Below are positions 1-64,000 of a stretch of 64,000 nt of DNA, piece by piece. The DNA lies in NCBI RefSeq assembly GCF_029433105.1, contig NZ_JARNTW010000015.1:1-64000 (forward strand). Reading direction: 5' to 3'. A program made the translations under genes and the position numbers. A model generated the notes under the pieces. That model did no database searches and was not told where the DNA came from. It worked only from the letters and a program-made list of their open reading frames with translations. Each line of letters begins with the position of its first letter. The first letter of the stretch is position 1. The DNA is from Runella sp. MFBS21. Its GTDB lineage: Bacteria; Bacteroidota; Bacteroidia; Cytophagales; Spirosomataceae.

Positions 1-66
1 AAGGGACCATTAACTAAAAGATGGAGAGCATCAAAACGTGAGAAAAAGCAAAAAGTACAATTTTAG
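1..66 (+). CDS. 3' end of an unidentified gene (partial)
   Basis: An open frame enters from the left edge and ends at a TAG at 64-66. The 21 visible residues are strongly basic and finish with KKQKVQF. The next gene lies on the other strand, so this would be a convergent pair. Too little is visible to name a family, and a chance open frame cannot be excluded. Confidence 0.35.
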   Translation, partial: KGPLTKRWRASKREKKQKVQF

Positions 67-142
67 AAACTATTTCAGTGACCAAAAATGAATCCTAAAT
101 CTGTCAAGCTATTTCAGGGTGATACATGGGAAGTTTGGGCAA

Positions 143-697
143 TCACTTAAACCAAGGCTGCCAGTCTAGTTTATACTTTAAGCTGCTTTTGCGCTCTCCC
201 ACTATTTGGGCGGGTACGCCTGCTACCATCATCATTGGCGGAACGTCTTTGGTGACTATACTACCAGCTCCAACTACTGCACCACGACCAATCCGCACGC
301 CTGGCATAATCGTGGCTCGTGATGCAATCCAGGCATAATCTTCAATAATCACCTCTTTGCCCCATACCTTATGAAAATCGTCGTGTGGGTCGTGTGAGAG
401 TGTCCAAATATTGACTTCTTGCGCTATATCTACATGATTGCCGATGAGCAGCTTACCGCCACGACCATCGAGCAACGTATGCTTATTGATAAAACACCCT
501 TCCCCAATTTCAATATTTTTTCCATTTCGAAATTCGACATTCATCATTACAAATCCTCCCTCGCCCAGTTTCTTCACGGTTTGTTTGATAAATATCCTGC
601 GAAAAGCGTAAAAAGGGACTTTCATTATCCCTTCCCGAAACAAATAATCTTTAAAACCTAAAAACGCCGTATAGAAATTGATTATGGTCTTCTTCAT
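143..697 (-). CDS. hexapeptide-repeat (left-handed beta-helix) acyltransferase
   Basis: The 184-residue protein has the isoleucine-patch/hexapeptide pattern of sugar O-acetyltransferases of the WcaF/maltose acetyltransferase type: an N-terminal helix region, then hexad repeats from about residue 55 to 165 (IEIGEGCFI, VIIEDYAWIA, VRIGRGAVVGAGSIVTKDV) and the usual closing motif VAGVPAQIVG. The LSHDPHDD stretch around residue 105 supplies the catalytic-type His. Members transfer acetyl or similar groups from CoA to sugars of polysaccharides or glycolipids in the cytoplasm. The ATG lies five bases after a minus-strand TAATTTTG box (702-709), so the mRNA may be leaderless. The acceptor cannot be read from the sequence. 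It is divergent from lhgO. Confidence 0.85.
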   Translation of the reverse strand: MKKTIINFYTAFLGFKDYLFREGIMKVPFYAFRRIFIKQTVKKLGEGGFVMMNVEFRNGKNIEIGEGCFINKHTLLDGRGGKLLIGNHVDIAQEVNIWTLSHDPHDDFHKVWGKEVIIEDYAWIASRATIMPGVRIGRGAVVGAGSIVTKDVPPMMMVAGVPAQIVGERKSSLKYKLDWQPWFK

Positions 698-721
698 GCG
701 TCAAAATTACTGAGTTTAATC

Positions 722-729
722 TAACTTTG
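722..729 (+). promoter_or_regulatory. probable -7 promoter box (TAACTTTG) for lhgO
   Basis: TAACTTTG matches the Bacteroidota -7 consensus TAnnTTTG. A second box, TAATTTTG, lies back to back on the minus strand at 702-709 for the acyltransferase. If this box is used, transcription of lhgO begins near 735, so the upstream TTG at 727 cannot be its start codon and the TTG at 754 is preferred. No convincing -33 TTTG was found at the usual spacing. Confidence 0.45.
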
Positions 730-753
730 CAGTACACAAAACGCAAAATTACA

Positions 754-1959
754 TTGGAGAAAATATACGACATTGCAGTGATTGGAGGAGGCATAGTAGG
801 ACTCGCTACCGCCCTGAAAATCAAGGAGAAAAACCCTAAACTAAGCTTAGTAATCATTGAGAAAGAGCATGAGGTGGCTATGCACCAAACGGGCCACAAC
901 AGTGGAGTGATTCACTCGGGGCTTTATTATAAACCCGGTAGCCTCAAAGCCACCAACTGTATCAATGGTTATAAGATGTTGGTGGATTTTGCCCAGAAAG
1001 AAAATATTCCGTTTGAACTCTGTGGAAAAATTGTAGTAGCTACTCGTCCCGAGCAAGTTCCGATTCTCGACGGCCTGTATGAAAGAGGCCAACAAAACGG
1101 TCTGACTGGCCTCAAAATGCTTGACCTCAATGGGCTACGCGAATATGAACCTCATGTACAAGGACTTAAAGGTTTTTTTGTTCCTCAAACGGGTATTATC
1201 AACTACAAAGTAGTATGCGAAAAATACGCCGAAAAAGTGCAGAAACTTGGTGGTAAATTGGTATTGGGACAACGCGTCATCGAAATAAGGCAAAATGAGA
1301 AAATCTCGATGGTAATCACCGAGCAAAACTATTATGAAGCCAAGTTGGTAATCAATTGCGCAGGCTTATATTCCGACAAAGTGGCTCAGTTTACCCAAAA
1401 AGAACCGATTCATTTACGCATTATTCCTTTTAGAGGAGAGTATTTTGAGTTAAAACCTGAGAAGCAACACTTAGTCAAAAACCTGATTTATCCTGTTCCT
1501 GACCCTAATTTTCCCTTTTTAGGCGTACACTTTACCCGAATGATAGGAGGCGGGGTAGAAGCAGGTCCCAATGCTGTTTTGGCTTTTAGACGCGAAGGCT
1601 ACGAGAAGCTCGACATTCATTTTAAAGAATTGTGGAAAACCCTCACTTGGCCTGGCTTCCAGAAAGTAGCTGCCAAATATTGGAAAACAGGTTTAGGAGA
1701 AATGTACCGTTCGTTTTCGAAAGCGGCTTTTACGAAAGCATTGCAAGAGTTGATTCCAGAAATCCAATCTTCTGACCTTATCCCCGGCGGGGCGGGTGTC
1801 AGAGCACAGGCCTGCGACCGCGAAGGAGGGCTTTTGGATGACTTCAGCATCATTGAGCGTCCGCATACTATCAATGTGTGCAATGCCCCTTCGCCAGCCG
1901 CTACTTCTTCCCTGTCGATTGGGCAAACAGTAGCAGAACTTGCCCTCAAAAGATTCTAA
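754..1959 (+). CDS. lhgO: L-2-hydroxyglutarate oxidase
   Basis: A FAD-dependent oxidoreductase of the DAO fold, about 401 residues, the usual LhgO length. The dinucleotide-binding motif IGGGIVGLATA lies at the very N-terminus, followed by the family segment HQTGHNSGVIHSGLYY that binds the flavin, and near the C-terminus GGAGVRAQ and CNAPSPAATSSL. LhgO oxidises L-2-hydroxyglutarate to 2-oxoglutarate, feeding electrons to the membrane quinone pool. The start chosen is the TTG at 754, which puts MEKIYDIAVIGGG at the N-terminus; the in-frame TTG at 727 overlaps the likely -7 box. It is a monocistronic unit, converging with the FKBP gene. Confidence 0.92.
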   Translation: MEKIYDIAVIGGGIVGLATALKIKEKNPKLSLVIIEKEHEVAMHQTGHNSGVIHSGLYYKPGSLKATNCINGYKMLVDFAQKENIPFELCGKIVVATRPEQVPILDGLYERGQQNGLTGLKMLDLNGLREYEPHVQGLKGFFVPQTGIINYKVVCEKYAEKVQKLGGKLVLGQRVIEIRQNEKISMVITEQNYYEAKLVINCAGLYSDKVAQFTQKEPIHLRIIPFRGEYFELKPEKQHLVKNLIYPVPDPNFPFLGVHFTRMIGGGVEAGPNAVLAFRREGYEKLDIHFKELWKTLTWPGFQKVAAKYWKTGLGEMYRSFSKAAFTKALQELIPEIQSSDLIPGGAGVRAQACDREGGLLDDFSIIERPHTINVCNAPSPAATSSLSIGQTVAELALKRF

Positions 1960-1963
1960 AAAA

Positions 1964-1996
1964 AACGCTGGCGACGTTCAGAACATCGCCAGCGTT
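1964..1996 (-). terminator. intrinsic terminator of the FKBP gene
   Basis: An 11-bp perfect stem (AACGCTGGCGA with TCGCCAGCGTT) and an 11-nt loop. Read on the minus strand it is followed by a run of T, so it fits the FKBP gene best. The plus-strand side lacks a U tract, but the hairpin sits directly behind lhgO and may serve both. Confidence 0.7.
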
Positions 1997-2020
1997 ATGA
2001 AAGACAATCGAGAACCTTTT

Positions 2021-2872
2021 CTATTTCACGACCTCCACTTCAAATACCAAAGGCGCATAAGGCATAATAGTCGTGCCTGAGCCTTGAGTTCCGTAGCCCA
2101 AGGAAGAAGGAAATACCAAAATCGCTTTTTCGTTGTAGCGCATCTTACTCACGCCTTCATCAAAACCTTTGATAACACCCCCTCCGCCTACACGTACTTG
2201 AATTTCGCCCGAATCAAACTGCTTATCATTCAATAGTTTGCCAGTGTATTTCACTTTCACCACCTCTCCTGCGGCTACTTTATTCTCAGTAGTGGTAGCT
2301 GTACGAATAAAACGAAGCCCTGTGGATGACAGTTCTGTCACGGCAAGTTGCTTGGTTGTGATATAATCTTCAATACGTTGGTCTTCCGTACGTACACTCA
2401 TTAATTCCAAATCGGCTCCTATTGCCGAATAGGCCGGAAGTATATTGTCAGACTGACTACCAAAAGCTAAAAAATGGTTCATAAGAAGTAACATTCTATC
2501 ACCCGTACGCATGATCGACATGGCCTCATCCATACCAGCAATTAGCGAGTTGACCCCATAAATGTAAGTCAGAGGCTTATTGGCTACGCGCTCCGTACTG
2601 TCAAACTTTACATCTTGAAGCGTAAAAAGTGTATAATGAATCGCTACTTCATCACCTACTTTGGGTTTTGTACCGCCAGAATTAGACTTTAAGTAAGTAT
2701 AATAAAGCCCCGACCCAGAAGGGCTTTTTTCCATTGTGAGCTTTTTGGAAGTAATATAATTCTGAATTGCTTGTTCGTTGAGCTCGAGGTTCTTCTGCCC
2801 TTCATTGTCCAACATATTTTGACACGATACCAAAAACACGGCGGCCATTACCGCTAATACAATTTGCTTCAT
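2021..2872 (-). CDS. FKBP-type peptidyl-prolyl isomerase, lipoprotein with two FKBP domains
   Basis: Exported lipoprotein of 283 residues: hydrophobic signal ending in a lipobox (FLVSC) about 17 residues from the ATG at 2872. A GTG seven codons upstream would put charged residues in front of the signal and is not preferred. A degenerate FKBP domain (about residues 65-165, VGDEVAIHYTLF) is followed by a better conserved one (about 190-283, VVKVKYTGKL, GVIKGFDEGVSKM, SSLGYGTQGSG). Such proteins catalyse proline cis/trans isomerisation during folding in the periplasm or at the outer membrane. It is the first of three FKBP lipoproteins in the window, and most like the one at 54092. Confidence 0.88.
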   Translation of the reverse strand: MKQIVLAVMAAVFLVSCQNMLDNEGQKNLELNEQAIQNYITSKKLTMEKSPSGSGLYYTYLKSNSGGTKPKVGDEVAIHYTLFTLQDVKFDSTERVANKPLTYIYGVNSLIAGMDEAMSIMRTGDRMLLLMNHFLAFGSQSDNILPAYSAIGADLELMSVRTEDQRIEDYITTKQLAVTELSSTGLRFIRTATTTENKVAAGEVVKVKYTGKLLNDKQFDSGEIQVRVGGGGVIKGFDEGVSKMRYNEKAILVFPSSLGYGTQGSGTTIMPYAPLVFEVEVVK

Positions 2873-2923
2873 TCTTTTTAAGTGTTTGTACACTAGTTAA
2901 TTATCACTCAATTTAATTAGAGA

Positions 2924-4195
2924 TTATCCTACAATCACTCGCTGCAATTCATTCCATTGCCAGTATTCACGCGCCATGTTTTGAATCTCCTCTGCTGTTA
3001 CGACGCGTAACCGTTGGATATAGTTGGAATAGAAATCAACATCCAATCCTTCAAGTACCATCAATCTGACCCTATCTGCGATTTCGAAGGGAGTATTGAG
3101 AGAGCCCGCAAATTCTCCCGCCATATAATTTTTAACTACTTCCAACTCATCAGCCGGTACAAGTTCATTTTGGAGGGAGGTAATTTCTTTCTGTACTTCA
3201 TCCAAAGTAACTTGGGCAAACTCCTTTTTTACATCGGTCCCAATCACCCAGTATCCTTCTTGGCGCATTGGCACCAAACTCGCAGAGATGCCATAAGTAA
3301 AGCCTTTGTCTTCGCGAATGTTTTTCATCAGGCGTGATCCAAAGTACCCTCCTAGGATTTCGTTGGCAACTATCATCCGATAAAAATCGGGGTGTTGTCG
3401 CTTGAAAAGTCTCCGCCCTACTCGAATAGACGACTGCACCGCCCCTTCTTTTTCCAACCATAGAGGTTCGGTTTGAGGAGTGATTTCGCGCGAAGGTAGC
3501 TCAAGTATCGATTCGACTGTTTTTTGTTGGCCTAAAAACTGATTTACGAGCGCAATCTCTTTTTCTCCCACCTGCCCAGATAAGAATACGCGAAAAGGTC
3601 GCCCTTTGATGCGTTGATGGTAGAAATTTTGCAAGTCTGAAGTTAGTAATGCCTTTATAGTTGCTTCATTTTGGCTACGCCCGTAAGGGTGGGCGGTGCC
3701 AAAAAGGTGCTTTTTAAATTGATGAGTGGCTACGTACGCATTTTTTTCAAGATTGATCCGAAGATTTTGAAGCGTAATATTCCGCAAATCGTTAAACTCT
3801 TTCTCAGGAAAGGTTGCCTCTTGAAGCATTTCAGACACCATCTCCAAAATGGAACCTAAATGCTTGGTAAGCCCATACACCATGACATTGGCGCGGTCGG
3901 GGGTATGACTTAAATCTACAAAGGCGCCAATTTTGTCAAAATGCCCACTAATCTGCGCCGAACTAAAGTTTTTGGTACCTTCAGTTAGCATTTTTATTGT
4001 AAAAAATGATGCTCCTTCGGTTTGTTCGTGCCAAGTTCCTGCTTCAAAAAGCACCTCAAGCCTCACCACCGGCTGCTCTCCCACATTGACTACGTATAGC
4101 GGCCGACCATTGTCTAAAGTCACGACCTGAGGAGTAGGAAATTGAACCGATTCAATGGTGCGAAAATCGGGTGCTTGAGTTCTATCTAGTTGCAT
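2924..4195 (-). CDS. M16 (pitrilysin) family protein, apparently non-catalytic subunit
   Basis: A 423-residue protein with the two-domain M16 layout: N-terminal domain (LEVLFEAGTWHEQ, then DLSHTPDRANVMVYGL) and C-terminal M16_C domain (YGRSQ, VANEILGGYFGSRLMKNIREDKGFTYG). The zinc motif HxxEH that should occur in the N-terminal domain is replaced by SFFTIK in GASFFTIKMLTEGT, so it should not bind zinc. M16 enzymes often work as a catalytic plus a non-catalytic chain; this looks like the latter. No signal peptide is obvious. The gene lies 51 bp upstream of the FKBP gene on the same strand. No catalytic partner is in the window. Confidence 0.85.
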   Translation of the reverse strand: MQLDRTQAPDFRTIESVQFPTPQVVTLDNGRPLYVVNVGEQPVVRLEVLFEAGTWHEQTEGASFFTIKMLTEGTKNFSSAQISGHFDKIGAFVDLSHTPDRANVMVYGLTKHLGSILEMVSEMLQEATFPEKEFNDLRNITLQNLRINLEKNAYVATHQFKKHLFGTAHPYGRSQNEATIKALLTSDLQNFYHQRIKGRPFRVFLSGQVGEKEIALVNQFLGQQKTVESILELPSREITPQTEPLWLEKEGAVQSSIRVGRRLFKRQHPDFYRMIVANEILGGYFGSRLMKNIREDKGFTYGISASLVPMRQEGYWVIGTDVKKEFAQVTLDEVQKEITSLQNELVPADELEVVKNYMAGEFAGSLNTPFEIADRVRLMVLEGLDVDFYSNYIQRLRVVTAEEIQNMAREYWQWNELQRVIVG

Positions 4196-4337
4196 ACTTT
4201 ATTGGTGGTCAAAATTTAAGAGTGCAATATTACGGACTGTTTTTGTTTAGATAAACGTTTTTGCTAAAATCGCGTTCGTAATCCTCAACTTCCTTCCGAA
4301 CTTTCTTACCCAACACCCACTATTTTTCTTTGCTACG

Positions 4338-5237
4338 ATGATTTACTTTCTACTTGCTGTCGCCTTTACTGTGGCTTTATATTTGATAATGAGGTCTTTT
4401 CCTAAATATAAAGTCAATTCGCTCCATGCGGTAATATTCAATTATTATACTTGTGTGGCGATGGGGCTGCTACTCATGCCCGACCCTACCCAATATACTC
4501 ACGCCGCATGGACCAGCGTCCCTACTTTACTTACATTGGCATTGGGGATTATGTTTGTGGTAGTATTTGTATTGATAGGCTCCACGACTACCCAAGTGGG
4601 TGTTACAACAGCCGCATTAGCCAGCAATATGTCGTTAGTGATTCCGGTATTGTTCGGATTATTTATTTTCAAAAACAACAACAAAGACTTCACATTTTTA
4701 AATTATTTAGGACTATTGCTTGCTTTGGTCGCCTTAGCTTTGAGTACACTCAAAAAAGGAGAAACAAAAACTTCAAGCAGTGGGCTGCTACTATTTTTAC
4801 CTGTATTGTTGTTTTTAGCGAGCGGTACCAACAATACCCTCATCAATTACATCAGTGCCACTTTTTACGAGCCTTCCCAATCTGCCCTTTTTACGGCAAT
4901 TGCCTGTACAGGTGCTATTTTGATTGGCACTATTTTCTTAATCATCAAAATACTGACCACCAACGACCAACTCAGCCTAAGGAGCATTGTAGGAGGGCTT
5001 ATTTTAGGGCTACCCAATTTCCTTTCTTTTTATTTTTTGTTAAAAGCCCTCAGTGCTTTCGGCAACAGTGCAGCCTTTGTTTTCCCGATTTACAATGTGT
5101 CAAGCATGTTGGTATCGTCATTTTTGGCATGGCTATTTTTCAAAGAAAAACTACAGTCTCTCAACAAATGGGGACTTCTAGTAGCGGTGATTGCTATCTT
5201 TCTGATTTCATATCAAGAAATTTTAGCTTCCTTCTAA
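4338..5237 (+). CDS. EamA/DMT-superfamily transporter
   Basis: A 299-residue membrane protein with about ten hydrophobic segments arranged as two five-helix halves, the drug/metabolite transporter layout. Typical EamA features are the helix ends around VLFGLFIFKNN (first half) and SMLVSSFLAWLFFKEKLQ near the C-terminus. It should act in the inner membrane as a metabolite exporter or permease. The substrate is not predictable. Divergent from the M16 gene, followed 80 bp later by the peroxidase. Confidence 0.85.
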   Translation: MIYFLLAVAFTVALYLIMRSFPKYKVNSLHAVIFNYYTCVAMGLLLMPDPTQYTHAAWTSVPTLLTLALGIMFVVVFVLIGSTTTQVGVTTAALASNMSLVIPVLFGLFIFKNNNKDFTFLNYLGLLLALVALALSTLKKGETKTSSSGLLLFLPVLLFLASGTNNTLINYISATFYEPSQSALFTAIACTGAILIGTIFLIIKILTTNDQLSLRSIVGGLILGLPNFLSFYFLLKALSAFGNSAAFVFPIYNVSSMLVSSFLAWLFFKEKLQSLNKWGLLVAVIAIFLISYQEILASF

Positions 5238-5318
5238 AACTTGCTTTGTTTGTTTGAACAATCATCTAACCCATTTCGTTACTAACAGTACAGTTTTTAA
5301 CTCTAATCCTTATCTATA

Positions 5319-5903
5319 ATGGCTACTATCAAAACCATGTTTGTTATGCTTTTGTCACTCATTACGGGCATTTTTGCCAACAAAAAGGAAATCAAAACTA
5401 ACACCGAAAACATCAAACCTGCCGCTTCTGTGTATGATTACAAAATGAAGACCCTTATTGGCAATCAAGAAATATCATTGAACAAGTATAAGGGCAAGAA
5501 GATTGTGTTGCTCAATGTAGCCTCTGCTTGCGGTTACACTCCTCAGTATGCTGACTGGCAAAAATTCCACGAACAATACGGAGATAAAATCGTGGTATTG
5601 GGCTTCCCTGCCAACAACTTTGGTGCACAAGAATCAGGCAGCAACGACGAAATTGCTACCTTTTGTAAGAAAAACTACGGCGTGACTTTCCAAATGTTTT
5701 CTAAAATCGACGTTGTAGGAGAAAATCAACATCCACTTTACAAATGGCTTTCAGATAAGTCACTCAACGGCTGGAATGACAAAGCACCTACGTGGAATTT
5801 CTGCAAATACATAGTGGATGAAAATGGAAAATTGACGCATTTTTTTGCTTCAAAAATTAAACCAACTGACGAAGAGTTTAAAAAGGCAGTAGGCATTCAG
5901 TAG
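5319..5903 (+). CDS. glutathione peroxidase-like thiol peroxidase
   Basis: 194 residues: an N-terminal hydrophobic segment (about residues 5-21) suggests export or membrane anchoring, then the GPx fold from about residue 38. Key family segments are present: NVASACGYTPQY with the peroxidatic Cys, FPANNFGAQE (usually FPCNQFGGQE), FCKKNYGVTF, and WNFCKYIVDENG with the active-site Trp and Asn. Bacterial members reduce hydroperoxides, usually with thioredoxin rather than glutathione. The Ala in FPANNF removes one cysteine; the Cys in FCKK may act as resolving residue (inference). The TAG stop is the first three bases of the tandem repeat array that follows. Confidence 0.9.
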   Translation: MATIKTMFVMLLSLITGIFANKKEIKTNTENIKPAASVYDYKMKTLIGNQEISLNKYKGKKIVLLNVASACGYTPQYADWQKFHEQYGDKIVVLGFPANNFGAQESGSNDEIATFCKKNYGVTFQMFSKIDVVGENQHPLYKWLSDKSLNGWNDKAPTWNFCKYIVDENGKLTHFFASKIKPTDEEFKKAVGIQ

Positions 5904-6147
5904 GGGCACGCCTTGCGTGTGACCACATAGTATTTCGTAGGGGCACGCCTTGCGTGTGCCCACATAGTATTTCGTAGGGACACGCCTTGCGTGTGACCAC
6001 ATAGTTTTTCGTAGGGGCACGCCTTACGTGTGACCACATAGTTTTTCGTAGGGGCACGCCTTACGTGTGACCACATAGTATTTCGCAGGGGCAGGCCTTG
6101 CGTGTGACCACATAGTATTTCGCAGGGGCAGGCCTTGCGTGTGCCCC
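5901..6147. repeat. tandem array of a 37-bp unit (six full copies and a partial seventh)
   Basis: Units begin at 5901, 5938, 5975, 6012, 6049, 6086 and 6123 (the last only 25 bp). Each opens with TAGGGGCACGCC or CAGGGGCAGGCC and continues through GTGTGACCACATAG to TTTCG. The first part of each unit can pair (GGGGCAC with GTGCCCC in units 2 and 7). An inverted copy of the core lies at 6176-6201 and a related inverted core near 36756. The array starts inside the stop codon of the peroxidase gene. It has no unique spacers, so it is not CRISPR. Confidence 0.9.
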
Positions 6148-6223
6148 CTGATCTGCGTTATTGACTGACATAAATGGGGCAGACGCAAGGCCTGCCCCTA
6201 CGGAATTTTAAATCATATTTTCT

Positions 6224-6270
6224 AAAAAAGGGACAATAAAAGTCAATATAACTTTTATTGTCCCTTTTTT
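6224..6270. terminator. strong bidirectional intrinsic terminator
   Basis: A perfect 14-bp stem (GGGACAATAAAAGT at 6230-6243 with its complement at 6251-6264) and a 7-nt loop, flanked by six A on the left and six T on the right that extend the stem. It closes the peroxidase transcription unit and shields argF' from it. Confidence 0.85.
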
Positions 6271-6352
6271 TATAACTATTCCTTTAAAAGAGGTGGTTAT
6301 TAAAACAATTTTGCAATTTTGTTTTTTCTACAACACCACCTTCATTTCAGAA

Positions 6353-7303
6353 ATGCGACATTTTCTTTCGGTACATGATGTAACCAACATTGATACCCTT
6401 GTAAACGAGGGACTTCAGCTTAAAAAGTCACCTTTTTCTCACAAACACCTTGGTGAAAACAAAACCATCGGGTTATTGTTTTTCAATCAAAGTCTCCGTA
6501 CCCGACTAAGCACGCAGCGCGCTGCTCAAAATCTTGGCATGAACACCATGGTAATGACCGTAGGGCAAGACAGCTGGGGATTGGAATTGGAAGAAGGGGT
6601 AATCATGGACGGTGGTAATGCCGAACACGTAAAAGAAGCCGCTGCCGTAATGGGTAAATACTGCGATGTTTTGGCCGTTAGAGCCTTTGCAGGGCTGCAA
6701 GACCGCGAGAAAGACTATGCCGAATTGGTCATGAATCAATTCAAAAAATACGCAGGTGTTCCTATCGTCAACCTTGAGTCGGCGACGCGCCACCCGCTTC
6801 AATCCTTGGCTGATTGTATTACGATAGAAGAATACAAAACCACAGCACGCCCCAAAGTAGTGCTGACTTGGGCACCTCATTTTAAAGCACTTCCTCAAGC
6901 GGTAGCCAACTCGTTTTGCGAATGGATGACCCGCCGCGATGTGGATTTTGTAGTAACTCATCCCGAAGGCTACGAACTGAATCCTGAGTACTTGAACAAT
7001 GCAAAAGTGATTTATAATCAGGACGAAGCGTTTGCGGGAGCCGATTTTATTTATGCCAAAAACTGGTCATCCTACCAACAATATGGTAAAGTACTGACCA
7101 AAGACCCGTCGTGGATGATTACCCAACAAAAAATGGATTTGACCAACCACGGCAAGTTTATGCACTGTTTGCCCGTCCGTCGCAACGTCAAAGTAACCGA
7201 CGAAGTGATTGACGGCCCGCAGTCTATCGTAGTAGAGCAGGCAGGCAACCGCCTCTGGTCGGCTCAGGCGGTATTGAAGCAGATTTTGGAGGGATTGGGA
7301 TAA
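6353..7303 (+). CDS. argF': N-succinylornithine (or N-acetylornithine) carbamoyltransferase
   Basis: 316 residues from the ATG at 6353; an upstream GTG at 6293 is rejected because the added residues are unlike the family. Transcarbamylase motifs: carbamoyl-phosphate site SLRTRLS (near residue 47), RHPLQSLAD, and HCLPVRRN. It closely follows the Bacteroides SOTCase pattern (GVIMDG, YCDVLAVRAFA, ITHPEGYELNPE, GADFIYAKNW). Residue 90, which sets acyl specificity (Pro in the Bacteroides fragilis succinyl enzyme, Glu in the Xanthomonas acetyl enzyme), is Ala here. From published swap mutants Ala should favour N-succinylornithine. It acts in arginine biosynthesis in the cytoplasm. The other arg genes are not adjacent; an argD-like gene lies at 34675. 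Confidence 0.92.
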   Translation: MRHFLSVHDVTNIDTLVNEGLQLKKSPFSHKHLGENKTIGLLFFNQSLRTRLSTQRAAQNLGMNTMVMTVGQDSWGLELEEGVIMDGGNAEHVKEAAAVMGKYCDVLAVRAFAGLQDREKDYAELVMNQFKKYAGVPIVNLESATRHPLQSLADCITIEEYKTTARPKVVLTWAPHFKALPQAVANSFCEWMTRRDVDFVVTHPEGYELNPEYLNNAKVIYNQDEAFAGADFIYAKNWSSYQQYGKVLTKDPSWMITQQKMDLTNHGKFMHCLPVRRNVKVTDEVIDGPQSIVVEQAGNRLWSAQAVLKQILEGLG

Positions 7304-7353
7304 CAAACTTATTTTTTGGGGTTTATCTTCACAAAATCATCATACGCTTCCAT

Positions 7354-7749
7354 CTAGCGTTTTTCGATAACAGGGGCAATGTGAGTTATTGATAATATAT
7401 TCCGATTTTTTTCAATCAGGGCAATTACCCGTTGCCACTGTTTCTTTTCGCGTTGCCAATACGTTTCATCGCTTCTCAAGACAGACACTAATAAGTCGCC
7501 CTCATAAAAATCGCCAGCAGCAAGCACATTTGAATGGAGGACTTCGAGAGCAAGGGGAATCAAATACAGTAAACCGATCCTTTGTCCAATCATGATTCTG
7601 AGGTCTTCGGTTGTAAAATCTACTAACCGTTTTTTTCGTAATTGAGCGCATGTTTGAATCAAATAGGTTTCCTCTTTCATTTCGTCACTCCAAACCTCAT
7701 TTTCCAGTTCTTCCAGCGTTCGTTGTTTCCAATTGTTTTCTGCCCCCAT
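7354..7749 (-). CDS. CdiI_3-like contact-dependent inhibition immunity protein (orphan)
   Basis: A 131-residue soluble protein with the family pattern of contact-dependent growth inhibition immunity proteins: RTLEELENEVW near the start, then LVDFTTEDLRIMIGQ, IGLLYLIPLALEVL, and AGDFYEGDLL. Such proteins neutralise a cognate toxin domain in the cytoplasm. No CdiA or Rhs-like toxin is next to it; its neighbours are argF' (convergent) and a VWA protein. It may protect against a toxin from other cells, or be a solo gene of unrelated use. Family assignment rests on recalled sequence pattern only. Confidence 0.6.
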   Translation of the reverse strand: MGAENNWKQRTLEELENEVWSDEMKEETYLIQTCAQLRKKRLVDFTTEDLRIMIGQRIGLLYLIPLALEVLHSNVLAAGDFYEGDLLVSVLRSDETYWQREKKQWQRVIALIEKNRNILSITHIAPVIEKR

Positions 7750-7833
7750 TTCAATAACTAACTGATGTTACGCAGCCCTATATAAAAGTTTTTTTGTTTT
7801 AGTCAATCAAAACCAACACTTGATAGACTCTAA

Positions 7834-8958
7834 CTATGGTTTTATTTCAAACCCATGTTCTCTTAGCTGCGTTGTAAGCCCTTCCAACATGACTTTGTCA
7901 AGTGTTTTAGTACTTTCACTTTTAGGCAGTTTTTCGAGCAGAAAGGCCTGCATTTTTGTATCTAGGTCAATGATCTGTTTTTTGATCTTACTGCGCTCTA
8001 TTTGTTTGCTACCAATATATTTTTTCCGTTCAGCGGTAGACATAAGGCGCATCTTTTCGGGCAAATCTTCTACCTTAAGCGTTTCTATCAATTGAGGATT
8101 CTGCTCAGAAGCGTCGATCAAATCCCAACTTTCGTTACGATATCCACCTTTTGCTTTATAAGATGTACGCAATGACACATTAGCTTTTCCATAGTTGGCA
8201 GCATTAGCATCTTGCTCTGTTTGTTTTTTCAATTTGCTCTCACCGTGTTTTCCATAGGCGATATATGTCTCATTGAGCTGGCGATTAAGCGCAAAAAGAG
8301 TGTCATCATAGGGAGTAGGTATATGCTCAATTTTGCGATCCTTATCAATATTAAAATACAGTCCTTTACCAAGACTAGCACCATCTTGCCAGTGGGTTCT
8401 GACACCCTCTTTCCAATTACCACAAAAAATAGTATTGATAAGGATGCTTTTGTTTTGCGCAGTTGTGCATGCATTTCGATAATCGGTTGGTCCTTGATTA
8501 AAAGGTTCATTGCCCGCAATAAAGATAATTTTCATGTCGACATTAGACTCCGACCATGCTAAGCTAGTCGTAGCACTCCCGATAGCCCAACCGCAGAATT
8601 CCTCTCCACCTTTCGTATAAAGTGCGAAAAGTTTTTCTGAAATATCATCCACATCGGTGGTCAGGGCATTGACCATGCGGAGGTAGCCTTCTCCTGCGGC
8701 AAGGTTACTATTCCCATATTCATAAAGCGCTATTTCAATCACTGGGCTTTCATTGCCTCGTTTTGCTTTGATAAGATGATTAACCATTTTCCACAATTGA
8801 GCTTTGGTCTGATCTATCAATCCATCCATAGAATTAGAGGTATCGAGCAGAAGAGCTACTTGGATTTTAGGAGCTGTTTGCGAAACCGAAGCTACAACTA
8901 CTATACTTTTAAAAGCAGCAAGAAGAGCAAAAATAAGAGCTGTTTTTTTCATGATCAT
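7834..8958 (-). CDS. exported VWA-domain protein
   Basis: 374 residues with a signal peptide in the first 25 residues (MKKTALIF start; the ATG two codons upstream is equally possible). A von Willebrand A domain spans about residues 30-230 with the metal site DTSNS (DxSxS) near residue 40, TTDVD and the later IIFIAGNEPFN strand. The C-terminal 140 residues are charged and helical with many Lys and Glu and no recognised domain. VWA proteins bind partners through a divalent cation at the MIDAS. Location is probably periplasmic. The gene is followed 84 bp later by the immunity-like gene on the same strand. Confidence 0.8.
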   Translation of the reverse strand: MIMKKTALIFALLAAFKSIVVVASVSQTAPKIQVALLLDTSNSMDGLIDQTKAQLWKMVNHLIKAKRGNESPVIEIALYEYGNSNLAAGEGYLRMVNALTTDVDDISEKLFALYTKGGEEFCGWAIGSATTSLAWSESNVDMKIIFIAGNEPFNQGPTDYRNACTTAQNKSILINTIFCGNWKEGVRTHWQDGASLGKGLYFNIDKDRKIEHIPTPYDDTLFALNRQLNETYIAYGKHGESKLKKQTEQDANAANYGKANVSLRTSYKAKGGYRNESWDLIDASEQNPQLIETLKVEDLPEKMRLMSTAERKKYIGSKQIERSKIKKQIIDLDTKMQAFLLEKLPKSESTKTLDKVMLEGLTTQLREHGFEIKP

Positions 8959-9447
8959 TTTACGTTTTAGGGCTGTTTTTCAATGAATTCAAACCATTTT
9001 CCCAATAACGAATACTTGCCCTTACAAAATACACCAAAGTTAGAATTAGTAGATATGTTATGGTTTTGGCAAGTAAAAACAAATCTCTAAAAAGGCTATT
9101 GGCGGATACTATTTATAAAACCACAATGCATGCTGAGGCTCATAGCAATCTGCGGACGCTCTGCTTCCAGTGTGATTAAGTAGTATAGAATCCTAAAAAG
9201 CGAATCTATCTGTGTTTGGGATAGTGTTTTTTGTTCCTTAAAATTGGAGGCACCTGTTTTGATTTTACATGAAGAGGCAAACTGTGAAGTAGAAATTTTC
9301 CATTTTTAATACCTATGTATCCTTGTTCAAAACAGACGGCTTCTATTTTAGTAGCTTTTCAAACGGAAAAGTATTCGCTCGACTTTGAGCAGTTGGTATA
9401 AAGCGGCAATCGTCTTCTATAATTGAATGAGGGAGCGTTTCCTTTAT
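8959..9447. other. 489-bp stretch without a recognisable gene
   Basis: Between the M23 gene and the VWA gene, both on the minus strand. Both strands carry frequent stops and no frame with coding character longer than about 40 codons. No clear hairpin terminator or tandem repeat was seen. It may hold the VWA promoter and decayed sequence. Confidence 0.5.
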
Positions 9448-9984
9448 TTATTGACTAAGGAAATCTACTGCCTTAAAGAAGATCTCAGTAGCATTATCTT
9501 TAGAATGTAAAAACGGATAACGGCCTAGTATTTCCTGCGGATCTTTACGAAATTCAAACTTACTTCCTTTTGGAACAGGGTCTTTATACCGAATCTCAAA
9601 ATGTAAATGCATATCTCCTAGATGTTTGCTTTTGGCATTTCCACTGTTGCCCGTATATCCAATTATCTCACCCTCGCTTACTTGAACCGAAGCCTTTGAA
9701 ATCTCCTTACTTAAGTGAGCATATTGAGCATAATAGGTAGTACCTAAGTAACCAAATTTTAAAATTAATTGCTCCCCATAGCCTCCAGGATCATTCCTGT
9801 AGGTCAACGTTCCGTTTGCGATTGCACGTGCAGGAGTACCAATTCTAGCAAATAAGTCCCAACCATAATGCGCTTTTGCCTTGCCATTACTTCCAACTCT
9901 CACATCCCCAAATTCATTGCTCTGAGGGTCTATTCTAGCGCCCTGTGTTGGGCGCATCATCATAAATTCTAAAGGAGTTGTCAT
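9448..9984 (-). CDS. M23 family metallopeptidase (LytM-like)
   Basis: 178 residues, essentially one peptidase M23 domain. The zinc ligands are all visible: HYGWD (HxGxD) near residue 40 and HLHFEI (HxH) near residue 130, with YAQYAHLS and GEIIGYTGNSGNAKSKH between. M23 enzymes cleave peptide cross-links of peptidoglycan or act on other Gly-rich peptides. No signal peptide is visible at this start, which is odd for a wall hydrolase; export by another route or a cytoplasmic/effector role is possible. Last gene of a five-gene minus-strand operon, 12 bp after the preceding membrane protein gene. Confidence 0.85.
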   Translation of the reverse strand: MTTPLEFMMMRPTQGARIDPQSNEFGDVRVGSNGKAKAHYGWDLFARIGTPARAIANGTLTYRNDPGGYGEQLILKFGYLGTTYYAQYAHLSKEISKASVQVSEGEIIGYTGNSGNAKSKHLGDMHLHFEIRYKDPVPKGSKFEFRKDPQEILGRYPFLHSKDNATEIFFKAVDFLSQ

Positions 9985-9996
9985 ACTAAAAGAATG

Positions 9997-10572
9997 TTAT
10001 TTTTGAGGAGAACCTGTTTCAGTCAATATAGTTATAACCATCATCCACGTACCAATCAAAACAGCGAAGAATTCAACAATCCAGACTATATAAAGCATCC
10101 CTCCTGACACATTGTTCCCCCTTATTGCCCAGACTCCCGTTGTCGCAATCTTGGTCATCAGGCTAAACATTTCTGAAGGGTGGAACACTAAATGAGCTAC
10201 CCCCGAATAGTCAACATGCGTAATTGGAAACGTAAACACCAAAAAAGAAGAAAAGCTTTCGAGATTTAATGCCAAACTTAACCAGATGGCCCAACTAATA
10301 TAGAAAGCACATCCACTGCCCAAAAAGCTACCTACCATTACGAGCCGCTGGTTGGTAAGGGCACGGATTTTTACCAAACTTGTGGCTAAAATAGCTCCCG
10401 GCACTAAGATCAATACCAGTGCAACTATTCTCAGGAACACTACCGGTATATACCAAAGTGCATATGCATATAGCCAACCTACTATTGGTATGGTCACAAG
10501 AGCAACAATAAACTGCTGAAAAGAATGAACATGTGATTCCGTCAATACTGTATCTGTCGATGTTGTTTTCAT
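9997..10572 (-). CDS. unknown polytopic membrane protein
   Basis: 191 residues with about five hydrophobic segments (roughly residues 19-40, 43-66, 78-102, 106-118 and 158-182) and a short polar loop with AHLVFHPSEMFSLM before the last helix. No family recognised. It lies between a carboxypeptidase-regulatory-like gene and the M23 peptidase gene, with short gaps (45 and 12 bp), so it probably works with them. A plausible but unproven job is membrane anchor or channel for the operon products. Confidence 0.7.
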   Translation of the reverse strand: MKTTSTDTVLTESHVHSFQQFIVALVTIPIVGWLYAYALWYIPVVFLRIVALVLILVPGAILATSLVKIRALTNQRLVMVGSFLGSGCAFYISWAIWLSLALNLESFSSFLVFTFPITHVDYSGVAHLVFHPSEMFSLMTKIATTGVWAIRGNNVSGGMLYIVWIVEFFAVLIGTWMMVITILTETGSPQK

Positions 10573-10617
10573 TTTAGTAATATTTTGATTAAACTCAATC
10601 CTGTATCTCTCAAAACA

Positions 10618-11178
10618 CTATGGACGATACGTTCCAAACCCTATATCAAAACATCGATAGCCTACAAGTTGGATTCGCTTCTGAGATTCTATTAAGTTCC
10701 CAATTACACTGATTACGCTTCGGTCATCTATCATACTGCCCAAACTACTTAAATCTACAATGGGCTTGATAAGTAATCTTCGATTGGGAGCCGACCTTAC
10801 CACAGGAGTTCCTCCTTCCCAAAAAACCGCCGTTTGTGCAGTAACACTTGACACATCAGAGCCTATCTGATACCCCCCCCATGTAAAAGCAAAACAGAAA
10901 TACCCCTCATGGTCTGTACGAACTATATAAGCATTGTTGTTTTTTTCTACTTTCCCCAAAGTAGTAATTTGTAAAGGAGTAACATCACCAAGAAGTACGT
11001 CCCAAATATAAACTTCACAGTTTGAGGCAGGAGCTCCACGATTGAATACCCTCCCAATCACAAACCCTGCCGAATCTGCTGTTGTGTCCAATGCCGCTTT
11101 TAGTCTTTGGCAAGCATCCCAAATCGCCATGCCTTTTTTTATGACATGTATTGCTTTGTCTATTTTATCTTCATCCAT
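10618..11178 (-). CDS. unknown protein with a beta-rich middle domain
   Basis: 186 residues. The N-terminus (about 1-35) is a charged helix (DKIDKAIHVIKKG); the middle (about 38-135) starts FVIGRVFNRGAPASN and includes RTDHEGYFCFAF, the rhythm of carboxypeptidase-regulatory-like or transthyretin-like beta-sandwich domains. The C-terminus has ISVIGNLIESQKRIQLVG. No signal peptide is seen. Family uncertain. It is third in the operon running from 14106 to 9448 and follows the zinc-ribbon gene by 21 bp. Confidence 0.65.
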   Translation of the reverse strand: MDEDKIDKAIHVIKKGMAIWDACQRLKAALDTTADSAGFVIGRVFNRGAPASNCEVYIWDVLLGDVTPLQITTLGKVEKNNNAYIVRTDHEGYFCFAFTWGGYQIGSDVSSVTAQTAVFWEGGTPVVRSAPNRRLLIKPIVDLSSLGSMIDDRSVISVIGNLIESQKRIQLVGYRCFDIGFGTYRP

Positions 11179-11199
11179 TTTTAAAGAATTATAGTTGTT

Positions 11200-11820
11200 T
11201 CAATTTTCACGATAAACACCTAATATTTTACCTTCATCAATCATGTTTTTTAATGATAATTTAGCCAAAGCTATGCGTCGAGCATCATATTGATTTTTCT
11301 TATCACTGTCAATCCTCAAATCAATCAAGCCAGTAGATTTGGTGGTTTCGTACTGATGTGGATAAAACAAAATGGAGTCTGCTTGTACTTCTGCTACCCG
11401 AAAGAGCGTATAGGCTTTGTCTCCCAATTTGACCTCATACACATCTCCATATTGAGGAGTAGTCACAAATGTCAATGTTTCTTTGTCTTTTTGTTGATCC
11501 GAAATAATCCCCCAAGTGGTGAAAATACCCAAAAGCGCTAAACCAGCAAACGTCCAAACAGGCGTACTCGCTTGGGCAGCAATCAATTTGGAGGTTGTCT
11601 CAAGCGACAACGGCATTTCATGAGCCTGAAGAGTTTGCCGGCAATGCCCACACTGCGACACCTTAGCCTTCCCAATAGGGAAAAATGGTATCCAAAAGAT
11701 GTGAAAATAGCGTTGAAATATACTGACATAAATACTATGTTGTGCTCCACAATGAGCACAGATTTCTTGCTCTACTTTATCAGTTCGAAGTAGTTTAGCT
11801 TTTGTTCCAAAAATGATCAT
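11200..11820 (-). CDS. zinc-ribbon protein with one membrane helix
   Basis: 206 residues. An N-terminal zinc ribbon is built from CAHC (near residue 21) and CGHC (near residue 57), with an aromatic stretch FHIFWIPFFPIG between them, as in many zinc-ribbon membrane proteins. One transmembrane segment follows at about residues 93-112. The remaining 90 residues are polar with YGDVYEVKLGDKAYTLFRV. Zinc ribbons of this type usually serve structure or interaction. Second gene of the five-gene operon, 39 bp after the large lipoprotein gene. Confidence 0.75.
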   Translation of the reverse strand: MIIFGTKAKLLRTDKVEQEICAHCGAQHSIYVSIFQRYFHIFWIPFFPIGKAKVSQCGHCRQTLQAHEMPLSLETTSKLIAAQASTPVWTFAGLALLGIFTTWGIISDQQKDKETLTFVTTPQYGDVYEVKLGDKAYTLFRVAEVQADSILFYPHQYETTKSTGLIDLRIDSDKKNQYDARRIALAKLSLKNMIDEGKILGVYREN

Positions 11821-11859
11821 GAGGCTAAGATTTCAGAAGTTATAAATGCTTTAAGAGAA

Positions 11860-14106
11860 TCACCAATAGCTAATACTACCATCAGCATTGACTTTGGTTT
11901 TACACATTGGCAAATTCAAAGTTCGATTTAGATGCACGGCTAACTTTCTCTGTATAGAAGGATAGTCAAAATAAGTATGAATAGAAGTAGAGACCGCCGG
12001 ATTGTTAGTGCTACCTACGGGGCTCAAAATTGCAAACTGAATGATCCCCGAAACACATGGTAGGGCTAATACAAAATCAATGATTGATTTTTGGGTTCTC
12101 TCGTACAAGCTTATCCTTACTGCAACACGATCCGCTCCTTTATATGTAACTTCTACTGCGCTTGCTTTTTCTTCCCAGGCTACTTTTTTTGAGGCTTGAA
12201 AACTTCCATTGAGCTCATTTCCAAAAACACTGGCTATCATTAATTCTAGCATTGCATTAGAAATTGTACGGGAGGATTGATAAATCAGTGGGTTAGCAGT
12301 ATATGACCACTGAGAACTCCTCCGTAAATCGGCAGATGAAATCGTATATTTAGGCGAATAGCCATCATTACCATCGATAGTAAGCGGATTAGAAGTTAAA
12401 TTATTGACATAAATTTGGTAGCCGTTTACTCGAATTGTAATATTTTCCATGCTCCAAGCATCAGTTCCTTCTTTGCCTATTGTGAGATATTTAATGTCTT
12501 TTATGGTTTTGAGAGAAGGATCAAGAATATAATAACTATCCGTTTGATTTTTTTCGCGGTCATCTTTCGGTAAATCAAGATAATAGTTATTCATTGCGTC
12601 ATTGAGTTTTACGTACGCTTTATCATCTGTACCAGCATCAGAAGTATTTGCGGTTTTTATGACCAATTCCAAACTATAAATAGGTACATCTTCTATACTA
12701 GCAGGCTTAGTAAAAGTAGGTTCGGCCTCAGGAGTAGGCAGTATAATCGACTCTCCATAGGTTGTACCCTTTATATTGGTAGCGTATGATCTTACATAAT
12801 AAATGGTATTTTCCTTCAAATCACCAAAGGTACTTTTGAAATTTTTCGGAAAACTCCCTTCGTATTTCCCCAATGTTATTTTACCCGTATTGGACGCCAA
12901 TGTCGGGACTGAGGTTCCTATCAAATGACCATAGTCAGTAATAGGAGCTCCACCATCGCCGCCAAGCGCGCTTTCTAAGGTAACAGAATTATAGGTCATC
13001 GCTCTTGAGACATTACTATTACTAATAACAGGTGGTTTAATAGCAAGTGTATTTACTTCTTGCACTTTACCGTAAGCTGTACCTTTAGCATTGGTTGCAT
13101 AAGGTCTTACATAATAGGTTGTTCCTTCCTTAAGACTTTTTATTTCGCTGGTAAACTTAAGGGGAAATGGCCCTTTGGTAGCATTAAGCTGGGTATTAGA
13201 ACTAGTAGTAGTGGGTATTTTTTCCGTAGAAGAATATACATGTCCATGTTGAATAATTTCTAAATTACCACTATTGCTAATCGTACTACTTATTCTCAAT
13301 GACTCTATTTGAGTATCTTCTATTTTAGAGTTATCATCTATACTCGGAGTCGATGTCACAATTACGGCTGCCGTAGTCACTTCTGCCGTTTTTCCATAAC
13401 TAATTCCTTTTTCATTCTGAGCATAAGCACGAATATAATACTTCGTATTTGACTTAAGCCCCGTAAAAGTCTTAGAAAAAGAGAAAGGAAAAGGGCCATC
13501 GGTACCGCCTAATTCCGTCTTTAAATCACTAACAGACGGACTTGGGTTGATTTCGGAATAAACATGACCATATTGGGTAATTTTAGAACCCCCATCATTA
13601 GCAAGGGTGTTGGTAATCTTAAACTCATCGGTTTTTATTTCTTCTATTTTGGTATTGTCGTCAATAGCAGGGGCAAACTTTTTGTCTTCAGCAAGAGTCA
13701 GTACTTCTACCGTTTTACCATATACTACACCTTTTTCATTTTTGGCAAATGGTCTCACAAAGTACTTCGTTTCTGGTTTTAAATCTCCAATGGTACTTGC
13801 AAAAACCGCTGGAAAAGGGCCACCATTTGCCCCCAAATCTTTTTTACTATCAGAAAGTGTAGGCGTATCGCTGCTTGAAGAGTATACATGACCATGTTCG
13901 GTAATGTCGCCATTGCCTGCATTGGTTATTTTACTAGTTACCTTAAAACTATTCAAGGTAATGTTTTCGGTCGTAGAAGCGGCATCAAATTCTACAATTG
14001 TCACCTCTTTGGTAGGAGTGACAGTATCTTTTTTTTTGGAGTTACAGGCATACAATAAGCTATAAGATATTGCTCCTAAAAATAAAATTTTAATGATTTT
14101 TTTCAT
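11860..14106 (-). CDS. large lipoprotein with four Fn3-like repeats
   Basis: 748 residues. Signal peptide with lipobox LLYAC near residue 21, so lipid-anchored, probably at the outer membrane. Four repeats of about 105 residues follow (roughly 35-140, 141-250, 251-357, 358-462). Each contains a GHVYS-type strand (GHLIG in the fourth), a GPFP or GSFP element, and a closing YYVRPYATNxKG-YG-type motif. This is the immunoglobulin-like repeat common in Bacteroidota surface lipoproteins. The last 280 residues are a separate unrecognised domain. First gene of the operon ending with the M23 peptidase, which suggests an envelope role. Confidence 0.8.
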   Translation of the reverse strand: MKKIIKILFLGAISYSLLYACNSKKKDTVTPTKEVTIVEFDAASTTENITLNSFKVTSKITNAGNGDITEHGHVYSSSSDTPTLSDSKKDLGANGGPFPAVFASTIGDLKPETKYFVRPFAKNEKGVVYGKTVEVLTLAEDKKFAPAIDDNTKIEEIKTDEFKITNTLANDGGSKITQYGHVYSEINPSPSVSDLKTELGGTDGPFPFSFSKTFTGLKSNTKYYIRAYAQNEKGISYGKTAEVTTAAVIVTSTPSIDDNSKIEDTQIESLRISSTISNSGNLEIIQHGHVYSSTEKIPTTTSSNTQLNATKGPFPLKFTSEIKSLKEGTTYYVRPYATNAKGTAYGKVQEVNTLAIKPPVISNSNVSRAMTYNSVTLESALGGDGGAPITDYGHLIGTSVPTLASNTGKITLGKYEGSFPKNFKSTFGDLKENTIYYVRSYATNIKGTTYGESIILPTPEAEPTFTKPASIEDVPIYSLELVIKTANTSDAGTDDKAYVKLNDAMNNYYLDLPKDDREKNQTDSYYILDPSLKTIKDIKYLTIGKEGTDAWSMENITIRVNGYQIYVNNLTSNPLTIDGNDGYSPKYTISSADLRRSSQWSYTANPLIYQSSRTISNAMLELMIASVFGNELNGSFQASKKVAWEEKASAVEVTYKGADRVAVRISLYERTQKSIIDFVLALPCVSGIIQFAILSPVGSTNNPAVSTSIHTYFDYPSIQRKLAVHLNRTLNLPMCKTKVNADGSISYW

Positions 14107-14219
14107 TTTAATAATGCGTTTTAACTACTTAATCACTTATCAGAAAGCTGCGTCTTTGGCTAGAGTTCTGCCCATTGACCCCTCACAACCAAGCATCTAT
14201 TATCGTACAGATATAGGTC

Positions 14220-14576
14220 TCATTGATTTTGTATTAAATAACTACCTTTAACCTGCCGATATCTCCGCCTAGCTATAGAGTATCGACTGCCATTCGTGAG
14301 CACACATGCTTTGTCTATCCTACTCAAATACTGAATATATTGCCGGTTGACAACGATACTTTTACTAATACGAATAAACAGAGTTGGTAGAAGAACCGCC
14401 TGCATCCGATTGAGGGTTTTACTAAAAATCAGGTGAGGGCCGTCATTAAATACTACCTTGGTGTAGTTTCCCTCCCCCTCCAAAACGACAATATTTTCGG
14501 GAGAAATCTGTTGTAAAATTTCCAACTTAGGGCGTTGTCGTAGATTACGCGGAAGCGGTATTGTCAGAAACGTCAT
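14220..14576 (-). CDS. stand-alone LytTR DNA-binding protein
   Basis: 118 residues, almost only a LytTR domain (about 20-118): VVLEGEGNYTKVVF, the SKTLNRMQAVL helix, FIRISKSIVVNRQYI and RYSIARRRYRQVK. LytTR domains bind direct repeats in the major groove. No receiver or membrane part is attached, so it is a bare-domain regulator. It sits upstream of and in line with the large lipoprotein operon and could control it (inference from position only). Confidence 0.88.
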   Translation of the reverse strand: MTFLTIPLPRNLRQRPKLEILQQISPENIVVLEGEGNYTKVVFNDGPHLIFSKTLNRMQAVLLPTLFIRISKSIVVNRQYIQYLSRIDKACVLTNGSRYSIARRRYRQVKGSYLIQNQ

Positions 14577-14608
14577 GATAATTAAGCATAAAGATAGTTA
14601 TTTGTCAC

Positions 14609-15240
14609 CTACTCCACCGTCAAGTTCCATGTTACTTTAGCCTCAGAAACCAGCATAGAATCATCATTAGGAATCTTACCTTTCAGTACAAGTGTGTGCT
14701 TACCTTTAGGTAATTTGAGCAGCATATTGTCATTAATTACTTTGGTCGTTTGGCTGCTATAATCACAATCGGGCGTATTAAAATCTTTGTAAATATTTAG
14801 GATATCAAATACCTCCGCTTGCCATCTAAATTTTGTTTTATCGGTCATAAGTTCCGTCCCGTCAATTACCACGGAGGCACTGGCCTTTATTAAATCATAA
14901 GAGGCCGCAAGTTCTTGATACAAAAAATCTTTGAGGCTTTGACCCGTCTTTGGAAGGATGAAATATGGGTGATTTTGCCCTCCAAATCACTGGGCAAAAG
15001 CGTAAAGCCCGATAGGAACTGCTTCGACGCTTGACTTTGAGTGTCCTACTTCATCCAAGAAACAACAGGGTTTACTAAAAGTCATTTGAGGTAAGCTTTT
15101 TATACAATGTTTCCTATTTTTTCGGTAGAACCAAATACTTGAACAGTGTCTGGTTCTGCATTGTCTTTTTTGCCAGAAATCACAAAAAAACAACATTGTT
15201 AGGCTTAATAGCGTGGAGGGTAGAATGAGTCTTTTCATAC
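14609..15240 (-). pseudogene. decayed lipoprotein gene (frameshifts and a nonsense codon)
   Basis: The ATG at 15240 opens a lipoprotein-type signal (MKRLILP start, LTMLFFC). Directly after it the coding sense moves to another frame (ISGKKDNAEPDTVQVFG), meets a stop at about 15100, and resumes in the first frame (LDEVGHSKSSVEAV). A TGA at 14984-14986 then interrupts the frame (AFAQ stop FGGQNHPYFILP), after which it continues without stops to 14609 (KGKHTLVLKGKIPN near the end). It would have been a lipoprotein of about 210 residues. The 3' part still has a TTG start at 14923. Family unknown. Sequencing error is an alternative, but three separate lesions make decay more likely. Confidence 0.65.
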
Positions 15241-15358
15241 TAATGAAAATGATAACTATGAATGATTGATAGCTCAAATTTCCGCCATAAATGGGCATAA
15301 AAAAATAGCGAATTTTTGCTATTTTTAGCCTCCACTAAATCCCTATTGTATCTGTGTT

Positions 15359-15991
15359 CTATACTATCTTCTGCCGAAGTGCTTTACTGATCGCCTCTTG
15401 GGATGAATTGACGTGAAGTTTTTCGTAGATTTTACGCAAATGCGCATTGACTGTATTGAAGCTAATGTGGCACACATCGGCAATCATTTTGTAGCTATAG
15501 CCATCCACCAAATATTTTAAGATTTCTTTTTCGCGATTTGAGAGATCAAAATACTCCGCAGGAGCTGTTTGCTGGGTTTTAAAAAATTGAAGCACCTTGC
15601 GAGCAATGCTCGGACTCATCGGAGCTCCACCCGCATACACTTCGGCAATTGCTTCCAAGACTTTTTGAGGGGTAGTTCCTTTTAAGATATAACCCGATGC
15701 CCCCGCACAAATCGCGGCAAATACCTTATCATCGTCCTCAAAGACCGTTTGCATCAAAATAGGCAAATGTGGATACTCTTTTCGAATTGCAATAACGGCC
15801 TCAATGCCCGATACGTCAGGCATTTTGATATCCATAATAACTAGATCAGGATTGGCTCTGGCTATTTTGATAAGTACCTGTGTAGCGTTGTTGAAAGCAC
15901 CGCATAATACATAGTCGTCGCTATCTTTGAGAAGCAATTCCATACTACTTGTAAATGCCACATTATCATCAAAAATAGCGACTCGTATCAT
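15359..15991 (-). CDS. NarL/FixJ-type response regulator
   Basis: 210 residues: receiver domain (about 1-120) with acidic pair FDDN, phospho-acceptor Asp in LVIMDIKMPD, and Lys in YILKGTTP; LuxR-type HTH (about 145-210) with LSNREKEILKYLVDGYSYKMIAD and NTVNAHLRKIYEKL. A canonical, phosphorylation-controlled regulator. It lies 76 bp downstream of the propeller-type sensor kinase on the same strand, its obvious partner. Confidence 0.93.
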   Translation of the reverse strand: MIRVAIFDDNVAFTSSMELLLKDSDDYVLCGAFNNATQVLIKIARANPDLVIMDIKMPDVSGIEAVIAIRKEYPHLPILMQTVFEDDDKVFAAICAGASGYILKGTTPQKVLEAIAEVYAGGAPMSPSIARKVLQFFKTQQTAPAEYFDLSNREKEILKYLVDGYSYKMIADVCHISFNTVNAHLRKIYEKLHVNSSQEAISKALRQKIV

Positions 15992-16067
15992 GTGATTGAT
16001 TACCTAAAGTTTCAATTACAAATATCTTTTCGGTTGTCAGAACAATCAATAGCGAATATTGATGATT

Positions 16068-19000
16068 TTAAAGGGGAATCATTAGTTTAATGACGGTTCC
16101 TTTGCCTTTTTCAGAGTTAATTTCAATCAATCCCAAAAGATGCGCTACTCGCTGTTGCAAATTGCGCAAGCCATTGCCATCAGCAACATTGTTTATATCA
16201 AAACCCACGCCATCGTCGATTACTTTTACCCACATAGAAGCGTTGTATTTTTTTATAGTTATCTGTATTTCTTTGGCTTGTGAATGTTTAGCAATATTGT
16301 GAACGATTTCTTTAAAAATCAAAAACAGATGACGTTGCTGTTCAATGCTCAATGTTTGTGCTTCTTCCATTTCGTTCTTAAAATGCAGCTTCATTCCTCG
16401 ATTCGACAGCATAGCTTCCGCAAAAGCTCGTACTTTCTCGGCAAAATCTTGTGCATTATCATTGGAGGGATTAATCGTCCAGACCATTCCACGCATGGTT
16501 TGAATCATTTCTTTGGAGTCTTCGATGATCTTTTCAAGAATGGGCAAGGCATCTTCTGGTTTTTTATGGAATTTCATTTTTGCCATTTCGCCCAAAAAAC
16601 TAATATTCCCCAGCGTACTTCCCACATCATCGTGAAGGTCTGAAGCGATTTCATTACGGAGAGTTTGAATTTTGAGTTTGTTTTTAAATTCGTTTTTTAA
16701 ATAGAAATAGTAAGCCATTCCCAATACACCAAAGGCTAAAAGCCATACAAGCGGCCAAAACCACCAATATCCCCAAAAAGGGGGAATAATATTGATTTTG
16801 AGAGAAAGAGGCTCAGGGTTCCATACCCCGTCGCCGTTACTGCCCCTTACCATAAACTTATACTCGCCCGAGGGCAGTTTTGTATAGTTGATAGTCCGTT
16901 TTTCTTGGGTAGCTATCCAATTTTCATCAATACCCTCCATTTTATATAAGTACTGGTTTTTGGGAGTATTTGAAAAGTTGAGCGCAGCAAACTCAAACTC
17001 CAAAAAATTTTGGTCATATTTTAATTCCAAATGTTTTTGGGAGGGATAATACAGACTATCCATTACCTTAATCCGAGTCATTTTTAAGGGTGGGACAAAG
17101 GTATTTTTACGCAAACTGTCAGGATTGAAATAATTGACGCCTTTGACTCCCCCAAAGTAGAGATTCCCGTAAGTATCTTGAAAACTACAATTGGTATTAA
17201 ATTCATTACTTTGCAATCCATCACGGCTATCATAGTTACGGATTACTCCTTTTGTCAATGAAAAATGGACTAACCCTTTGTTACAACTTAACCACAAATC
17301 CCCTCTTCTATCTTTCAATATACCATAAATAACGTCGTTTGGTAGTCGAAAAGGTGGCTCACCAATCACCGATGAATAGTGGTTACTCATTTTAAAACTC
17401 CTCAAATCCATTTCATAAAGACCACAGTCAGTCCCGATAAAAAGACGTTGGGAATCTTGATAAAAACTACGAACATTGTTACAAGTCAATCCCTGTCTCT
17501 TATCAAATTGAAGCGCTATTTTTTTGGTGGGGTCATAGCAAAGCATCCCATGGCCTAGGGTTCCTATCCAAATTCTTTGCTTTGAATCTACAAAAAAGGT
17601 TCGGATTGTGTGTGATTTATAGGCCTCTAAACTCTCAAACTGACCCTTTTTTTTCCATTGCCCAGTTTTGGTATTAAAACATTCCAATCCTCGTTCACCA
17701 CCCGTCCATATCTCACCAAACGAAGTAGCCAAAACAGCATACAAATAATAGGGTTTGTTAGGTAAAAAAGACTTAAAGTGGCGAGTTTTTTTATCAAAAC
17801 GATTTAATCCAGTAGAAGTAGCTAGCCACAAATAATTGTACCCTTGGGCTGAGATGCTGTATATCTCATTGTGTTGCAAACTATTGGGATCACGGGGGTC
17901 ATTTACAAAATTTTGAAACTGCCCTGAGGAGTTAAGGTGTGACAACCCTCCTTTGTTGGTTCCAAAGTATAGCCCTGAATCATCCCCCCAAATTGTAAAA
18001 ACCATGTCATCGAGCATGGTGTTAAAGAGGTTTGTCTGCTTTTTAATGGTCCGAAAAGGAAAACGCAAAGGATCATATTTGCTGAACCCACTACTTCCAA
18101 GTCCTAACCACACGATGCCTTGTCGGTCTTGAAATAGGCTTAATACAAAATCTTCTCCTAAACTCGCTTCGTTGGCCAATTCTTTACGAATATGTACAAA
18201 CTTCTTCAGGTCATGTCTATACAAAGAAACACCACCTTGCTTCGTACCCAGCCAGAGATTACCCGCTCGGTCTTTCATCATACACCTTATTTCATTGTCG
18301 CTTATATAAAGAGGTTCTGTTCCTTTGGTAAAACACTTCCAATTCTTGGAATTTTTGGGAGTATCTATTTGATAAACCCCTTGGTTATAAATCGACATCC
18401 ACAGCTTATTATCGGCATCAAAACAAATGGCCTGAATGACGGATTTTGAATTTATCCTCAATTTTGTTTTGATATTCGTAGGCACAAAAACATCATTATG
18501 GTAGTCAAAATAAAATACATCATCATAGGTAGAAAGCCATAGATTACCTGAGGAGTCTAGGCAAAAGTCATATAAATTAGTTTGAAGAGGTAAGTAATGA
18601 GCTAGTTTTTTTGTGATGTAAGAGTATCTAAACACCCCTTGTTCATCAGTCATTATCCACACATTCCCATGATAATCTTCGATAAATTTTTCAATTGAAA
18701 CAGAATCCAACGAATGGGTCATATTTAATTCCTGCCTAAAACTTTTAAAACCCTCTATACGCTTATCATAAAAATTTATGCCTTTACGAGTACCTACCCA
18801 AAAACGCCCCTTAGAGTCCGCCAATAACGCTTGCACAAAACTACTATTGATGCCATTTTGGGTAGTAGTTCTAAATGTTTTTAATGAATAGCCATCATAC
18901 CTACTAAGTCCATCTTGAGTCGCAAACCATATAAAATCATCGAACTGAGATACAGCATAGCCACTACCTTGTTCAAGACCCTCTTTTTGAGTAATATGCT

Positions 19001-19127
19001 CAAACCTATATGCAATTAAGCTTTGGGCTTTTAGAATACAGAAATTTGAAGAAGCAAAAATTAATAAAATATAATTCCAGTATTTCGTCCAGAAGCATTT
19101 ATTGTGTGAATGGATGATAAATAACAT
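16068..19127 (-). CDS. propeller-type sensor histidine kinase (HisKA_3 family)
   Basis: 1019 residues. A hydrophobic N-terminal segment is followed by a long sensor (about 40-690) built from two-component-regulator propeller repeats (for example IWFATQDGLSRYDGY, RFWVGTRKGINFY, LWLGTKQGGVSLY, RIWIGTLGHGMLCY). Next come a Y_Y_Y-type beta domain (about 700-780), one transmembrane helix (about 785-805) and a cytoplasmic HisKA_3 segment with phospho-acceptor His in SDLHDDVGSTLG. A HATPase domain follows (VHNIAKHS, DDGVGFD, GNGLRNLQQR). It senses an extracytoplasmic signal and should phosphorylate the NarL regulator at 15359. No DNA-binding output is fused, unlike many such Bacteroidota proteins. 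Confidence 0.93.
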   Translation of the reverse strand: MLFIIHSHNKCFWTKYWNYILLIFASSNFCILKAQSLIAYRFEHITQKEGLEQGSGYAVSQFDDFIWFATQDGLSRYDGYSLKTFRTTTQNGINSSFVQALLADSKGRFWVGTRKGINFYDKRIEGFKSFRQELNMTHSLDSVSIEKFIEDYHGNVWIMTDEQGVFRYSYITKKLAHYLPLQTNLYDFCLDSSGNLWLSTYDDVFYFDYHNDVFVPTNIKTKLRINSKSVIQAICFDADNKLWMSIYNQGVYQIDTPKNSKNWKCFTKGTEPLYISDNEIRCMMKDRAGNLWLGTKQGGVSLYRHDLKKFVHIRKELANEASLGEDFVLSLFQDRQGIVWLGLGSSGFSKYDPLRFPFRTIKKQTNLFNTMLDDMVFTIWGDDSGLYFGTNKGGLSHLNSSGQFQNFVNDPRDPNSLQHNEIYSISAQGYNYLWLATSTGLNRFDKKTRHFKSFLPNKPYYLYAVLATSFGEIWTGGERGLECFNTKTGQWKKKGQFESLEAYKSHTIRTFFVDSKQRIWIGTLGHGMLCYDPTKKIALQFDKRQGLTCNNVRSFYQDSQRLFIGTDCGLYEMDLRSFKMSNHYSSVIGEPPFRLPNDVIYGILKDRRGDLWLSCNKGLVHFSLTKGVIRNYDSRDGLQSNEFNTNCSFQDTYGNLYFGGVKGVNYFNPDSLRKNTFVPPLKMTRIKVMDSLYYPSQKHLELKYDQNFLEFEFAALNFSNTPKNQYLYKMEGIDENWIATQEKRTINYTKLPSGEYKFMVRGSNGDGVWNPEPLSLKINIIPPFWGYWWFWPLVWLLAFGVLGMAYYFYLKNEFKNKLKIQTLRNEIASDLHDDVGSTLGNISFLGEMAKMKFHKKPEDALPILEKIIEDSKEMIQTMRGMVWTINPSNDNAQDFAEKVRAFAEAMLSNRGMKLHFKNEMEEAQTLSIEQQRHLFLIFKEIVHNIAKHSQAKEIQITIKKYNASMWVKVIDDGVGFDINNVADGNGLRNLQQRVAHLLGLIEINSEKGKGTVIKLMIPL

Positions 19128-19317
19128 CTCTAAATTTACATATTTTTAATATTAAATCAGCCAAGCGAAGTCTCAAAATTTATCAAACGGTAGGAGTTCT
19201 TGTAGAAAGAAGCAATAACCGCAGCGCTAGTAAATAAAAAATTGAAATATTTTTCTCCTACTTTGTAACCTTCTCCCTATCACCCAGTAATCTCTCCATG
19301 AAAACCCAAACAGTTCC

Positions 19318-19836
19318 ATGACCGACGAACAGGCCATGTATGCCGTAAGTCAGGGAGATTTAGATAAGGCGGCAATCTTGTATGAACGCTACAAGAAGTC
19401 GCTCCTCAATTTCTTCCTTTATAGACAACACGACCGTGAAAATGCCCGTGATTTGACTCAGCAGGTATTTCTCAGGATGTTGCGCTATCGGCATACCTAT
19501 CGAGAAGGTGCTTCGTTTCGAACGTGGGTATTGGAGATTGCTCGAAATGTGTTTTTTGATCATTTAAAACAAAATCCTACATTTTCGGATTTGACAGAAA
19601 TACCCGATGTAGGAGATACCTACGACGAAGCCGACGAACAACACCAATATTTGCACCAGGCACTGACACAGCTGCCCGACCAATATCGTGAAGTATTGGT
19701 ATTGAGCAGATTTCAGAATATGAGTTATGAAGAAATAGGACAGACCTTAGGGCTCTCGGTAGCCAACGTAAAAGTAAGGGTATTTAGAGCCATGCAAAAA
19801 TTGAGAGATTTGTACTTTGATGTAAGTAGTAAATAA
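19318..19836 (+). CDS. ECF-type RNA polymerase sigma factor
   Basis: 172 residues with sigma region 2 (about 25-95, DLTQQVFLRMLRY, FRTWVLEIARNVFFDHLK) and region 4 (about 115-165, LPDQYREVLVLSRF, SYEEIGQTLGLSVANVKVRVFRA). It directs RNA polymerase to alternative promoters. The next gene, 14 bp downstream, looks like its membrane-bound anti-sigma factor, followed by a DUF4097-like gene: an anti-sigma-controlled envelope response unit. Confidence 0.93.
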   Translation: MTDEQAMYAVSQGDLDKAAILYERYKKSLLNFFLYRQHDRENARDLTQQVFLRMLRYRHTYREGASFRTWVLEIARNVFFDHLKQNPTFSDLTEIPDVGDTYDEADEQHQYLHQALTQLPDQYREVLVLSRFQNMSYEEIGQTLGLSVANVKVRVFRAMQKLRDLYFDVSSK

Positions 19837-19850
19837 AATTCAGAAAGACG

Positions 19851-20768
19851 ATGCTAAACGAACAAATCATCACCGACTATCTGCTAGGACACCTCTCGGA
19901 GGCAGAGCGTGTCGTTTTTGAGCAGCGCCTCTCTACCGATCCCCTCTTGCGGAAAGAAGTAGAAGAGTTGAAGCAGGTTTGGCAAATGCTCCAAAACACT
20001 GAGGCTGATACGGACTCTCAAATGGACGAGGCTTTTTATAAAGCTTTACAAGGAGAGAAAATCCTTGCTACTACCATCGTTAAACTTTCTCCTAGCCCTT
20101 GGCGGCAATATTTTAAATATGCCGCTGCCGTGGCAGGTATCGCAATTACGTTTTGGATAGGCCGTCAGACAGCTCCTATTCAAATTGAGTACCGTACTAT
20201 TGCGGCTGCTTCTACCCCAGCCACCCCGCCTCCTACCCATACAGCCTCTTTGCAAAAAGCAGAATCAAGTGACGACGATTTTATTGAGACCAAAAACCCG
20301 CATAAAAAAGGCAAACAAGAGTCAATTGACCAGCAAATCGCATCATTGCGAAAAGAAATGAAAATGACCCAAGAGCTTGTGATTCTGAGTTTGTTGAAAG
20401 AACGCTCAGCTTCAGAAAGAATCAAAGGACTTAACTATGCAGCGGCACTCAATAATCCTAAGCCTGCGGTGATTCAGGCACTTATCAAAACCCTCCGCGA
20501 AGACGAAAGTCTCAATGTCCGCCTATCGACTATCGAAACACTCGAACGATTTAGGCAAACCGACGAAGTTAAAAAAGTACTTGTTAATCAGCTAGTTATA
20601 ACTAATGAACCTATCGAACAAAGTACGCTCATCGAAACCCTCGTAAGGATGCGCGTTAAAGAAAGTCTGCCAGTATTTGAACAAATTCAAAAAGACGAAA
20701 AAGTGGACGAATCTGTAAGAATTTTGGCTAAAAATAGTATCGGAGAACTTTCCATGATTACCGAATAA
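19851..20768 (+). CDS. membrane anti-sigma factor-like protein with HEAT repeats
   Basis: 305 residues. The N-terminus (about 1-60, LNEQIITDYLLGHLSEAER, FEQRLSTDPLLRKEV) has the helical anti-sigma pattern without the HxxxCxxC zinc motif. One membrane helix lies at about residues 84-105. The extracytoplasmic part starts with a low-complexity Pro/Ala/Thr linker and ends in a HEAT-like repeat region (about 175-300; AALNNPKPAVIQALIKTLRED, LNVRLSTIETLERF). It should hold the sigma factor at the membrane and release it on a signal sensed outside. The HEAT part is a likely interaction surface. Confidence 0.82.
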   Translation: MLNEQIITDYLLGHLSEAERVVFEQRLSTDPLLRKEVEELKQVWQMLQNTEADTDSQMDEAFYKALQGEKILATTIVKLSPSPWRQYFKYAAAVAGIAITFWIGRQTAPIQIEYRTIAAASTPATPPPTHTASLQKAESSDDDFIETKNPHKKGKQESIDQQIASLRKEMKMTQELVILSLLKERSASERIKGLNYAAALNNPKPAVIQALIKTLREDESLNVRLSTIETLERFRQTDEVKKVLVNQLVITNEPIEQSTLIETLVRMRVKESLPVFEQIQKDEKVDESVRILAKNSIGELSMITE

Positions 20769-20810
20769 CGTATTAAACTAACCTCACAAATACAAAACAA
20801 TCTAAGAGCC

Positions 20811-21827
20811 ATGCGCAAATACATGCTTTTTCTAGGTGCGCTTGCCATTGCAAGCAGTACTTACGCCCAAACATACAAAACGAAGTTTACCGGAGCCAAC
20901 AAACAAGTAGTGATGGATATTGATGCTAAGCAGCTTGATATCGAAGGTTACAGTGGTGATGAAGTAATCATCGAAGCCTCTGACCTACCCAAAGTTCCGC
21001 AAGAAGCCGACGGTTTGCGACCCTTATCGGCGGGAGGAGTTGACAATACCAACATTGGATTGTCGAGCAACCTTAATGGAGATGTGCTAAAAATCAACGT
21101 AGTCTTGAAAGGTAAAGCGACTTATAAAGTTAAAATGCCACAGGACTTAAACCTCATCATCAAAAAACGCAACTCTTGCTCATGTAATGAAAACGGAATG
21201 TCTATTTCGGGCGTAAAAGGAAGCATCGAAGTCAATACCAACTACGAAGATATTACCCTCAACAATGTATCAGGGCCTATTGTAGCTAACTCTAATCAAG
21301 GAAAAATAAAAATCGTTTTTGACGATAAAATGCCCGAAAAACCTTCATCAATCGTGAGCTATAGTGATAATGTGGACATCAGTGTTCCCGAAAAAGCCAA
21401 GGTACTTTTTAGCATTAGCGCTTCAGACGGCAATATGTTTACTGATTTAGACCTCAAACCTTATACCCCTGACCCTAAAGCATTAGAAGAAGAGAAAAAA
21501 GCCTACGAAGAAGCGCGAACTATCGGCCGCAAAGCGATGGAGTCAGATGCCGCCAGAGCCGCTTCAGAAAGAGTAGCTGTTAGGAGCCAAAGTTCGGGCA
21601 CTGCTAGTACCTACTCACCGGGCAATAGAGCCTATATCAATCAGTCGGGAGAGGGAAACAATGTGGTCATAGGTAGCACCAATGGCGTGGTATATTCTTT
21701 TTCTGATGGCCAATATAGATACTGGGATAGCGACCGCAATGCTCCTAAATACGTATTGAATGAGCCTCAAACCAAAATTTCGATTCGCTCAAGTCGCGGC
21801 AATGTGTATTTGAGGAAGAAGAAATAA
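20811..21827 (+). CDS. exported DUF4097-like (adhesin-type beta-repeat) protein
   Basis: 338 residues with a signal peptide (cleavage near ASSTYAQ). The body (about 25-205) has the short beta-strand repeats of DUF4097-type proteins (LDIEGYSGDEVIIEA, MSISGVKGSIEVNTNYEDITLNNVSG). A charged helical stretch (about 210-255, rich in Ala, Glu and Arg) and a C-terminal Gly/Ser-rich beta part follow. Function unknown; it often travels with ECF sigma and anti-sigma genes, as here (42 bp after the anti-sigma gene). Confidence 0.8.
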   Translation: MRKYMLFLGALAIASSTYAQTYKTKFTGANKQVVMDIDAKQLDIEGYSGDEVIIEASDLPKVPQEADGLRPLSAGGVDNTNIGLSSNLNGDVLKINVVLKGKATYKVKMPQDLNLIIKKRNSCSCNENGMSISGVKGSIEVNTNYEDITLNNVSGPIVANSNQGKIKIVFDDKMPEKPSSIVSYSDNVDISVPEKAKVLFSISASDGNMFTDLDLKPYTPDPKALEEEKKAYEEARTIGRKAMESDAARAASERVAVRSQSSGTASTYSPGNRAYINQSGEGNNVVIGSTNGVVYSFSDGQYRYWDSDRNAPKYVLNEPQTKISIRSSRGNVYLRKKK

Positions 21828-21854
21828 TAGACGCTTTTAAAGCAGTTTTTGTTG

Positions 21855-21889
21855 ACGGTAGCAGATTTCATTTATAAATCTACTACCGT
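21855..21889. terminator. hairpin between convergent genes
   Basis: A 14-bp stem with one mismatch (ACGGTAGCAGATTT with AAATCTACTACCGT) and a loop of about 7 nt, followed on the plus strand by a T-rich tract. It ends the sigma operon and probably also moaC from the other side. Confidence 0.65.
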
Positions 21890-21897
21890 TACTATTT

Positions 21898-22371
21898 TTA
21901 TGGCGATACGAAATCTCTCTTTCCCCCACTCTTGGCAATGAGGCGGGTTTCTTTGATGACAATCTGCTGACTCATGGCTTTGCACATATCATAAATAGTG
22001 AGAGCCGCTACACTTGCTCCTGTCAATGCTTCCATTTCTATGCCTGTTTTTCCTGTCACACTGGCCGTACATTCAATCACCACCTCCCTTGCTTCATTGA
22101 CTTTAATTTCTACCTGACAATTTTCTAATCCTAAAGGGTGACACAACGGAATGAGTTCGCCAGTACGCTTGGCGGCCATCACTCCAGCGATGATTGCAGT
22201 CTGAAACACGGGTCCCTTTTTTGTATTGATTTCGTTGTTTTCTAACAGGTTCATGATTTCATCCCCCAAAACTACGATACTACGGGCTTTGGCTACACGT
22301 TTCGTCACGGCTTTGGCCGATATATCCACCATGCTTGGATTACCCTCGACATCTAAATGAGTAAGAGACAT
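21898..22371 (-). CDS. moaC: cyclic pyranopterin monophosphate synthase
   Basis: 157 residues from the ATG at 22371; an upstream GTG at 22401 adds non-family residues. Family motifs are clear: MVDISAKAVTKRVA, GVMAAKRTGELIPLCHPL, VTGKTGIEMEALTGASVAALTIYDMCKA. MoaC converts the MoaA product to cyclic pyranopterin monophosphate, an early step of molybdenum cofactor synthesis in the cytoplasm. No other moa genes are adjacent. Confidence 0.96.
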   Translation of the reverse strand: MSLTHLDVEGNPSMVDISAKAVTKRVAKARSIVVLGDEIMNLLENNEINTKKGPVFQTAIIAGVMAAKRTGELIPLCHPLGLENCQVEIKVNEAREVVIECTASVTGKTGIEMEALTGASVAALTIYDMCKAMSQQIVIKETRLIAKSGGKRDFVSP

Positions 22372-22482
22372 ATTTTCTTTTGTTTTAAATACTAATAACA
22401 CAAAGTAACACGAAAGCTTCGCGTAGTTTCACTTAATTTCTAATTTTTATCATTTTATGGTACTTCCCCATTGGCTACCTTG

Positions 22483-22490
22483 TAACTTTG
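22483..22490 (+). promoter_or_regulatory. possible -7 box for the ebo cluster
   Basis: TAACTTTG matches TAnnTTTG and lies 132 bp before the eboA ATG. No clear TTTG was found at -33 spacing. Between this box and eboA lies a degenerate inverted repeat (AACTTGGCGAG near 22538 with ACCTTGCCAAGTT near 22592) that could fold in the leader RNA; it resembles the AACTTGGAA palindromes found elsewhere in the window. Confidence 0.35.
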
Positions 22491-22622
22491 TAATCAACAA
22501 TTGAAGTAATTTATAGTTAATCAAATGTGGTTTACAAAACTTGGCGAGTTTTAACCATTTATGTAGAGCTTGCCAAGGTGTTTTTTTACAACCTTGCCAA
22601 GTTTAAATACCAAGATATCTGT

Positions 22623-23501
22623 ATGTTAGCACAGCTTAATAGTCTTCTTTGGGAAATTCTGAACGACCACCTCACCGTAGCCGAGGCATCTTGGCTGCAA
22701 GAGCAAGGAAATGCAACTCCCTTAGAATTAATGACTGCCTTTGTGGCAGCACCTCGTTTTTTGGCCAAACGAACCATCAAACCCACCGTAGCCCAAAATA
22801 TCGAATTGAATGAAACCTTAGAAGGGTTTTCGGTAGAAGATTGGGGAATTGTGCGATTGGGTCGCGTATGGTTGTTGAGTTGTTTGGATAGTACCAATAA
22901 GGAAGAATACTGCCGACACATCGAGACGCTTTTTGACACTGCCGAAATGAATGAGTTGGTAGCGTTGTATTCGGCATTGCCCTTATTGGCGTATCCCCAA
23001 CAATGGCTTTTTCGCGCCACCGATGCCGTACGTTCCAACATGGGCGTAGTGTACGAAGCAATTGCACTGCGCAATCCCTATCCCTACCATCATTTTTCTG
23101 AGTTAGCATGGAATCAGTTGGTACTGAAGGGAATTTTTAATGATAAGCCTCTTCACCTCATCTATGGGCTCGAAGAGCGAAGCAATGAAAAGCTAGTACT
23201 CACTCTTTCGGATTTTGCCCACGAACGCTGGGCAGCGGGCCGATGGGTGGCACCTCAAGTATGGCGGTTGGCTACGCGATTTTTGAACGAAACTCTACTT
23301 GCTGACATGAAGCTCTTGTTTGAGTCAAATTCCGAATACGACCAACAAGCAGCTGCCCTTACGTGTTATCACTCTAATCACGAGCCTGCATTGGAATTAT
23401 TGGCTAATTATCCACATTTAGAAAAAGTTGTCAACACCCACCACATTACGTGGGCAAATCTTGAATTTTCTGACCTGAATACCTATGTGTCAAAACCATA
23501 A
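22623..23501 (+). CDS. eboA: EboA domain-containing protein
   Basis: 292 residues from the ATG at 22623. Helical, cytoplasmic, with no catalytic motif that can be named; recognised by its position and by family-like segments (LLWEILNDHLTVAEASWL, GWRLGRVW-type region VRLGRVWLLSCLD, FHELAWNQLVLKG-like FSELAWNQLVLKG). It is the first gene of a six-gene ebo cluster and overlaps eboB by 17 bp. Biochemical role unknown. Confidence 0.82.
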   Translation: MLAQLNSLLWEILNDHLTVAEASWLQEQGNATPLELMTAFVAAPRFLAKRTIKPTVAQNIELNETLEGFSVEDWGIVRLGRVWLLSCLDSTNKEEYCRHIETLFDTAEMNELVALYSALPLLAYPQQWLFRATDAVRSNMGVVYEAIALRNPYPYHHFSELAWNQLVLKGIFNDKPLHLIYGLEERSNEKLVLTLSDFAHERWAAGRWVAPQVWRLATRFLNETLLADMKLLFESNSEYDQQAAALTCYHSNHEPALELLANYPHLEKVVNTHHITWANLEFSDLNTYVSKP

Positions 23502-24507
23502 AGAATTCGAACAAAATCCTTCTCATTTCGAAGAATCGGAGGAGGTGGTTGCCCAAACCGATTTGAGCTGGGAATCGCATCGTAGCCTTATTCAAGGAAT
23601 GCGCTTTTTTGACCCCCACATCCATATGGTATCGCGTACTACCGACGATTATGAAGCCATGCGCGATGCAGGTATTGTTGCCCTGATTGAGCCTGCCTTT
23701 TGGGTAGGACAGCCCCGGACGGGTCTTTCTACTTTTAAAGACTATTTTAGCAGCCTTGTTGGTTGGGAGCGTTTTCGTTCGTCGCAGTTTGGAATTAAAC
23801 ACTACTGCACGATTGGACTTAACTCTCGCGAAGCCAACAACGAGCCTCTTGCCGAACAAGTAATGGAGATTTTACCCTTGTACTTGTACAAAGAAGGCGT
23901 GGTAGGCGTAGGGGAAATTGGTTTTGATGACCAGACCGCCGCCGAAGAAAAATACTATCGGCTGCAGTTGGAATTGGCAAAAAAAGCCAAGTTACCCGTT
24001 CAGATTCACACGCCACACCGCGACAAAAAACGCGGTACCGAACGCAGCATGGCGATTGCGCTCGAACACGGTATTGATCCGTCGTGGGTGATAGTGGATC
24101 ACAACAACGAAGAAACCGTCAAAAGTGTGCTGGACCAAGGTTTTTGGGCGGCATTTACGATTTATCCGTTCACTAAAATGAGCAACGAACGCATGGTGAA
24201 AATAGTAGAGCAGTACGGCCCTGAGCGCATTATGGTCAATTCTGCCGCCGATTGGGGGATTTCTGACCCATTGGCGATTCCCAAAACGGCAGTCTTGATG
24301 AAATTGAATGGTATTTCTGACGAAGCGATTCGATTGGTAACTTACCAAAATGCCATTGACGCCTTTGCCAAAAGTGGACAAATCGATATTAATGACTTTG
24401 AAAACGGTCTTACCATTGACCAAAGTCAGAAGTTTAATGGTAATACGATTTTACGCGGAGGCCAAGAACCGGATGCAAAAAAGAAAAATACACTTTTAAT
24501 CAAGTAG
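23485..24507 (+). CDS. eboB: EboB, TatD-like metal-dependent hydrolase
   Basis: 340 residues with the TatD/amidohydrolase metal ligands in order: DPHIH (HxH, near residue 43), GVGEIGF (Glu), QIHTPH, IVDHNN, and Asp in NSAADWG near residue 252. All expected ligands are present, so it should be active on an unknown metabolite. It starts inside the end of eboA. A conserved member of the ebo cluster. Confidence 0.87.
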   Translation: MCQNHKEFEQNPSHFEESEEVVAQTDLSWESHRSLIQGMRFFDPHIHMVSRTTDDYEAMRDAGIVALIEPAFWVGQPRTGLSTFKDYFSSLVGWERFRSSQFGIKHYCTIGLNSREANNEPLAEQVMEILPLYLYKEGVVGVGEIGFDDQTAAEEKYYRLQLELAKKAKLPVQIHTPHRDKKRGTERSMAIALEHGIDPSWVIVDHNNEETVKSVLDQGFWAAFTIYPFTKMSNERMVKIVEQYGPERIMVNSAADWGISDPLAIPKTAVLMKLNGISDEAIRLVTYQNAIDAFAKSGQIDINDFENGLTIDQSQKFNGNTILRGGQEPDAKKKNTLLIK

Positions 24508-24515
24508 GTACAAAA

Positions 24516-24601
24516 GACTTTCCAAGTTTGAATACGTAGAAAACCAAACTTGGAAAGTTAAGAGTTAAGAGACCTTCCAAGTTTCAAAAACTTGGAAGGT
24601 C
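24516..24601. repeat. two REP-like palindromes between eboB and eboC
   Basis: The first (24516-24559) pairs GACTTTCCAAGTTTG with CAAACTTGGAAAGTT around a longer loop. The second (24571-24601) is a perfect 14-bp stem, GACCTTCCAAGTTT with AAACTTGGAAGGTC, and a 3-nt loop. The same family occurs at 36953-36983 and 40707-40736. It is intragenic to an operon, so it may tune mRNA processing or stability (inference). Confidence 0.85.
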
Positions 24602-24632
24602 TGTCATTTCAAAATTTTGAAGTAGTCCCAAC

Positions 24633-25508
24633 GTGAGCAATCTCAAACCCTATTTTCAACTGGCGCGCCCTGCCAATATCGTCACCGCAATCGCTGATAT
24701 ACTGGCGGGTATGACCATTACTCAATTTATTTTTGAGCCTTCTGCCCACAGTGCCTATTGGCTGATTCTTGCTACCATAGGATTGTACGGGGGCGGTGTA
24801 GTGATGAACGATGTATTTGATGCTGAACTTGATGCCATCGAGCGTCCCGAACGACCCATTCCAAGTGGCAAAGTCTCACCTAATGCAGCTGCTCTTTTAG
24901 GAATTTCCCTTTTGGTGATGGGGATTATAGCCGCTGGCATGTTCAGTCTTTTGAGTGCTCAATTAGCCTTAATCATCGCTGCTTTAGCGGTGATTTATGA
25001 CCGCTATGCCAAACATAGCGCCGTTTTCGGCCCTATTACAATGGGCCTTTGCCGTGGCGGAAATTTACTTCTGGGAATGAGTGTCGTGAGCCAATCATTG
25101 ATAGAATGGGGCTGGGTAGCTTTAGTACCGATTGCCTACATCGGCGCTATCACCCTGATAAGCCAAGACGAAGTACACGGGGGCAAACGTCGTTCGCTAT
25201 ATATTGCAGCTTCGCTATATATGAGTGTCCATGCCATCCAATTCATCGTCGCATTCCAGCAAGGCAATGGTTCTATGGCTTTACTCCTAATTGCCTTACA
25301 CGCTTTGTTGATAGGTCATCCTTTGTGGAAAGCTTTTCAAAACCCCATCGGCCCCAATATCGGCAAGGCCGTCAAAGCAGGCGTTCTTTCACTCATTGTC
25401 ATGAACGCGGCCTGGTGCGTAGCTTTTGGGAACTGGCCTATCGCACTTGTTGTTTTATTATTATTGCCACTTTCCATTTTATTAGCCCGTGTGTTTGCGG
25501 TAACTTAG
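24633..25508 (+). CDS. eboC: EboC, UbiA-family prenyltransferase
   Basis: 291 residues, GTG start, eight to nine hydrophobic helices. The first Asp-rich motif is intact (NDVFDAELDAIERPERP, the NDxxDxxxD signature that binds prenyl diphosphate through Mg). The second is SQDEVHGGKRR, in place of the usual DxxxD. UbiA enzymes prenylate aromatic or other polar acceptors in the inner membrane. In ebo clusters the acceptor is unknown; cluster logic suggests an EboD-derived cyclic compound (inference). Confidence 0.9.
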   Translation: MSNLKPYFQLARPANIVTAIADILAGMTITQFIFEPSAHSAYWLILATIGLYGGGVVMNDVFDAELDAIERPERPIPSGKVSPNAAALLGISLLVMGIIAAGMFSLLSAQLALIIAALAVIYDRYAKHSAVFGPITMGLCRGGNLLLGMSVVSQSLIEWGWVALVPIAYIGAITLISQDEVHGGKRRSLYIAASLYMSVHAIQFIVAFQQGNGSMALLLIALHALLIGHPLWKAFQNPIGPNIGKAVKAGVLSLIVMNAAWCVAFGNWPIALVVLLLLPLSILLARVFAVT

Positions 25509-25522
25509 CGTTTTTTAAAATT

Positions 25523-26689
25523 ATGCAACCCCTAAAACAATCCTTTCAGGTCTCTTATAGTTATTCCATATTTTTTACCCAAGACCTGTTTCATCTTGCC
25601 AACGATACCCTAGGCGCATTTTTTCGTTCTTTTGACGACGCCAGTTTTCAGCGTAAAGCACTGTGTGTAATAGATAGTGGTTTTGTAGCTCACTACCCAA
25701 ATCTTACCCAAGATATTCTTACCTATTTTGCAACTTTAGAAGAGACCGTAAAATTAGTACCTTCTATTTTGGTATTACCTGGGGGAGAAGAAGCCAAAAA
25801 TGACCCTGCTCTCTTTGACCAAATTGTGGAAGCAATCGACCAATATGGTATCGACCGTCATTCGTTTGTCATCGGCATTGGCGGTGGGGCTATTCTTGAT
25901 TTGGTGGGATATGCTGCTGCTGTATCACACCGTGGCGTCAAACATATTCGTATTCCGACGACGGTTTTATCTCAAAACGATTCAGGAGTGGGGGTCAAAA
26001 ACGGCATTAATTACCGAGGAAAGAAAAATTTCTTGGGTTCATTTGCTCCTCCTATTGCGGTTTTTAATGACCTCACTTTCTTGCATAGTCTCGACGACCG
26101 CGATTGGCGTTCGGGCATTGCCGAAGCTATCAAAGTAGCTCTCATCAAAGACAAAGTTTTCTTTGAGTGGATTGAAGCCAACGCCAACGCTCTAGCCCAA
26201 CGCAACGACGAAGTGATGGCGTATTTGATTCATCGATGTGCCGAAATGCACGTGGAGCACATTCGCAGTGGCGACCCCTTCGAATTTGGTTCGTCACGAC
26301 CATTGGATTTTGGGCACTGGGCTGCTCACAAACTGGAGTATCTCACCGATTTTCAAGTGCGCCACGGCGAAGCAGTTGCCATTGGCATTGCGCTAGACAG
26401 TGTGTATTCGACCAAAGTGGGCAAACTCCGTGCAGAAGAATTAGAACGAATTTTGGCCGTAATTCAAAAGTTGGGCTTTGATCTGTACCACCCCAAACTT
26501 GCCGAAAATGATAAAATAAACCTTCGCAATGGGTTACAAGAGTTCAGAGAACATTTGGGCGGTCGCCTGACTATTATGCTCCTCGATTGCATCGGTAAGG
26601 GTGTGGAAGTCCACGAAATGGACGCTGACCTTATCGCAGATGCAGTAGATTATTTAGAAGGACATTTTTCAAGTCTGTTAATCAATTAA
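25523..26689 (+). CDS. eboD: EboD, 3-dehydroquinate synthase-like sugar phosphate cyclase
   Basis: 388 residues from the ATG at 25523. A frame extending upstream to 25049 only overlaps eboC and is not real coding. AroB-like motifs: PGGEEAKND, IGIGGGAILDLVGYAAA (NAD site), RIPTTVLSQNDSGVGVKNGIN, GKKNFLGSFAPP, SGIAEAIKVALIKD, and HGEAVAIGIALD. Sugar phosphate cyclases turn a seven-carbon or hexose phosphate into a carbocycle. The EboD branch has no established substrate. It follows eboC by 14 bp. Confidence 0.88.
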   Translation: MQPLKQSFQVSYSYSIFFTQDLFHLANDTLGAFFRSFDDASFQRKALCVIDSGFVAHYPNLTQDILTYFATLEETVKLVPSILVLPGGEEAKNDPALFDQIVEAIDQYGIDRHSFVIGIGGGAILDLVGYAAAVSHRGVKHIRIPTTVLSQNDSGVGVKNGINYRGKKNFLGSFAPPIAVFNDLTFLHSLDDRDWRSGIAEAIKVALIKDKVFFEWIEANANALAQRNDEVMAYLIHRCAEMHVEHIRSGDPFEFGSSRPLDFGHWAAHKLEYLTDFQVRHGEAVAIGIALDSVYSTKVGKLRAEELERILAVIQKLGFDLYHPKLAENDKINLRNGLQEFREHLGGRLTIMLLDCIGKGVEVHEMDADLIADAVDYLEGHFSSLLIN

Positions 26690-26701
26690 AAAAACTCCCT
26701 G

Positions 26702-26755
26702 ATACTTTCTTAGGCCAAAAATTCTTATGACAGGAGGTGTGGCCTAAGAAAGTAT
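26702..26755 (+). terminator. strong hairpin with T tract between eboD and eboE
   Basis: A perfect 16-bp stem (ATACTTTCTTAGGCCA at 26702-26717 with its complement at 26740-26755) and a 22-nt loop, followed by TTTTTG. It looks like an intrinsic terminator splitting the ebo cluster into eboABCD and eboEF, unless read through. Seventy-three bp separate it from eboE. Confidence 0.7.
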
Positions 26756-26828
26756 TTTTGTTTGAAAAACACCTTTTTAGGTAAAACAATGTTTTCCAAA
26801 CAGATTTTTTTCTACACTATTCACCATA

Positions 26829-28025
26829 ATGCAAACCCCTCACGGACACCTCACTTATTGTAGCAATATTCACCCTGGCGAACAATGGGAAAATCATTTT
26901 CAAGCCCTGCGTGACAACCTTCCTTATATAAAATCAAAACTCTCGCCCAACGAACCTTTTGCCCTAGGGCTTCGGCTTGCCAATGATGCTTCTATTGAGC
27001 TATCGGAACCTGAAAAGTTGACAGAATTTAAAGAATGGTTGACCGCAAACGATATTTACGTTTTTACCATGAATGGCTTCCCATACGGAGGTTTTCATGC
27101 CACGCGTGTCAAAGACAATGTGCATACCCCCGATTGGACCACCGACAATCGTACCGAATATACTAAGCGTCTCTTTAGGATTTTGGCACAACTGCTTCCC
27201 GCTAACATCGAAGGAGGCGTTTCTACCTCTCCATTATCTTATCGCTATTGGTGGCAAACCGAAGAAGAAAAACAACAAGCCATCAAAACCGCCACTGAAA
27301 ATATACTGAATGTGGTAGAAGAATTGATAGCTCTCCGCCAAGCCACGGGCAAAACAATGCACCTTGACATTGAGCCTGAGCCTGACGGAATTTTGGAAAA
27401 TGGGCAGGAGTTTATTGAGTGGTATGCTGATTATTTTTTGCCTAAAGGCATTGCTCATTTGCAAGAATCCCACAATTTTACGCCCGAAGAGGCCAAAGAA
27501 ACATTGCTTACTCACATCCAACTTTGCTACGACGTTTGCCACTTTGCGGTGAGTTACGAAGAGCCGCAAGTCATTGTTGACCAGCTCAAAGAACTAGGAA
27601 TCCGAGTCGGAAAAATTCAGATTAGTTCGGCCATAAAAATGACATTGAATGACCAACGCGCCGAAAAATTAGCTGCCATTCGAAGCTTCGACGAACCCGT
27701 GTATTTGCACCAAGTCGTAGCAAAAACCGAAGAAGGCACGTTCCAGAAATTCCCTGATTTGGCAGAAGCGCTACAAGCCGACGCAAGTACCCACAACGAA
27801 TGGCGAATTCACTTTCACGTGCCGCTGTTTATTGATTCGTACGGCTTGCTCGACTCGACCCAAACTGAAATCGTCAAAACGCTCGCGGTGCATAAAGCTA
27901 CCCCGTTCACCCAACACCTCGAAGTCGAAACTTACACCTGGGGCGTGTTGCCTACCGCTATGCAAAAACCCATCGGCGAGTCTATTGTCCGCGAAATGGA
28001 ATGGGTAAAAGAACAACTCAAATGA
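26829..28025 (+). CDS. eboE: EboE, TIM-barrel sugar phosphate isomerase-like protein
   Basis: 398 residues with the xylose isomerase-like barrel pattern: LTYCSNIHPGEQW at the start, FTMNGFPYGGFH, HLDIEPEPDG (metal-type Glu/Asp), CYDVCHFAV (Asp and His), and HFHVPLF with a closing EVETYTW Glu. These are the metal ligands and substrate residues of the AP-endonuclease 2-like family. Ebo members are called metabolite traffic protein EboE. Substrate unknown. Its TGA overlaps the eboF start (ATGA), so the two are translationally coupled. Confidence 0.87.
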   Translation: MQTPHGHLTYCSNIHPGEQWENHFQALRDNLPYIKSKLSPNEPFALGLRLANDASIELSEPEKLTEFKEWLTANDIYVFTMNGFPYGGFHATRVKDNVHTPDWTTDNRTEYTKRLFRILAQLLPANIEGGVSTSPLSYRYWWQTEEEKQQAIKTATENILNVVEELIALRQATGKTMHLDIEPEPDGILENGQEFIEWYADYFLPKGIAHLQESHNFTPEEAKETLLTHIQLCYDVCHFAVSYEEPQVIVDQLKELGIRVGKIQISSAIKMTLNDQRAEKLAAIRSFDEPVYLHQVVAKTEEGTFQKFPDLAEALQADASTHNEWRIHFHVPLFIDSYGLLDSTQTEIVKTLAVHKATPFTQHLEVETYTWGVLPTAMQKPIGESIVREMEWVKEQLK

Positions 28026-29386
28026 ACAAAACCGTTGTCATAGATATTGTTGGCCTAAGTGCCAATTTGATTGGAGAGCATACTCCTTTTTTGAGTGAGT
28101 ATGTTAAATCACGCCACACAACGCCGATTAAGCCCGTGCTGCCTGCCGTAACGACCACTTCGCAGAGTTGTTATGTAACGGGTAAATGGCCATCGGAACA
28201 CGGGATTGTGGCCAACGGCTGGTACGACCGCGAGGATGCTGAAATGAAATTTTGGAAGCAATCCAACAAGCTCGTGAAGGCCGAAAAAATCTGGGATGCC
28301 GCCAAACGTCAAGATCCGTCGTTTACCTGTTCCAAGATGTTTTGGTGGTACAACATGTACTCCACCGCCGACTTTTCGGTCACGCCCCGCCCCCAATACC
28401 ACGCCGACGGGGTGAAAGCGCCCGATTGTTACGCCTACCCTGCGTCGTTGCGCGACGAACTTCAGCAAGATTTGGGACAATTTCCGTTGTTTAATTTTTG
28501 GGGTCCCAATGCCAATATCAAATCAACGAAGTGGATTGCGGATGCTTCGCTCTGGGTTGACCGCAAACACGACCCTACGCTGACGCTCATTTATTTACCG
28601 CATTTGGATTATTGTCTGCAAAAATTCGGCCCTGATTTTTCAAAAATCAGCAAAGAGCTCAACGAAATAGACCAAGTCGTGGCCGATTTGGTACGGCATT
28701 ACGAAGCCAAAAATACCCGCATTATTTTACTTTCCGAATACGGCATTAACCCCGTTCACCGTCCTGTTCATATCAATCGTATTTTGCGCGAGGAAGGGTT
28801 GATTTCAGTGCGTACGGAGCGTTGGTACGAGCTTTTGGACGCGGGAGCTTCGAAAGCATTTGCCGCTGCCGACCACCAAATTGCCCACATTTATATCAAC
28901 GACCCTGCCGTAAAAGCGCAGGTAAAAAAGCGCCTCGAACAAACCGAAGGAATTGAGCTTGTACTGGACGACGAAGGTAAAAAAGCGCACCACATCGACC
29001 ACGAGCGGGCGGGCGACTTGGTCGCAGTAGCCAAGCCCGACAGTTGGTTTACCTACTACTACTGGTTCGACGACGCCAAAGCGCCCGATTACGCGCATTT
29101 GGTTGACATCCACCGCAAACCAGGCTACGACCCCGTTGAGATGTTTATGGATCCCAAAAATCCGTTTATCAAACTTCGAGCGGGCTATAAATTAGCGCGT
29201 AAGCTGCTCGGTTTCCGTTATTTAATGGACGTTATTCCGCTGGATGCTACGCTCATTAAAGGTTCACACGGAGGTATCAGTGCACCCCGCGAATTTTATC
29301 CCATTTGTATTACAGACACTCCCCTAACGCAGTCCGAACTCCAAGCTACGGATGTATATGACGTGATTTGGGGGCATTTGTTTTAA
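28022..29386 (+). CDS. eboF: EboF, alkaline phosphatase-superfamily protein
   Basis: 454 residues from the ATG at 28022 in the ATGA overlap. Nucleotide pyrophosphatase/phosphodiesterase layout: VVIDIVGL (metal Asp), VTTTSQSCYVTGKWPSEHGI (nucleophile Thr region), YLPHLDYCLQKFGPD, LSEYGI and GSHGG. Compared with the usual family pattern, the SDHG motif reads SEYG and the D..H pair reads DYCLQ, so several metal ligands differ. The protein may have changed metal use or lost activity. Terminal gene of the ebo cluster. Its stop overlaps by 4 bp the end of the convergent gene. Confidence 0.82.
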   Translation: MNKTVVIDIVGLSANLIGEHTPFLSEYVKSRHTTPIKPVLPAVTTTSQSCYVTGKWPSEHGIVANGWYDREDAEMKFWKQSNKLVKAEKIWDAAKRQDPSFTCSKMFWWYNMYSTADFSVTPRPQYHADGVKAPDCYAYPASLRDELQQDLGQFPLFNFWGPNANIKSTKWIADASLWVDRKHDPTLTLIYLPHLDYCLQKFGPDFSKISKELNEIDQVVADLVRHYEAKNTRIILLSEYGINPVHRPVHINRILREEGLISVRTERWYELLDAGASKAFAAADHQIAHIYINDPAVKAQVKKRLEQTEGIELVLDDEGKKAHHIDHERAGDLVAVAKPDSWFTYYYWFDDAKAPDYAHLVDIHRKPGYDPVEMFMDPKNPFIKLRAGYKLARKLLGFRYLMDVIPLDATLIKGSHGGISAPREFYPICITDTPLTQSELQATDVYDVIWGHLF

Positions 29387-29709
29387 GAGAAAAAGAGCTT
29401 TTTCAGCTGTCTTCTTAGCGTAATCATTCGGTTTAAAATAATTAGAACAGAGATGATTACCGCTACTCTGACAGGCAACGGCGGCGTTGGCAAATGAAAC
29501 TGGTAGATTTCTATGACTGGCGGAAGTTTTATAAACCAAACTCCAATCATCAGCAGCCAACAGGCTACGCAAGAAATCATCAGCCATCTTTTAAAAACAC
29601 GATAAAAGTGCAGTTGTTTCTCTAATTTTTGCATCAGTTCATCGGTAAAAAATGCGGAAGTATGTAGCAAACTATCTTTCAGCAGCGTTCGTGTTTTTTC
29701 TTCGTTCAT
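29383..29709 (-). CDS. small two-helix membrane protein, possible anti-sigma partner
   Basis: 108 residues: a charged N-terminal cytoplasmic part (about 1-40), two hydrophobic segments (about 43-61 and 79-96) and a basic tail. Its ATG overlaps the stop of the ECF sigma gene (ATGA), and the coupling suggests it controls that sigma factor. No zinc anti-sigma motif is present and no family is recognised. Confidence 0.7.
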   Translation of the reverse strand: MNEEKTRTLLKDSLLHTSAFFTDELMQKLEKQLHFYRVFKRWLMISCVACWLLMIGVWFIKLPPVIEIYQFHLPTPPLPVRVAVIISVLIILNRMITLRRQLKKLFFS

Positions 29710-30278
29710 AATAAGTTACGGAGTTCATCTCCAGCTAATTTTTCCAATAAGATAAACATATTTTTTCGCCCTCGGTGCAACAGCACTTTTATATTGGTCT
29801 GACTCAATTCGGTGATTTCCTCTATATCACTTATCCCCAAATCACACAAATAGAATAATCTTAAAACCAAGGCTTCCTCCGCTTTAAGCATCGCCAAAGC
29901 GCGTTGAATGTATATTTTTCGTTCATTGCTCAAAAGAACCTCCCAACCAGAAGTTGCATCCTGTGCTGTTTCCTGCGTGGTAGAATCTATTTCTTCAAAA
30001 TACTCTTTCTTGCTCTTATCTCGAAGGGTATAAGAGGTATTCACTACAATGCGGTAAAGCCACGTTGAGAAAGAGGATTCAAAACGAAAATGTCGAAGGT
30101 TGGTAAAAACCCGCAAAAACGCTTCTTGTAAAGCATCGTGAGCCAAATGTTCGTCTTTAAGAATCGAACAAGCCAACGAGAACGATACATCCTTGTGTTT
30201 TTCTACCAACATCCGACAAGCCAACGTGTCCCCTGCTTTTATTTTTGCTATTAAAAGAGCATCATCCTCTTTTTTCAT
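29706..30278 (-). CDS. ECF-type RNA polymerase sigma factor
   Basis: 190 residues with region 2 (about 20-90, HDALQEAFLRVF, SFSTWLYRIVVNTSY) and region 4 (about 125-180, LKAEEALVLRLFYLCDLGISDIEEI with LSQTNIKVLLHRGRKNM). It overlaps the upstream membrane protein gene by 17 bp and the downstream one by 4 bp, so all are one translation-coupled unit. The target promoters are not visible. Confidence 0.9.
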   Translation of the reverse strand: MKKEDDALLIAKIKAGDTLACRMLVEKHKDVSFSLACSILKDEHLAHDALQEAFLRVFTNLRHFRFESSFSTWLYRIVVNTSYTLRDKSKKEYFEEIDSTTQETAQDATSGWEVLLSNERKIYIQRALAMLKAEEALVLRLFYLCDLGISDIEEITELSQTNIKVLLHRGRKNMFILLEKLAGDELRNLL

Positions 30279-30591
30279 CTTTGCTTCGCAGAAAATGAGC
30301 CGTTAGCAATCCTATTCCTCCTCCGATAAGAATGACAGAATAAACCAGTAAATCGGTAGTATCTTCCGACAAATTCATTTCCGTAAAAACAGCAGACATT
30401 CCTAACCCTGCCCCCGTTCCGAGAACAATACAGCCGATGTCGCGGTAACTAACCTTGTTTTCAGGAAGTGAATCCCCTTTTTCAAGAATGGTCTTTTTAA
30501 TTAAGTAGTTGTATTTGGCAAGTATAAATACCACCAAAACCCCCGAACCAAAGACGCAAAGTCCCATAAAAATACTCTCAAAATGCTCCAT
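30262..30591 (-). CDS. unknown small membrane protein
   Basis: 109 residues from the ATG at 30591 (a TTG at 30606 is less likely). Three hydrophobic segments (about 6-27, 50-68 and 79-98) separated by a charged loop (KKTILEKGDSLPENK). No family named with confidence. It sits between the serine hydrolase gene (29 bp) and the ECF sigma gene (17-bp overlap). This arrangement of sigma factor and small membrane proteins is common in Bacteroidota. Confidence 0.7.
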   Translation of the reverse strand: MEHFESIFMGLCVFGSGVLVVFILAKYNYLIKKTILEKGDSLPENKVSYRDIGCIVLGTGAGLGMSAVFTEMNLSEDTTDLLVYSVILIGGGIGLLTAHFLRSKDEKRG

Positions 30592-30620
30592 ACAATTGAT
30601 TTTCAAAGATTTACAAATAA

Positions 30621-31700
30621 TTAAAATTCATCGTCTAAGTACTTTCCAATTTTATTGTACAATTCAAAAGCTTTCTCACAATTGGTAAAAAAGACCAATC
30701 CGTACTTTTTTTCTTTATTGAAACAACAATATGCTTGAAAGTCATGGTTGTTACCTGTATGAAGATAGCGCATTCCGTACGGCGTAGGTTTCATCGAAAA
30801 CCCTAAACACCAACCGGTTTGCCCAGTTTGAGTGATTTCGTCATTTGCCGAAAAATGAATTTGTTCGGTCAACATTTCACTAAATGTGCTTTTTTTGAGT
30901 CCTTCCTGTTGTATCATGGCAATCAAAAACTTAGCGTAATCGACCACTTCTGTATGAAGGCTATAGGCTGCGCCAAAAGCTTTACCAGGTCGATCTAAGG
31001 CTGTCATTTTCCCCTTTTTATGTCCCCTTGCTTTGTGTTGCCTCACGTAATCATTTCCTTCCATGTAGGTTGTATGTTGCATTTGAAGCGGTCGTGCTAC
31101 TTCTTGCTGAAACACCGAGTCTAACCCAGCTTCCCATTTGGTCTTATGTTGAACCGCAATAACAGCCGCCAAATATTGATATGCTTCTCCAGAATAAGAA
31201 AAACCAGTACCGGGTTGAAACTTAATTTCCATTGGTTTGTCATGTGCCCAATTAGGGAAACCCGTTGTATGCCCAAGTACCATACGTGCTGTTATCAGTT
31301 TGTAGCGCTCGTCATTATCCTTAATACTTGGATGCGGTAAATAATGAAACAAAGGTTTATCGAGTTCAATAACCCCTTTTTCAACCATTTTCATGACAAA
31401 ATAGGCAAAAAGTGGTTTGGATAACGAAGCTCCTTCAAATAACGTTTCATGGGTAACAGGGGCTTGAGTTTCGGTATTGGCAACACCAAACATACGATGA
31501 TACACCAACTCCGCATCGTTGATAATGCCGATAGCTACACCAGGAATATCCAAGCTATCCATTGTTTTTGTAATAAGTTTGTCCAGTTCGCTGATTTTCA
31601 CAGGCCGCCCACTGACGGCTTTGATAGAACGGTTACGGGTTTGCGCTTGCGTAAAATGCGCCAAAGTCCAAAAGAAAAGGCTGTAATAAAAAAACTTCAT
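30621..31700 (-). CDS. serine hydrolase (class C beta-lactamase / DD-peptidase fold)
   Basis: 359 residues with a signal peptide (cleavage near FTQAQ). The SxxK active site is SLSK in FEGASLSKPLFAYF (about residue 93), the YxN/S element is YSG in GFSYSGEAYQYL, and the third element is the HTGNNHD region near the C-terminus. Such proteins are esterases, D-amino-acid hydrolases or DD-peptidases in the periplasm. First gene of a minus-strand unit with an ECF sigma factor, which may respond to envelope state (inference). Confidence 0.88.
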   Translation of the reverse strand: MKFFYYSLFFWTLAHFTQAQTRNRSIKAVSGRPVKISELDKLITKTMDSLDIPGVAIGIINDAELVYHRMFGVANTETQAPVTHETLFEGASLSKPLFAYFVMKMVEKGVIELDKPLFHYLPHPSIKDNDERYKLITARMVLGHTTGFPNWAHDKPMEIKFQPGTGFSYSGEAYQYLAAVIAVQHKTKWEAGLDSVFQQEVARPLQMQHTTYMEGNDYVRQHKARGHKKGKMTALDRPGKAFGAAYSLHTEVVDYAKFLIAMIQQEGLKKSTFSEMLTEQIHFSANDEITQTGQTGWCLGFSMKPTPYGMRYLHTGNNHDFQAYCCFNKEKKYGLVFFTNCEKAFELYNKIGKYLDDEF

Positions 31701-31833
31701 AGCAATACCGTTTTATAAATTTGTCGGCATTGGACTATACAGCTTAATAAATGGTTACAAGTAGGTATGAAAAATATATTTTGGGCTTTTTTAGAAGATT
31801 TTTACACTGTTTCTTATTTGTTCCACGACCTTC

Positions 31834-32358
31834 ATGAAGCATCTCCTACAGCCACTAACACGTCTAATCTTTGGGATTCTCCTTCTCAGTAGCTGCCAAT
31901 CTAAAGAAGACACCTTACCCGCTCCTACGACCGAGGGGCTCAATACTTTTGGTTGTAAAATCAATGGAAAAGTATGGATTGCAGACGGCATTCGGAACGA
32001 CCAAGGCCCCGCCGCGAAGGCCATCGAGGTAGAGTTTAAGCGGTTGAGCGCCACTACTTTTTATTTATTTATCCATACCAATGCCAGCACCAAAGATCGC
32101 GTTCAGTTAACGCTGCCCAAAGGTGTCGTGGGTACTAATTTATTGGAAGATTTGTACGACAAACCTTTCGGGATTTATTACGACAGCAATTTCAAGATTT
32201 TCAAGACAAAATCATCCAATCCTGGACAAGTGGTCATCTCCCGATTGGATACCGTGAACCGAATCGTCTCAGGCAGATTTGCGTTTGATGCCGAATTCGT
32301 TGTTTCTAAAGAAACCGTAAAAGTTACCGAAGGGCGCTTTGATATTAAGTATGAGTGA
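31834..32358 (+). CDS. DUF6252-like lipoprotein
   Basis: 174 residues with lipobox LLSSC near residue 21. The body has the small beta-barrel-like pattern of Bacteroidota DUF6252 proteins: FGCKINGKVWIADG at the N-terminus, VQLTLPKG, and a closing GRFAFDAEFV. Function unknown. Divergent from the serine hydrolase gene. Confidence 0.75.
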   Translation: MKHLLQPLTRLIFGILLLSSCQSKEDTLPAPTTEGLNTFGCKINGKVWIADGIRNDQGPAAKAIEVEFKRLSATTFYLFIHTNASTKDRVQLTLPKGVVGTNLLEDLYDKPFGIYYDSNFKIFKTKSSNPGQVVISRLDTVNRIVSGRFAFDAEFVVSKETVKVTEGRFDIKYE

Positions 32359-32491
32359 GGAGAACGACCATAAATGAAGTTATAATTCTATACATACTCG
32401 GTATTTTTATTTTTTGGATTTCTGGCTTTCTTTTGGTAATATAGAGCAATGTAAGTCATCTTTACACGCTTTCTATATCTCGCATAAAATA

Positions 32492-34237
32492 ATGATAATC
32501 AGACGCCAAGATTACCAACACTTGTTGTGGATGTCATTACTGATAGGAGGAGCAATGTCTTGCCAGCCTCGTTCGGAATCCACCAGTACACTCACCACCG
32601 CTCAACTCATCTGTCGTACACAGCCCATTGACAAAGCTTGGTACAGCTCAGGGCAGAAGGCAGCGCTTTTTGATAGCTTGGGAAACTTGAATTTCCCCAT
32701 TACTACACGCAGCCAAGAAGCGCAACGTTACTTCAATCAAGGGCTAATGCTCGCAGCGGGCTTCAACCACGCCGAAGCTGCTCGTTCCTTTTATGAAGCT
32801 ATTCGGCTAGATTCTACTTGTGCTATGGCTTATTGGGGATTTAGCTATGTGCTGGGGCCTAATTATAACGCAGGCATGGAAGCCGATAATTATGAACGCG
32901 CTTATAAAGCTATTCAGCAGGCTCGTCAACTGTCGAGTAATAGTACGGCCAAAGAAAAAGCATTAATCAATGCGCTTGCAAAACGCTACTCGGCCCAGCC
33001 CGTTGAAGACCGAAAACCGTATGATGTAGCCTATTCGCAGGCGATGGAGCAAGTTCACAAACAATTTCCAGACGATGCAGATATTGCAGCCCTCTATGCC
33101 GAATCGCTTATGGACTTACATCCTTGGGATTTGTGGGAACATGACGGCACACCCAAACCGTGGACTCCTGCTATTGTTGCTACACTTGAAAGCTTGCTCC
33201 AACAAAATCCCAACCACATTGCTCTCAACCATTATTATATTCATGCGGTAGAAGCCTCGCAAACGCCCGAACGAGGTCTAAAGAGTGCCCAAATACTCAG
33301 TAAAGTAGCTCCCAAAGCCAGTCATTTGGTACATATGCCTTCCCACATTTATATTCGTACAGGCCACTACCATGAAGGCTCCCTCAGCAACTGGAATGCA
33401 GTCAAGGCAGATAGCCTCTATCTCATGGGCGAGTATGCGCAGGGAGCTTTTCCGCTTAGCTATTTTCCCCACAACTACCACTTTTTGGTAGCTACTGCCA
33501 CCTTAGAGGGTAATTACCAATGGGCCATGAGTTCGGCGCAGAAATTGGCCGACAATACTCAGAAAACATTGATGGCCGACCTCAACTGGAGTACATTACA
33601 ACATTATTATACCATCCCTTATCACGTAGCGATTAAGTTTGGGCAATGGGACGAACTCCTCAATAGGTGCAAAGCCGATACTGTTCAGCTAAAATACCCT
33701 ACTGCTATCCGCCACTATGCCCGTGGAATGGCTTTGGTAGGCAAAAAACAAATCGCCGAGGCTAAGTTGGAACTTCAACAACTTGATAAATTAACAAACG
33801 ACCCCGATATTGCTTCTTTGACCATTTGGTCCATTAACTCCATGCGCTCTATTTTAGAAATAGCTCGTCGGGTGCTAAAAGCAGAAATTCTGGCTCAAGA
33901 GCAGCAACTTTCCGCTAGTATTAAGCTTCTTGAAGAAGCCGTAAATCTGGAAGACCAATTAAATTATAACGAGCCTCCTGATTGGTTTTTCTCTGTTCGT
34001 CATCATTTGGGTTTGGTTTTACAAAAAGCCAATCGCTATAAAGAAGCAGAAGCTGTTTTTGCCAAAGACTTAACCCACTTTCCCAACAATGGCTGGGCTT
34101 TGTCAGGTCTTTATAAAGCACAAGTCAGTCAAGGCCAAAGGGATAAAGCCGAGCAAACGTTCAGATTGTTAGAAGAAGCTCTCAAATGGGCAGATGCCGA
34201 GGTAAAGGCACAATTGACAGAAAATTTGAAAAGCTAA
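32492..34237 (+). CDS. tetratricopeptide-repeat lipoprotein
   Basis: 581 residues from the ATG at 32492. Hydrophobic start with lipobox GAMSC. TPR motifs at about residues 60-125 (FNQGLMLAAGFNHAEAARSFYEAIRLDSTCAMAYWG, typical A/G spacing) and at the C-terminus (about 495-570, LGLVLQKANRYKEAEAVFAKDL). The middle contains DLHPWDLW and HMPSHIYIRTGHY, seen in a family of TPR proteins found near metal or redox genes. It is probably an exported protein-interaction scaffold. No operon partners. Confidence 0.82.
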   Translation: MIIRRQDYQHLLWMSLLIGGAMSCQPRSESTSTLTTAQLICRTQPIDKAWYSSGQKAALFDSLGNLNFPITTRSQEAQRYFNQGLMLAAGFNHAEAARSFYEAIRLDSTCAMAYWGFSYVLGPNYNAGMEADNYERAYKAIQQARQLSSNSTAKEKALINALAKRYSAQPVEDRKPYDVAYSQAMEQVHKQFPDDADIAALYAESLMDLHPWDLWEHDGTPKPWTPAIVATLESLLQQNPNHIALNHYYIHAVEASQTPERGLKSAQILSKVAPKASHLVHMPSHIYIRTGHYHEGSLSNWNAVKADSLYLMGEYAQGAFPLSYFPHNYHFLVATATLEGNYQWAMSSAQKLADNTQKTLMADLNWSTLQHYYTIPYHVAIKFGQWDELLNRCKADTVQLKYPTAIRHYARGMALVGKKQIAEAKLELQQLDKLTNDPDIASLTIWSINSMRSILEIARRVLKAEILAQEQQLSASIKLLEEAVNLEDQLNYNEPPDWFFSVRHHLGLVLQKANRYKEAEAVFAKDLTHFPNNGWALSGLYKAQVSQGQRDKAEQTFRLLEEALKWADAEVKAQLTENLKS

Positions 34238-34306
34238 GTGGTCATTAACAAAATTCAAAAAGAAGGTTAGGGCAAATTGATGGTAGCCCTATTTTCTCTT
34301 TAAAAT

Positions 34307-34486
34307 TCAATCTTGTAACTCAAATTGGCCTTTTGGAGAAACCACCACAGGTATCATAGCAACAGTTCTGAAATTCAGTAACTGACTTTTGATTCCATTA
34401 AATTCTTCTTCATTTGGAGAAACATAGACAATATTGAGCACCACCACATCTGCCCTGTTCGGTCTAGTTCCAACATCTGATGTTGC
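34307..34486 (-). pseudogene. 59-codon coding-like fragment without a proper start
   Basis: A minus-strand frame runs from just after a stop (34487-34489) to a TGA at 34307-34309. Its residues look coding (ATSDVGTRPNRADVVVLNIV, then LLNFRTVAMIPVVVSPKG near the end), but there is no ATG start and the upstream sequence is out of frame. Probably the C-terminal remnant of a lost gene; family not recognised. The rest of the 437-bp interval 34238-34674 has nothing else clear apart from a hairpin before the aminotransferase gene. Confidence 0.4.
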
Positions 34487-34563
34487 TCAATAAGGTTTTC
34501 TTAAAAAACAAGATGAGAGAGCGTACTATCCCTTAAAAGACATTTCACCTATTCCACCACATT

Positions 34564-34598
34564 CTCCGCCAGATTCGGTATCTTTGCGGAGTTTTTTT
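34564..34598 (+). terminator. hairpin with T run; overlaps a TATCTTTG box
   Basis: CTCCGC (34564-34569) pairs with GCGGAG (34586-34591) over a 16-nt loop, followed by seven T. That fits an intrinsic terminator. The loop also contains TATCTTTG (34579-34586), a perfect -7 box placed about 90 bp before the aminotransferase ATG, so the element could instead be that promoter. The sequence alone does not decide. Confidence 0.4.
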
Positions 34599-34674
34599 AT
34601 TTCAAGCTAGTTTGATAACGTGTTTGTTATACGACTAACTAATAACAATTAACGGTGGCTTGCCACTTAGTATC

Positions 34675-35808
34675 ATGAACCTGTTTAACGTTTATCCGAT
34701 TTACGACATCGAACCCGTCCAAGCGCAAGGCTCTTGGCTCTGGGACAGCAAAGGCGAGAAGTACCTCGACCTTTACGGCGGTCACGCCGTGATTTCGGTG
34801 GGTCATTGTCACCCCCATTACGTCGAAAAAATGACGGAACAGTTGCGACGAATTAACTTCTACTCCAACTCTGTCAGGATACCGTTACAGGATGAATTGG
34901 CCCAAAAACTAGGCGACCTCGCCGGCTATCCCGATTATACCCTCTTTTTGTGCAACTCTGGTGCCGAAGCCAACGAAAACGCCATTAAGTTGGCCTCTTT
35001 TTACAACGGCGGTAGCAAAATAGTCGCCTTTACGAAGTCGTTTCACGGCCGTACGGCAGGGGCAGTTGCGATGACCGACAACCCGTCGATTGTTGCGCCT
35101 GTCAACTACAACAAACACGTCACGTTTTTGCCGTTCAACGACGCCGAAGCCGTTCGTCAGCACGACATGACCGACGTGTGTGCCATCATCGTTGAAGGTA
35201 TCCAAGGCGTGGGTGGTATCCAAGTAGCATCAGAAGAGTTTTTGCGGGCCATCCGTCAGAAATGCGACGAAAGCAACGCTACCTTTATTTTGGACAGCGT
35301 ACAGTGCGGTTATGGACGTTCGGGGAAATTTTTCTCGAACCAACACTACACCGATCTTCACGCCGACCTATACACCACCGCCAAAGGCATGGGCAACGGT
35401 TTCCCGATTGCGGGGGTTTTGATTTCGCCTAAGTTCCAAGCCAAATACGGCATGTTGGGTACGACATTCGGTGGAAATCACTTGGCGTGCGCGGCGGGTA
35501 TTGCTGTACTCGACATCATGAAAGACGAAAACCTCATGGCCAACGCCGTAGAAATCGGGGATTATTTGATGAAAGGCATTGCCGAAATCGGTGGCTACAA
35601 AGAGCTTCGCGGACGTGGGTTGATGATTGGAATCGAATACGATTTCGCCATTGAAGACCTCCGCAACAAGCTGTTGTTCGACTATAAATTATTCACGGGC
35701 GTAGCAGGCAAAAACACCATTCGTTTGTTGCCATCGCTCGCACTCAAAAAAGAAGAAGCTGATTTATTTTTAGAAGCGTTGAGCAAAGAAGTTCGCGTTT
35801 TGGCTTAA
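34675..35808 (+). CDS. argD: class III PLP aminotransferase, acetyl/succinylornithine type
   Basis: 377 residues from the ATG at 34675. Class III fold with LYGGHAVISVGHCHPHY, the cofactor-binding CNSGAEANENAIKLA, FHGRTAGAVAMT, Asp in FILDSVQCGYGRSGKFF, and Lys in TTAKGMGNGFPIAGV that forms the Schiff base; TTFGGNHLACAAG follows. Closest in pattern to N-acetyl- or N-succinylornithine aminotransferase of arginine synthesis, which would match the carbamoyltransferase at 6353. No adjacent arg genes confirm it, so the symbol is tentative. Confidence 0.82.
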   Translation: MNLFNVYPIYDIEPVQAQGSWLWDSKGEKYLDLYGGHAVISVGHCHPHYVEKMTEQLRRINFYSNSVRIPLQDELAQKLGDLAGYPDYTLFLCNSGAEANENAIKLASFYNGGSKIVAFTKSFHGRTAGAVAMTDNPSIVAPVNYNKHVTFLPFNDAEAVRQHDMTDVCAIIVEGIQGVGGIQVASEEFLRAIRQKCDESNATFILDSVQCGYGRSGKFFSNQHYTDLHADLYTTAKGMGNGFPIAGVLISPKFQAKYGMLGTTFGGNHLACAAGIAVLDIMKDENLMANAVEIGDYLMKGIAEIGGYKELRGRGLMIGIEYDFAIEDLRNKLLFDYKLFTGVAGKNTIRLLPSLALKKEEADLFLEALSKEVRVLA

Positions 35809-35816
35809 TTCAGTTA

Positions 35817-35838
35817 GTCCCGAAATACAATTCGGGAC
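35817..35838. repeat. short palindrome GTCCCGAAATACAATTCGGGAC
   Basis: A near-perfect inverted repeat just after the aminotransferase stop. Related sequences (CCAGAAATGTAATTCGGG type) lie at about 36615 and 40596. It is followed by a further motif (AACGTCTCCGACGTTTTA) that recurs in the 40.6-40.9 kb cluster. Confidence 0.7.
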
Positions 35839-35874
35839 TCCAACGGTATAACGTCTCCGACGTTTTACCAGCCA

Positions 35875-35916
35875 TTAAAACCCTGAAAAAGTAACCTATC
35901 TTTTTCAGGGTTTTAA
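35875..35916 (+). terminator. intrinsic terminator of the aminotransferase gene
   Basis: A 17-bp perfect stem, TTAAAACCCTGAAAAAG with CTTTTTCAGGGTTTTAA, and an 8-nt loop. The T-rich right arm completes the terminator. A related hairpin (ACTCTGAGAA with TTCTCAGGGTTTTT) lies beyond the Uma2 gene near 36687-36724. Confidence 0.8.
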
Positions 35917-35954
35917 TTTATCTTTACCAAAGATACTTTTTAAATCAACTGACC

Positions 35955-36566
35955 ATGTTAACGAAAACCTCTCGTCGAAAAGCACTATTGCCCCCCCAAA
36001 AGGTGTCTATTGAAGAATATTTCAGGGCAGAAGACAAATCCATTTATAAACATGAATACCACGACGGCATTATCAAGAAAATGGCAGGAGGACAATTAAC
36101 TCATAATCGATTGGCTCAAAAAGCAGCCAACCTCATTGATTCTTTTTTGGAAAGTAATGATGTAAATCTTGTGGTAAGTAACAGCGACACTAAAATCCGA
36201 ATTGAGCAGTACAACAAATTTGTGTATCCCGATGCAGTAGTGATTTGTGAAAAGCCAGAGTTTTACCAAAACCGAAAAGATACAATTACCAACCCTCTTG
36301 TCGTCGTAGAAGTACTGTCCGACTCCACCAAAGAGTACGACCGAACCCTCAAATACGAGTATTACCGTACCATTCCAAGTTTCAAAGAATACGTATTGGT
36401 ACATCAAGACCGAAAACACGTATCGGTCTATACCAAACAACCCGATGCCACCTGGATTGTCCGCGATTACGACGGCGACGATGCCACTGCTATTTTGTAC
36501 GCCATTCAACAATGCCCACTGTCTCTCAAACGGCTTTACAGGGGACTAGAAATCATAAACCCATAA
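35955..36566 (+). CDS. Uma2-family putative PD-(D/E)XK endonuclease
   Basis: 203 residues with the Uma2/DUF820 pattern: SIEEYFRAEDKSIYKHEYHDG, SNSDTKIRI, FVYPDAVVICE (catalytic-type Asp), and LVVVEVLSDSTKEYDR with VEV supplying the E and the following region the K-like residue, then KYEYYRTIPSFKEYVLV. Family members have a restriction-endonuclease-like fold and unknown role. The gene is bordered by sequence matching the aminotransferase 3' end, which suggests it was inserted between duplicated ends. Confidence 0.87.
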   Translation: MLTKTSRRKALLPPQKVSIEEYFRAEDKSIYKHEYHDGIIKKMAGGQLTHNRLAQKAANLIDSFLESNDVNLVVSNSDTKIRIEQYNKFVYPDAVVICEKPEFYQNRKDTITNPLVVVEVLSDSTKEYDRTLKYEYYRTIPSFKEYVLVHQDRKHVSVYTKQPDATWIVRDYDGDDATAILYAIQQCPLSLKRLYRGLEIINP

Positions 36567-36643
36567 AAAAACCGCAAGCCCGCACCTACATTCAGAGGCA
36601 AGTCTGATTGCTAGTCCAGAAATGTAATTCGGGTCTGTTAGGG

Positions 36644-36665
36644 GAAGTTCACGTTTTGGCCTAAT
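36644..36665 (+). repeat. 22-bp copy of the aminotransferase gene 3' end
   Basis: GAAGTTCACGTTTTGGCCTA and two further bases match 35788-35809, the last codons and stop of the aminotransferase gene, with two differences. The copy lies 77 bp after the Uma2 stop and is followed by a terminator-like hairpin, as the original is. Confidence 0.7.
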
Positions 36666-36753
36666 CATTTCCTTTTTTAACATCAAAACTCTGAGAATAG
36701 CCATTGTGCTTTCTCAGGGTTTTTGTTTTGGGAGCTAGCCTGAATCAAAAAGG

Positions 36754-36983
36754 GGGCAGATGCGAGGCTTGCCCCTACTATTGTTGCCCCAAATTATAAT
36801 TTGGGGCTAGGCTGAGTAATTCGGGGCTAGCCCGAAAAAAAGCCGCCGAACGAAAGTCGTCCGACGGCTTGCAAACAAGTAGGATAAAATGAAATTTAAT
36901 TCAACCAGTTAGACCCACATTGCCTTTAGGGTAAGGGGATAACTGGTAGTCAGACTTTCCAAGTTTTGAAAACTTGGAAAGTC
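36754..36983. repeat. cluster of extragenic palindromes after Uma2
   Basis: Contains an inverted GGGGCAG...CTGCCCC-like core related to the 37-bp array (near 36755-36780), CCCCAAATTATAATTTGGGG (36787-36806), and GACTTTCCAAGTTTT with its perfect 15-bp complement (36953-36983). The last sits 11 bp after the stop of the broken surface protein gene. The rest of the interval 36567-36994 holds no gene. Confidence 0.8.
36835..36870 (-). terminator. possible terminator for the broken surface protein gene
   Basis: On the minus strand AGCCGTCGGACGA pairs imperfectly with TCGTTCGGCGGCT around a short loop, then a run of seven T follows. It lies about 125 bp beyond the stop of the minus-strand gene. Confidence 0.6.
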
Positions 36984-36994
36984 TATTATTCACA

Positions 36995-39900
36995 TCAATT
37001 CTTCTTCACCTTTTTAATCGTGAATGGTACACAAATCGTAGGTGGACAACAATCAACTTCGGTTACAATCACAGGGCAACATCCTCCTGATGGACAGCTA
37101 CCATTGCTGGCTGTAAATGTATAACTACCCGCCTTGTTGAAGAGTACAACATTGCCTGTTTGGCCATCTGACCACACTACGTTGGTGTACTTAGCAGGCA
37201 CTACTACCTGCACCGATTGGCCTGTACACAACTTGAAAGGTACCGTAAAACACTCCCGATCCAAATCATCCTCGTCTTCTTTTGAATTGTTAGGAGTCGA
37301 GTCTTTATCTTTCTCGTTGGTTTTACTGATTTCAGCCGTGTTGAACCAAATACCTTCTGCTAGCACTTTTACCTTGATTTGTAAAGTAACCGTGTCACCA
37401 TTGGCCGCAATATTCCCAATCGTCCAGATTTTAGTGGTTGGGTTATAGCTTCCTCTGCTAGCGGTGCTGCTGACATAAGAGACTCCTACATTCAAACTAT
37501 CGGTCACTTCTACACCCGTAGCGTTTTTATTACTTTCGTTCCAAACTTTGATAGTATAAGTAAGCTCATCTCCAACTTGGGCTATCTTCTTGTCGATATG
37601 CTTGGATAATGCCAAATCAACAGTATCAATACAGGTTTTGGCTGAGACTGTCACGGCATGCAAGCTAGAGTCGCAACCTACTGGCACATTACGCAGACGA
37701 ACGTAGAAGGTAGTAGCACTGTTGACAACACCCGACGGGGTAAAACTCGTCGTAGTGGCTAAGGGGGTACCTGTGCCAGCGGCATTGTTGTACCACGCTA
37801 CCTCTGCTATTGCCGATGTTACAGTTGCCTGCAAAGTAGGGAAGCTTTCTCCTTGACATACGTCAAAGGTTGTGACTGGAACCGTCAAGATTGGACAGAT
37901 AGCTTTCAAGCCCGCATCTACCGAGGTGATGTTACGTGCAGGGTCACCTAATGGTTTGGTCGTGTCTATTGTGTAAGTGCCTGTTTTACCGTCTACACCC
38001 GCATCGCTGTCTTTTTCGTCATCGCTGCCGGTGTTAGGAGTAACTACACTCTAACCCGCTGGTACCACAAACTGTACCGAATAAGTCCCTGCTACCAAAC
38101 TGTCAAACAAGTACTTGCCTTGCGCATTGGTCACTGTGCTGTCAATCTTGGTGCCTGCTGCATTCAACAAATACACTTTCACGCCTGAGGCTGGGGTATC
38201 ACCACTGCCTTGTACATTGTCGCCATTGTCGAACCATACATAGTCGCCCAAGCTTCCAAAGGGTACAAACCCAGCGTCAATTTGTGGGTTGTTGCGAAGC
38301 GTATCACTCTCTGCTTTGCTTACATCAATGGTAATCAAATGGGTGATTCCATTTTTACCTGCATCACTGTCGGAGACATCGGCACCTGTATTGGCAGTGG
38401 TAGATTTGCTGCCCGCTGGCGCTGTAAACTGCACGCGGTAGCTACCCGCCAACAAACTGTCAAACAAATACTTGCCTTGCGCGTCCGTCACAGTACTGTC
38501 GATTTTGGCACCTGAGGCATTTAATAAATAAACCTTCGCACCCACAATCGGTGGCTCAGCGGCAGTGCTACCTTGCTGACCGTCGTTGTTGGTATCGACC
38601 CATACATAATCGCCGATTGAACCATAACAACATACCAAATCGCGGATGCTGACACCTGATCCTCTCAAGTGACGAGTCACGGCTCCACAGTTGATGTTTT
38701 TGGCGGGACACGATAGTAATACAGGAGAGCTAAACAAGCCAAAGAAACACAAAGCAGGTTGTTGGTCTTTCAAACAGACATTGTCTACTTTGGGAGTAAT
38801 GGTGTAGTTAATAGAAACCGCCAACGAATCGCCTACGGCTAGACCCGCTGGAATTAGTACGCGGTAAGTGGGGTGGCCTTGCGGATCCGTGCCCACGACA
38901 GGGTTGGCAAAAGGAGCGGCAAACACCACATTGCTCACTTGCAATAAGGTATGATCCACTGCCAAAGTCAACGTGACCGAATCTTGACCTGAACTCGCTC
39001 CTGAGGCACTACCATAACCTCCCAAGTTTTTGATGTACAATTGGTCATAGACAGATTGAGTACCGTTTTTAGCCGCACACACTTGCAAAGGAATTAGTAC
39101 TGACGACAAGCTGTAGTTGTTTTGCGTGCCTGCGGTACCGACCAAATTCAAAGGCACCACGCCCATAGCTCGTGTAAGAGTGCCGCAATAATTGGTTCCT
39201 TGTAGCGTATAAGGGATTTCGCTCGCGGTAGGACAAGCCGTGAATACAATTTTATACTGTATAATCAGACGGTTTTTGGTGGTAGTATCGGCTCCTGTGA
39301 GGTCAACGTTTCATCCACCCGAATGGTTTCATTGGGCGTAAACTGCTTGTCACCTCCTAGCTGCGTCCCCTGCAAGCGATAGGTACGGTACACATAATTA
39401 CTCACGGTGGTGGTACTCACGGGAGTCACTGCCACCGCGGTTCCATTGGCAGAGATACCGTTGGAATTACGAACTGCCGCACTGGTAAAAGTCAAGTCTT
39501 TATGGTTAATAGTGGTATAGATCAATTCATTTTGAAAACCATAACCTGTATTAAGAATATTGGTTGCAATACTAAAGGCGGTCGAAAGCGTGGGTGTCGG
39601 ATTGCCATTGGTAGTTTGGTTGAGCAAGGAATGAGCAATCACGCTTTTACCAATGTTCATGGCCGAGGAGCTGAACGTTTCACTGCCCAAGGGGAAACCT
39701 GTAGGATAGGTGATGCTACCCGTTAAGCGAGGCAAACCGCTGATACTACCCACGTTACAATCGGGCCGTAATACAAACTTTAGGCGCGTAGTTGCACCCG
39801 TAGCGGGTAAGGGCACGGTGATTATCAGTTTTTTGTTGGTGTAGCTCTGCTGCTGCACCCCTGCAGGCGTAGAGTTTACGGAGTTGTTGATATACTCCAA

Positions 39901-40167
39901 CAAAGCTCCTCCCGGTATGGAGATTTCAATGTTGGCCGTACCTGCATAAGTCACCCCTTTGGCACCTTGCAGATTGGTCAGGTTCAGGTAAATCGTATCG
40001 GTATTACAGGCCGATAAGGTGGTGGGAGTCAGCAGTTGTAGCTGCCCCGAAGGGGAGGTCTGAGCATGCAAACTAAAAGAGCTTAGCAGCAAAATAAGGC
40101 ATCCTAGCAGGATGGTAGCACCATGAGGGCTGCCTTTCTGAAGGTGGGAGATAGATCGCTTTGGCAT
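36995..40167 (-). pseudogene. broken SdrD-B/DUF11-type surface protein gene
   Basis: Would encode about 1,057 residues. Signal peptide (LLLSSFSLHAQ); N-terminal domain (fragment 40167-39265). A one-base loss near 39305-39312 shifts the frame: RVDET should continue VDLTGADTTTKNRL. The next frame reads on through two SdrD-B domains (GDYVWVDTNNDGQQG, GDYVWFDNGDNVQG, both with QGKYLFDSL) to a TAG at 38051-38053 in PAG-stop-SVVTPNTG. Beyond it the same frame stays open to 36995 through a DUF11-type domain (LALSKHIDKKIAQVGDELTYTI) and a Cys-rich tail. Such proteins are secreted adhesin or sheath-like proteins. Pieces are recognisable, so the damage is recent. Confidence 0.85.
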
Positions 40168-40593
40168 CGGTTGTATAGTTAATTGGATTTTCTATGGCTA
40201 TAAGATTTAATCATATAGTTTTCTAAATTAGCCATATACTTTTGAAGTCAAAAACTGTACCAAAGAAGAACAAATAAAGGCAAGAGAGAGTATTGAAGCG
40301 TTTTTTGCCAATTTTATAACTATTTAAAAATCAATATTTTATATCAAACCAATATCCTTGATAAGAATTATTTCTCTATTTTTATTCCATAATACCAGCA
40401 ATAATATACCAAATCAAAAACCTATATATTAGACATATATTTTTTTATAAAAATGATAAAAAAATAAAATTGAAGAGGTTTAGCATGGGAACCTCTCCCC
40501 TGCCCCCCTCATTGCAGAAGAGGGGTTTTTAGGGATTGTCGAAGTGGTTCTCTCTGCTTCTCTGTCGTTTTAAAAAAACAACCACCCGAATAA
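40168..40593. other. AT-rich intergenic stretch upstream of the broken surface protein gene
   Basis: About 290 bp of very AT-rich sequence with several TATAG/TATATA runs, probably the promoter region of the former gene; no -7/-33 pair stands out. Then CCTCTCCCCTGCCCCCC and a short purine-rich stretch lead into the repeat cluster. No coding frame. Confidence 0.5.
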
Positions 40594-40943
40594 GTCCAGA
40601 AATGTAATGCGGGACTTTTGGGGCATTGCGTATGAGATGCTTTTTTAGAACATCGCAGACGTTAATCCAGTATTGCCCCAAACTATAATTTGGGGCTAGC
40701 ATGAAAGACCTTCCAAGTTTTCAAAACTTGGAAGGTTTATACCGCAAACTACTCTGTAATTCGGGAGTGTTAGGGCATTGCGTATGAGACGCTTTTTAGC
40801 ACGTCGCAGACGTTAATCCAGTGTTGCCCCAAACTATAATTTGGAGCTAGCCATTCGGGACTTTTAGGGCATTACGTCTCCGGTGCCCTACAAAAAAGCG
40901 TCGAAGACGCTAATCCATTCTAGCCTCAAACTATAATTTGGGG
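40594..40943. repeat. three composite repeat units of about 100 bp
   Basis: Each unit contains, in order, a GTAATTCGGGA-like element, GGGCATTGCGTATGAGACGC, GTCGCAGACGTTAATCCA, and the palindrome CCCCAAACTATAATTTGGGG (40676-40695, 40827-40846, 40924-40943 with small differences). A perfect TTCCAAGTTTT palindrome (40707-40736) lies between units one and two. The third unit is the most diverged (ATTACGTCTCCGG). No coding frame; looks like clustered extragenic repeats of the host genome. Confidence 0.8.
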
Positions 40944-40973
40944 CAAGCCTGGGTACCTTTTCAAAGGCTGCAA

Positions 40974-42314
40974 TCAGTGAAGAGAAAGTTTATATTTTTC
41001 AAAAAACTCAGGATCAAAATTTGCCTGTTGGAAATTATTTAACACCTTTTCAATCGTTATTTTGTCTTTAATCCATTCTTCACACACCCCATGACGAAGG
41101 CGAGTACCCAAAGCATTAAAGCCCAATACGGCACCGCTCTTTGAATCATAATTGATCCGAAGGAGTACTTCTTTGGTAGGATGTTGCCAACAATAACTAC
41201 TTACACCTTCAGGCAAAGAGGCCGGCACCACTCCATAAGTTTGGTACTCTAAATCAAAAAATTTTGCAGAATTAAAAAATACTCCTGGTTGATAGGCTGT
41301 ACGCTTACCACAGATAGTTTGGGCGACAGTCTCGCCCATGATACGGCCTGTGTACCAAATTTGTTCGATTGATTTACGACCCTCAAGCGGTTGCTGATGC
41401 TCTACACAGTCTCCTATGGCATATACATCCGGAAGATTTGTTTCAAGGTATTTGTTGACCACAATTCCCTTATTGAGGTATAGATTATTGGAGTTTGAAG
41501 AAAGAAAGGAGATATTGGGCGCTACCCCAATAGTTAGCCCAACTAATTGACAATCAACACTATCACCTTGCACTGTCTCTACTCTTTCTACTCTCTTTTG
41601 ACCTCTGATTGCTTTGAGTTCGGTATTGAAGCGTAAATCTATACCTCGTTTTTGAATATGTTTTGTCACAAGGTCAGACTCCTCTTTGGGCAACACACTA
41701 CTCCAATAGCTTTTTTCTCTGACAAGCATAGTAACCTCAATATGACGAGTATGCAGCATTTCGGCAAGTTCCACCCCAATCAAACCTCCCCCTACAATCA
41801 CGGCTTTTGAGATACCAGCAGTATTTTTTTCGAGCAATTCCAAATCTTGATAACTATATAATCCCTGCACACCACTCAGGCTTTGTCCCTCCCAATCACC
41901 CCAACGAGGCACCGAGCCCGTCGCCAAAATGAGTTTATCGTAGGTTAAGACCTTACTAACAATAGCCTGTTTATTCGTATGTTTAGGGGCTACCTTGGTA
42001 AGTCGCTCTAGCAGTGAAGGCGTATAGGTCACTTGATAGCTATCTGCGGAGAGAGTTATTGTCTTTTGGAGAAAATCAATATTTTCTACCGTGGCTCTAT
42101 AAAGATTGATGCGGTTTTTGTCCCAAAACCAATCCTCATAAGGCTTGAGGTGATGGTATTGCTGATGCCCCATATAGACATACATCAACGCCGTACGAGA
42201 AAAGAAATGGTCTGTTTCTTTGGAAATAACCACAATTTCAGCGTCGCTCTGCTTTCGGATGTGCCGAGCGGCAGTGATACCTGCAATTCCGTTTCCTACA
42301 ATAACAATACGCAT
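40974..42314 (-). CDS. NAD(P)/FAD-dependent oxidoreductase
   Basis: 446 residues, pyridine nucleotide-disulphide oxidoreductase fold: FAD motif IVGNGIAGITAA at the N-terminus, NAD motif IVGGGLIGVELAE near residue 165, and the second FAD motif VYAIGDCVEH near residue 315. The overall pattern is like rubredoxin reductase, ferredoxin reductase or the N-terminal part of NirB. No redox-active CxxC is seen. It probably passes electrons from NAD(P)H to an unknown partner. It stands alone after the repeat cluster. Confidence 0.88.
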   Translation of the reverse strand: MRIVIVGNGIAGITAARHIRKQSDAEIVVISKETDHFFSRTALMYVYMGHQQYHHLKPYEDWFWDKNRINLYRATVENIDFLQKTITLSADSYQVTYTPSLLERLTKVAPKHTNKQAIVSKVLTYDKLILATGSVPRWGDWEGQSLSGVQGLYSYQDLELLEKNTAGISKAVIVGGGLIGVELAEMLHTRHIEVTMLVREKSYWSSVLPKEESDLVTKHIQKRGIDLRFNTELKAIRGQKRVERVETVQGDSVDCQLVGLTIGVAPNISFLSSNSNNLYLNKGIVVNKYLETNLPDVYAIGDCVEHQQPLEGRKSIEQIWYTGRIMGETVAQTICGKRTAYQPGVFFNSAKFFDLEYQTYGVVPASLPEGVSSYCWQHPTKEVLLRINYDSKSGAVLGFNALGTRLRHGVCEEWIKDKITIEKVLNNFQQANFDPEFFEKYKLSLH

Positions 42315-42452
42315 AAACAGCAGGTTAAAGCGGTATTAATTGTTATACGTTAATAGTTTACCTTCAAATAACCTGACTTTTAGCCACTTACCAAATAACT
42401 ACATGAAGGTTCAAGTTTCACAAAAATAACCAATTATATGAATGGAGAGCAT

Positions 42453-43058
42453 TCAAATCGCCATTGCGGGATTCCCTTTAGGCCCTATACTCAACCGTAA
42501 ACCAAAATCCTTACCTTTGCTCACGTCTTCTAGTCTTACCAATATCCCCCCTCTTCCTTTCCAAGAGCGGGTTTTGTCAGTATTAGCTTTTTTGTCAGGG
42601 GTGTATTTGCCTGATAAGTAAGTATCAAATTGCTCAAGCAGACTTTTCACGGCATTGCTATCATTGAGATATACATCAAGCTTTACCCCACTGAGATTTT
42701 TGTTTTTATCCAAATAATAAAGTACATCTATCGCCTCAAAGTTTTCGGTTTCGTAAGTAAAGCCCACGTGGTTTGTGGTATCTTCAAAAAGCTCGAATGT
42801 CTCTTCTGTCTTGATTTTACTCACAGGGTCTCCTAGCTGAAAGCCACGAAAAACACCTCCTTGACGTCCAATGATTGTGGTCAACAACTGTGAGTGATTT
42901 GTACTAACAATAGGCTCAGTACTAGATATTACGCTGTCTTTTTTAACGCTTTGCTGTTCGGTAGTTTGCTCCGCACTCTTCCCACACGACAACAACAAAA
43001 TGCTCGACGAAGCTATAAAAATCACCGCCAATACTGATCTAGTATATGATATAGTCAT
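42453..43058 (-). CDS. unknown lipoprotein
   Basis: 201 residues with a lipobox (LLLSC) near residue 25 and a Gln/Ser-rich linker. The folded part (about 60-195) starts GVFRGFQLGDPVSKIK, a small alpha/beta domain pattern seen in bacterial lipoproteins of unknown role, and ends with a conserved-looking GRGGILVRLEDVSKGKDFGLRLSI. No partner genes on the same strand immediately next to it except the BamA-like gene 97 bp upstream. Confidence 0.7.
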   Translation of the reverse strand: MTISYTRSVLAVIFIASSSILLLSCGKSAEQTTEQQSVKKDSVISSTEPIVSTNHSQLLTTIIGRQGGVFRGFQLGDPVSKIKTEETFELFEDTTNHVGFTYETENFEAIDVLYYLDKNKNLSGVKLDVYLNDSNAVKSLLEQFDTYLSGKYTPDKKANTDKTRSWKGRGGILVRLEDVSKGKDFGLRLSIGPKGNPAMAI

Positions 43059-43155
43059 AGTTATAAAAAATGATACTCTTGCGAAGTTAGGAGTTTTGTG
43101 TCAATTATGATGATAGTATAGTTTGAAAATGAAGTAATTTGATAATTGGAATATC

Positions 43156-44598
43156 CTAAAACTCCCTTCCTATGGCAAAATACGGCCTTGCTTCGCCCAA
43201 ATGATTGAAAGAATAATTGATACGTCCCACAAAATTGTACCACGTCACTACGTCCATTCCCACCCCAAACCCAAACAATGGGCGATTGGCAAGCTGACTA
43301 TTGTTAAGTTCAGGATAAGGGTTTCGGACATAGCCTACATCAGCGTAGATATTGGGATAAATAGCGATAGGTAAAGCATTGAATTGTCGTAGCTTGATAA
43401 ATTTGCTTAAATTGAATGTCCGATTAAGCAGCTGATACCGAAGATTAGTTTTGAGATAACTATAATGAGGCCCATCAATCACATATAGCTCATATCCACG
43501 TACCAAATCCCCCCCATATCCCATACCACGGGTTTGTAAGAAAGGCTGCCGAGCAGGCGTAGCTACTTTAAGTTCGGTCAGATAACTAAAATATAATTTT
43601 TTGGCCAAAGGTATGTATTGCCCCCAGTTGAAAGTAGCCTCCAATATATCAACGTCCTCGGAAGGTAATACACCTATTTTGCTCACATAAAATCCATAAA
43701 TATACCCTCTGAGTGCATACTGCCCTCGGTCGCGGCGATCATAGAAATGGGAATAGGAGAGTTGCAGATACCGTTGGCGACTCTTACCTCCCAAAAAATA
43801 ATTGGGATTGAGGCGAGCAATGGTATCAGCCACGTTTGTCATGGAATATTGGGCAGAGAAAGAATGATATCCGTAAAATTTCGGACGGTGCGTAAGCGTC
43901 AAGTAAGGGACTATCCGCTCACGGGTTCGTTCGTCGCTTCCCAAAAAAGAAAGTTTGTCTCGATTGGTACGATAAGCCAAAGAGCGATTGGTGATTCTCA
44001 AGATACCGATAGTAAGACCCGTACGCTGCTTTTTGTCTAAATAAGGAATTGAATAATAAATATCCAACCGAGGTATAAAACCAAACTCAGCCCGTAAGCG
44101 TAGACGGTCGTTGTTGCCAGTAAGGTTTTGATGCAGGGCATACACGCCATAAATTGTTCGGCTCAAATCACGCCCTCGTTCATACCACCACTCATTGAAA
44201 TTACGGTCAGCTAGCTCAAATACCGGAAAAGCCAGCAAATACCACTGCTCTTTCAATACCACCTCTATATCTACCATAGTAAGCCCTCCCATCCATTTGG
44301 CATCTGCGGTGTAAAAAGGTAGCTGAGTGGTATCGACAACTACTTTCTTTTTAAGCTCTACCGAAAGAAACAAGTTAGTGTTTAGGATTTTTCGGCGGTC
44401 GTATTCAAGCAGAGAGTCCAATTGAAATACGGTAAGTGTATCACCTCCTTTTACATCCATTTCACGACGAATGATACGTTCTTTGGTGCGAAAATTACCA
44501 ATAATTTGAACCTGCCTGACCACAACCTTCTGGGTCGTGTCAGGTGTGCCACCCCAAACCGACATCCAAAAAGCATGAAAGAGCGAAATTAGAAGCAT
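43156..44598 (-). CDS. BamA/Omp85-like outer membrane protein with one POTRA domain
   Basis: 480 residues. Signal-like N-terminus, then one POTRA-type domain (about 25-95: VVRQVQIIGNFRTKERIIRREM, YDRRKILNTNLFLSVEL), a DUF-like beta linker, and a C-terminal beta-barrel with alternating aromatic strands, ending in ARPYFAIGREF (terminal Phe as in outer membrane barrels). Shorter than BamA, like the single-POTRA Omp85 proteins of Bacteroidota. It may insert or export other outer membrane proteins or lipids. The gene follows the dipeptidase gene by 3 bp, so they are co-transcribed. Confidence 0.82.
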   Translation of the reverse strand: MLLISLFHAFWMSVWGGTPDTTQKVVVRQVQIIGNFRTKERIIRREMDVKGGDTLTVFQLDSLLEYDRRKILNTNLFLSVELKKKVVVDTTQLPFYTADAKWMGGLTMVDIEVVLKEQWYLLAFPVFELADRNFNEWWYERGRDLSRTIYGVYALHQNLTGNNDRLRLRAEFGFIPRLDIYYSIPYLDKKQRTGLTIGILRITNRSLAYRTNRDKLSFLGSDERTRERIVPYLTLTHRPKFYGYHSFSAQYSMTNVADTIARLNPNYFLGGKSRQRYLQLSYSHFYDRRDRGQYALRGYIYGFYVSKIGVLPSEDVDILEATFNWGQYIPLAKKLYFSYLTELKVATPARQPFLQTRGMGYGGDLVRGYELYVIDGPHYSYLKTNLRYQLLNRTFNLSKFIKLRQFNALPIAIYPNIYADVGYVRNPYPELNNSQLANRPLFGFGVGMDVVTWYNFVGRINYSFNHLGEARPYFAIGREF

Positions 44599-44601
44599 AT
44601 A

Positions 44602-45306
44602 TTACTCAATAAACCCATATTTTGCTTTTGCTTTCTCGCGCGAGGTAGCATTGTAATGCCACCACTCTGTTTGGATAGAGGTGAAGCCCGCCTTCAGCAT
44701 GACCCTCCGAAGAAGTTTCCGATTTTCGAGTTGCTGAGCTGAAAGTTTTCCAGCTTTAAGCATCGCAGCTTCCCGGCGTGGCTCCGCCAATTCACCAAAA
44801 AAATCAAAAATAGTACCCATGTCGAGAGGGCGACCTTTATCGTCGGCGATGGTCAAATCCACCGCGCAGCCAAAATTATGAATGGAACCTTTGGTAGGAT
44901 TGGCTACAAAATCTTCGCGCCGATTGGGGGGCATATGGCTCATCCGGTTCCAAAATATTTTTGTAACACTCCGAGGGCGGGCTCCGTCATATACCAAAAG
45001 CGTATATTTTGGCTTTTCTTGTTTCAAAAACTGATTTGCTTTGATGAGTTTGTCGGCCGCCATAGGTTGAAGATAAGCCCGCTCCAAATCGCCATAGACG
45101 TCTTCTTTGATAAAATTGTCGGTAGTAGAGTATTTCAATTCAACCAAAATACTAGGGTCTAACTTCTGAATATCGACCAAGCCATGCGCAATAAACTTCT
45201 CTTCTAACGAAACCTTGTTTTTTTGCCCATTACTCGCCAAAGCAAGTAAGACTCCTCCTCCAAAAATGATTGTTTTGACACAAGTCAACGTTTTCTTCAA
45301 TGTCAT
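44602..45306 (-). CDS. D-alanyl-D-alanine dipeptidase (VanX-like, M15D)
   Basis: 234 residues with an N-terminal signal region. VanX motifs are complete: DGARPRS (Arg near residue 108), SIHNFGCAVDLTI (SxHxxGxAxD zinc His and Asp) and EWWHY (catalytic Glu and zinc His). VanX/DdpX enzymes hydrolyse D-Ala-D-Ala, for vancomycin resistance or for recycling peptidoglycan. With no vanH or vanA nearby, a wall-recycling role is more likely. First gene of a pair with the BamA-like protein. Confidence 0.92.
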   Translation of the reverse strand: MTLKKTLTCVKTIIFGGGVLLALASNGQKNKVSLEEKFIAHGLVDIQKLDPSILVELKYSTTDNFIKEDVYGDLERAYLQPMAADKLIKANQFLKQEKPKYTLLVYDGARPRSVTKIFWNRMSHMPPNRREDFVANPTKGSIHNFGCAVDLTIADDKGRPLDMGTIFDFFGELAEPRREAAMLKAGKLSAQQLENRKLLRRVMLKAGFTSIQTEWWHYNATSREKAKAKYGFIE

Positions 45307-45551
45307 TGATAATTTTTTTAGGATTCTTCAAAAGTTACAAATTACGGATAAATCTCCGGAAAAAATCCTAGCTCTCTCTATTAAATGCTTTCGATATGTC
45401 TATCTATAACTGTTAAAACTCAAAAATAGAGATAACTTTCTGTCTATATTTTTAAAAAACCGCTTTAGACAAGGGTAACTACGCCCCTATTCGATGCTTT
45501 TGTAGTCATCTGTTCTAAAATTTTAGTATCATTCAAACCTTTTAGAGAAAA

Positions 45552-47018
45552 ATGAAACCCAAACACAAAAACTTATCGGTGTCGCGACGCGATTTTGTGC
45601 AAAAAAGTGCGATGGCCGTAGGTAGTTTTTTCATTGTACCACGCCACGTCATAGGGAAAGGCTATACCGCACCTTCTGATAAGCTCAACCTAGCCGCAAT
45701 AGGCGCAGGTGGAAAAGGAACAGGCGATATTTTCAATGCCTCCAACAACGGTGCTAATAATGTAGTAGCCTTGTGTGATGTTGATTTGAGCAGAGCAGCC
45801 AAATCAATCGAAAGGTTTCCCAATGCCACTAAATACAAAGATTGGAGAGAGATGCTCTCTAAAGAAGCGAAAAATATAGACGCTCTCACTATTTCTACTC
45901 CTGACCACAACCATGCTATCATTGCAATGGCGGCCATGCAGTTGGGAAAACACGTATATGTACAAAAACCTTTGACACACAATATTTATGAAGCTCGTAT
46001 GCTCACCGAAGCAGCTCGTAAATACAAAGTAGTGACTCAAATGGGAAACCAAGGTGCATCAAACCCCGCACAGCTTCAAATGGTGGAGTGGTTTAATAAA
46101 GGTTTGGTAGGCCCTATACATACTGTTCAGATATGGACCGACCGCCCCGTATGGCCACAGGGTATTCCGGTACCAAGCGGTAAGCCTAATATGCCCGAAG
46201 GCATCGCCTGGGAGCAATGGGTAGGCCCGGCTCAGTGGGTAGACTATCACCCAGGCTATCACCCCTTTAAGTGGCGTGGATGGTGGAATTTTGGAACGGG
46301 TGCATTAGGCGACATCGGATGCCATACTATCGATACACCTTTCCGGGTGTTGGGTCTCAACTACCCCACCGAAGTAGAATGTAGTATCGGTTCGGTATTC
46401 TTGAAAGATTGGAACCCTGAGTGGATTCCAGAAGGATGCCCTCCTTCGGCAGCTGTAGAAATTAAGTTTCCGGCCACTGCCAAAAACAAAACTCCGATGA
46501 AAATGATCTGGATGGATGGCGGCTTGCGTCCTTTCCACCCCGATTGGATTCCTGCCAACGAACCACTCAGCACCGATGGCAACGGAGCCAATGGGGTATT
46601 GATGATTGGTAGCAAAGGAATCATCGCTTGCGATATGTATGGCAACAATCCTAAGATTTATTATAAAAATGGGGATAAAGTAGTAATGGCAAAGGATAGC
46701 AAATATGGTGCTCCAGTGAATTTACCAGAGTATGGTCACCAAATTTATTGGACTGAAGCATGTAAAGCAGGCTTTGGTAGCGATAAGCACAAAGCCTTGA
46801 CTTCTTCGTTTGATTACTCAGGCCCCCTTACCGAAACAGTATTGATGGGTAACTTAGCAATTCGTAGCTATATGCTTCGCAAACAACAAGGCAATGGCTT
46901 TGATTACTATGGCCGCAAGAAGCTCTTGTGGGATGGTACCAATATGAAGATTACCAACTTCGACGATGCCAATCAGTTTGTCACTCGCCAATACCGCGAT
47001 GGTTGGAAACTGGTGTAG
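45552..47018 (+). CDS. Tat-exported Gfo/Idh/MocA family oxidoreductase
   Basis: 488 residues. Twin-arginine signal at the N-terminus (SRRDFVQKSAM) and cleavage before GKGYTAPSD. The Rossmann part contains LNLAAIGAGGKGTGD and DVDLSRAAKS. The dehydrogenase-type EKP element reads VQKPLTHNIYEA, and DIGCHTIDTPFRVL supplies the catalytic-type His/Asp. Homologues are periplasmic NAD(P)-dependent sugar oxidoreductases or glycosidases; the cofactor is carried in by Tat export. The substrate is unknown. Monocistronic with a strong terminator behind. Confidence 0.9.
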   Translation: MKPKHKNLSVSRRDFVQKSAMAVGSFFIVPRHVIGKGYTAPSDKLNLAAIGAGGKGTGDIFNASNNGANNVVALCDVDLSRAAKSIERFPNATKYKDWREMLSKEAKNIDALTISTPDHNHAIIAMAAMQLGKHVYVQKPLTHNIYEARMLTEAARKYKVVTQMGNQGASNPAQLQMVEWFNKGLVGPIHTVQIWTDRPVWPQGIPVPSGKPNMPEGIAWEQWVGPAQWVDYHPGYHPFKWRGWWNFGTGALGDIGCHTIDTPFRVLGLNYPTEVECSIGSVFLKDWNPEWIPEGCPPSAAVEIKFPATAKNKTPMKMIWMDGGLRPFHPDWIPANEPLSTDGNGANGVLMIGSKGIIACDMYGNNPKIYYKNGDKVVMAKDSKYGAPVNLPEYGHQIYWTEACKAGFGSDKHKALTSSFDYSGPLTETVLMGNLAIRSYMLRKQQGNGFDYYGRKKLLWDGTNMKITNFDDANQFVTRQYRDGWKLV

Positions 47019-47029
47019 ATTCATTGTCT

Positions 47030-47072
47030 CCAACAAAAAAGCTCGTTTCTGCGAAACGAGCTTTTTTGTTGG
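47030..47072. terminator. bidirectional intrinsic terminator
   Basis: A perfect 20-bp stem from 47030-47049 and 47053-47072 with a 3-nt loop (core AAAAGCTCGTTTC). A and T runs on both sides let it end both the oxidoreductase gene and folB. Confidence 0.9.
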
Positions 47073-47075
47073 TAA

Positions 47076-47426
47076 CTACCCCTTGATGGTAATTTTTGAC
47101 CTAGCACACACACCCCCAATCGGTGGATTGTGTTTAGAGACACTTACTTCTATGGTCTCTATCTCAGGATACACTTTTCGGCATTCTTCAATAATTTGGT
47201 GAGCAATATGCTCTAGCAGGCGAGTTGACTTTTGCATTTGCTTAGCCACGATTTCGTACACTATGGCGTAGTTTACAGTTCCTTCCAAACGATCATAGCG
47301 AGCTGCTTCCGTAAAATCGGTAGTGATGTTTACATCAATCGTGTATCTATTACCTATTTTTTGTTCTTCGTCAGATACTCCATGATAAGCGAAAAACTCT
47401 ATTCCTTCAAGCGCAACGGTTCCCAA
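47076..47426 (-). CDS. folB: dihydroneopterin aldolase
   Basis: 116 residues, the normal length. Motifs: GIEFFAYHGVSDEEQKIG (active-site region), DYAILYEI-like NYAIVYEIVAKQM, LLEHIAHQI and VSKHNPPIGG. FolB cleaves dihydroneopterin to hydroxymethyl-dihydropterin in folate synthesis. The only available start is TTG at 47426, 12 bp after the stop of the DivIVA-like gene and in the same frame, so translation is probably coupled to that gene. Confidence 0.93.
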   Translation of the reverse strand: MGTVALEGIEFFAYHGVSDEEQKIGNRYTIDVNITTDFTEAARYDRLEGTVNYAIVYEIVAKQMQKSTRLLEHIAHQIIEECRKVYPEIETIEVSVSKHNPPIGGVCARSKITIKG

Positions 47427-47438
47427 AAGGTAGTAATG

Positions 47439-48269
47439 TTAAATTTGGTCGAAAAATGAGCCTTCTTCTTGTCCTTTCTTATCTTTCTTTTCTTGCTCTA
47501 CCGTTTCCTCTTTTGGTGGGGTTTCGGCCTCAGGAGTGGCTTCCACATCCGCTACTATTGCCTCAGCTTGAGTATCACTCTCTCCTACTTCACTGCTTGT
47601 GAGTGCTGCTGATTCATCGGCTGTTCCGGCTACTACTTCCTCTACCACTTGCTCCGATTCGAGTCTAGCTTTTTGAGATTCTTCTCCCGTTTTGAGAGAT
47701 ACTTCTACTTGGCTTTTTAAATCTTCAAATTTCTCTATTACCGTAGTTTGAGAAAATTTCTTTTCAAAACGTTCGATACTATCTACCGTATTGTTGGCCA
47801 ATGCTTTGAGCTGAACGATGAGATTGTCACGGTATTTTTCCATGGCTTTAAAGTCTCGCTCATGGTTTTTGAACTCTCCAATAATTTCCTCGCGCACATA
47901 TTTGGATTGATTTTCGGCATCCATGATGAGCATATTCGCTTTTTTGCGAGCCTCATTTACCAACTCTTCACTTTTTTGGCGTGCTTCTTCGATATACACC
48001 TCCGCCGCTACTTTGGCTTGCTCGGTCATTTGGGCGCTGGTGTCTTCGGCTGTTTTGAGCATCCGAAACATCGTAAGCTCCACTTCTCGAAGTTTACCCA
48101 ATTCTTTCTCCGCGATTTCCAATTGCATTTTAAGCATTTTATTTTCATTCAGGACGCGCTCCCATTCGTTAGAGAGAGAGGTTAAAAAAGCCGTAACTTC
48201 CTCAACATCAAAACCTCTTAATACCCTTTGAAAAGTATGCTGGCGAATCTCAATCGGCGTGACTTTCAT
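47439..48269 (-). CDS. DivIVA domain-containing protein
   Basis: 276 residues. The N-terminal DivIVA motif is clear (TPIEIRQHTFQRVLRGFDVEEV then FLTSL), followed by a long coiled coil (about 30-165, with heptads such as LKMQLEIAEKELGKL) and an acidic, low-complexity C-terminus rich in Glu, Ala and Thr that ends EGSFFDQI. DivIVA proteins sit at curved membrane and organise pole or septum growth. In Bacteroidota the role is not settled. Coupled to folB downstream. Confidence 0.87.
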   Translation of the reverse strand: MKVTPIEIRQHTFQRVLRGFDVEEVTAFLTSLSNEWERVLNENKMLKMQLEIAEKELGKLREVELTMFRMLKTAEDTSAQMTEQAKVAAEVYIEEARQKSEELVNEARKKANMLIMDAENQSKYVREEIIGEFKNHERDFKAMEKYRDNLIVQLKALANNTVDSIERFEKKFSQTTVIEKFEDLKSQVEVSLKTGEESQKARLESEQVVEEVVAGTADESAALTSSEVGESDTQAEAIVADVEATPEAETPPKEETVEQEKKDKKGQEEGSFFDQI

Positions 48270-48350
48270 CTGTTTATTTGGTTATATACCTGATAATTAG
48301 GTGCTAAAGTTATAAAAAATCAATTAAAACGCTCGTTTTTGTTGGTTAAT

Positions 48351-49790
48351 TTAAGGATTTAACCACTTATTACGTTGCAAAATCGCCCTCTCATTTTCTA
48401 GCTCCTGTAAATGCACAGTGCCGTCAGTAAAGGTAATCATCTGAAGTCCAACCCAAGCTAAGGCATGATTGAGGTGATTTTCGAGGGGCAAATTACTTAA
48501 AATACAATCATTCCAGTACCATTCTAATGATTGACCAGCCACTTCTTCTACAATCGACTGGTAATCTTCGAGCGAATATCCCACAAAAGGTATGCCAAAT
48601 CGCTGCCACAATAGACGCATTACATCATCAAGCGAACGCTGGTGTTGATGAATTTTTCGAATGGTAAGGTCTAAAATCAACGCAACCAAAGCTCCTTTAT
48701 GATATACAGATACTTTTCTTTTTGGTATACCTTTTTCGTAGCCATCTAGCCACAAATCCCACGAAGACTCCGTCAACGATTGTGCAGCATCACGACTATT
48801 TTCGAAATGTCGTTTCATATATACCTGTAACTCACGGCAATAGGCCGCGTCATCAAATACTCCCGACCGCCTCAAAAACAAATCCCCGTAGTAAGTGGTG
48901 ACTCCTTCTGCTACAAAACAAGTACTGAAATAATTTTCTTTGGTAAAATCATAGGGCAGTAATTCTTGTGGTCGAATACGAATAATATTCCAAGCATGAA
49001 ATAATTCATGAGAACTTACTCCCAACAAATCGGTATATAATCCTTCGCCTTCATCATCCGGTCCAAGCACAATCATCGTCGAATGCCGATGCTCCACCCC
49101 ATGGTAGTAGGGCGTGGGTAAAATTAGATTTAAAAAGTGATATTCAGCTTCGGGAAAGCTTCCCATCATTTCGATTTGAGATTTGGTAAATTTCTCAAAA
49201 TCTATTAAAATTTGATTCCAATTGGGCTTTATGTTTCCCTGCATCCATACATAAAACATCGTATCCTTCACCTGATAGGCTTGGCACTGGATGGTGGCCG
49301 AAGCCAACAAGGGACTATCTACCAACTCATAGTAATCTTTAGCAAGGAGTTGTTTACCTTGTTTTTTTAAACCACAAGCAATCCGAAAATCGTCCGCAAT
49401 ATCCAGCGTCAGCGTACATGGTTCGGCTAACCGCCCCTCCATATACACGCACAAATTGACGGGATTTATATACCAAAACTCAGGACTAACATAGCTACTC
49501 CCTGCATTCTGAACGTTGGCATAATAATTGTATCGTACACTGATTTCAGTTTCACCAGCAGTTTCTACACGCCAGCGATCTTTGGTGATTTTCCGAAAAG
49601 TAAGTGGGTCGTTATTTTTATTAAAAACTCCAAATTGTTGAATATTTTTGGCAAAGTGTTGGAGCTCATACCTACCTGGTCGCCAAGCCGGAAGCTGAAT
49701 CTCAACTACCTCTTCAACAATATTTTCTATGTGACATTCTATTTCAATAAAGCGGCTTTCGAGAGATTGACTAAACAGGCGATATTGCAT
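48351..49790 (-). CDS. M61 (glycyl aminopeptidase-like) metallopeptidase
   Basis: 479 residues without a signal peptide. N-terminal beta domain (about 1-165), then the gluzincin core with HELFHAW (HExxH near residue 256) and the downstream Glu in FVAEGVTTYYGDLFLRRSG. The helical C-terminal part has GALVALILDL and FVGYSLEDYQ. M61 peptidases remove N-terminal Gly or Ala residues. Most relatives end in a PDZ domain, which is absent here, so the protein is shorter than usual. Divergent from the kinase gene. Confidence 0.9.
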   Translation of the reverse strand: MQYRLFSQSLESRFIEIECHIENIVEEVVEIQLPAWRPGRYELQHFAKNIQQFGVFNKNNDPLTFRKITKDRWRVETAGETEISVRYNYYANVQNAGSSYVSPEFWYINPVNLCVYMEGRLAEPCTLTLDIADDFRIACGLKKQGKQLLAKDYYELVDSPLLASATIQCQAYQVKDTMFYVWMQGNIKPNWNQILIDFEKFTKSQIEMMGSFPEAEYHFLNLILPTPYYHGVEHRHSTMIVLGPDDEGEGLYTDLLGVSSHELFHAWNIIRIRPQELLPYDFTKENYFSTCFVAEGVTTYYGDLFLRRSGVFDDAAYCRELQVYMKRHFENSRDAAQSLTESSWDLWLDGYEKGIPKRKVSVYHKGALVALILDLTIRKIHQHQRSLDDVMRLLWQRFGIPFVGYSLEDYQSIVEEVAGQSLEWYWNDCILSNLPLENHLNHALAWVGLQMITFTDGTVHLQELENERAILQRNKWLNP

Positions 49791-49940
49791 ATGAAGAGCG
49801 GGGAAAACAGGTAAAACGGTAGATGGTTTCTATTACATGAATAGTAAAAATACTAAAAAGATACGACGAATAGTACCCTATTGGCTTTTTTCTAACGATT
49901 TGTTTCCTTTAAATCACAATTTAGCAGATAGCTATTCTTT

Positions 49941-51842
49941 ATGAAAAAGATACTTTTATACTGCTTTTTAGTCGCTTTTTATAGCCTACACCTATTCGCT
50001 CAAATTCCCCAGAGTGCTGATTCGTTAGCGAGCTACCTAAAGTCAGCACCAAAAGATACCAATTATGTAAAAGCCCTCAACGATTACAGTTGGCTTTTGG
50101 TCGAGCAAGGAAAATACAATTTGGCCGATTCTCTAGCCACTCAAAGCCAACATCTTGCGATTAAACTTCACTTTAAGGCTGGAGAGTATGGCAGCCTCAA
50201 TACGCTGGGCCGCTCGGCATATATCCAAGGGATGTACCCTAAAGCCCTGAAAATATACGAGAAAAACTTACAAATAGCTCAAAAGTATCAATTGCCGCTC
50301 TCTACCCTTCAAAATGCCTTGGCCAATTTTGCCATGATCAATCAGCTCTCTGGCAACAACGAAAAAGCATTGGAGTTTTCTTTAAAATCTATCAAAATTT
50401 ACGAAAACAATCATCTTCCTAAACTCTCAGGCTCCCCTTATGATGTAGCAGCTTCGGTATTTGCGCTTCAAGGCAAGATTGATTTGGCCATTGAATACCT
50501 CAAAAAAACTTTAGAGATTAAGACGCGAGACCAAAATTATCGCGGAATGGCTATCTCGGCCAACCGACTCGGAAATACCATTAATCAAAAAGGAGACCCC
50601 AAAAAAGGGCTTGTTTACTTGAAACAAGCTGAGCAATACGCCGAAAAAGTGGGTTATATGCAAGTATTACCGGATATTTTAATCAATCAATCTAATGCCT
50701 ATCGGGCTATCAATCAGCCAGCTGAAGATATTAAAGCTCTCAAAAAAGCTGAACAAATAAGCAAGAAAATCCATACGACTCATCAGCTGGGGGCTATTTA
50801 TGGTAATATGGGGCAGTATTATCAACATCAAAAACAATTTGGGCTTTCGGAAGAATATCTACGAAAAGCGCTAAAAATTTTTGAAGACATAGGTTCTCTC
50901 GAATATCAGGGATATTTGTATCAAGCTCTTACTGAGATGTTTGTAGATAAGGGTGATTTCAAAAGTGCTTTCTTGAATCAAAAAGTAGCTAAGCAAGTCA
51001 ATGATTCTCTTTTAAGTGAAAAACAGCTCGCTAACATGAATGAATTGAACGCCCGTTTTGAAAGTGAAAAAAAAGAACAACAAATCAAGCTATTACAACA
51101 AGATGCTCAAATCAAAGAGCAACAGCTCGCTCAAAATAAGTTTTGGCTAGCAGGCGGTGTACTAGTACTTCTACTGGCGAGTGCCATTACGGCTTGGCTT
51201 CTTAATCGCGCTCGGCTACAGCGCTTGCAAGAAACCCTCGCTCTTCGCAACCACATTGCCGCTGATTTTCATGACGAATTGGGGGCTACTCTGAGCAGTA
51301 TTGCTATTTATAGCGAAATTGCCACGCACGAAAATGGGAGCAATTCTCAAAAAATCCAGCCCATTTTAAAAATGATTGCAGAATCATCTCGCAGTACTGT
51401 TACCGCCATGAACGACATGGTTTGGTCTATCAAACCTGACAATGACACTATGACTACCGTCGTTCAACGAATGAAAGACTTTGCCATTCCTTTACTTGAA
51501 AATCAATCCATTACCTTTGAGTTCATCACAAATCCTAGCATCGAATCGCTAATCCCCGACATGACTCAGCGTAAAAATATCTACCTTATTTTCAAAGAAG
51601 CCCTCAACAATACCGCTAAATACGCGGAAGCAACGCATGTTTCGGTACACATATCTTACCTTAACAAACAGCTTCAAATGTTGATCAGAGACAATGGAAA
51701 AGGATTTGATACCGAGACCGTCAAGCAAGGAAATGGTCTCAAAAATATGCAAAAACGGGCACAAGAAATCAAGGGACATCTGTCTATTGTATCGGCACCG
51801 TTGGCTGGAACCGAAATCAAACTTATGTGCCCTTTACCATAA
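49941..51842 (+). CDS. TPR-type sensor histidine kinase (HisKA_3)
   Basis: 633 residues: signal peptide (cleavage near LHLFAQ), periplasmic TPR repeats (about 25-350; for example YPKALKIYEKNLQIAQKY, LAIEYLKKTLEIKTR), a coiled segment, one membrane helix (about 398-418), and a cytoplasmic kinase. The phospho-acceptor His lies in IAADFHDELGATLSS, and the HATPase has FKEALNNTAKYA, RDNGKGFD and GNGLKNMQKRA. It should phosphorylate the NarL regulator 93 bp downstream. Confidence 0.93.
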   Translation: MKKILLYCFLVAFYSLHLFAQIPQSADSLASYLKSAPKDTNYVKALNDYSWLLVEQGKYNLADSLATQSQHLAIKLHFKAGEYGSLNTLGRSAYIQGMYPKALKIYEKNLQIAQKYQLPLSTLQNALANFAMINQLSGNNEKALEFSLKSIKIYENNHLPKLSGSPYDVAASVFALQGKIDLAIEYLKKTLEIKTRDQNYRGMAISANRLGNTINQKGDPKKGLVYLKQAEQYAEKVGYMQVLPDILINQSNAYRAINQPAEDIKALKKAEQISKKIHTTHQLGAIYGNMGQYYQHQKQFGLSEEYLRKALKIFEDIGSLEYQGYLYQALTEMFVDKGDFKSAFLNQKVAKQVNDSLLSEKQLANMNELNARFESEKKEQQIKLLQQDAQIKEQQLAQNKFWLAGGVLVLLLASAITAWLLNRARLQRLQETLALRNHIAADFHDELGATLSSIAIYSEIATHENGSNSQKIQPILKMIAESSRSTVTAMNDMVWSIKPDNDTMTTVVQRMKDFAIPLLENQSITFEFITNPSIESLIPDMTQRKNIYLIFKEALNNTAKYAEATHVSVHISYLNKQLQMLIRDNGKGFDTETVKQGNGLKNMQKRAQEIKGHLSIVSAPLAGTEIKLMCPLP

Positions 51843-51863
51843 TTATGCTGGTAAAAAACGTAT

Positions 51864-51886
51864 TTTCACATATATGTGCGATTGTG
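51864..51886 (+). promoter_or_regulatory. operator-like palindrome upstream of the response regulator gene
   Basis: TTTCACATATATGTGCG followed by ATTGTG. The core CACATATATGTG (51867-51878) is a perfect 12-bp palindrome, 49 bp before the ATG at 51936. A near-identical element, including the flanking ATTGTG, lies at 52624-52646 before the next gene. Likely a binding site for the LuxR-type regulator itself (inference). Confidence 0.65.
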
Positions 51887-51935
51887 AAGCCCAAAATATT
51901 CTATCAATTTTGTGGTAATATTCAACCATTCACCT

Positions 51936-52577
51936 ATGGCTATCAATGTAGCAATCGTAGAAGATAACGCAATCTTCCGCGAAGGATTACGGCATTTATT
52001 GAATTTTTCGGCGGATGTCAATTGTATAGGGGTTTATGAAGATGGTAAAAGTTTTTTCGAAAATTCCCCTCATCTCCTCCCAGACGTGATTCTGATGGAT
52101 ATTGACTTGCCTGGCATGAGCGGCCTCGATTGTACCGCTTACATCAAAAACCAAGCTAGCTATCGAGATACTCACATCGTCATTCTGACGGTGCTTGAAA
52201 GTGACGACAAAATCATGGATGCCATCCTAGCAGGAGCGTCGGGATATTTACTAAAAAACGCTTCTGCCGAACAAATCCTCGATGCTATTCGCCAAGTAGT
52301 AGCGGGCGGCTCTCCCATGTCTTCTTCTATTGCTAGAAAGGTATTTGGATTTATCAAAACTCATCAAAAAAAGCCAGTTGATAAAATTGACCTCAACAAA
52401 CGTGAACAAGAGGTATTGGGTGGCTTAGTAGAGGGATTATCGTATCGAATGATTGGCGAAAAACATCATATCTCTACCGATACTGTCAGAACTTACATTC
52501 GTAATATTTACGAAAAGCTGCAAGTGCATTCGCGATCAGAGGCAGTAGCAAAAGCCCTTAAAAACAACTGGCTATAA
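51936..52577 (+). CDS. NarL/FixJ-type response regulator
   Basis: 213 residues from the ATG at 51936. Receiver domain with acidic pair VEDN, phospho-acceptor Asp in VILMDIDLPG and Lys in YLLKNAS; LuxR-type HTH at the C-terminus (LNKREQEVLGGLVEGLSYRMIGE, STDTVRTYIRNIYEKLQVH). Canonical and paired with the TPR kinase. Closely resembles the regulator at 15359 in layout (AGGSPMSSSIARKV shared pattern). Confidence 0.93.
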   Translation: MAINVAIVEDNAIFREGLRHLLNFSADVNCIGVYEDGKSFFENSPHLLPDVILMDIDLPGMSGLDCTAYIKNQASYRDTHIVILTVLESDDKIMDAILAGASGYLLKNASAEQILDAIRQVVAGGSPMSSSIARKVFGFIKTHQKKPVDKIDLNKREQEVLGGLVEGLSYRMIGEKHHISTDTVRTYIRNIYEKLQVHSRSEAVAKALKNNWL

Positions 52578-52623
52578 AGCTTTGTCCTCTATTTTCACAT
52601 CTTTTTTATGTTTTTTGCGCCAA

Positions 52624-52646
52624 TTTCACATATCTGTGCGATTGTG
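52624..52646 (+). promoter_or_regulatory. second copy of the CACATAT-TGTG operator-like element
   Basis: TTTCACATATCTGTGCG and ATTGTG, identical to the element at 51864 except for one base in the core. It lies 52 bp before the ATG at 52699, nearly the same distance as in the first copy. Both are followed by a TAnnAATTTTG stretch that may be the -7 region. Confidence 0.65.
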
Positions 52647-52698
52647 GGTTTGGGTGGTTTGTAGGAATTTTGTTTCAACTATTATAAACATACCACTC

Positions 52699-53460
52699 AT
52701 GAAACATTCTCTTATTTACGCTATCCTTATAATCGTTTTGTGTGGAATCTCTTGTCAAAAAGCAGAGTCAGTTTCACCTGATTTTAATTGTGACAAAACC
52801 ACCAAAATAGCCAAACAGACCTTAGGTACGTTGGGGATCATATTCGAATATAAAAATGGCAAGCTCTCAAAAGTATACCGTGCTGACGGGGGAGGCTTGA
52901 CCGAAAACTATAATTACACTTCCGACACCACTATTACCATTACGCGCAATTTTGCAGACGGTAGCATCGGCAATACCTTCAATGTGATTCTCACACCTCA
53001 AGGATATGCCAAGAAATTTTCGCTAGTTGACAGGCAATATGGCTATACCAATCAATATAGCTATGATGCCAATGGCTTTAAGACCTCGCTTGTTAGTACG
53101 TATGTAGATGCAAAACTCAACAGCAATACTGTTTTTAGTTATACCAACGGGAATTTGGTACAAGCCAAAACTTTTCAAAACAATGTACTTCAATACACCG
53201 CTGACTATACTTATTACGAAGACAAACTCAGCAAAGGGGATTTGATTTCAAATCAAAATCAGCCTGATTTGTATGGCAAATTTTCAAAAAATCTCATCAA
53301 AAGTATAAAATATACTTACGCCGACAAGAGCGCTGATTTGTACGAATATACCTATGAGTTCAATGCCAACGGTTTTGTAAAATCACTTATCGAAAAATCT
53401 ACCACTACCAAAGGTATCATCACTACTCAAACCAATGCGTATGAATATACCTGTCTATAG
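52699..53460 (+). CDS. unknown lipoprotein, probable target of the upstream two-component pair
   Basis: 253 residues from the ATG at 52699; lipobox CGISC near residue 19. The body shows short repeated beta-strands of the YD/RHS-like or DUF4595-like type (YNYTSDTTITITRNFADGS, YSYDANGFKTSLVSTY, YTYEFNANGFVKSLIE), a pattern of surface lipoproteins. No enzyme motif. The shared upstream palindrome suggests co-regulation with the response regulator. Confidence 0.75.
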   Translation: MKHSLIYAILIIVLCGISCQKAESVSPDFNCDKTTKIAKQTLGTLGIIFEYKNGKLSKVYRADGGGLTENYNYTSDTTITITRNFADGSIGNTFNVILTPQGYAKKFSLVDRQYGYTNQYSYDANGFKTSLVSTYVDAKLNSNTVFSYTNGNLVQAKTFQNNVLQYTADYTYYEDKLSKGDLISNQNQPDLYGKFSKNLIKSIKYTYADKSADLYEYTYEFNANGFVKSLIEKSTTTKGIITTQTNAYEYTCL

Positions 53461-53470
53461 AGTTGGGGTT

Positions 53471-54046
53471 TTATGAGTGATCTTTCAGAAAAAGTACCAA
53501 TTTAGCAAAAGCCCTTGATCGATGACTGATTTTACTTTTTTGTTCCAAGGTCATTTCGGCAAAAGTCTGGTCATAACCTTCAGGTACAAAGATAGGGTCA
53601 TAACCAAAACCGTCGGTACCCCGAGGCGTCTCGATGATGACGCCTTCTACAATTCCTTCAAAAGAATAACTTTTTCCCGAAAGCGTAAGGGTAATAACGG
53701 TTTTAAAGCGCGCTTTCCGGTTGTCCTCATTGGCTAACTCTTTTAAAACGCGTTCAATGTTACGAGCGTGGTTGCGTTCGCCGCTGTAATAAGCTGAATG
53801 AACTCCAGGAGCGCCGTTAAGTGCTTCTATTTCTAGCCCCGAATCATCGGCAAAACAGTTGACACCGTAGTGTTCCCACACATATTCGGCTTTTTGGGCA
53901 GAATTACCTTCGATAGTATCGGTGGTTTCGGGAAGTTCTTCGTTACAGCCGATTTCTTGGAGTGTTTTGAGTTCAAAATTGGTGCCCAAAAGTGCCTTGA
54001 TTTCCTTTAACTTGTGGGCATTGTTGGTAGCAAAACAAAGTTGCAT
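53471..54046 (-). CDS. rdgB: non-canonical purine NTP pyrophosphatase
   Basis: 191 residues. Ham1 motifs: FATNNAHKLKEI at the start, EGNSAQKAEYV, CFADDSGLEIEALNGAPGVHSA, GFGYDPIFVPEG and KSKISHRSRA. It hydrolyses ITP, dITP and XTP to monophosphates to keep them out of nucleic acids. Follows the FKBP genes on the same strand but with a terminator between. Confidence 0.96.
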   Translation of the reverse strand: MQLCFATNNAHKLKEIKALLGTNFELKTLQEIGCNEELPETTDTIEGNSAQKAEYVWEHYGVNCFADDSGLEIEALNGAPGVHSAYYSGERNHARNIERVLKELANEDNRKARFKTVITLTLSGKSYSFEGIVEGVIIETPRGTDGFGYDPIFVPEGYDQTFAEMTLEQKSKISHRSRAFAKLVLFLKDHS

Positions 54047-54062
54047 GACTATTTTTACTAAA

Positions 54063-54085
54063 AAAGCGGCTTTTGAGGCCGCTTT
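54063..54085 (-). terminator. intrinsic terminator of the FKBP gene pair
   Basis: AAAGCGGC pairs with GCCGCTTT over a 7-nt loop. On the minus strand the stem is followed by six T. Confidence 0.75.
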
Positions 54086-54091
54086 AATTTT

Positions 54092-55051
54092 TTATTTACG
54101 TTTAACTTCTATCTCAAAATAAAGCGGAGAATAAGGTGGTATGGGTACCGAAGTGCCTGTACTTGAGGAAGTACCATTGATACCATATCCCAAAGTAGAA
54201 GGAAAAATAACAATAGCTTTTTCACCATACTTTAGTTTGGCAATACCATCATTAAAGCCTTTTACTACTCCTCCCGAGGCTGTACCATTCGGGTCTACGA
54301 CATTTACATCAATCGTGCCGGCATCAAACTGCTTACCATTTCTTACCAATATCCCTTTGTAAACTACACTTACGGTAGTATTAAAGGCAATTGTGGCGGA
54401 ATCAGGGTAAGCCTGAGTACGCAAAAATCGCAACCCATTGTCAGTATTCCGCTCTAGCCCTTGGATTTTTTGGGCCGCTACAAAATCATCAATTTGTTCT
54501 TCTTCGGTACGTACTTTGAGGATATTGATATCATAGCGAATAGGGATGTAAAGTGGTGCCAAAAGCGACACATCACCCGTCCCGCGCAACGACCACGGAA
54601 CAAAAAGTGTTACTTTATCTCCCTCTCTTACCTTCTCTTGAGGAGGTGCTAATAGTTCTTCAAAAGAAGGAACAGGATTGAACCGAAAAGCCATTGAAGT
54701 GGAATAGTCGGTGGTAGAAATATCCCTCGAATTGTATGACCGAATAAATACATCACTCTTCCCTACTTGACTACTATCAACAATCGTCCCGTCGAGTCGT
54801 CTAGCCACATAGCTATAAGTCACTTCATCGCCGACTTGCGGTTTTTGGGCCGTTAGATTAGCCGTTGTGATTGCATAATACAAACCCGTCCGTAAACTAT
54901 CTGCTACAATTTGATTTGCTTCTAAATAGGCACGAATTTCGGCTTTATTTTCACGGGTTTTACGATCCTGAAAGGCTTCTTCGGTTTGTTCACAAGCTAT
55001 CATCGTGACCGTTAGGCTCGCAATTACTCCTAATATTAATTTCCCCCTCAT
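54092..55051 (-). CDS. FKBP-type peptidyl-prolyl isomerase, lipoprotein
   Basis: 319 residues from the ATG at 55051. Signal with lipobox VTMIAC. A divergent N-terminal FKBP-like domain (about 60-175, VGDEVTYSYVARRLDG) and a C-terminal FKBP domain (about 215-319, TVSVVYKGILVRNGKQFDAG, GVVKGFNDGIAKLKYGEKAI, TLGYGINGT, LYFEIEVKRK). Envelope folding catalyst or chaperone. Adjacent paralog at 55121 on the same strand. Confidence 0.88.
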   Translation of the reverse strand: MRGKLILGVIASLTVTMIACEQTEEAFQDRKTRENKAEIRAYLEANQIVADSLRTGLYYAITTANLTAQKPQVGDEVTYSYVARRLDGTIVDSSQVGKSDVFIRSYNSRDISTTDYSTSMAFRFNPVPSFEELLAPPQEKVREGDKVTLFVPWSLRGTGDVSLLAPLYIPIRYDINILKVRTEEEQIDDFVAAQKIQGLERNTDNGLRFLRTQAYPDSATIAFNTTVSVVYKGILVRNGKQFDAGTIDVNVVDPNGTASGGVVKGFNDGIAKLKYGEKAIVIFPSTLGYGINGTSSSTGTSVPIPPYSPLYFEIEVKRK

Positions 55052-55120
55052 TCTTAATTGATTGAAATTATGTGTGATAGGAGAGTCACAAAGTAGCATT
55101 TTTGTGACTCCCCTTCCTTT

Positions 55121-56002
55121 TTATTGTTGTGTTTGTCCTTTTTTCACATCTACTAATTCCACCTCAAATACCAAAACCGAATTTGGCGGAATTACACCTG
55201 GCGAGCCCGTTTCTCCGTATGCCAAAGTTGAGGGAATAATAAAAGTACTTTTCCCGCCTTTTTTCATATTCATGATACCTTCTTCCCAGCCAGGGATTAC
55301 CATACCTTGTCCAATTGGAAAATCTACTGGTTTACCTCCACTTTGTGGGTTTTTGTAAGAACTGTCAAATTCCTTTCCGTCCAATAATTTTCCAACGTAG
55401 TGAACAGATACCATATTGCCTGCTACGGGTTTTATGCCATCACCTTCTTTTACAATTACGTAATTTAACCCCGATGGCGTTTCAACTACCTTCAAAGAAT
55501 TTTTAGCAACATAATCATCAATGATTTTAGCATCTTTCTTCACTTGGCCTTCCCGAGCTGCTGCTTGTGCTTTTTGGAATTCTTGTTCGTTCTGAACTTC
55601 AATCAATTTTACGGTAAACTGAATGTCCGAACCTTTGGCAATGCCAGGAGGAAGTGGCTGCATCATACGAGTGAAGAGAGAATCCGCACTTACAAAAAAC
55701 GAAGCACTATCTTTTTTTGACAACATCGCCAATCCTTCCTCAAAACTTCCTTTAAAAGGAGGCGTCTGAAGCATCATCTGCATTGGGCGTCCTTCTTTGT
55801 AAGTATCACGCAAGACAGAGTCTTTGCTGTTTTTCAAAACCAAATGAAAGGTTAGGATGTCACCTACTTTAGGTTTACGACCTTCATCATTTTTGTCGTG
55901 AAATTGATATTTTAAACCTGTATCGCTAACACTCACGCGGTTGTTGCAAGCGGCAAGCAAGGCGCCTGCGACAAAGACAGAAAGAATGGTTTTAAATTTC
56001 AT
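55121..56002 (-). CDS. FKBP-type peptidyl-prolyl isomerase, lipoprotein
   Basis: 293 residues from the ATG at 56002; lipobox LLAAC near residue 18. N-terminal FKBP-like domain (about 25-140, VGDILTFHLVLKNSKDSV) and a well conserved C-terminal one (about 185-285): VSVHYVGKLLDGKEFDSSY, PIGQGMVIPGWEEGIMNM, PSTLAYGETGSPGVIPPNSVLVFEVELV. It keeps the canonical catalytic pocket residues and is probably the most active of the three in this window. Co-directional with the paralog 69 bp downstream. Confidence 0.92.
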   Translation of the reverse strand: MKFKTILSVFVAGALLAACNNRVSVSDTGLKYQFHDKNDEGRKPKVGDILTFHLVLKNSKDSVLRDTYKEGRPMQMMLQTPPFKGSFEEGLAMLSKKDSASFFVSADSLFTRMMQPLPPGIAKGSDIQFTVKLIEVQNEQEFQKAQAAAREGQVKKDAKIIDDYVAKNSLKVVETPSGLNYVIVKEGDGIKPVAGNMVSVHYVGKLLDGKEFDSSYKNPQSGGKPVDFPIGQGMVIPGWEEGIMNMKKGGKSTFIIPSTLAYGETGSPGVIPPNSVLVFEVELVDVKKGQTQQ

Positions 56003-56104
56003 GAAATAGGTGCTATTGCACATTTAATTGTTACTTCTTTATTTATATTTAGTTGATTTACTGATTTATAATAAAAAACTGGTTCCTTGTTGTATCCAAA
56101 CCGA

Positions 56105-57133
56105 TTATTTTTCAACGTTTAAAAGTTCGGTTTGGTATTCAGGAAGAATGGATAAAAACCTTTCTAAGGTTTGGGGCAAAGTAAGTTGTGTACGACCTCC
56201 TGAGGCATTTTTGTGGCCTCCTCCTGCAAAGTACTTATGAGCTAAATCTCGCACGGAAAATTGATCTACTGAACGAAAAGATAATTTGATTTCATCACGG
56301 CGCTCAATCATCAACACTGACATGACGACATTTTCGATCGATAACCCCACATTTACTATCCCGTCGGTATCACCCATTTCGGAGTTAAAGCGCTTGAGCT
56401 CCTCTATCGAAAGCGACATATAGGCGGTACGATACTCTGGCAATACCACCAATTTTTCGGACAATACATATCCCAACAGCCTTGTTCTTGCGAAGGAGTT
56501 ATTATCAAAAATTGACCGATGAACATGATTCACATTGAGGCCAGTTTTCATCAATTCTGCCACCACTAAGTGTACCTCAGAAGTAGTATTACCATGCCTG
56601 AAGGACCCCGTATCAGTCATAATACCAGCATACAAACACTCTGCCATAGGTTCATCTACCAAAATACCGTCTCCCAGTTGGTTTATGATATCAAAAATAT
56701 ACTGAGCCGTAGCTGCTTTGGAGGTATCCGAAAAAACAAAACTGGCAAAATCTTCAGGTTCTAAATGATGATCAATCAATATTTTAGTGGCCGGTGCATT
56801 CTGAGCTAAGGCGCCCAAATCTTTGATACGGTGTAAGGCATTGAAGTCAAGACAGCAAATCACATCTGCTTGCTGTAATAGTTCTTTTGAGCGAAGTTGA
56901 CTAGCGGCATTAGCATCATAGGTAATCACCTCTTCAAATTGAGGCATCCACCTGAGATTTGCGGGGCATTCGTTGGGGATTATTACCGTAGCAATATGCC
57001 CCTTTTTTTGAAGGTACATTTTCCATCCCAATGAAGACCCTATCGCATCGGCATCGGGGTTTTGATGGGTCAATATCACAAAGCGCTTAGAGGCCGAATT
57101 GATAAGCTCGTAAAATGCGTTCCACTGTTGCAT
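56105..57133 (-). CDS. nrnA: DHH-family bifunctional oligoribonuclease / PAP phosphatase
   Basis: 342 residues from the ATG at 57133 (a TTG three codons upstream is less likely). DHH motifs: HQNPDADAIGSSLG, CLDFN, ILIDHHLEP, and MTDTGSFRHGNT; the DHHA1 domain ends with YFAGGGHKNASGG. NrnA degrades short RNA oligomers and can remove the 3' phosphate of PAP. A TAACTTTG box on the minus strand (57140-57147) lies right at the start, so the transcript may be nearly leaderless. Confidence 0.93.
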   Translation of the reverse strand: MQQWNAFYELINSASKRFVILTHQNPDADAIGSSLGWKMYLQKKGHIATVIIPNECPANLRWMPQFEEVITYDANAASQLRSKELLQQADVICCLDFNALHRIKDLGALAQNAPATKILIDHHLEPEDFASFVFSDTSKAATAQYIFDIINQLGDGILVDEPMAECLYAGIMTDTGSFRHGNTTSEVHLVVAELMKTGLNVNHVHRSIFDNNSFARTRLLGYVLSEKLVVLPEYRTAYMSLSIEELKRFNSEMGDTDGIVNVGLSIENVVMSVLMIERRDEIKLSFRSVDQFSVRDLAHKYFAGGGHKNASGGRTQLTLPQTLERFLSILPEYQTELLNVEK

Positions 57134-57326
57134 AGTTTGCAAAGTTAGTAACTTTCATCGAAATGTTTCGGAAAGCCAAACAGACTTCCTAATTTTGAGA
57201 CGTTTTTTTGGAATCTTCTTGCGTTGTAAAGCTGTAAGTTAGCTTTTGAGTCGTGGATTTTTCTTCTTAAGAAAACGAGACAATCATTCTATAGTAAACG
57301 TATAATATATAACGGACAAATCTAAA

Positions 57327-57746
57327 ATGAGTACAAACAGAACATTCACTATGATTAAGCCCGATGCTGTAGCAGAAGGAAACTCAGGGGCGATTTTAAA
57401 AATGATTGAAGAGGCAGGGTTCAGAATCGTGGCCATGAAAAAAACCTTGCTCACCAAAGAACGTGCTGGTGAATTTTATGCAGTCCATGCAGCTCGCCCT
57501 TTCTATAATGACCTTTGTGCTTACATGTCGTCGGGTCCCATCGTTGCTGCTATTTTAGAGAAAGAAAATGCAGTAGCAGACTTTCGTCAGTTGATAGGCG
57601 CTACCAACCCTGCCCAAGCTGCCGAAGGTACGATTCGGAAGTTGTTTGCTAAGTCGATAGAAGCCAATGCCGTACATGGCTCGGACTCAGACGAAAATGC
57701 CGCTATCGAAGGGAGTTTTTATTTCTCTCAGACAGAGCAATTCTAG
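57327..57746 (+). CDS. ndk: nucleoside diphosphate kinase
   Basis: 139 residues, normal family length. Motifs: [52 protein letters not shown], and the phospho-acceptor His in NAVHGSDS. It balances NTP and dNTP pools using ATP. Divergent from nrnA; this ndk-nrnA-FKBP-rdgB block looks like a conserved housekeeping neighbourhood. Confidence 0.97.
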
Positions 57747-57770
57747 TTTTTTGATTCAAAAAATATTTCA

Positions 57771-57799
57771 AAAAAGCCTCTTTGATATGGAGGCTTTTT
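57771..57799 (+). terminator. intrinsic terminator of ndk
   Basis: AAAAAGCCTC pairs with GAGGCTTTTT over a 9-nt loop, followed by a T run. Confidence 0.85.
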
Positions 57800-57828
57800 T
57801 TGTTAACTTTTCGTGGAACATCAATTTT

Positions 57829-57865
57829 ATAGTCATTTCACGGGTCAAAAAGTAGGATTCACGGA
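57829..57865 (+). promoter_or_regulatory. two direct repeats with 21-bp period upstream of the atypical regulator
   Basis: ATAGTCATTTCACGGGTC begins at 57829 and AGTAGGATTCACGG follows. The cores TTTCACGGG (57836) and ATTCACGGA (57857) start exactly 21 bp apart. The same element, in four copies, occurs at 61351-61429. Direct 9-bp repeats with a 12-bp gap are the known form of LytTR binding sites. A TTTG (57875) and TATCTTCA (57896) downstream may be the promoter. Confidence 0.65.
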
Positions 57866-57938
57866 AATTTCTTGTTTGAGTAGGCATTTGTGATGTATCT
57901 TCATTCCACACATTTTATACATATCCCCATAAATAATT

Positions 57939-58619
57939 ATGAAAAATAATGAGATGCGAATTCGCAAACTTGACTCCTCAGTATTGGTAGCCAAAGAAGA
58001 GCCTTTTTCATGTGAGGTACTTAGTAAGCTCCTTGAAAGAGAAGGGTTTGATGTAGTGGGCAGAGCAAATGAACTAGATGATCTAATCCAAAAAATCCAC
58101 ACAAAAAAACCTAAATGTGTTATTGTTGAAGCCAATCTTATTGGAAAGGAAACGAATCATTTATTGAAGGAACTCGCCAGTACTACTCACCCACCTAAGC
58201 TAGTCCTTTATTTTAATGCTTCAAATTCTAAGGAATTGTCAAAAGCGCTCGATGCAAACTTTAACGGTTATCTATATTCGGAAGACCGGCTCGATGAACT
58301 TTACAAATGCCTACTTTATATTCAAACGCAATCTAAATACTATAGTGATGGATTTAAAGATTTAATGAAGAAATTAGGCCTTAAAGAAATAGATAGCGAT
58401 ACCCAGCAAAGACTCAAATCTCTAACAAAAAGAGAGAAGCAAATCCTGTACTTAGTGACAGAAGGCCTTACAGGCTATGAGATTGCGGATTCGCTTTGTA
58501 TAAGTTATCGAACATTAGCAAATCACAAACAAAACTTAATTCAAAAACTAGGTATTGATAGCAATCGCCATCTATTGAAATTTGGATTGCAGATTAAATC
58601 GTATTTAGATAGTATCTAA
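57939..58619 (+). CDS. LuxR-type regulator with atypical receiver domain
   Basis: 226 residues. The N-terminal receiver-like domain (about 10-125) keeps the fold pattern, but the acidic pair reads AKEE and the phospho-acceptor position reads VIVEANL, with Glu in place of Asp. C-terminal LuxR HTH is normal (LTKREKQILYLVTEGLTGYEIADSL, YRTLANHKQNLIQKLGI). It therefore probably works without phosphorylation, or is locked on by the Glu (inference). No kinase gene adjoins. The upstream 21-bp repeats suggest LytTR control. Confidence 0.87.
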   Translation: MKNNEMRIRKLDSSVLVAKEEPFSCEVLSKLLEREGFDVVGRANELDDLIQKIHTKKPKCVIVEANLIGKETNHLLKELASTTHPPKLVLYFNASNSKELSKALDANFNGYLYSEDRLDELYKCLLYIQTQSKYYSDGFKDLMKKLGLKEIDSDTQQRLKSLTKREKQILYLVTEGLTGYEIADSLCISYRTLANHKQNLIQKLGIDSNRHLLKFGLQIKSYLDSI

Positions 58620-58651
58620 AAGTAGCCTATTGGAAAAGGGAAGTGTATTCT

Positions 58652-59683
58652 TTAGAGCCTCATTCTGTTGGCTGTGAATGCATCTCTAAAAGTATTGAAA
58701 CGATTTCTAGACATGACGAGCTCACGCACTTCAGTGGGTGTTTTAATGTAAAGTATGTATTTCCCTTTTTCCCAATACAAATAACTATCTAAAAGGCTTA
58801 GATTGACGATAAAACTCCTATGGCCTCTAAAAAAATGTAGCGGGTCAAGTTCTTCTTCTAAAATCGTTAGCGATTTTGTAATCCTAAAACGCCCTTTAGG
58901 GTGCTCTACATAATACCTTTCTTCAATAGTTTCAAAGAAATAGCACTCTTCTACTTTGAGATAGAGTTCACCCGTGCTAGTTTTTGCTTCAATCAAACGT
59001 AAGTAATTTTCAGAACGAGGCGGTGCTACGAGCTCCACTTTCTCTATCTTAGGCAAAGCTTTGGAGGTAGCTATCTCAACTTTAGGCGGCGCAGGGGTGG
59101 TTTCTGTTTCAGGTTTCAAAAACGAAACGTTATTAGAGATACTTTTGAGCGAAGCATTACTCTCTAAAAAATCCTTTACTAAGGATACGTTGATCAATAT
59201 ATACCCTAACAAAGTGACAAAGGGTAAGTATAAAAAATAAGTTTGGAAAGTAAATCCATTAAATATGTACAAATCTAAGTACCTATTAAAAGAATAGTTA
59301 GGAAACTCTCTCAACAAGAACCTAACATGTAAAGTAATAGGGAAGAAAAGAAAGAATGCTATCAAAAAAAGCGGTAAAAACTTAGCCTCGTATTTGATAA
59401 GGGAAAAGAAGTTGGTGTTGACTTGTCTAATTCCCATGAATCGGTGAAAAATATCAATCAAAAACACCAATATATACAATGTAAACAATTCAGGAGCTAC
59501 AATCCCTAAGAACAGATTTTTGAGATAATCAAAGAGCGTCTGATAAGAGCTATACACGTACCATTTTGTCTCCGGAGAGGTTGCCCATCCTATAATTTCG
59601 CAAAACAATACCACTCCCAAAAGGAAAATCAAACCATTTTGGGGGCTTCTATAAAACGAGCGTGTAAGTACCAGTGACCTCAT
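58652..59683 (-). CDS. membrane-anchored LytTR regulator
   Basis: 343 residues. Four hydrophobic segments in the first 170 residues (about 15-34, 48-74, 95-117, 150-170), a Pro/Thr-rich linker (about 190-225) and a C-terminal LytTR domain (about 235-340: CYFFETIEERYYVEH, FFRGHRSFIVNLSLLDSYLYWEKGKYILYI, VMSRNRFNTFRDAF). It would bind DNA from the membrane and sense something there without a phosphorelay. Divergent from the peptide gene and convergent with the atypical regulator, so it is the natural candidate for binding the 21-bp repeats. Confidence 0.9.
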   Translation of the reverse strand: MRSLVLTRSFYRSPQNGLIFLLGVVLFCEIIGWATSPETKWYVYSSYQTLFDYLKNLFLGIVAPELFTLYILVFLIDIFHRFMGIRQVNTNFFSLIKYEAKFLPLFLIAFFLFFPITLHVRFLLREFPNYSFNRYLDLYIFNGFTFQTYFLYLPFVTLLGYILINVSLVKDFLESNASLKSISNNVSFLKPETETTPAPPKVEIATSKALPKIEKVELVAPPRSENYLRLIEAKTSTGELYLKVEECYFFETIEERYYVEHPKGRFRITKSLTILEEELDPLHFFRGHRSFIVNLSLLDSYLYWEKGKYILYIKTPTEVRELVMSRNRFNTFRDAFTANRMRL

Positions 59684-59758
59684 GGCTCCTCAAATAACAT
59701 AAAATTCTTAACCTCTAAACAACCTTCTTATCAGACATAGGCTGATAAAATCACTTTG

Positions 59759-59791
59759 CAAAGATACAAATTAGTCAATTATTACTACAAA
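59759..59791 (-). promoter_or_regulatory. promoter of the LytTR regulator gene
   Basis: On the minus strand TTTG (59791-59788), 21 bp, then TATCTTTG (59766-59759): both boxes match the Bacteroidota consensus at normal spacing. Transcription would start near 59752, about 70 bp before the ATG at 59683. Confidence 0.7.
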
Positions 59792-59842
59792 CCTTTTCAA
59801 ATATAGCCATTAATGCGGATTTACTAGCATGCATAGGTGGTG

Positions 59843-59850
59843 TACCTTTG
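59843..59850 (+). promoter_or_regulatory. -7 box of the peptide-acyltransferase operon
   Basis: TACCTTTG matches TAnnTTTG. A TTTA at 59820-59823 lies at -33 spacing (19 bp gap). The start codon of the peptide is about 95 bp downstream. The box is back to back with the LytTR gene promoter in the same 269-bp intergenic region. Confidence 0.5.
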
Positions 59851-59952
59851 TATCGTTGAAAGTGTCTAAAAAACAACACGTTGCACTTTCATCGTCCTTT
59901 TGTGTGCACTCAAACTATCTCATGTTTCACTTATCAAAAATTTATAATTATC

Positions 59953-60132
59953 ATGAAAAGCTCATTTGAAATCAAGGCAAAAAAATCTTTGGATACACTT
60001 ATCCGTGATGGCAAATTCTATGCCAAAAATGAATTCAGCAAAGTACTTAACTTCGGAGATAAAGATCCATATGCATCTTGCTGGGGCATTACTATCAATT
60101 CGCAAGCTGAGAAAAATCTAGTTGTACAGTAA
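59953..60132 (+). CDS. 59-residue peptide, possible precursor modified by the next gene
   Basis: Starts at the ATG at 59953 (MKSSFEIKAKKSLDTL). The first half is basic and helical; the second half contains FGDKDPYASCWGITIN and ends NLVVQ, with a single Cys. No signal peptide and no known domain. It has its own promoter and lies 13 bp ahead of an acyltransferase gene. The layout is that of a ribosomal peptide precursor followed by its modifying enzyme, with the first part as leader (inference). It could also be a small regulatory protein. Family unknown. Confidence 0.65.
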   Translation: MKSSFEIKAKKSLDTLIRDGKFYAKNEFSKVLNFGDKDPYASCWGITINSQAEKNLVVQ

Positions 60133-60145
60133 ACATTAGCAAGTT

Positions 60146-61255
60146 ATGAACTCTTCGGATTTTGCTAAGTATAAAAGTGCGCTTCTTGATTGTGAAGGTG
60201 CGCTTGACCGAGTAAATCTGCTTCAAGAAGAAGGTTATCTGGTGAGGTTTGCCATTTTTTCAGCAAATCTCGCCAATTTCCTCCCTGAGATTCCATTAGA
60301 TGAACACGCCTCTTTATTCAAAAAATTGCTAGTAAATCTTGCTTTTGAAAGTTTTGACCGCAATGTATTGAATATTGGTGATTTATGCAGCATACAGGGA
60401 GATAAATCTGTACTTAGCACGCCGACGACACCTAAAATTTTCTGTACTTTTCATTTAGGTTCATACCGTATCATTGCCAATTTGCTCATTCGCCTTGGTT
60501 ATAACTTTTCTACTATTGTACGAAAAGATGTATATACTCAACAGCTTGAATCGATGATGAGTTATACAGCTCGTATGAAAGAAAGGTATAATACCGAAAG
60601 TGATGTAAGAGTGCTTAATTCCGAAGATCCAAGTATTGTGCTCAAACTTGCCCGCGAGCTTAAAAATGGGCGATCAGTATTGGTTTATTTAGATGGTAAT
60701 ACTGGGTCGGGAGAAGAAAACTTTGACCAACTCAACTTTTTAAGCCAAAGAATCAACGTAAGAAAGGGGATGACCTACCTCAGTTATATATCTGGAGTGC
60801 CATTGGTACCTGTGATATCTTATCGTCAGCCCGATTATAGCAATGTAATGTATGTAGGAAAACCTATTTCGCCCGATAAGACAGTTACGAGAGAAGAATT
60901 TTCAAACACCACACTTCAGTCGTTGTTTGATTTCTTTGCCAAGTATCTTATTTCCTATCCCGAACAATGGGAAGGCTGGAATTACATACAAAATGCAATA
61001 GTCAATACCGAAAAAGTACACGCAGTACCGCCTCCGGCAGCCTACAAACGGTCTAGCTATGAATTCAACTTTAGCCGCTATAGCATTTTCGAATTGAAAG
61101 ATGCCGCCGTTTTATTTGATCGTAGGTTTTATTCGACTTACGAAATATCTGATAGTCTTCGAAAATACTTGATGAAATCACCTTTTGTCAATCCTATTCG
61201 AGTACTCGGAAAACCTATCTTTCAAGAACTTGTTAGGCAAGAAATTCTCATTTAG
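60146..61255 (+). CDS. LpxL/HtrB-like (LPLAT) acyltransferase family protein
   Basis: 369 residues, no membrane helix obvious at the N-terminus. The central part matches the LPLAT/HtrB pattern: FCTFHLGSYRIIANLL (His103), LKNGRSVLVYLDGNTGSGE, VRKGMTYLSYISGVPLVPVIS, followed by MYVGKPISPD. The HxxxxD/E catalytic motif is HLGSYR, with Arg108 where the acidic residue should be, so normal acyl transfer may be changed or lost. Lipid A enzymes of this family acylate glucosamine; coupling to a small peptide gene instead suggests peptide or lipid-linked substrate (inference). A strong terminator follows. Confidence 0.75.
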   Translation: MNSSDFAKYKSALLDCEGALDRVNLLQEEGYLVRFAIFSANLANFLPEIPLDEHASLFKKLLVNLAFESFDRNVLNIGDLCSIQGDKSVLSTPTTPKIFCTFHLGSYRIIANLLIRLGYNFSTIVRKDVYTQQLESMMSYTARMKERYNTESDVRVLNSEDPSIVLKLARELKNGRSVLVYLDGNTGSGEENFDQLNFLSQRINVRKGMTYLSYISGVPLVPVISYRQPDYSNVMYVGKPISPDKTVTREEFSNTTLQSLFDFFAKYLISYPEQWEGWNYIQNAIVNTEKVHAVPPPAAYKRSSYEFNFSRYSIFELKDAAVLFDRRFYSTYEISDSLRKYLMKSPFVNPIRVLGKPIFQELVRQEILI

Positions 61256-61268
61256 AGCTTGTCTCTAA

Positions 61269-61322
61269 GCCTCTAAACGCAAAAAATCTCCTAAATGCTG
61301 GAGATTTTTTGCGTTTAGAGGC
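61269..61322 (+). terminator. strong terminator of the peptide-acyltransferase operon
   Basis: A 23-bp stem (GCCTCTAAACGC and following, 61269-61291, with its complement 61300-61322) and an 8-nt loop, then TTTTTT. Confidence 0.9.
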
Positions 61323-61350
61323 TTTTTTCACCCTTATTTCAGGAAAGTTC

Positions 61351-61429
61351 ATAGTCATTTCACCGGGCAAAATAGTCATTTCACCGGCATTTATAGTCAT
61401 TTCACCGTCCAATAGTTAGATTTCACCGG
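61351..61429 (+). promoter_or_regulatory. four direct repeats with exact 21-bp period
   Basis: The cores TTTCACCGG, TTTCACCGG, TTTCACCGT and TTTCACCGG start at 61358, 61379, 61400 and 61421. The first three share the longer unit ATAGTCATTTCACCG. The spacing puts all copies on one face of the helix. The element is the same as at 57829-57865. It lies about 530 bp before the surface protein ATG; a TACCTTCG (61471-61478) after it may be a -7 box, giving a long leader. Confidence 0.75.
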
Positions 61430-61955
61430 TTCACCTAAAAAAGGGCATATAACTTGTATAAAATTCATTGTACCTTCGAGCATCGATTTGGAAGTAAAAA
61501 AAACGCCCAAATCAAAATGAAGTTTTCAAGAAGAAAATAGGTTTCTTGAAAGACATACAAAAACAGACTTAAAGCATTATAAAAATATTTTCAAAGTAGG
61601 GTAAAGTGTGTAGCATTGACCTCGCTCCTTTGGAGCGGGGTCATGTTGTTTTATATACCTATTCGAAAAAATCTTTGTTTTTGGCTCAATTATTGCCCAT
61701 TTAGACAAAATCCTTCCCAATAAAGCTTCATATGGGTACTTTTCCATGAAGGGAAGACTAGTCAATCTCCTATAAACCAGTCACTTATCGCAAAAGTATA
61801 TTACATACCTTACCTTTATTTATCCTTTAAGACTATTTAGTGGACATATTGGTATGTTTTTTGATACTAGAATAGACATTATCATGTTAAATAGGTTCTC
61901 TATTTCTTCCGATAATCAAGTCAATCTATTCAATAGCACATTTATTCAAAAAACT
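61430..61955. other. leader or intergenic region before the surface protein gene
   Basis: About 525 bp with no convincing coding frame. It contains a 12-bp hairpin with one mismatch and 3-nt loop at 61617-61643 (TGACCTCGCTCC with GGAGCGGGGTCA), not followed by a clean T run. An in-frame ATG at 61884 is an alternative start for the next gene. Confidence 0.6.
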
Positions 61956-64000
61956 ATGTACACTCTATACAAGCGTACGTCCTTAATCAATGTAGTTTAC
62001 ATTCCCAAAAACACATTCTCTATCCTTATAGTTTTACTTTTAGGTTTACTAGGAAAGAGCTTTGGGCAAACTGTGGAAGGAACAGTTTTTAGAGATTTCA
62101 ATGCGGATGGGCAAATCACTAACACCTCCACTTTCAATGAAATAGGTGTGCCTAATATATTGGTTAGTGCATTTAGAGCCGATGGTAGTTTGGCAGACTC
62201 TGTCCGTACAGCTTCAGATGGTAGCTATGTTCTTACAGTAGGTAGCACGGCCGCTTTTCGTATCGAATTTAAAGATTTTTTAATCGGTGATTTTGAAGGT
62301 CCTTTTGCAGTTTCAGGAAGCCACACTTCTGTACAATTCGTCAATGGAGGAAGTACAGGAATAAATCTAGGCATCAATTACCCTGCTAATTATTGTGAAA
62401 CGGAAACTCCTCAAATGGTAACGACCTGTTTTGTCGCCGTTAACACTGCTATTGGGAGCTCTTCCTTGGGAGATCGTGATGCCTTGGTAGGTGCAGCTTA
62501 CAATGCAACAGATGATAACAAAGTCATCTCTCACTATGCTACCGTCAATGATATCGGCTCTGCATGGGGATTGACTTATAAAAGAGAAACAAAACAACTT
62601 TTTTCAACAGCTTTTACAAAACGTCATATTGGATTTACGCCCAAAGGGCCTGGTGCTATTTTTGTTACAAATATTAATAGCCTAGACACGACTACTACTG
62701 AGTTTTTTAATTTCGGAACTGTGGCGGGAGTAGATATGCATACTGATGTACCCACTGAACTAAGCGGTGGAAGACTCGATAGCTATGATATTCCTGCCTA
62801 CGATGCCGTCGGAAAGGTTGGTTTGGGAGATATTGATATTTCGGATGATGGCAAAACGCTATGGCTCACCAACCTTTCCAACCGAAAATTGTACTCACTC
62901 GACATCGCGACAAAAGATACAGTATCATATACGATTCCTAACCCATGTGCCGGTAAAAGCTATCGGCCTTTTGCTACTAAATTTTACCGAAACAAAGTGT
63001 ACGTAGGGGTCGTATGTACGCGTGAAGATGCTTCTACTAAAACAGATAGCGCAGGTTTAGCCGCCACGGTCTATGCTTTCGAAAATGGCACGTTTAGTCC
63101 GGTTCTCAATTTTCCTCTTACGTATGTTAAAGGCGCAAGTAATGCCGATGTCTCAGGAATTGCGCGAGCAGAATTGTGGCGCCCTTGGATTCAAGATTAT
63201 AATCCAGACCGCACAGGGCCTGTCAGTTTCCCTCAAGCTTGGTTGACAGATATTGAATTTGATGTAGATGGGTCTATGCTACTCGGTATTCGTGACCGTT
63301 TTGGGGATCAAGTAGGTTATCAAAACAGGAAACCTATCCAAGACGACCCTGATTTTATAAGTGGAATTACCCCTGGAGAAGTATTAAGAGCGGGTCCATG
63401 TGGTCCAAATGGCACTTGGCTCATCGAACAAAATGGTTCTGTCTGTGGTAGTACTCCTTCTTCTAACCAAAGCTCAGCCAATGGCCCTGGCAATGGGAAA
63501 TATTACTGGGGAGACCGTGTCCAAAACGGAGACAATCACCGTATGAGTTCGCAAGGCGGTATAGCAATATTAGCGGGAAGTGGTAAACTCGCTATGACAG
63601 CAGTAGACCCTACTGATGTATTTAACACTGGTGGTATCAAACGCCTCATCAACTCGAATGGAAATAAAGACGGTAACGCCACTGGAACCTCAGTCAATAC
63701 AAATGGAGGCGTCGTATTGTACGCAAGTGATGCTTTCGGCTACGGCAAGGCCAATGGAGTAGGTGATTTGGAAATCCTCTGTGCTCCTCAACCTATCGAA
63801 ATCGGAAACCGCATCTGGAAAGACTTGGATAAAGATGGTATCCAAGATGCCAATGAGCCTGGTATTGATGGCGTCACAGTTACACTTTGTGACTCTACTG
63901 GTGCTACTATTGCATCCGCACAAACTGCCAATGGAGGTCAGTATTATTTTTCTTCTGCCAACACTTCTGGAGGGCCTGCTTATGTCCAATATGAAGTTCC
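61956..64000 (+). CDS. large SdrD-B-like surface protein (partial, runs off the right edge)
   Basis: 681 residues are visible from the ATG at 61956; an ATG 24 codons upstream (61884) would put polar residues before the signal and is less likely. Signal segment IVLLLGLLGKSFGQ, then an SdrD-B-like domain (VEGTVFRDFNADGQ, about 40-110), a long central domain (about 130-600) with propeller-like strands (LGDIDISDDGKTLWLTNLSN, WLTDIEFDVDGSMLLGI), and a second SdrD-B domain (IEIGNRIWKDLDKDGIQDANEPG) cut by the edge. Secreted adhesin or sheath-like protein, the same class as the broken gene at 36995. The frame is intact throughout. Likely controlled by the four 21-bp repeats upstream. Confidence 0.87.
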   Translation, partial: MYTLYKRTSLINVVYIPKNTFSILIVLLLGLLGKSFGQTVEGTVFRDFNADGQITNTSTFNEIGVPNILVSAFRADGSLADSVRTASDGSYVLTVGSTAAFRIEFKDFLIGDFEGPFAVSGSHTSVQFVNGGSTGINLGINYPANYCETETPQMVTTCFVAVNTAIGSSSLGDRDALVGAAYNATDDNKVISHYATVNDIGSAWGLTYKRETKQLFSTAFTKRHIGFTPKGPGAIFVTNINSLDTTTTEFFNFGTVAGVDMHTDVPTELSGGRLDSYDIPAYDAVGKVGLGDIDISDDGKTLWLTNLSNRKLYSLDIATKDTVSYTIPNPCAGKSYRPFATKFYRNKVYVGVVCTREDASTKTDSAGLAATVYAFENGTFSPVLNFPLTYVKGASNADVSGIARAELWRPWIQDYNPDRTGPVSFPQAWLTDIEFDVDGSMLLGIRDRFGDQVGYQNRKPIQDDPDFISGITPGEVLRAGPCGPNGTWLIEQNGSVCGSTPSSNQSSANGPGNGKYYWGDRVQNGDNHRMSSQGGIAILAGSGKLAMTAVDPTDVFNTGGIKRLINSNGNKDGNATGTSVNTNGGVVLYASDAFGYGKANGVGDLEILCAPQPIEIGNRIWKDLDKDGIQDANEPGIDGVTVTLCDSTGATIASAQTANGGQYYFSSANTSGGPAYVQYEV

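Follow-up and report, generated by a model that had tools for sequence, protein, structure and literature searches.

A putative minimal RiPP cassette in Runella: a short peptide gene paired with an LPLAT-type acyltransferase carrying an RRE-like domain

Lipidated RiPPs are already known. As far as the cited sections describe them, fatty-acylated RiPPs are made by GNAT-family enzymes (PMC13060382, PMC9505594) and, in one case, by the lipoprotein pathway enzymes Lgt, LspA and Lnt (PMC12636315). The locus analysed here lies in a 64,000-nucleotide stretch of the genome of Runella sp. MFBS21 (NZ_JARNTW010000015.1, positions 1 to 64,000; "the window"). Selidamides and nostolysamides resemble it in the combination of a precursor with a dedicated acyltransferase, in the arginase companions of some clusters and in the fatty chain, which the Runella product would presumably carry. 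They are acylated by GNAT enzymes, according to the parts of two papers cited here (PMC13060382, PMC9505594), whereas the Runella enzyme has a predicted LPLAT fold with an RRE-like domain. DybA is similar in being a RiPP with a lipid at Cys. In the portion of its description that we cite (PMC12636315), Lgt, LspA and Lnt work on an N-terminal Cys of lipoprotein type, whereas no signal sequence was visible on inspection of the Runella peptide. Lipolanthines, goadvionins and lipoavitides are also RiPP lipopeptides, and three homologue loci (L098, L103, L121) carry LanB-like, AMP-ligase-like and ketosynthase-like genes near the enzyme, but the cited part of PMC13060382 presents these compounds as class III lanthipeptides whose lipids are N-terminal, in a GNAT context.

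Two further groups share single features with the locus. PatA and LpxL-LpxM/HtrB of the LPLAT superfamily have the same fold and the conserved His and Asp; they carry HX4D/E where the Runella family has HX4R/Q, and the latter has in addition an RRE-like domain and linked peptide genes. Grasp-with-spasm RiPPs are resembled by seven homologue loci with genes that cluster with GwsG/GwsS-like genes. These were family-checked in L104, where the TIGR04192/04193 homologues scored below the NCBIfam cut-offs. At the window locus, where the family search covered five proteins, no grasp-with-spasm gene was recognised. To our knowledge, the grasp-with-spasm pair as described includes no such acyltransferase.

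RRE-fused enzymes are common. The word 'acyltransferase' is absent from the main texts of the two RRE-Finder papers, and among the matches listed in the CC0, CC BY and CC BY-SA literature, a scope that could miss subscription papers, we could not find an LPLAT-type RiPP acyltransferase or maturase described. We consider it probable that the Runella locus is a minimal RiPP cassette whose LPLAT-type enzyme, guided by an RRE, acylates the peptide core at or near an invariant Cys.

Layout and control region of the locus

The host genome is 7.88 Mb in size and its closest match in the named collection was Runella zeae, with an enzyme 96% identical to that of the window. An ORF for a 59-aa peptide is followed, after a gap of 13 bp, by an ORF for a 369-aa enzyme (Table 1). 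The initial annotation had described this layout, with a promoter box of its own, a strong terminator and a divergent membrane LytTR regulator, and the description held in each part. The promoter box TACCTTTG, of the TAnnTTTG type that we take to be a -7 box, starts 110 bp ahead of the peptide start. The terminator has a 24-bp stem with a folding energy of -44.2 kcal/mol (z -10.8), and none of 200 shuffled sequences was as good. The LytTR protein has about four hydrophobic TM-like stretches (five windows of the scan, two of them overlapping) in addition to its LytTR domain.

Table 1. Features of the locus, in coordinates of the window.
Feature	Position	Strand	Basis
LuxR-type response regulator (receiver + GerE), conserved neighbour	57939..58619	+	Pfam PF00072, PF00196
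Membrane LytTR regulator, divergent from the peptide operon	58652..59683	-	LytTR PF04397, 7.8e-15
Intergenic control region with conserved blocks	59684..59952		alignment
-7 box (presumed) TACCTTTG (TAnnTTTG)	59843..59850	+	motif match
Putative precursor peptide, 59 aa, leader and core	59953..60132	+	ORF, comparison of relatives
Predicted LPLAT-fold acyltransferase fused to C-terminal RRE-like domain	60146..61255	+	Pfam, structure models
H103-L-G-S-Y-R108 motif, in place of HX4(D/E)	60452..60469	+	alignment of relatives
Invariant Asp183, candidate catalytic partner	60692..60694	+	D in 70/70 sequences
Predicted RRE-like domain, residues 305-369	61058..61252	+	AlphaFold2 model, Foldseek
Intrinsic terminator hairpin, then T run	61268..61323	+	folding energy

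Comparison with relatives indicated a conserved promoter region. In the 38 loci with precursors of the Runella type (type A, next section), a TAnnTTTG box was found 48-115 bp ahead of the first precursor in 36. Upstream of the box, intergenic blocks such as TAGTCAAT (59772-59779) and CGGAT (59816-59820) are conserved between the window and five Runella loci. Fifteen other aligned loci, from other Spirosomataceae, also have conserved upstream blocks, with different letters. The blocks were compared by eye with a LytTR site consensus, and we do not claim them as binding sites.

All 38 type-A loci had a divergent LytTR homologue no more than 1.1 kb upstream of the enzyme match, and a gene of the LytTR cluster was present in 50 of the 69 gene-called loci. 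A homologue of the LuxR-type regulator (by BLAST cluster) was found near 37 of the 38 type-A loci; the exception, L056, is a 3.9-kb contig. Judging from this arrangement, expression is probably controlled by the divergent LytTR protein and the LuxR-type regulator. In the receiver domain of the latter, the expected phospho-acceptor position, which we take to be the site of the phospho-accepting Asp, is occupied by Glu (VIVEANL); among 43 aligned rows, Glu was found in 38 and Asp in 2. With Glu in place of Asp, this regulator may not be switched by phosphorylation.

Downstream of the terminator, ATTTCACCG occurs four times at an exact spacing of 21 bp (61357, 61378, 61399 and 61420; span 61357-61428), and these are its only four copies in the window. 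The repeats are reminiscent of insertion-sequence ends. They are followed by the start of a very long protein (61854-64000), which runs off the window. A BLAST cluster with members of up to 2797 aa, to which this gene may belong, is found downstream in a few other Runella loci.

Precursor peptides in Runella and relatives

For relatives of the locus, one genome per species was scanned with sequence patterns in 84,980 species, giving 70 distinct loci. One of these, L122, is a 50-residue match from the scan and was left out of gene calling, which leaves 69 gene-called loci. The patterns used for the 70 named loci contained H-x-G-S and QWEGW, so that the conservation of these letters is partly built in; R108 and D183 of the enzyme lie outside the patterns.

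The Runella peptide resembles no known family. It had no match in NCBIfam and a single, chance-level match in Pfam (13.9 bits against a cut-off of 33.3), in agreement with its original description as lacking a known domain. The NHLP and Nif11 leader families were not matched by the window peptide (Pfam and NCBIfam) or by five other precursors (NCBIfam only).

A leader-family HMM was built from 10 type-A peptides, with seeds taken from the slot upstream of the enzyme, and was searched against the 5060 small ORFs of the 70 loci. It detected 45 copies in 38 loci. All 45 lie upstream of the enzyme on the same strand, 717 to 14 bp ahead of the point where the enzyme match starts, and all have Cys in the core. 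Four alignment columns are the same in all 39 unique sequences (M in column 1, F in 5, E in 28 and Cys in 47). Column 7 is I in 38 of them and column 26 is K in 37, while most remaining columns are variable. The comparison thereby brings out an apparent leader with the motifs K-x-F-x-I-K and AKxE, and a putative core with an invariant Cys, the single Cys of the Runella peptide, which lies within ...DPYASCWG.... Some loci have tandem precursors, with two copies in L076 and three each in L065, L066 and L083. The features expected of RiPP precursors at the gene level, a short ORF beside a maturase, a conserved leader, a variable core and often several copies, were thus all found, including the conserved leader and variable C-terminus beside the enzyme that had been predicted for relatives.

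The possibility that the peptide is a chance ORF was rejected on the basis of the 45 leader-HMM copies in relatives and of the codon comparison with R. zeae, which showed three synonymous differences and one non-synonymous difference (few changes, and weak when taken alone). Among 13 genomes of the genus, including its own, the same 10 carry both the enzyme and the peptide and the other 3 carry neither; the pairing is therefore not due to chance. The enzyme was matched in 21 of 59 genomes (its own included), with a leader-type peptide directly upstream in 17. As for the remaining four, G040 has a type-B precursor (see below) nearby and none was recognised in G017, G033 and G056; the match in G033 is weak (3.1e-5, 22% identity across 181 residues). 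A precursor-maturase pair is well supported by these sequence comparisons.

Other loci have precursors of other types. Peptides with an 'ELEERLE'-like leader (type B) are found in 15 further loci, and there were 58 matches in total. L090 alone has 12, an N run breaking up two of these, and L098 has 9. Cys was found in the second half of all 58, for which the seeds had been selected by leader motif and by Cys within the last 30 residues. Together with nine loci assigned by eye, these make up 24 loci with non-A precursors, so that Cys-containing precursors were found in 62 of the 70 loci (38 of type A and 24 of other types).

The initial annotation had held that acyltransferase homologues without any small peptide gene would speak against the pairing. 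This objection applies in part, alongside the 62 paired loci. No precursor was recognised in 8 of the 70 loci (L089, L100, L103, L106, L115, L118, L121 and L122), of which four are shorter than 11 kb, L089 and L121 about 21 kb, L103 16 kb and L100 13 kb; L089 has a precursor-looking ORF, ending IIIKCFSPDPL, below the HMM threshold. Nor was one recognised near the enzyme in L019, L020 and L126, or in L132, the 12 kb around L126.

When 395 genomes drawn evenly from the phylum were surveyed, with at most four candidates scored per genome, nine had an enzyme-profile match at E <= 1e-5: the Runella genome itself, two close relatives, three new genomes and three with weak partial matches (3e-7 to 6e-6). 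The enzyme family looks rare but scattered. In genomes drawn without the motif patterns, type-B-like ORFs were seen near the enzyme in G438 (L125/L131), G075 (L127/L133) and G040 (L049). The match in G438 is weak (6.7e-4, or 8.2e-5 when the wider locus is used). In the third new survey genome, G060 (L126/L132), no precursor was recognised.

Two small groups of loci from metagenome-assembled genomes (MAGs) have precursors of their own. In L108, L110 and L120 (gammaproteobacterial MAGs), a distinct precursor with N-terminal ..VVFRKK.. and C-terminal ..CRVV.. lies upstream, and a GMC-oxidoreductase gene (Pfam-checked in L108) follows the acyltransferase. In L111, L113 and L117 (Flavobacteriaceae MAGs), the precursors have an IRSQI leader and a Cys-rich core (CCGG..CC in L111 and L113), and a gene for an S41-type peptidase (Pfam-checked in L111 and L113) follows the enzyme.

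The acyltransferase and its C-terminal domain

The enzyme matched Lip_A_acyltrans (PF03279) with 23.6 bits, barely above the cut-off of 22.3. Its full-length AlphaFold2 model (mean pLDDT 82.4) matched the structures of PatA (3.1e-12) and LpxM (7.5e-11), so that by model comparison it has the LPLAT fold of the lipid A acyltransferases LpxL/HtrB. No GNAT family, as in the selidamides, was matched at E <= 1 in Pfam or NCBIfam. A PDB sequence search with the enzyme profile gave fibrinogen matches at E >= 0.03 only, which were taken as chance.

LPLAT enzymes have an HX4(D/E) catalytic motif. In the 70 aligned relatives, one of which has a gap here, the His is present in all 69 while the acid position is R in 65 and Q in 4. 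In a separate sequence set, the acid position is R in L018 and L019 and Ser in L020; neither D nor E was found in the 69 sequences or in these three. Other residues are conserved: His103 in 69 (one gap; the residue falls inside a locus-search pattern), Asp183 and Gly208 in all 70, and Arg206 in 67 (Lys in the others). The host genome encodes another PF03279 protein (L123) with a canonical HX4E motif (H-VANW-E), and a weak alignment with it places R108 over the canonical E. The initial annotation had called the enzyme LpxL/HtrB-like. The likeness stands for the fold and the Pfam match, but a true LpxL/HtrB was rejected because none of the 69 sequences retains the catalytic acid. Given this replacement, the enzyme might lack activity or serve another function.

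The residues after about 283 reach past the LPLAT part. An AlphaFold2 model of residues 283-369, made with 46 sequences, had a pLDDT of 89.7, with block values of 91-97 beyond the first ten residues and 93-97 for residues 305-369. It shows three strands (E30-35, E38-43, E48-52) followed by three helices (H54-60, H68-72, H74-82), with a short helix (H15-18) before them. This is the bbb-aaa order of secondary structure by which an RRE is defined in the cited part of Bregman 2025 (PMC12710340). In sequence searches, Pfam gave no convincing family for the domain, PF05402 (PqqD) matched none of 46 members, and a PDB sequence search with the RRE-domain profile gave two matches (E 0.24 and 1.8), taken as chance. 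When the model was compared by Foldseek with 350,542 PDB chains, giving 783 matches, the top eight were TbiB1 (five chains), the McbBCD complex, ThcOx and a lasso B1-leader complex. We take the matched parts of these chains to be RREs. The individual matches are weak: the best has an E-value of 0.16 and a prob of 0.91, and not one reaches E <= 0.001. TigE (8vpo) was matched with a TMq of 0.60. The excerpted text of two papers warns that poor E-values are to be expected for small domains (PMC12710340) and says that PF05402 overlooks many RREs (PMC7470986). A profile comparison with the N-terminal extension of neighbouring arginases, itself RRE-like by eye, gave a probability of 67%, which is suggestive only, and that with the N-domain of the neighbour protease was negative (2%). 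On the strength of the models, the C-terminal domain is likely an RRE.

Gene company, acceptor residue and alternative explanations

Neighbouring genes were clustered by BLAST linkage, and only named members were searched against families. In other families the enzyme often sits among RiPP-type genes. An arginase cluster was found in seven loci (L087, L090, L094, L097, L099, L112 and L119), a protease cluster in 11 (represented in L098 by just 167 aa at the edge of the locus), LanB-like genes in four (in L121, about 10 kb away) and ketosynthase-like genes in seven (in L104 at the locus edge, in the other six within about 5 kb of the enzyme). Family searches agreed for the arginase in L094 (PF00491, 5.6e-59), for LanB in L097 and L103, for AMP-binding, phosphopantetheinyl transferase, FabA-like and ketosynthase genes in L098 and for the ketosynthase in L121; a daptide- and LiaK/YydH-like metalloprotease in L094 scored below the cut-off. 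The ketosynthase-like genes would fit a dedicated acyl donor. The initial annotation had read a short precursor with one modifying enzyme as a RiPP layout. This reading gained support from the predicted RRE domain and from the apparent presence of homologues in RiPP clusters.

The company in type-A loci is simpler. Common to nearly all of them are the divergent LytTR gene, the LuxR-type regulator, the precursor or precursors and the enzyme; the next neighbour, common to 29 loci, is housekeeping-like by eye. Among the common neighbours, no exporter, leader protease or other modifying enzyme was recognised by eye. The window's genome gave no match to a daptide-type protease in a search that lacked a positive control and so weighs little. 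It has seven C39-type matches, on contigs C1, C4 and C72, and none on C7, the contig of the window.

A precursor with Arg directly before Cys occurred in all seven arginase loci and in 6 of 51 typed loci without arginase (P 6e-6, for related loci that are not independent). Eleven loci, including L110, L113, L117 and L120, which were assigned by eye and had no sequence entered, were untyped. Within type B alone the association is weak (7/0 against 4/5, P 0.03). The association with arginase points to the residues around the Cys as the modified site. The seven arginases are candidates for PF00491-type peptide arginases, which would yield Orn-Cys.

The main rival explanation is amine acylation as in selidamides. 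The enzyme would acylate an amine (Orn, Lys) or a freed N-terminus, and the Cys would serve for a disulfide, a ring or an acyl relay. We regard this as possible but on the unlikely side. The Arg-Cys precursors of the arginase loci suggest Orn-Cys, and the known acyl-RiPP enzymes, in the cited parts of two papers, acylate Orn, Lys or N-termini (PMC13060382; PMC12703449). On the other hand, no position of the type-A cores is consistently occupied by an amine residue, and Lys is missing after the Cys in some; the arginase cluster is missing from 62 of the 69 gene-called loci, and the Arg-Cys association has the weakness within type B and the relatedness of loci described above.

An improbable alternative is that the LPLAT domain is dead or altered, the protein being mainly a leader-binding scaffold or performing another reaction on the peptide. 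The replaced acid of the HX4(D/E) motif would be explained by this, but His103, Asp183, Arg206 and Gly208 are conserved and the neighbours common to type-A loci offered no other modifying enzyme. It is most improbable that the enzyme is an ordinary lipid A or phospholipid acyltransferase beside an unrelated small regulatory peptide: the weak PF03279 match and the relatives in fatty-acid/polyketide-type clusters where no precursor was found (L121, L019) could be so explained, but the host genome has a separate canonical HX4E homologue, and the conserved pairing, the tandem precursors and the RRE-like domain argue against it.

In the minimal RiPP cassette that we favour, the RRE-like domain would bind the precursor leader (K-x-F-x-I-K ... 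AKxE) and the LPLAT domain would take a fatty acyl chain from an acyl-thioester and attach it to the core. The acceptor would most likely be the invariant Cys (S-acylation, possibly followed by an S-to-N shift) or an adjacent amine. With a thiol as acceptor, the reaction would presumably depend less on the acid lost in this enzyme family. The product might be a secreted signal or an antibiotic. A bolder version, which we hold to be rather doubtful, is that the family represents an undescribed class of ribosomal lipopeptides, in which RRE-fused LPLATs S-acylate an invariant core Cys with HX4R adapted to the thiol and, in Spirosomataceae, the adjacent membrane LytTR protein senses the product as a signal.

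If the favoured explanation is true, lipidation of ribosomal peptides has drawn on a second, unrelated fold, LPLAT in addition to GNAT, guided by a built-in leader-binding domain. The two-gene cassette would be easy to express and might offer a compact means of lipidating designed peptides, and the family would provide a handle for lipopeptide mining in Bacteroidota. It would also raise the question of what membrane LytTR regulators sense.

In L098, L103 and L121, the LanB-like, acyltransferase, AMP-ligase, phosphopantetheinyl transferase, FabA-like and ketosynthase genes form candidate lipid-bearing lanthipeptide clusters. The gene order of L098 matches that of L103, a Bacteroidota MAG, so the Thalassovita label of L098 may be wrong.
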